Notes under the pieces: generated by a model
Told to the model about the DNA's origin: nothing
Database searches by the model: none
Seen by the model: the letters and a program-made list of their open reading frames with translations, nothing else
In this document: piece by piece, positions 1 to 12,635 of the stretch
Layout of the letters: each line of letters starts with the position of its first letter
Position numbering within the stretch: position 1 is the first letter of the stretch
NCBI GenBank assembly: GCA_013812995.1
Contig: JACCSL010000956.1
Coordinates: forward strand, 1 to 12,635
DNA: 12,635 nt
From: Ardenticatenales bacterium
Lineage (GTDB): Bacteria > Chloroflexota > Anaerolineae > Ardenticatenales > Ardenticatenaceae
Direction of reading: 5' to 3'
Position numbers and translations under genes: made by a program

Positions 1-14
1 AGTTAGGAGGAACT

Positions 15-416
15 ATGGCGCGTCAGCCAGCTAAACCACGTCGTGGTCAGCGCCGTCGCGAACGGAAGAATGTCCCGCATGGGCAGGCACATATCCATGC
101 GACGTTTAACAACACCATCGTCACGATTACCGACCAGCAGGGCAATACCCTCTCGTGGGGCTCGTCCGGTACGGTTGGTTTCAAGGGCTCTCGCAAGAGC
201 ACGCCCTATGCAGCGGGTCAGGCAGCGCAGGCCGCTGCTCGCTCTGCGCAGGATCATGGCGTCCGTGAGGTAGATGTCTTTGTCAAGGGCCCTGGCCCTG
301 GCCGCGAGCAGGCAATTCGCTCCCTGATGGGAGCCGGGCTGAAGATCGTTAGCATTACTGATGTAACACCAATTCCGCACAATGGGTGCCGTCCGCGCAA
401 GCGACGTCGCGTCTAG
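15..416 (+). CDS. rpsK: 30S ribosomal protein S11
   Basis: Small-subunit ribosomal protein of the platform, where it contacts 16S rRNA near the mRNA exit channel. The 133-residue length is normal for S11. The N-terminus is very basic (about residues 7-18), followed by the typical core [16 protein letters not shown] (about 25-40), the [14 protein letters not shown] segment and the family C-terminal signature [13 protein letters not shown]. The ATG is preceded by a perfect AGGAGG at 5-10. It is the first complete gene of a ribosomal superoperon whose upstream part (normally rpsM) lies outside the window. The stop is followed 18 bases later by rpsD. Identification is secure from the sequence alone. 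Confidence 0.98.
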
Positions 417-434
417 GAGAAGAGTCAGGAAAAC

Positions 435-1070
435 ATGGCCAGATATACCGATGCAGTCTGTAGGCTGTGCCGCCGTGAGGGGGAGAAACTCTTCCTCAAA
501 GGGGAACGATGCTTCAGTCCGAAGTGCGCTATTGAGCGCCGCCCCTATGTCCCTGGACAGCACGGCAAGAAGGGGACGTTCCGCCGCAAGATGAGTGATT
601 ACGGTTTGCAGCTCCGTGAAAAACAGAAGGCCCGCCGCATCTACGGTGTGCTGGAGCGACAATTCCGTCGATATTTCGAGGATGCGGTTCGCACTCCCGG
701 TCTTACAGGTGAGAACCTGCTCCGCGCTCTTGAACTCCGCCTGGACAATGTCGTGTATCGGCTTGGTTTTGCTGATTCGCGCGCCCAGGCCCGCCAGCTT
801 GTGAACCACGGCCACATCACGGTCAACGGTCGCAAGCTCGATATCTCCAGCGCTCTTGTTAGCGAGGGTGATGTGATTGGTATCCGCCAGCAGAGTGGGG
901 ACAAGCAGTACTTCAAGAACCTGTCCGAGACGATTGGACACCGCGCGATTCCCGCCTGGTTGACGGTTGATACGACCGCGCTGACGGGCAGGGTCATTGC
1001 GCTGCCCAACCGCACTGAGATTGATACCAGTGTGAATGAGCAGCTCATCGTTGAGTATTATTCGCGCTAA
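435..1070 (+). CDS. rpsD: 30S ribosomal protein S4, zinc-binding (C+) form
   Basis: Primary 16S rRNA-binding protein that nucleates assembly of the 30S body; in many bacteria it also represses its own operon. The protein has 211 residues, within the family range. Four cysteines near the N-terminus (C9, C12, C26, C31) form a C-x2-C-x13-C-x4-C zinc site, so this is the C+ paralogue type rather than the cysteine-free form. The S4 RNA-binding domain is seen at about residues 98-160 ([21 protein letters not shown], then [13 protein letters not shown]). A TCAGGA element at 425-430 precedes the ATG. A 92-base gap separates it from rpoA. Confidence 0.98.
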
Positions 1071-1151
1071 TAGCCAGTCAGTCGTAGTAAGAGGAATAAC
1101 ATTCAGTTGTCAGTGACCTGTTGTTGATGACACCTTGACCACTGGATAATT

Positions 1152-1157
1152 AGGAGG
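1152..1157 (+). promoter_or_regulatory. Shine-Dalgarno site that fixes the TTG start of rpoA
   Basis: A full AGGAGG lies five bases before the TTG at 1163. The encoded N-terminus (MDIVYPRIERD) matches where RNA polymerase alpha proteins begin, and no ATG lies in frame nearby. The site therefore supports a non-ATG start. Confidence 0.8.
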
Positions 1158-1162
1158 GTCAC

Positions 1163-2185
1163 TTGGACATTGTCTATCCGCGAATTGAACGAGACGTTAT
1201 TACACGCACCTATGGTCGCTTCATCATTCGGCCATTGGAGCGTGGCTACGGTATTACGGTTGGTAATGCCCTCCGACGTGTGCTACTTGGCTCTCTGCCG
1301 GGTGCGGCGGTAACCTCCATTCGCGTGACTGGCATTCATCATGAATTCAGCCCTATCCCTGGGGCCAAAGAGGATATGACGCAGTTGATCCTCAATGTGA
1401 AACAACTGCGCTTTAAACTCTATGGCGACGAGCCCGTTCGCATTCGTCTGAATGCTCGGGGGGAAGGCACAGTAAGTGCGGCAGATATCAACCTGCCCAG
1501 TCAGGTTGAGTTGATCAACCCTGAACTTCCACTCTTGACCCTGGACTCGGATGAAGCTGAAATCGAGGTAGAGATGACCATCCAACGTGGGCGAGGATAC
1601 TCGCCTGCTGACGAGCGTGGTCGCCTACCCATTGATGAAATTCCAGTGGACGCCATTTACAGCCCGATTCGCCGTGTCCGGTTCGATGTGGAGCGTGAGC
1701 GCTTTGATCTCGGCCGGGAGCGTCTGGGCTCGAACACGGATTATGATCGTCTAGTGCTAAGTGTCTGGACGGATGGCACGATGCGCGCGGATGAGGCGCT
1801 CAACATTTCATCGGATATTCTCGCGCGCCATTTCCATCTGACCTCCGCGATGGGAGATACCATCAGCGAGGTTGAGGTTGAGACGGTGGCGGAGGGAATC
1901 CCCGATATGATTGCGGATCGCCAAATAGAAGAACTTGGCTTACAGGTTCGTGCCTTTAATTGTTTGAAGCGGGCGGGTATTTCAACTATTGGCGAGGTAC
2001 TGGAGCGGCTTCAGAAGGGGCGAGACGAGATGCTCGCCATTCGTAACTTTGGCGAGAAGTCGCTGGACGAGTTGCTGGATGCCTTGAAAGAAAAAGGCTA
2101 TAGCGAATACCTCGAAGGTCTCGGCTACGACGAGCCCGCCCAAGGTGCCGAAGAAGAGGAAGCAGAGGAGGAAGTAGAAGCATGA
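1163..2185 (+). CDS. rpoA: DNA-directed RNA polymerase subunit alpha
   Basis: Alpha subunit of RNA polymerase. Its dimer scaffolds beta and beta', and its C-terminal domain binds UP elements and activators. The product has 340 residues, slightly long for the family. The N-terminal domain spans about 1-235, with the conserved dimer and assembly stretch LERGYGITVGNALRRVLLGS (about 25-44). The C-terminal domain spans about 250-312, with the helix-hairpin-helix stretch FNCLKRAGISTIGEVL and NFGEKSLDELLDAL. A very acidic tail (about 321-340, mostly Glu) ends the protein. Translation starts at TTG with an excellent ribosome binding site. The TGA stop overlaps the rplQ ATG (ATGA), suggesting translational coupling. 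Confidence 0.98.
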   Translation: MDIVYPRIERDVITRTYGRFIIRPLERGYGITVGNALRRVLLGSLPGAAVTSIRVTGIHHEFSPIPGAKEDMTQLILNVKQLRFKLYGDEPVRIRLNARGEGTVSAADINLPSQVELINPELPLLTLDSDEAEIEVEMTIQRGRGYSPADERGRLPIDEIPVDAIYSPIRRVRFDVERERFDLGRERLGSNTDYDRLVLSVWTDGTMRADEALNISSDILARHFHLTSAMGDTISEVEVETVAEGIPDMIADRQIEELGLQVRAFNCLKRAGISTIGEVLERLQKGRDEMLAIRNFGEKSLDELLDALKEKGYSEYLEGLGYDEPAQGAEEEEAEEEVEA

Positions 2186-2556
2186 GACACCGAATGAAGG
2201 GGCGTCACCTGAACCGCGATGCGGGTCATCGTCGCGCGCTTTATCGCAACCTGATCACCGATCTCCTGAAACGAGAACGGATTACCACCACCGAAGCCAA
2301 GGCCAAGGCCGTCAAGCCTCTGGTGGAGAAGCTCATCACCTCGGCGTGCCGGGTGCTGGATGCCCAGCCCGAGATTAAAGTGCACGCTCGGCGTGAGGCG
2401 CTGCGGACACTGACCGATAAGGATGTCATGTTCAAGCTCTTTGATGAACTGGCCGCCGACTTTGCTGATCGACCTGGTGGTTACACCCGAATTGTTCGTC
2501 TTGGCCCGCGACGTGGCGATGGTGCCGAGATGGTGATTCTGGAGCTGGTTGATTAA
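2182..2556 (+). CDS. rplQ: 50S ribosomal protein L17
   Basis: Large-subunit ribosomal protein located near the peptide exit tunnel. The 124-residue product begins MRHRMKGRHLNRDAGHRRALYRNL, the L17 N-terminal signature, which makes the first Met preferable to the one at residue 5. The C-terminal half ends with RIVRLGPRRGDGAEMVILEL, also typical. The ATG overlaps the rpoA stop by four bases. Its own end overlaps the TTG start of truA by eight bases, so three genes are read in a coupled chain. Confidence 0.97.
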   Translation: MRHRMKGRHLNRDAGHRRALYRNLITDLLKRERITTTEAKAKAVKPLVEKLITSACRVLDAQPEIKVHARREALRTLTDKDVMFKLFDELAADFADRPGGYTRIVRLGPRRGDGAEMVILELVD

Positions 2557-3319
2557 CCAAGAGCATTACAAAGCGACGATTGAATACGACGGCACGGATT
2601 TTTACGGGTTTCAGATACAGCCCGGCGTGCGAACCGTACAGAGTGAGTTGGAAACTGTCCTTTCTACCCTACAGGGTGGAGCACCCGTCAGGGCGCGAGG
2701 GGCAGGCCGGACGGATCGAGGCGTACATGCGACGGGCCAGGTGGTAGATTTTCATCTCTACTGGCAGAAGCATGAAGCGGCACTACAGCGATCAATGAAT
2801 GCTCTGCTGCCTGAGGATGTAGTGGTCCACGCGCTATCGCGGGTACCTGCCGAATTTCATTCTCGATATGACGCACTTAGCAGAACGTATCAATACACGC
2901 TGTACAACGCCCCTTATCGGCATCCCTTGTTACGCCGGAGTACCCTCTATGTGCCTTTTCCTCTGGACGAGGCAGCGATGGATGAGGGGGTCCGGCAACT
3001 GCACGGCGAACATGATTTTGCTGCGTTTGGGCGCGCAACCACGGACAGTGAAAATACCGTGCGTACCATGATCTCGTGTCGGGTGTGGCGTGAGGGAGCC
3101 CTGGTGAAGGTGGAGTTGCAAGCCACTGGCTTTCTATTCCGAATGGTACGCAGCATTGTTGGATGCCTCCTACTGATCGGGCGGAGCGAGCAATTACCCG
3201 CCTGGATGGAGGAATTATTGGTGTCAGGCAATCGGCAACTTGCTGCGACAGTAATCCCACCAACGGGTCTGTGCCTGATAGATGTCCATTACCCACACCT
3301 CCAAACCCCATTATCCTGA
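2549..3319 (+). CDS. truA: tRNA pseudouridine(38-40) synthase TruA
   Basis: Converts uridines 38-40 of the tRNA anticodon stem to pseudouridine, which stabilises the anticodon arm and reading frame. The product has 256 residues, normal for TruA. It opens with YKATIEYDGTDFYGFQ (about 7-22) and contains the catalytic motif GRTDRGVHATGQV, with the catalytic aspartate at D56. Later conserved parts are SRTYQYTLYN and FLFRMVRSIVG (about 194-205). The start is TTG: the family N-terminus lies directly at this point and the next in-frame ATG falls far inside the domain. A GGAG at 2541-2544 is rather close. Position between rplQ and rplM is a common bacterial arrangement. Confidence 0.96.
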   Translation: MINQEHYKATIEYDGTDFYGFQIQPGVRTVQSELETVLSTLQGGAPVRARGAGRTDRGVHATGQVVDFHLYWQKHEAALQRSMNALLPEDVVVHALSRVPAEFHSRYDALSRTYQYTLYNAPYRHPLLRRSTLYVPFPLDEAAMDEGVRQLHGEHDFAAFGRATTDSENTVRTMISCRVWREGALVKVELQATGFLFRMVRSIVGCLLLIGRSEQLPAWMEELLVSGNRQLAATVIPPTGLCLIDVHYPHLQTPLS

Positions 3320-3341
3320 GAAAATCATCCATTTTCTGAGG
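3315..3341 (+). other. Imperfect stem-loop between truA and rplM
   Basis: AGAAAAT (3319-3325) and ATTTTCT (3331-3337) are exact reverse complements around a 5-base loop. Three more pairs form outside a single G-G mismatch. The stem is AT-rich, starts inside the truA stop region and lacks a T-tract. It could be a weak attenuator, an mRNA processing site or part of the rplM leader; the sequence does not decide. Confidence 0.35.
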
Positions 3342-3392
3342 TCAGGGTAATAGATTGTTCGTTACAAAGAGAAGTTCTAAGGAGACGGAACG

Positions 3393-3821
3393 ATGAAAAC
3401 ATATTCTGCGAAACCCGCAGAGATTGAGCGCGACTGGTGGGTGGTGGATGCTAAAGGGCAGACGCTGGGTCGCCTTGCCAGCCGGATTGCTATGATTCTG
3501 CGGGGCAAGCACAAGGCTATCTTCACCCCCCATATTGATACGGGTGACTATGTCATCGTGTTGAATGCCGAGCAGATTCATGTCACCGGAGATAAAATGG
3601 ATGCGAAGATTTACTATCGCCATTCCGGGTATCCTGGTGGATTGCGGGAGCGTACGCTTCGGGAGCAGCTTCAGAAATTCCCCGAGCGCCCGATTGAAAT
3701 AGCGGTTAAGGGTATGTTGCCGAAAAACTCCCTTGGTCGCGCAATGCTTAAGAAGCTGAAGGTTTATGCTGGGACCGAGCACCCGCATAGCGCCCAGCAG
3801 CCAAAGACCTTGGAGTTGTAA
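3393..3821 (+). CDS. rplM: 50S ribosomal protein L13
   Basis: Early-assembling 23S rRNA-binding protein of the large subunit. The 142-residue length is standard. Recognisable stretches are [16 protein letters not shown] (about 15-30), the L13 core [22 protein letters not shown] (about 38-59), [10 protein letters not shown] and the C-terminal [20 protein letters not shown] followed by HPHSAQQP. The start is set by TAAGGAG at 3378-3384, eight bases before the ATG. It follows truA after a 73-base leader and is separated from rpsI by nine bases, the near-universal L13-S9 pair. Confidence 0.98.
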
Positions 3822-3830
3822 GGAGTCCTC

Positions 3831-4235
3831 ATGGCAGATAACGAAAATCGCTATTTCTACGCAGTTGGTCGGCGCAAGTCGGCATCGGCCCAGGTTCGCC
3901 TGTACCCCGAAGGGACTGGCCGAATCGTGGTCAATAACAAACCGGTTGACCGCTATTTCTCACGCGAGCAGGATCTGGTTACCCTCGCCAACCCGCTTCG
4001 TGCCGCCGGGCACGATGGCACCTTTGACATCACGGTTATGGTGCATGGTGGTGGGGTAACGGGCCAGTCCGAGGCCGTTGCCCACGGCATCGCGCGCGCC
4101 CTGTTGGTCTATGATGAGACGCTGCGCCCGACGCTGCGCCGTGGTGGCTTCCTGACACGCGATGCCCGCGTCAAGGAACGCAAGAAGCCCGGCCTCAAGC
4201 GCGCCCGCAAGGCCCCTCAGTACACCAAGCGCTAA
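3831..4235 (+). CDS. rpsI: 30S ribosomal protein S9
   Basis: Small-subunit ribosomal protein of the head, whose extended C-terminal tail reaches towards the P-site tRNA. The product has 134 residues. The N-terminal YFYAVGRRKSASAQVRLYPEGTG and central GGGVTGQSEAVAHGIARAL (about 74-92) are family signatures. The basic tail ends with the conserved APQYTKR. AGGAGT at 3821-3826 precedes the ATG. This is the last gene of the superoperon; a strong terminator begins 21 bases after its stop. Confidence 0.98.
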   Translation: MADNENRYFYAVGRRKSASAQVRLYPEGTGRIVVNNKPVDRYFSREQDLVTLANPLRAAGHDGTFDITVMVHGGGVTGQSEAVAHGIARALLVYDETLRPTLRRGGFLTRDARVKERKKPGLKRARKAPQYTKR

Positions 4236-4256
4236 TTCTTCCGTTTGGATCATGCA

Positions 4257-4289
4257 AAAAGGACCGCCCCGTGAAAGGGCGGTCCTTTT
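4257..4289. terminator. Bidirectional rho-independent terminator between rpsI and the convergent TMEM14 gene
   Basis: A perfect 13-bp stem, AAAAGGACCGCCC (4257-4269) pairing with GGGCGGTCCTTTT (4277-4289), encloses a 7-base loop. The + strand transcript ends in a U run, and the reverse strand has a run of five T after the same stem. It can therefore end both the ribosomal operon and the minus-strand operon that converges on it. Confidence 0.93.
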
Positions 4290-4311
4290 GTGTTGTAGCA
4301 GGCTGACTGGA

Positions 4312-4632
4312 TTATTTGGCGCGGATGGCACCGAGCAGTTCTATCCCCATTGCCAGCAGGCTGGTAGTTGCAATCATCCCGGCCGGCATTAGCTTGCCGG
4401 TTTTCTCGAAACGCCACCCCATCACCCCTGTCAGAATTGTGGCGATAAGTGCTCCCAACCCCAACCCCAGGCGAGGCATCTTGAGGCTTAGCACCGCGCA
4501 GAGAAGCGCCAGAATCCCGCTTCCTGCCCCTGCATAGAGCGAATCCTGGCTACCGCTCTGATAGCCTTTTACCCCTCCAAAGATCAGGATCAGGCCATAC
4601 AGCGGTAGAAACAGTTGAGCAAATTTTTTCAT
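4312..4632 (-). CDS. TMEM14 / UPF0136 family small membrane protein
   Basis: A small integral membrane protein of 106 residues with four hydrophobic segments at about 4-22, 31-50, 55-72 and 82-102. The family-like features are GGVKGYQSGSQDSLYAG near the first helix boundary and KLMPAGMIATTSLLAMG in the last helix, which resemble Tmemb_14 (UPF0136) proteins of cyanobacteria and eukaryotes. Functions proposed for eukaryotic members concern lipid or porphyrin transport; no function can be assigned here. AGGAGA (complement of 4641-4646) precedes the ATG. It lies 24 bases downstream of the UbiA-family gene, probably in the same transcript. Confidence 0.82.
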   Translation of the reverse strand: MKKFAQLFLPLYGLILIFGGVKGYQSGSQDSLYAGAGSGILALLCAVLSLKMPRLGLGLGALIATILTGVMGWRFEKTGKLMPAGMIATTSLLAMGIELLGAIRAK

Positions 4633-4656
4633 TGGATCAATCTCCTGTGTGAATGG

Positions 4657-5589
4657 TCAGACTCCAGCCGCCCGATTCCCAAAGCCATAGAGAATCAGGA
4701 TGACCGTAACGCCCCATAGGAAGGTCGTGATGAGCATGGGGCGGTCCTTGAACAGCATCTCATCGGGTGGGGCATCGTTTTCGGAGTGAACGAGATAAAG
4801 ATAGCGGAAAATGCCATAGATGACGAAGGGAATCGTCAGCATCATAGCGTGGTTGTCGGGAAGGCTCTCGGCTGTGAAAGTATAGATCGAATAAGCGATG
4901 ACAGTGCTAGCCGTCACCACACTGAGCATCTCTTCCAGCATGGGGGCGCTATACTCGGTTAGGACTTTCCGAAAGGCACCTCGCCCTTCCTCCAGCAGAT
5001 GCAACTCATGGCGGCGTTTGGAGATACCCAGGAAAAGCGCTAGGAGCACTGTGAGAACATAGAGCCACGGGGAAATCAACACACCGACTGCTACGGCACC
5101 CCCTACTGCGCGTAGGACAAAGCCTGCTGCGATGGAGAAGACATCCAGAATAACCATGGATTTGAGGATCCAGTTGTAGAGAAAATTGTTCGCTATGTAG
5201 AGCAACGCGACCGCCCCAAAGAGGGGAGCCAGGGTATAAGCGCTCAGGAGGCCAAGAGCAAGGATCAGGAGGAACGCTATCCGCGCCGTTGTCTCTGAGA
5301 GGCGACCCGAGGGAAGCGGGCGGTCGCGCTTGGTGGGATGCGCCCGATCCTTCTCAATATCTTTCAGATCGTTCAAGATATAGGCAGCGCTAGACATAAG
5401 ACAGAAGATCGCGAAGGCTGCCACCGCGCGCAGGATGGCATCGGGGTGCAGCGCCAGTCCCCGCTCTGAGAAGACAAGACCCCCAAACACAATGGCATTT
5501 TTAACCCACTGCTTGGGTCGCATGGTCTCCAGCAGCGCCTTCAGTTGCTCAAGTGGCATCGTCAGCGCCCTGTTTGTTTCGTGTTGCAT
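4657..5589 (-). CDS. UbiA-family prenyltransferase, decaprenyl-phosphate phosphoribosyltransferase-like
   Basis: Integral membrane enzyme of the UbiA superfamily. The closest recognisable type is decaprenyl-phosphate phosphoribosyltransferase (Rv3806c-like), which transfers phosphoribose from PRPP to a polyprenyl phosphate; in mycobacteria this feeds arabinan synthesis. It has 310 residues and about eight to nine hydrophobic segments. The first aspartate-rich motif is NDLKDIEKD (73-81), followed by the diagnostic HPTKRDRPLPSG (84-95). The second region has D149 in ILDVFSIAAGFVLRA, then SKRRHELHLL (190-199). The ATG has AAGGA six bases upstream on its strand; Met11 is an alternative. It is probably the first gene of a two-gene operon with the TMEM14 gene. 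The acceptor lipid in this organism is unknown. Confidence 0.88.
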   Translation of the reverse strand: MQHETNRALTMPLEQLKALLETMRPKQWVKNAIVFGGLVFSERGLALHPDAILRAVAAFAIFCLMSSAAYILNDLKDIEKDRAHPTKRDRPLPSGRLSETTARIAFLLILALGLLSAYTLAPLFGAVALLYIANNFLYNWILKSMVILDVFSIAAGFVLRAVGGAVAVGVLISPWLYVLTVLLALFLGISKRRHELHLLEEGRGAFRKVLTEYSAPMLEEMLSVVTASTVIAYSIYTFTAESLPDNHAMMLTIPFVIYGIFRYLYLVHSENDAPPDEMLFKDRPMLITTFLWGVTVILILYGFGNRAAGV

Positions 5590-5729
5590 ACGAATCCTTC
5601 ATATTAAACTCGCATCGAGACAAGCTATATTATTGGTAGTCATTGAGTGAGGGAAGGAGTATTCAGCCGGAAAGTTGCTGCTATCATAGCAGGAAAAAGA
5701 GCGAACCTCTAAATGGATATCCTTGAAAT
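5590..5729. other. Divergent intergenic region between the ubiA-like gene and tlyA
   Basis: About 140 bases, clearly richer in AT than the neighbours, between two genes pointing away from each other, so it must hold both promoters or leaders. Candidate -10-like elements are visible (TATATT within 5626-5631, TATCAT at 5682-5687), but no convincing -35 partner at normal spacing was found for either. It also contains a palindrome listed separately. Confidence 0.5.
5678..5692. promoter_or_regulatory. Perfect 15-base palindrome upstream of tlyA, candidate operator
   Basis: CTGCTATCATAGCAG has two 7-base arms that are exact reverse complements around a central C. It overlaps a TATCAT element and lies about 40 bases before the tlyA start. 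This layout would suit a dimeric regulator, but no regulator gene is nearby and the role is inferred only. Confidence 0.35.
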
Positions 5730-6539
5730 ATGGCAAAGAAACAGCGATTGGACCTTCTGGTAGTAGAGCGCGGGCTGGCTGAGAGCCGAACCCAGGCACA
5801 GGCGCTTGTGATGGCGGGTGAGGTGCGCGTCAATGGGGAAGTGGCGCGCAAGGCCGGACAGCAGGTGGATGCAGATGCACAGATCGAGGTGGCACGGCCC
5901 CTTCCCTATGTAAGCCGTGGAGGAGTCAAGTTGGAAGGAGCCCTGGCCGATTTCGGCTATGATCCAGCCGGGAAGCTCTGCGCGGACGTGGGTGCCAGCA
6001 CGGGCGGATTCACCGACGTTCTGCTACAGCAGGGCGCGGTGCGCGTCTATGCCATTGACGTGGGCTATGGGCAACTGGCTTGGAAGCTACGCCAGGATGA
6101 GCGCGTTGTTGTCATCGAGCGAACCAACGCCCGCCACCTGGACACGCTAGGCGAATCCATTGACCTTACCGTGATGGATGCCTCTTTCATCTCCATTGAG
6201 CTTCTTCTCCCTGCCATCGCCAAATGGCTCCGCCCGGCGGGCGATGTGATTACGCTGATCAAGCCGCAGTTCGAGGCAGGGCGGGAGGAGGTTGGCAAAG
6301 GGGGAGTGGTGCGGGATGCCGCCGTCCACGAGCGTGTCCTGACCGATCTGGTTGCCCATGTGGAGTCTCACGGCTGGACGGTGCGCGCTCTCACTGTGAG
6401 CCCCATTGCTGGACCGGCGGGGAACATCGAATTTTTCCTGTGGTTGGGCCTTGGGGTGGGGGAGCCTTATGATATGACTGAGGCTGTGAAGCGAGTCCTG
6501 GAGCGGGCGCAACAGATTCGCGGGGAGAGCCCTTCCTGA
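5730..6539 (+). CDS. tlyA: TlyA family 16S/23S rRNA 2'-O-methyltransferase (annotated also as hemolysin A)
   Basis: SAM-dependent enzyme that, in characterised members, methylates 2'-OH groups of cytidines in 23S and sometimes 16S rRNA. The 269-residue product has an S4-type RNA-binding domain (about 5-65: RLDLLVVERGLAESRTQAQA, then VMAGEVRVNG) and an FtsJ-like methyltransferase domain (about 66-245). The SAM-binding motif is DVGASTGGFTD (86-96). The K-D-K-E tetrad appears as K67, D150, K178 and E234, so the enzyme looks active. No good ribosome binding site precedes the ATG, so translation may be leaderless or weak. The gene is divergent from the ubiA-like gene. Confidence 0.95.
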   Translation: MAKKQRLDLLVVERGLAESRTQAQALVMAGEVRVNGEVARKAGQQVDADAQIEVARPLPYVSRGGVKLEGALADFGYDPAGKLCADVGASTGGFTDVLLQQGAVRVYAIDVGYGQLAWKLRQDERVVVIERTNARHLDTLGESIDLTVMDASFISIELLLPAIAKWLRPAGDVITLIKPQFEAGREEVGKGGVVRDAAVHERVLTDLVAHVESHGWTVRALTVSPIAGPAGNIEFFLWLGLGVGEPYDMTEAVKRVLERAQQIRGESPS

Positions 6540-6609
6540 GCCATGTCTCCTGTCCGGGAAACTGTGCCCTGATTGGGGTTTTGTGTCCCTCTCTGATAAG
6601 ATGGGAAGC

Positions 6610-6615
6610 TATACT
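6610..6615 (+). promoter_or_regulatory. Possible -10 element upstream of the TIM-barrel gene
   Basis: TATACT lies about 35 bases before the next gene. The nearest TTG-containing -35 candidate (6581-6586) is 23 bases away, longer than usual, so this is a weak call. Confidence 0.25.
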
Positions 6616-6647
6616 GGTGTTTTTAGCGGCGATATGACTAGAAAGTA

Positions 6648-7730
6648 GTGACTATGCCCTCTATCCATGTCGGTGTTGCCCTCTCTGATGCGAACCGTGC
6701 TGATCTGCCTACTGGATTGTGCATTCCTGAAAACCTGACGACCTATGCGGAGTCCTTCCGCGAGGCCCTGGGGGTCGAAACACCGTTTTTCGAGCTGCAA
6801 CCCAACGATCATTTCGTCCAGCCCGCCCGCTACCCGGACCAGTTTCGACTGAATCGGGACAACCGATGGCTCAATGCGGTCGAGTTTAACCAGGGCGTAC
6901 AGAGTTTCATTGACTCCAGGGCCCACCGTCTCGGGGTGCATCAACCCCTGCTCGGGGACATGCTCTCCAGCAACTTCTTCGGCAAGTACAGTGCTTTGGA
7001 AGAGGCTCGCCGGGCAATGGACTTCGCGAGTGGCATCGGCGCGGAATACTTTGTGATGCACCTGGCCTATGTGGACAAGTGGGATTGGGAGCGGAGCGAC
7101 CAGATCGACAAGGGGCTTAAGTTCTTCAAGGATATTGCAACGTACTATCGCTCCTATGGCTATCACTTTGTTCCCTGCATCGAGGTGTTGGAATACCCCA
7201 AGTTCCCTGCGACAGGGGGGGAATTGTGCTATATCATCAACGCCTGCCAGAAGGTGCTGCATGAGACCCGCATCGCTCTGAATGTGAGCCACCTGTGGCG
7301 CGCCCGCAACCTGATGCTTGCCACAGGCCATTGGGAAGATGCCAAGATTTCCTTTGTCCAGCATCTGGAATATACCCTGGCTCAATGCTGGGAGCAGATC
7401 CATGTATTCCAGTTGGGCGGATGCTGGGAATCCGAGACACACTCTGTGCCGGGCCTTCATCCGCAGCAGAACCCCTATGATCATCCCATGAAGCTTCGGG
7501 AGAGCACGGGTGTCTACCAAGAATCTGGCGAGATCGACCTGAATCGCACTCTGGATCTCCTCTTAGAGTACACCATCGACAAGGGACGAGACTTGAATCT
7601 CGTTCTGGAGATTCATGACCGGGACAGTGGGCAGGTCAACGAGGCGGCGCGGCTCATCCGCGATGACCTCCGTGCCCGCGTGGAAGAGCGCAGCCAGCGC
7701 GGCCCCTACACGCTAGGAAATGAGTCATAA
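6648..7730 (+). CDS. Xylose isomerase-like TIM-barrel protein, substrate unknown
   Basis: A 360-residue soluble protein that looks like the sugar phosphate isomerase/epimerase or AP-endonuclease-family-2 TIM-barrel superfamily. Candidate metal ligands and barrel-strand ends are H99 (RLGVHQPLL), H138 (YFVMHLAYVD), E179 (VPCIEVLEYP), H215 (ALNVSHLWRAR), H253 (QIHVFQLGG) and E321/H323 (LVLEIHDRD). This alternation of His and Glu/Asp at strand ends is typical of the fold, but I do not recognise a specific subfamily or reaction. The GTG at 6648 and the ATG at 6654 are almost equivalent starts, both with poor ribosome binding sites. It appears to be transcribed alone, between tlyA and the DUF151 gene. 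Confidence 0.7.
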   Translation: MTMPSIHVGVALSDANRADLPTGLCIPENLTTYAESFREALGVETPFFELQPNDHFVQPARYPDQFRLNRDNRWLNAVEFNQGVQSFIDSRAHRLGVHQPLLGDMLSSNFFGKYSALEEARRAMDFASGIGAEYFVMHLAYVDKWDWERSDQIDKGLKFFKDIATYYRSYGYHFVPCIEVLEYPKFPATGGELCYIINACQKVLHETRIALNVSHLWRARNLMLATGHWEDAKISFVQHLEYTLAQCWEQIHVFQLGGCWESETHSVPGLHPQQNPYDHPMKLRESTGVYQESGEIDLNRTLDLLLEYTIDKGRDLNLVLEIHDRDSGQVNEAARLIRDDLRARVEERSQRGPYTLGNES

Positions 7731-7788
7731 GTCCTACTCCCCGAGAGCAAAAGTGCTTTTTCCGGGTGGATGATGGCACGTAATTAGC

Positions 7789-7818
7789 TTGTCTGTGACG
7801 CACCGGCTATGTTATACT
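7789..7818 (+). promoter_or_regulatory. Sigma-70-type promoter of the DUF151 nuclease gene
   Basis: TTGTCT (7789-7794) as -35 and TATACT (7813-7818) as -10 are separated by 18 bases. TG one base before the -10 gives an extended -10 element (TGTTATACT). Transcription would start near 7825. This is the best promoter in the window. Confidence 0.7.
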
Positions 7819-7876
7819 CTTTAACATTCACTGGGGAGTGGCTCAGAAACGACCCATCGAGATAGGCAGGGAGTGT

Positions 7877-8374
7877 ATGGTACGCGTCACGATCGATAGT
7901 ATCCGTGTGAGTTTGATATCGCCCCAACGCATTGTCGTACTACGGGAAGAAGATGGAGAGCGACATGTTCCCATCTGGATCGGTCCCTACGAGGCCGAGG
8001 CGCTGACGCTCAGCCTGCGCGGAACCAGCGTGGTACGCCCGCTCACGCACGACCTACTGAAGAATATGATTGATGCGCTCGGTGCCACCGTCTCGCACAT
8101 CGTCATCAGCGACCTCCGCGAAGAAATCTTCTATGCCTCCATCGTTCTGGACCTGGATGGCAAGATTATCGAGGTTGATGCTCGCCCCAGCGATGCCATC
8201 AACTTGGCGGTACGAACCAGCGCCGCCATCTTCATTGCTGAGCACGTTCTGGAAGAGGCCAAGGTTATCCCCGAGGCAGGCATCGACGAGGCAAGCCCCG
8301 AAGAAGATGAGAATCTCTCTGTGTTTGCCGATTTCCTCGAAAGCCTGGACCTTGACGACCTCGGCGACGAATAA
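7877..8374 (+). CDS. DUF151 / bifunctional nuclease domain protein
   Basis: Belongs to the BFN (DUF151) family, for which a plant member was reported to have both RNase and DNase activity; the bacterial role is poorly known. From the ATG chosen here it has 165 residues. Typical parts are MVRVTIDSIRVSL (1-13), HVPIWIGPYEAEAL (30-43), RPLTHDLLKNMI (54-65) and the signature DARPSDAINLAV (101-112). The C-terminal 30 residues are strongly acidic; no UVR motif follows. The reading frame extends up to a GTG at 7838, but the family N-terminus and AGGCAGG at 7864-7870 favour 7877. It is flanked by its own promoter and terminator, so it is probably monocistronic. Confidence 0.9.
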   Translation: MVRVTIDSIRVSLISPQRIVVLREEDGERHVPIWIGPYEAEALTLSLRGTSVVRPLTHDLLKNMIDALGATVSHIVISDLREEIFYASIVLDLDGKIIEVDARPSDAINLAVRTSAAIFIAEHVLEEAKVIPEAGIDEASPEEDENLSVFADFLESLDLDDLGDE

Positions 8375-8402
8375 ATAGTCTGCCCTCCATACTCGCCTCG
8401 TC

Positions 8403-8440
8403 GGGGCGCGGCAGCGAACTTTCGCTGGTCGCGCCCCTTT
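8403..8440 (+). terminator. Rho-independent terminator after the DUF151 gene
   Basis: GGGGCGCG (8403-8410) pairs with CGCGCCCC (8430-8437), and the inner arms CAGCGAA (8412-8418) and TTCGCTG (8421-8427) pair fully, with only a G versus GT bulge between the two helices. The T-tract is short (TTT, then GT), but the stem is very stable. It separates the nuclease gene from the dnaB cassette. Confidence 0.82.
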
Positions 8441-8476
8441 GTCCTGAAAGCCACGTTCAACAACCTGCATCTCTAT

Positions 8477-8502
8477 CTGTCACCGACTGTCACTTCTGTC
8501 GC
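8477..8502 (+). repeat. Three helically spaced CTGTCRC repeats before dnaB
   Basis: CTGTCAC at 8477-8483, CTGTCAC at 8487-8493 and CTGTCGC at 8496-8502 start 10 and 9 bases apart, about one DNA turn, in the same orientation. They lie directly before the dnaB ribosome binding site. They could be binding sites for a regulator or replication protein, or a chance run; no function is known. Confidence 0.4.
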
Positions 8503-8519
8503 AAGGAGTTCCACGACTC

Positions 8520-10433
8520 ATGGCCTCACCGATGGACCGTCCTCTACCCTACAACGTGGAGGCAGAAGAAGCTGTTCTAGGTTCTCTCATGCTGGACCCA
8601 GATGCCCTCTCGCGTGTGATTCCCTTCCTCAAGAAGGAGGATTTCTACCGTGAGAAGCATCAGTGGATCTATGAGGTGCTCGTCACCCTGCACTCCCGCA
8701 ACGAGCCTGCCGATCCCGTCACGGTAGTGGACGAGATGGACCGTCAGGGGCGGCTGGGCGATGTCGGCGGCCCGGCGGCCATCTCCGAGATTATGCTGCG
8801 CGTACCCACGGCCATCCATGTGGAGTACTATGGGCGCATCGTGGAGCGCAACGCGGTGCTGCGCCGGCTCATCGGTGCGGCGGAGAAGATTGCGCGGCTG
8901 GCCTACGAGGAGAGCGACAAAGAAGTTAGCGAGATCATCGAGCGGGCCGAGCGCGAGTTGTTCGCGGTGAGCCAGCATCGCCTCTCGGGCGCGATGGTTC
9001 CCATCAAGGATATTCTGGGCGAGTTCTACGAGCAGGTCGAAGAGCTATTCATGAACCGCCAATTGGTGGGACTCCAGACGGGCTTTACCGATTTGGACCG
9101 ACTTCTCGGCGGCTTCCAGGCAGGCGACCTGATTATTCTCGCCGCGCGACCCAGCATTGGCAAGAGCGCCCTTGCGCTTTCCATCGTCGAATCCGCCGCG
9201 ATCAAGCATGGTGCCCGAATCGCGGTCTTCTCCCTGGAAATGGGCGTGGACCAGTTGGCGCAGCGCCTCATCTCCTCGCAGACAGGCATCGATGCGCAGC
9301 GCCTGCGCGTCGGCCCCATCTACGAGGAGGACCTGGAGCGCGTGGGCTTCGCGGTGGAGGTCCTCGGCAAGACCCGCATCTTCGTGGACGAGAGCCCCGC
9401 TGTGACGCCGATGGAGATTCGGACCAAGCTGCGCCGCCTCGTCAGCGAGTACGGGTTGGATATGGTCGTCATCGACTATCTCCAGCTCATGTCGGGCGGC
9501 AAGGGCAATGAGAATCGCGTGCAGGAGATTTCCTACATCTCACGCGCGCTCAAGGAGCTGGCTCGCGAACTCAAGGTTCCGGTCCTCGCCCTCTCGCAGC
9601 TCTCGCGCAGTGTCGAGAGCCGCCAGGACAAGCATCCCCTGCTGAGCGATCTCCGAGAATCTGGATGTTTGGCAGGTGAGAGTCTCGTTACTCTTGCAGA
9701 CAGTGGAATGCACGTACCCATTCGCGATCTCGTGGGACAATCTGGTTTTGCCGTGTGGGCCTTGAACGAGGAAACATGGAAGCTGGAGCGGGCTAATGTT
9801 AGCCGAGCCTTCTCTACTGGTGTAAAAGCTGTTTTCCTCCTTAAAACTCAATTAGGGCGCACGATTCGCGCCACTGCCAACCACAAATTTCTGACGATTG
9901 AGGGATGGAAGCGACTGGATGAATTGGATCAGGGGAGTCCCATAGCCCTTCCGCGCAGTTTGCCGAGCCCTACTCTGCAATTTGCACAGGTCACCAGAGG
10001 GGCTACAACAGGGAGCCAAATTTCCCCAACCATCGCCTTTGAAGAGCTAGTGATTTCCGATCAGGGAGAAGTTGGTTGGGACGAGGTGACCCTGATTGAG
10101 ACTGCTGGCGAAGCAGAGGTGTATGATCTAACGGTGGATGAACTCCACAATTTTATTGCGGACAACATTGTGGTTCACAACAGCATTGAGCAAGATGCGG
10201 ACGTGGTGATGTTTATTTACCGCGACGAGGTGTACAACAAGAACACGGACCGTCCGAACATCGCCGAGGTCATCGTTGCCAAGCACCGTAACGGCCCCAC
10301 GGGAGCCGTGGACCTGCGCTTTACCAGGGAGAATGCGAAGTTCACGAACCTGGAAACCTTCTATGCCGACGACGATGACTACGGCCCACCCCCCGCGCCT
10401 GTCGAGGCGGGATTCGATGATATTATTTTCTAG
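8520..10433 (+). CDS. dnaB: Replicative DNA helicase DnaB precursor, interrupted in frame by an intein
   Basis: Hexameric 5'-3' helicase that opens the replication fork and binds primase. The precursor has 637 residues: the extein comprises residues 1-382 and 555-637 (465 in total, normal for DnaB) and the intein 383-554. The N-terminal domain (about 5-105: LPYNVEAEEAVLGSLMLD) binds primase. The RecA-like domain shows LQTGFTDLDRLLGGF (185-199), Walker A ARPSIGKS (209-216, K215), the FSLEM motif and Walker B MVVIDYLQLM with D319. After splicing, DLRESG joins SIEQDADVVMFIYRDE. AAGGAG at 8503-8508 precedes the ATG. The gene heads a cassette with a DnaD-like and a DnaC-like gene. Confidence 0.97.
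   Translation: MASPMDRPLPYNVEAEEAVLGSLMLDPDALSRVIPFLKKEDFYREKHQWIYEVLVTLHSRNEPADPVTVVDEMDRQGRLGDVGGPAAISEIMLRVPTAIHVEYYGRIVERNAVLRRLIGAAEKIARLAYEESDKEVSEIIERAERELFAVSQHRLSGAMVPIKDILGEFYEQVEELFMNRQLVGLQTGFTDLDRLLGGFQAGDLIILAARPSIGKSALALSIVESAAIKHGARIAVFSLEMGVDQLAQRLISSQTGIDAQRLRVGPIYEEDLERVGFAVEVLGKTRIFVDESPAVTPMEIRTKLRRLVSEYGLDMVVIDYLQLMSGGKGNENRVQEISYISRALKELARELKVPVLALSQLSRSVESRQDKHPLLSDLRESGCLAGESLVTLADSGMHVPIRDLVGQSGFAVWALNEETWKLERANVSRAFSTGVKAVFLLKTQLGRTIRATANHKFLTIEGWKRLDELDQGSPIALPRSLPSPTLQFAQVTRGATTGSQISPTIAFEELVISDQGEVGWDEVTLIETAGEAEVYDLTVDELHNFIADNIVVHNSIEQDADVVMFIYRDEVYNKNTDRPNIAEVIVAKHRNGPTGAVDLRFTRENAKFTNLETFYADDDDYGPPPAPVEAGFDDIIF
9666..10181 (+). other. DnaB mini-intein (172 residues, no endonuclease domain)
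   Basis: A self-splicing protein insert at the conserved site DLRESG / SIEQDAD, which is also used by the Synechocystis and Rhodothermus DnaB inteins. It starts with Cys (C383, block A CLAGESLVTLADSG), has block B GRTIRATANHKFLTIEGWKRLDEL with the catalytic TxxH (T452-H455), block F EVYDLTVDELHNFIADNIVV with D536, and ends with His-Asn (H553-N554) followed by Ser as the +1 nucleophile. All splicing residues are present, so it should be active. Only about 60 residues separate blocks B and F, far too few for a LAGLIDADG endonuclease. From memory the N-terminal block resembles that of Rhodothermus marinus. GC is about 51%, against about 68% in the extein rows 9241-9420. Confidence 0.93.
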
Positions 10434-10444
10434 GCATTACCACC

Positions 10445-11155
10445 ATGAAGGGCTTTGCGGGCTTCCCTGGGGGGCCAGTGCGTTTCACCGCCGTACCAGA
10501 CCTGTTCTGGGCTGAGTTGCTGCCCCAGATTGACGATCTGGCCGAACTCAAGGTGACGATGCACTGCATCTGGCGGCTCTACCGCAAGACGGGTCCCCTA
10601 CGTTACCTGAGCCACGAGGAGCTGCTCCAGGATGATGTGTTGATGGAGGGGCTGCGCGTTCCGGGTCTTCCCCCGGCGCGGGTGCTGGAGGAGGCAGTGG
10701 CGCGGGCCACCACGCGCGGCTCGTTGCTGCGCGTCGATGTGGCGCTGGAGGGGCAGAGCGATGTGTGGTACTTCGTGAACACGGCGCGCGCCCGCCGCCT
10801 CGTTGGCCAACTCCGGCGCGGCGACCTGCTCCCCGAGAGCATCGTGCAGCCCATCGAGCCCGTGGCACTTCCCCAGGTGCGGCCCACGGTCTTTACCCTC
10901 TACGAGCAGAATGTGGGGCTCTTGCAGCCCATCATCGCCGAGGAGCTGCGCGAGGCGGAGCGTGTTTTCCCCAGTGAGTGGATCGAAGATGCCTTCCGCG
11001 TCGCAGCGGAGCGGAACATTCGGAACTGGCGCTATATTCGCTCGATTCTGGAGCGGTGGGCGCAAGAAGGACGAAACGATGGACAACCTCAACGACAGTC
11101 TCAAGCGCGTCGTCCGGCAAGTACGCGACGGCGCTTCCTCGACGAACTGGAGTAA
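10445..11155 (+). CDS. DnaD-like replication initiation protein
   Basis: A 236-residue protein with a C-terminal DnaD_2/DnaB_2-type domain at about 148-207: TVFTLYEQNVGLLQPIIAEE, then WIEDAFRVAAERN and the signature YIRSILERW with Y197, I201 and W205. In Bacillus, DnaD remodels DNA and helps DnaB/DnaI load the helicase. The N-terminal part (about 1-120) is probably a winged-helix-like domain, as in DnaD proteins, but I see only weak support. The basic tail after residue 208 lies within the overlap with the next gene. It starts 11 bases after the dnaB stop without a clear ribosome binding site. Confidence 0.85.
   Translation: MKGFAGFPGGPVRFTAVPDLFWAELLPQIDDLAELKVTMHCIWRLYRKTGPLRYLSHEELLQDDVLMEGLRVPGLPPARVLEEAVARATTRGSLLRVDVALEGQSDVWYFVNTARARRLVGQLRRGDLLPESIVQPIEPVALPQVRPTVFTLYEQNVGLLQPIIAEELREAERVFPSEWIEDAFRVAAERNIRNWRYIRSILERWAQEGRNDGQPQRQSQARRPASTRRRFLDELE
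11067..11071 (+). promoter_or_regulatory. Ribosome binding site that places the loader start inside the DnaD-like gene
   Basis: AAGGA (within AAGAAGGA) lies seven bases before the ATG at 11079. It favours this start over a much longer reading frame that opens at 10803 and reads through the DnaD-like gene in another frame. The N-terminal cysteine cluster lies after this ATG. Confidence 0.65.
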
Positions 11156-12509
11156 GGCACCCGTGCCAGAGAGCGTATGCCCCATCTGCCGGGGCGCGGG
11201 CTTCGTCCGGCGCAACCTGCCGCCGGGTCATCCCCAGTTTGGGCGCGCGATGGTGTGTGAGTGCTCCAAGACAGATTTGCAGAAGCGGCAGCAGCGCCGC
11301 CTTTACCAACTCTCGAACCTGGGGATGCTGGCGCGCCTGACCTTCGAGAGCTTCGTGCCGGAAGGGTACGGCCTTGATCCCTCCCGGCAGGAGAATCTCC
11401 AGCGCGCCGTGAACTTTTGCCACAGCTATGCCGAGCGGCCCGATGGCTGGGTGGTGCTGATGGGAAGTTATGGTTGTGGCAAGACGCACCTCGCCGCCGC
11501 CATTGCCAATCATCGTATCGCGCAGGGCATGCAGCCCCTCTTCGTGGTGGTGCCCGACCTGCTGGACCACCTGCGCGCCACCTATGGTCCCAACAGCGAG
11601 GTCGCGTATGACGAGCGTTTCGCGCAGGTACGCAACGCCCCGCTGTTGATTCTGGACGATCTTGGCACGCAGGCGGCAACCCCCTGGGCGCAGGAGAAAC
11701 TTTTTCAGATTTTCAACCATCGCTACAACGCGCAGCTCCCCACGGTCGTCACAACGAATCAATCGTTGGAAGAGCTGGACATCCGCATCCGGTCGCGGCT
11801 GGTGGACCCGGAGATCAGCCAACTGGTCACGATTCTCGCCCCGGACTTCCGGCAGAGTGGGGTCGAACAGGGGTCCAGCGATCTCTCCGCCCTCCCGCTA
11901 CTCTCCCACCTGACCTTTGAATCCTTCAGCCTGCGCGCGCTGGAGCTGAGCGAGGTCGAGCGGGAGCGGCTGCGGCAGCATGTCAACACCAGTCGCCGCT
12001 TCGCGCAGGAGCCGAGCGGCTGGCTCGTACTGGTGGGCGATTACGGGGTGGGCAAGACACACCTGGCAGCAGCCATTGCCAACGCGCAGCAGGGGCGGGG
12101 CCAGCAGGCGCTGTTCATCGTCGTGCCTGACCTACTCGACCATCTGCGTGCCACCTACAACCCGCAGAGCAGCGTTTCCTATGACAAACGCTTTGAGCAG
12201 ATTCGGCGCTCGCCCCTACTCGTGCTCGATGACCTTGGCACCCAGAGCGCCACGCCGTGGGCGCAGGAGAAGCTCTTTCAACTCTTTAACTTCCGCTACA
12301 TGGCGCGCCTCCCGACCGTGATTACGCTCAACAACATCGACAGCGTGGAGCCTCGCCTGCTGGAGCGGATGATGGAAATGAAAGTGGTGGGGCTGGGTAG
12401 TATGCTGGAGGTGCGAGTGCCACCCTTCCGGGGGCGTGGGGCCTCGGATAGTGGGAACGGTGGGCGACTACGCGGCGGACGGCGGCGCGATAACGAAAAC
12501 AACTGGTAA
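11079..12509 (+). CDS. Tandem-duplicated DnaC/IstB-like AAA+ ATPase, putative helicase loader
   Basis: A 476-residue protein with two AAA+ modules of the DnaC/DnaI type, which in related systems load DnaB onto DNA. An N-terminal cysteine cluster C34-x2-C37 ... C60-x-C62 suggests a zinc ribbon. Module 1 (about 87-255) has Walker A GSYGCGKT (K135), Walker B LLILDD (D193, D194), sensor 1 N227 and the arginine-rich RIRSRL (236-241). Module 2 (about 278-450) has GDYGVGKT (K326), LLVLDD (D384, D385), N418 and PRLLERM. The modules match at a constant 191-residue offset, about 76 of 107 residues over 123-229. A Gly/Arg-rich tail follows 450. Usual DnaC-type loaders have about 250 residues and one module. 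The start overlaps the DnaD-like gene by 77 bases. Confidence 0.85.
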   Translation: MDNLNDSLKRVVRQVRDGASSTNWSKAPVPESVCPICRGAGFVRRNLPPGHPQFGRAMVCECSKTDLQKRQQRRLYQLSNLGMLARLTFESFVPEGYGLDPSRQENLQRAVNFCHSYAERPDGWVVLMGSYGCGKTHLAAAIANHRIAQGMQPLFVVVPDLLDHLRATYGPNSEVAYDERFAQVRNAPLLILDDLGTQAATPWAQEKLFQIFNHRYNAQLPTVVTTNQSLEELDIRIRSRLVDPEISQLVTILAPDFRQSGVEQGSSDLSALPLLSHLTFESFSLRALELSEVERERLRQHVNTSRRFAQEPSGWLVLVGDYGVGKTHLAAAIANAQQGRGQQALFIVVPDLLDHLRATYNPQSSVSYDKRFEQIRRSPLLVLDDLGTQSATPWAQEKLFQLFNFRYMARLPTVITLNNIDSVEPRLLERMMEMKVVGLGSMLEVRVPPFRGRGASDSGNGGRLRGGRRRDNENNW

Positions 12510-12635
12510 GCTCGACTTTATCCATTGGTAGTCCAACATCGTACATTTTCTAGTTGTCCCAGTCCCACAAGTTTCGAGGGAATGGGGAAACATTCTTGGT
12601 CATCAGGAAATGAGCTGATCCATCTCCATCGACGA

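Follow-up and report, generated by a model that had tools for sequence, protein, structure and literature searches.

A probable DnaI-like helicase loader of Chloroflexota with two AAA+ modules in one chain

Characterised DnaC and DnaI helicase loaders have, to our knowledge, one AAA+ module per chain. The window analysed here, a stretch of 12,635 nucleotides from an Ardenticatenales bacterium (phylum Chloroflexota), encodes a loader-type protein with two such modules, which raises the questions of how old this doubling is, whether the protein serves the chromosomal helicase, and how its chains would be arranged on a DnaB hexamer. The features on which the analysis draws are the following.

8520..10433, + strand: replicative helicase DnaB with an intein (PF03796, PF00772, PF14890)
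10445..11155, + strand: DnaD/DnaB_2-domain primosome gene (PF07261, 35 bits; TIGR01446, 40 bits), overlapping the start of the loader gene by 77 bases
11067..11071, + strand: Shine-Dalgarno-like AAGGA, 7 bases 5' of the ATG at 11079
11079..12509, + strand: putative two-module helicase loader, 476 amino acids, ATG start at 11079 (translation of the open reading frame)
11178..11264, + strand: N-terminal Cys4 motif CPIC...CEC, residues 34-62 (sequence, alignment)
11328..11882, + strand: AAA+ module 1, residues 84-268 (module HMM, 300 bits)
11463..11489, + strand: Walker A of module 1, GSYGCGKTH (sequence)
11757..11759, + strand: sensor-I Asn of module 1, N227
11784..11798, + strand: Arg coupler R236 and Arg finger R240 of module 1
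11901..12458, + strand: AAA+ module 2, residues 275-460 (module HMM, 276 bits)
12036..12062, + strand: Walker A of module 2, GDYGVGKTH (sequence)
12330..12332, + strand: sensor-I Asn of module 2, N418
12354..12368, + strand: Arg coupler R426 and Arg finger R430 of module 2

The initial annotation had described two complete ATPase modules in one chain, each with Walker A, Walker B and a sensor-I Asn, and this description is borne out by the Walker A lysines K135 and K326 and the Walker B pairs D193-D194 and D384-D385 in modules 1 and 2, respectively, together with the two asparagines. The Arg coupler and Arg finger were named by alignment to R216 and R220 of E. coli DnaC (PMC8213410); the numbering of R426 and R430 is taken from the protein sequence, the module-2 loop being one residue shorter than that of module 1. 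Pfam IstB_IS21 (PF01695) matches the protein in two stretches (129 bits in total), and residues 79-259 match structures of DnaC, DnaI, IstB and DnaA in VIA-align, which is a second look at Foldseek's own matches and covers the families listed there. An N-terminal helix precedes the Cys4 segment (C34, C37, C60 and C62), whose cysteines are each at least 90% kept in an alignment of 110 sequences, the strict CxxC...CxC pattern being present in 95 of them. This segment is a probable zinc-binding helicase-binding domain; the N-terminal zinc fold of DnaI is described as contacting DnaB (PMC3791466). After module 2, 16 residues remain. The model of the window protein has a mean pLDDT of 89.4 per residue and a pTM of 0.70, so that the placing of its parts is less confident.

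The similarity of the two modules is pronounced. In a scan of gap-free offsets from 20 to 399, offset 191 gave 104 identities and the runner-up 40, and within the core block (residues 123-229 versus 314-420) 76 of 107 residues are identical; offset and core count had both been given in the initial annotation and were reproduced exactly. Identity across the whole module is 52.5%. In the DNA of the core block 212 of 321 bases are identical, with agreement in 81, 89 and 42 of 107 first, second and third codon positions, and this low third-position figure indicates that common origin is barely visible at silent sites, in contrast to the conserved protein. Module 1 of the window is 71.7% identical in the core block to its own module 2, 70.2% on average to module 1 and 66.4% to module 2 of other species; the two modules are thus alike because the core evolves slowly.

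The age of the doubling was assessed on a set of 209 loci, 208 of which carry a module: 183 are two-module loci (152 distinct, the other 31 repeating a sequence already counted) and 25 are single-module loci. The set is biased to two-module forms, since it consists mostly of best matches to a two-module query, with 20 single-module loci added on purpose. Its 116 near loci comprise 50 from the window's class or own genome and 66 Chloroflexota-type records of unchecked class. In a FastTree phylogeny of 346 modules, 115 of the 116 near-locus module 1s fall in one clade (support 0.73) and 115 of the 116 module 2s in another (support 0.86), some outside rows being mixed into each. A mixture-model tree of 76 modules unites the 16 module 2s of the class in one clade (SH-aLRT 99). 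The module tree that had been suggested as a check accordingly separates modules 1 and 2 for the most part, but the module 1s of the class do not form one group in the mixture-model tree, with 4 changes on weak branches; this is a quick tree, in which three of them stand beside single modules at support 0 with a warning of long-branch attraction. The AU test rejects neither a single clade of modules 1 and 2 of the class rows (p 0.93) nor a single clade of all module 2s (p 0.96), and the constrained trees scored better in both tests, so the free tree search had missed a better tree.

Comparisons of identity point in the same direction. Among the 152 distinct two-module loci, the nearest module 2 to a module 1 is that of the same chain in only 6, and mean identity is 51.0% within chains and 49.6% across chains, as against 56.4% among module 1s and 54.2% among module 2s. 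A four-point comparison (6441 pairs from 114 near loci) gives a within-chain excess of 0.9 percentage points, positive in 68% of pairs, which would be a weak trace at most of within-chain similarity. The recent origin or gene conversion to which the likeness had been ascribed is rejected for the window gene by the third codon positions, the nearest-module counts, the four-point test and the largely separate clades of the trees. An assembly artefact is likewise excluded, by the third codon positions and by the presence of the architecture in many other genomes. Judged by these comparisons, the doubling is old, and neither a recent duplication nor an artefact.

Some loci depart from this pattern. 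At L156 both modules are sisters and 71% identical, at L136, L165 and L170 module 2 falls with the module 1s, and of two single modules, L205 stands among module 2s and L204 among module 1s. From these exceptions, replacement, loss and re-duplication seem to occur; replacement or re-duplication is suggested in only a few other lineages (L156; L136, L165 and L170).

The two-module form was found to be lineage-wide rather than unique to the window, a choice that the initial annotation had left to be checked. Both modules are present in one frame in 50 of 60 genomes (the window's own and 59 relatives), including G023 and G031, where the match spans one in-frame TAG. Both are also present in G038, split over two contigs, and a two-module match is missing in nine genomes, five with a single-module match (G006, G009, G017, G046 and G052) and four with weak or fragmentary matches only (G010, G030, G049 and G053). 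In the class as a whole, 368 of 396 genomes match at 1e-15, single-module matches included. Across the phylum Chloroflexota the figure is 239 of 400 genomes, so many Chloroflexota are without a close relative of this protein. A four-module query, run at 1e-70 against 323 genomes of another class, that of G644, has matches in 242 of them; those listed span about two modules.

Single-module loaders occupy the same genomic place in several other Chloroflexota families. Those at L180, L181 and L186 (also L184 and L185) have a long low-complexity N-terminus before the Cys motif, as in proteins named for Ktedonobacteraceae. Two genomes, G059 and G054, carry a second, single-module copy (L195 and L196) in addition to the two-module loader, with no DnaB or DnaD found nearby; these extra copies are perhaps on a mobile element.

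The gene neighbourhood of the window recurs among its relatives. The context counts cover loci whose upstream sequence extends for 1.5 kb or more. Of 89 distinct two-module loci, 82 have a DnaD relative next to the loader, 79 have DnaB within 3 kb and 72 have both; with repeated sequences included, the counts are 94, 91 and 83 of 102. Among 23 single-module loci, DnaD is adjacent in 20, DnaB lies within 3 kb in 14, and both are found in 13. Five relatives longer than 564 residues have a DnaD-type protein fused N-terminally to the two-module loader, with long DnaD matches in P0242, P0243 and P0246 and partial ones in P0245 and P0248; Pfam PF07261 is present in all three of the fusions checked. 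These fusions support a physical link between the DnaD-type protein and the loader. The intein of the window's DnaB is about 170 residues long (residues ~383-555, window positions 9666-10184); splicing models match both of its ends, and it is apparently too short for a homing endonuclease domain.

The alternative loader DciA was found in none of 26 genomes (the window's own and 25 relatives), whereas the same search was positive in 7 of 14 control genomes. Within the window's own genome, which is 84% complete, DnaA is the only other match. The dnaB and DnaD-type genes upstream, the DnaD fusions and the DciA result uphold the assignment of the protein to the helicase-loader type in the initial annotation. 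Taken with what is established for the DnaB-DnaD-DnaI primosome, the dnaB/DnaD-type context leads us to conclude that the window protein is very probably the chromosomal helicase loader.

The two modules have evolved differently at their catalytic residues. In the 116 near loci the Walker A Lys is present in every module 1 and every module 2; the second Walker B acid is kept in 116 module 1s and 114 module 2s. For the Arg coupler the counts are 116 and 101, for the Arg finger 115 and 105. The sensor-I Asn, in contrast, is present in 114 module 1s and only 7 module 2s. The window's family, represented by six loci in the set, accounts for six of these seven; the other is L109, with a module 2 that clusters among loci from outside the class. 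The presence of this Asn in both modules, stated in the initial annotation, is thus true of the window protein but atypical of its relatives. It is present in 24 of 25 single modules; loci outside the class show only a weak contrast (21 of 36 module 1s, 15 of 36 module 2s). At the four positions of ssDNA contact in DnaC, the alignment of near loci has like residues in both modules. In E. coli DnaC the sensor-I change N203A is described as abolishing ATPase activity and as the most impaired in loading, and a Walker A mutant as loading like the wild type (PMC8213410). With the sensor-I Asn gone and Walker A and finger kept, module 2 of most near relatives should bind ATP and DNA, give its finger and hydrolyse poorly.

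Longer chains also exist. Ten of 351 proteins have at least three modules; the 351 are the query and 350 among the matches listed in three protein searches, one of which contributed the best 120 of its 148 matches in a length range of ~565 to 1797 residues, and they include P0001 and P0002, the window's own. Three modules were found in P0068, P0237, P0238, P0239 and P0240, four in P0004, P0171, P0235 and P0236, and six in P0122; Pfam gives six IstB stretches in P0122, four in P0236 and three in P0239. These ten are known as protein records alone, from one or two contigs each, so that an assembly error is possible in a single case. More than two modules were not found among the matches listed for 396 genomes of the class with a six-module query, nor among those listed for 323 genomes of another class with a four-module query.

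P0068 and P0237 begin inside a module and the other eight chains are complete, each with exactly one Cys4 motif, near the N-terminus. Module spacing is near-fixed, at 188-199 residues, in P0004, P0122 and P0171. The modules other than the last are mutually 80 to 86% identical in P0171, P0235, P0236 and P0238-P0240, whereas in P0122 and P0004 the range is 51 to 77%. The last module of the eight complete chains has only 27 to 44% identity to those before it. In P0122 and P0004 the last module falls with near-locus module 2s and is without the sensor-I Asn. The earlier modules group with out-of-class module 1s in P0171 and the P0235 group, and with single modules in P0236 and P0240; the last modules of all these chains are not clearly placed. 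Taken together, the identities and tree placings make it seem that module expansion happened several times, mostly by addition of the front type. Two chains break the pattern: P0068 has a middle module near the module 2s, and the closest pair in P0237 is formed by its last two modules (66%). In all modules of the related chains P0235 (four modules), P0238 and P0239 (three each), Gly replaces the second Walker B acid and the Arg coupler is missing. Not all longer chains need therefore be active ATPases, and these three are perhaps loaders that no longer hydrolyse ATP.

We propose that the window protein is a DnaI-like chromosomal loader of DnaB with an AAA+ module duplicated long ago, acting as a covalent DnaI-type dimer with three chains per DnaB hexamer, a reading that we hold to be fairly probable. 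The module would have been duplicated in tandem, and the single N-terminal Cys4 helicase-binding domain would not. Side by side, modules 1 and 2 would be a covalent version of the DnaI dimer, and three chains would assemble their six modules into a ring or open spiral on a single DnaB hexamer, giving each hexamer three helicase-binding domains instead of six. Module 1 would be the main ATPase. Module 2 would retain the ssDNA-contact residues, the Arg finger and the binding of ATP, and serve as a fixed partner that senses ssDNA and gives its finger; hydrolysis may take place at both sites in the window's own family. Chains of three, four and six modules would each cover a longer arc of the ring. 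DnaI is described as sitting on DnaB as three dimers, within each of which the monomers make different contacts with the helicase (PMC3791466). Three chains per hexamer is favoured because one helicase-binding domain with two unequal modules resembles a fused DnaI dimer, and we infer that such a built-in dimer would fit the published trimer of dimers. Chains of four modules do not fit easily into any simple division of six.

A possible, if speculative, extension takes these proteins as concatenated AAA+ arrays with one Cys4 domain, n front-type modules and one differently evolving closing module, where n is usually 1 and takes the values 2, 3 or 5 among the eight longer chains that are complete. 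The degenerate closing module would then lie at the end of an open spiral, where no neighbour completes its ATP site, and P0122 might be a whole ring or open spiral in one polypeptide. Were this true, loading would proceed with far fewer than six helicase contacts, perhaps one, and P0122 would be a bacterial counterpart of dynein or midasin.

Other arrangements and other roles have to be weighed against the three-chain dimer. Its main geometric rival is a p97-like double ring of six chains per DnaB hexamer, in which a ring of module 1s is stacked on a ring of module 2s. Two AAA+ modules per chain are the type II AAA+ architecture, and NVL and p97 chains have the best Foldseek E-values for the whole model; the rmsd over the whole chain is, however, 8 to 19 A with the module placing in the model unsure, two-module chains score no higher than one-module AAA matches in VIA-align, and the longer chains argue against stacking, so that we consider it improbable. 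Doubtful as well is an arrangement of six chains bound 1:1 to the DnaB hexamer, in which module 1 forms the ring and module 2 is an accessory arm outside it, regulatory or ssDNA-binding. The drift of module 2 at sensor I and the Arg coupler would agree with such an arm, as would the single-module loaders that manage without module 2 at the same locus in other lineages, and a pTM of 0.70 allows other module placings. An arm outside the ring would nevertheless not need the Walker A Lys, second Walker B acid and Arg finger that module 2 keeps in 116, 114 and 105 of 116 near loci, and the near-fixed spacing of modules in P0004, P0122 and P0171 also speaks against it.

That the protein is instead a DNA-dependent AAA+ helper of another process, such as an IstB-like transposition helper or a repair factor, seems very improbable: PF01695 is common to IstB and the extra copies L195 and L196 have no DnaB or DnaD found nearby, but the usual position is after dnaB and dnaD, DnaD fusions occur, no DciA was found in the genomes searched, and the IS21 helper cut-off is missed (145 of 200 bits). 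A recent internal duplication, gene conversion or assembly error can hardly be credited; the core-block identities and the small positive four-point excess would favour it, against the third codon positions, the largely separate clades and the rarity of chains whose own module 2 is nearest to module 1.

No description of a two-module or longer DnaC-type loader was found by title or abstract opening, in a search that had most subscription papers and preprints outside it. Not the function, which is known, but three other features appear to be undescribed: the fusion of modules in one chain, the systematic change of module 2, and chains with as many as six modules. The architecture may fix the number of motors per helicase-binding domain. 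Random mixing of mutant and normal subunits makes it difficult, with single-module loaders, to establish how many loader ATPases act per DnaB ring and whether all of them need to hydrolyse; a natural loader with its modules in fixed order and one catalytic site changed brings both questions within reach of a test. A natural series in which one helicase-binding domain is followed by 1, 2, 3, 4 or 6 modules would call into question whether a 6:6 ratio of loader to helicase chains is necessary. The finding also concerns a group in which a search of 26 genomes revealed no DciA.

Comparison with known systems places the protein within the PF01695 AAA+ family, since Walker A, Walker B, sensor I and the Arg finger are all present. 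IstB, the IS21 helper, has one module. The window loader differs from it in its upstream neighbours, dnaB and a dnaD-type gene, and scores 145.4 bits with the IS21 helper model NF038214, below the cut-off of 200. It is above the cut-off of 189 for the 'hypothetical protein' subfamily PRK08116 of NCBIfam (236.2 bits in two stretches), helped by the sum of two modules. The helix-turn-helix of DnaA (PF08299) is absent from it among the matches listed (25 of 28), and the genome encodes a separate DnaA with PF08299.

The paper on DciA (PMC5109545) reports one dna[CI] domestication in Chloroflexi, with Anaerolinea, Chloroflexus and Dehalococcoides genomes in its data set, and this 'domesticated dna[CI]' is very probably the same gene as the window loader. 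The two-module loader is a resident gene in conserved context with dciA absent, which are the criteria given in that source (PMC5109545). It departs from one module per chain, a property that is not part of the PF01695 definition as worded there. By word search, the main text has no mention of module doubling, 'fusion' and 'double' being used there in other senses.

With E. coli DnaC the protein shares alignable Walker A and B, sensor I, Arg coupler, Arg finger and ssDNA tetrad positions, and it differs in that DnaC has one module per chain and another N-terminal domain; the equivalog PRK07952 gives 121.5 bits, below its cut-off of 357. Dynein and Rea1/midasin belong to other, eukaryotic AAA+ clades. 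They have six AAA+ modules in one chain (PMC4047620, PMC11603028), to which P0122 is alike in its six DnaC-type modules, its closing of a ring being conjecture. The N-termini of DnaI and DnaC are described as non-homologous (PMC3791466). The window loader resembles Bacillus DnaI in having an N-terminal domain, there zinc-binding and helicase-binding and here marked by the Cys4 motif, followed by a DnaC-type AAA+ module, and its best PDB match is 4m4w; with the DnaI equivalog PRK08939 it scores 147.6 bits, below the cut-off of 228. DnaI works alongside DnaD/DnaB_2-type primosome proteins. Bacillus DnaI has one AAA+ module per chain, whereas the loader described here has two, and its relatives rarely three, four or six, behind a single N-terminal domain.
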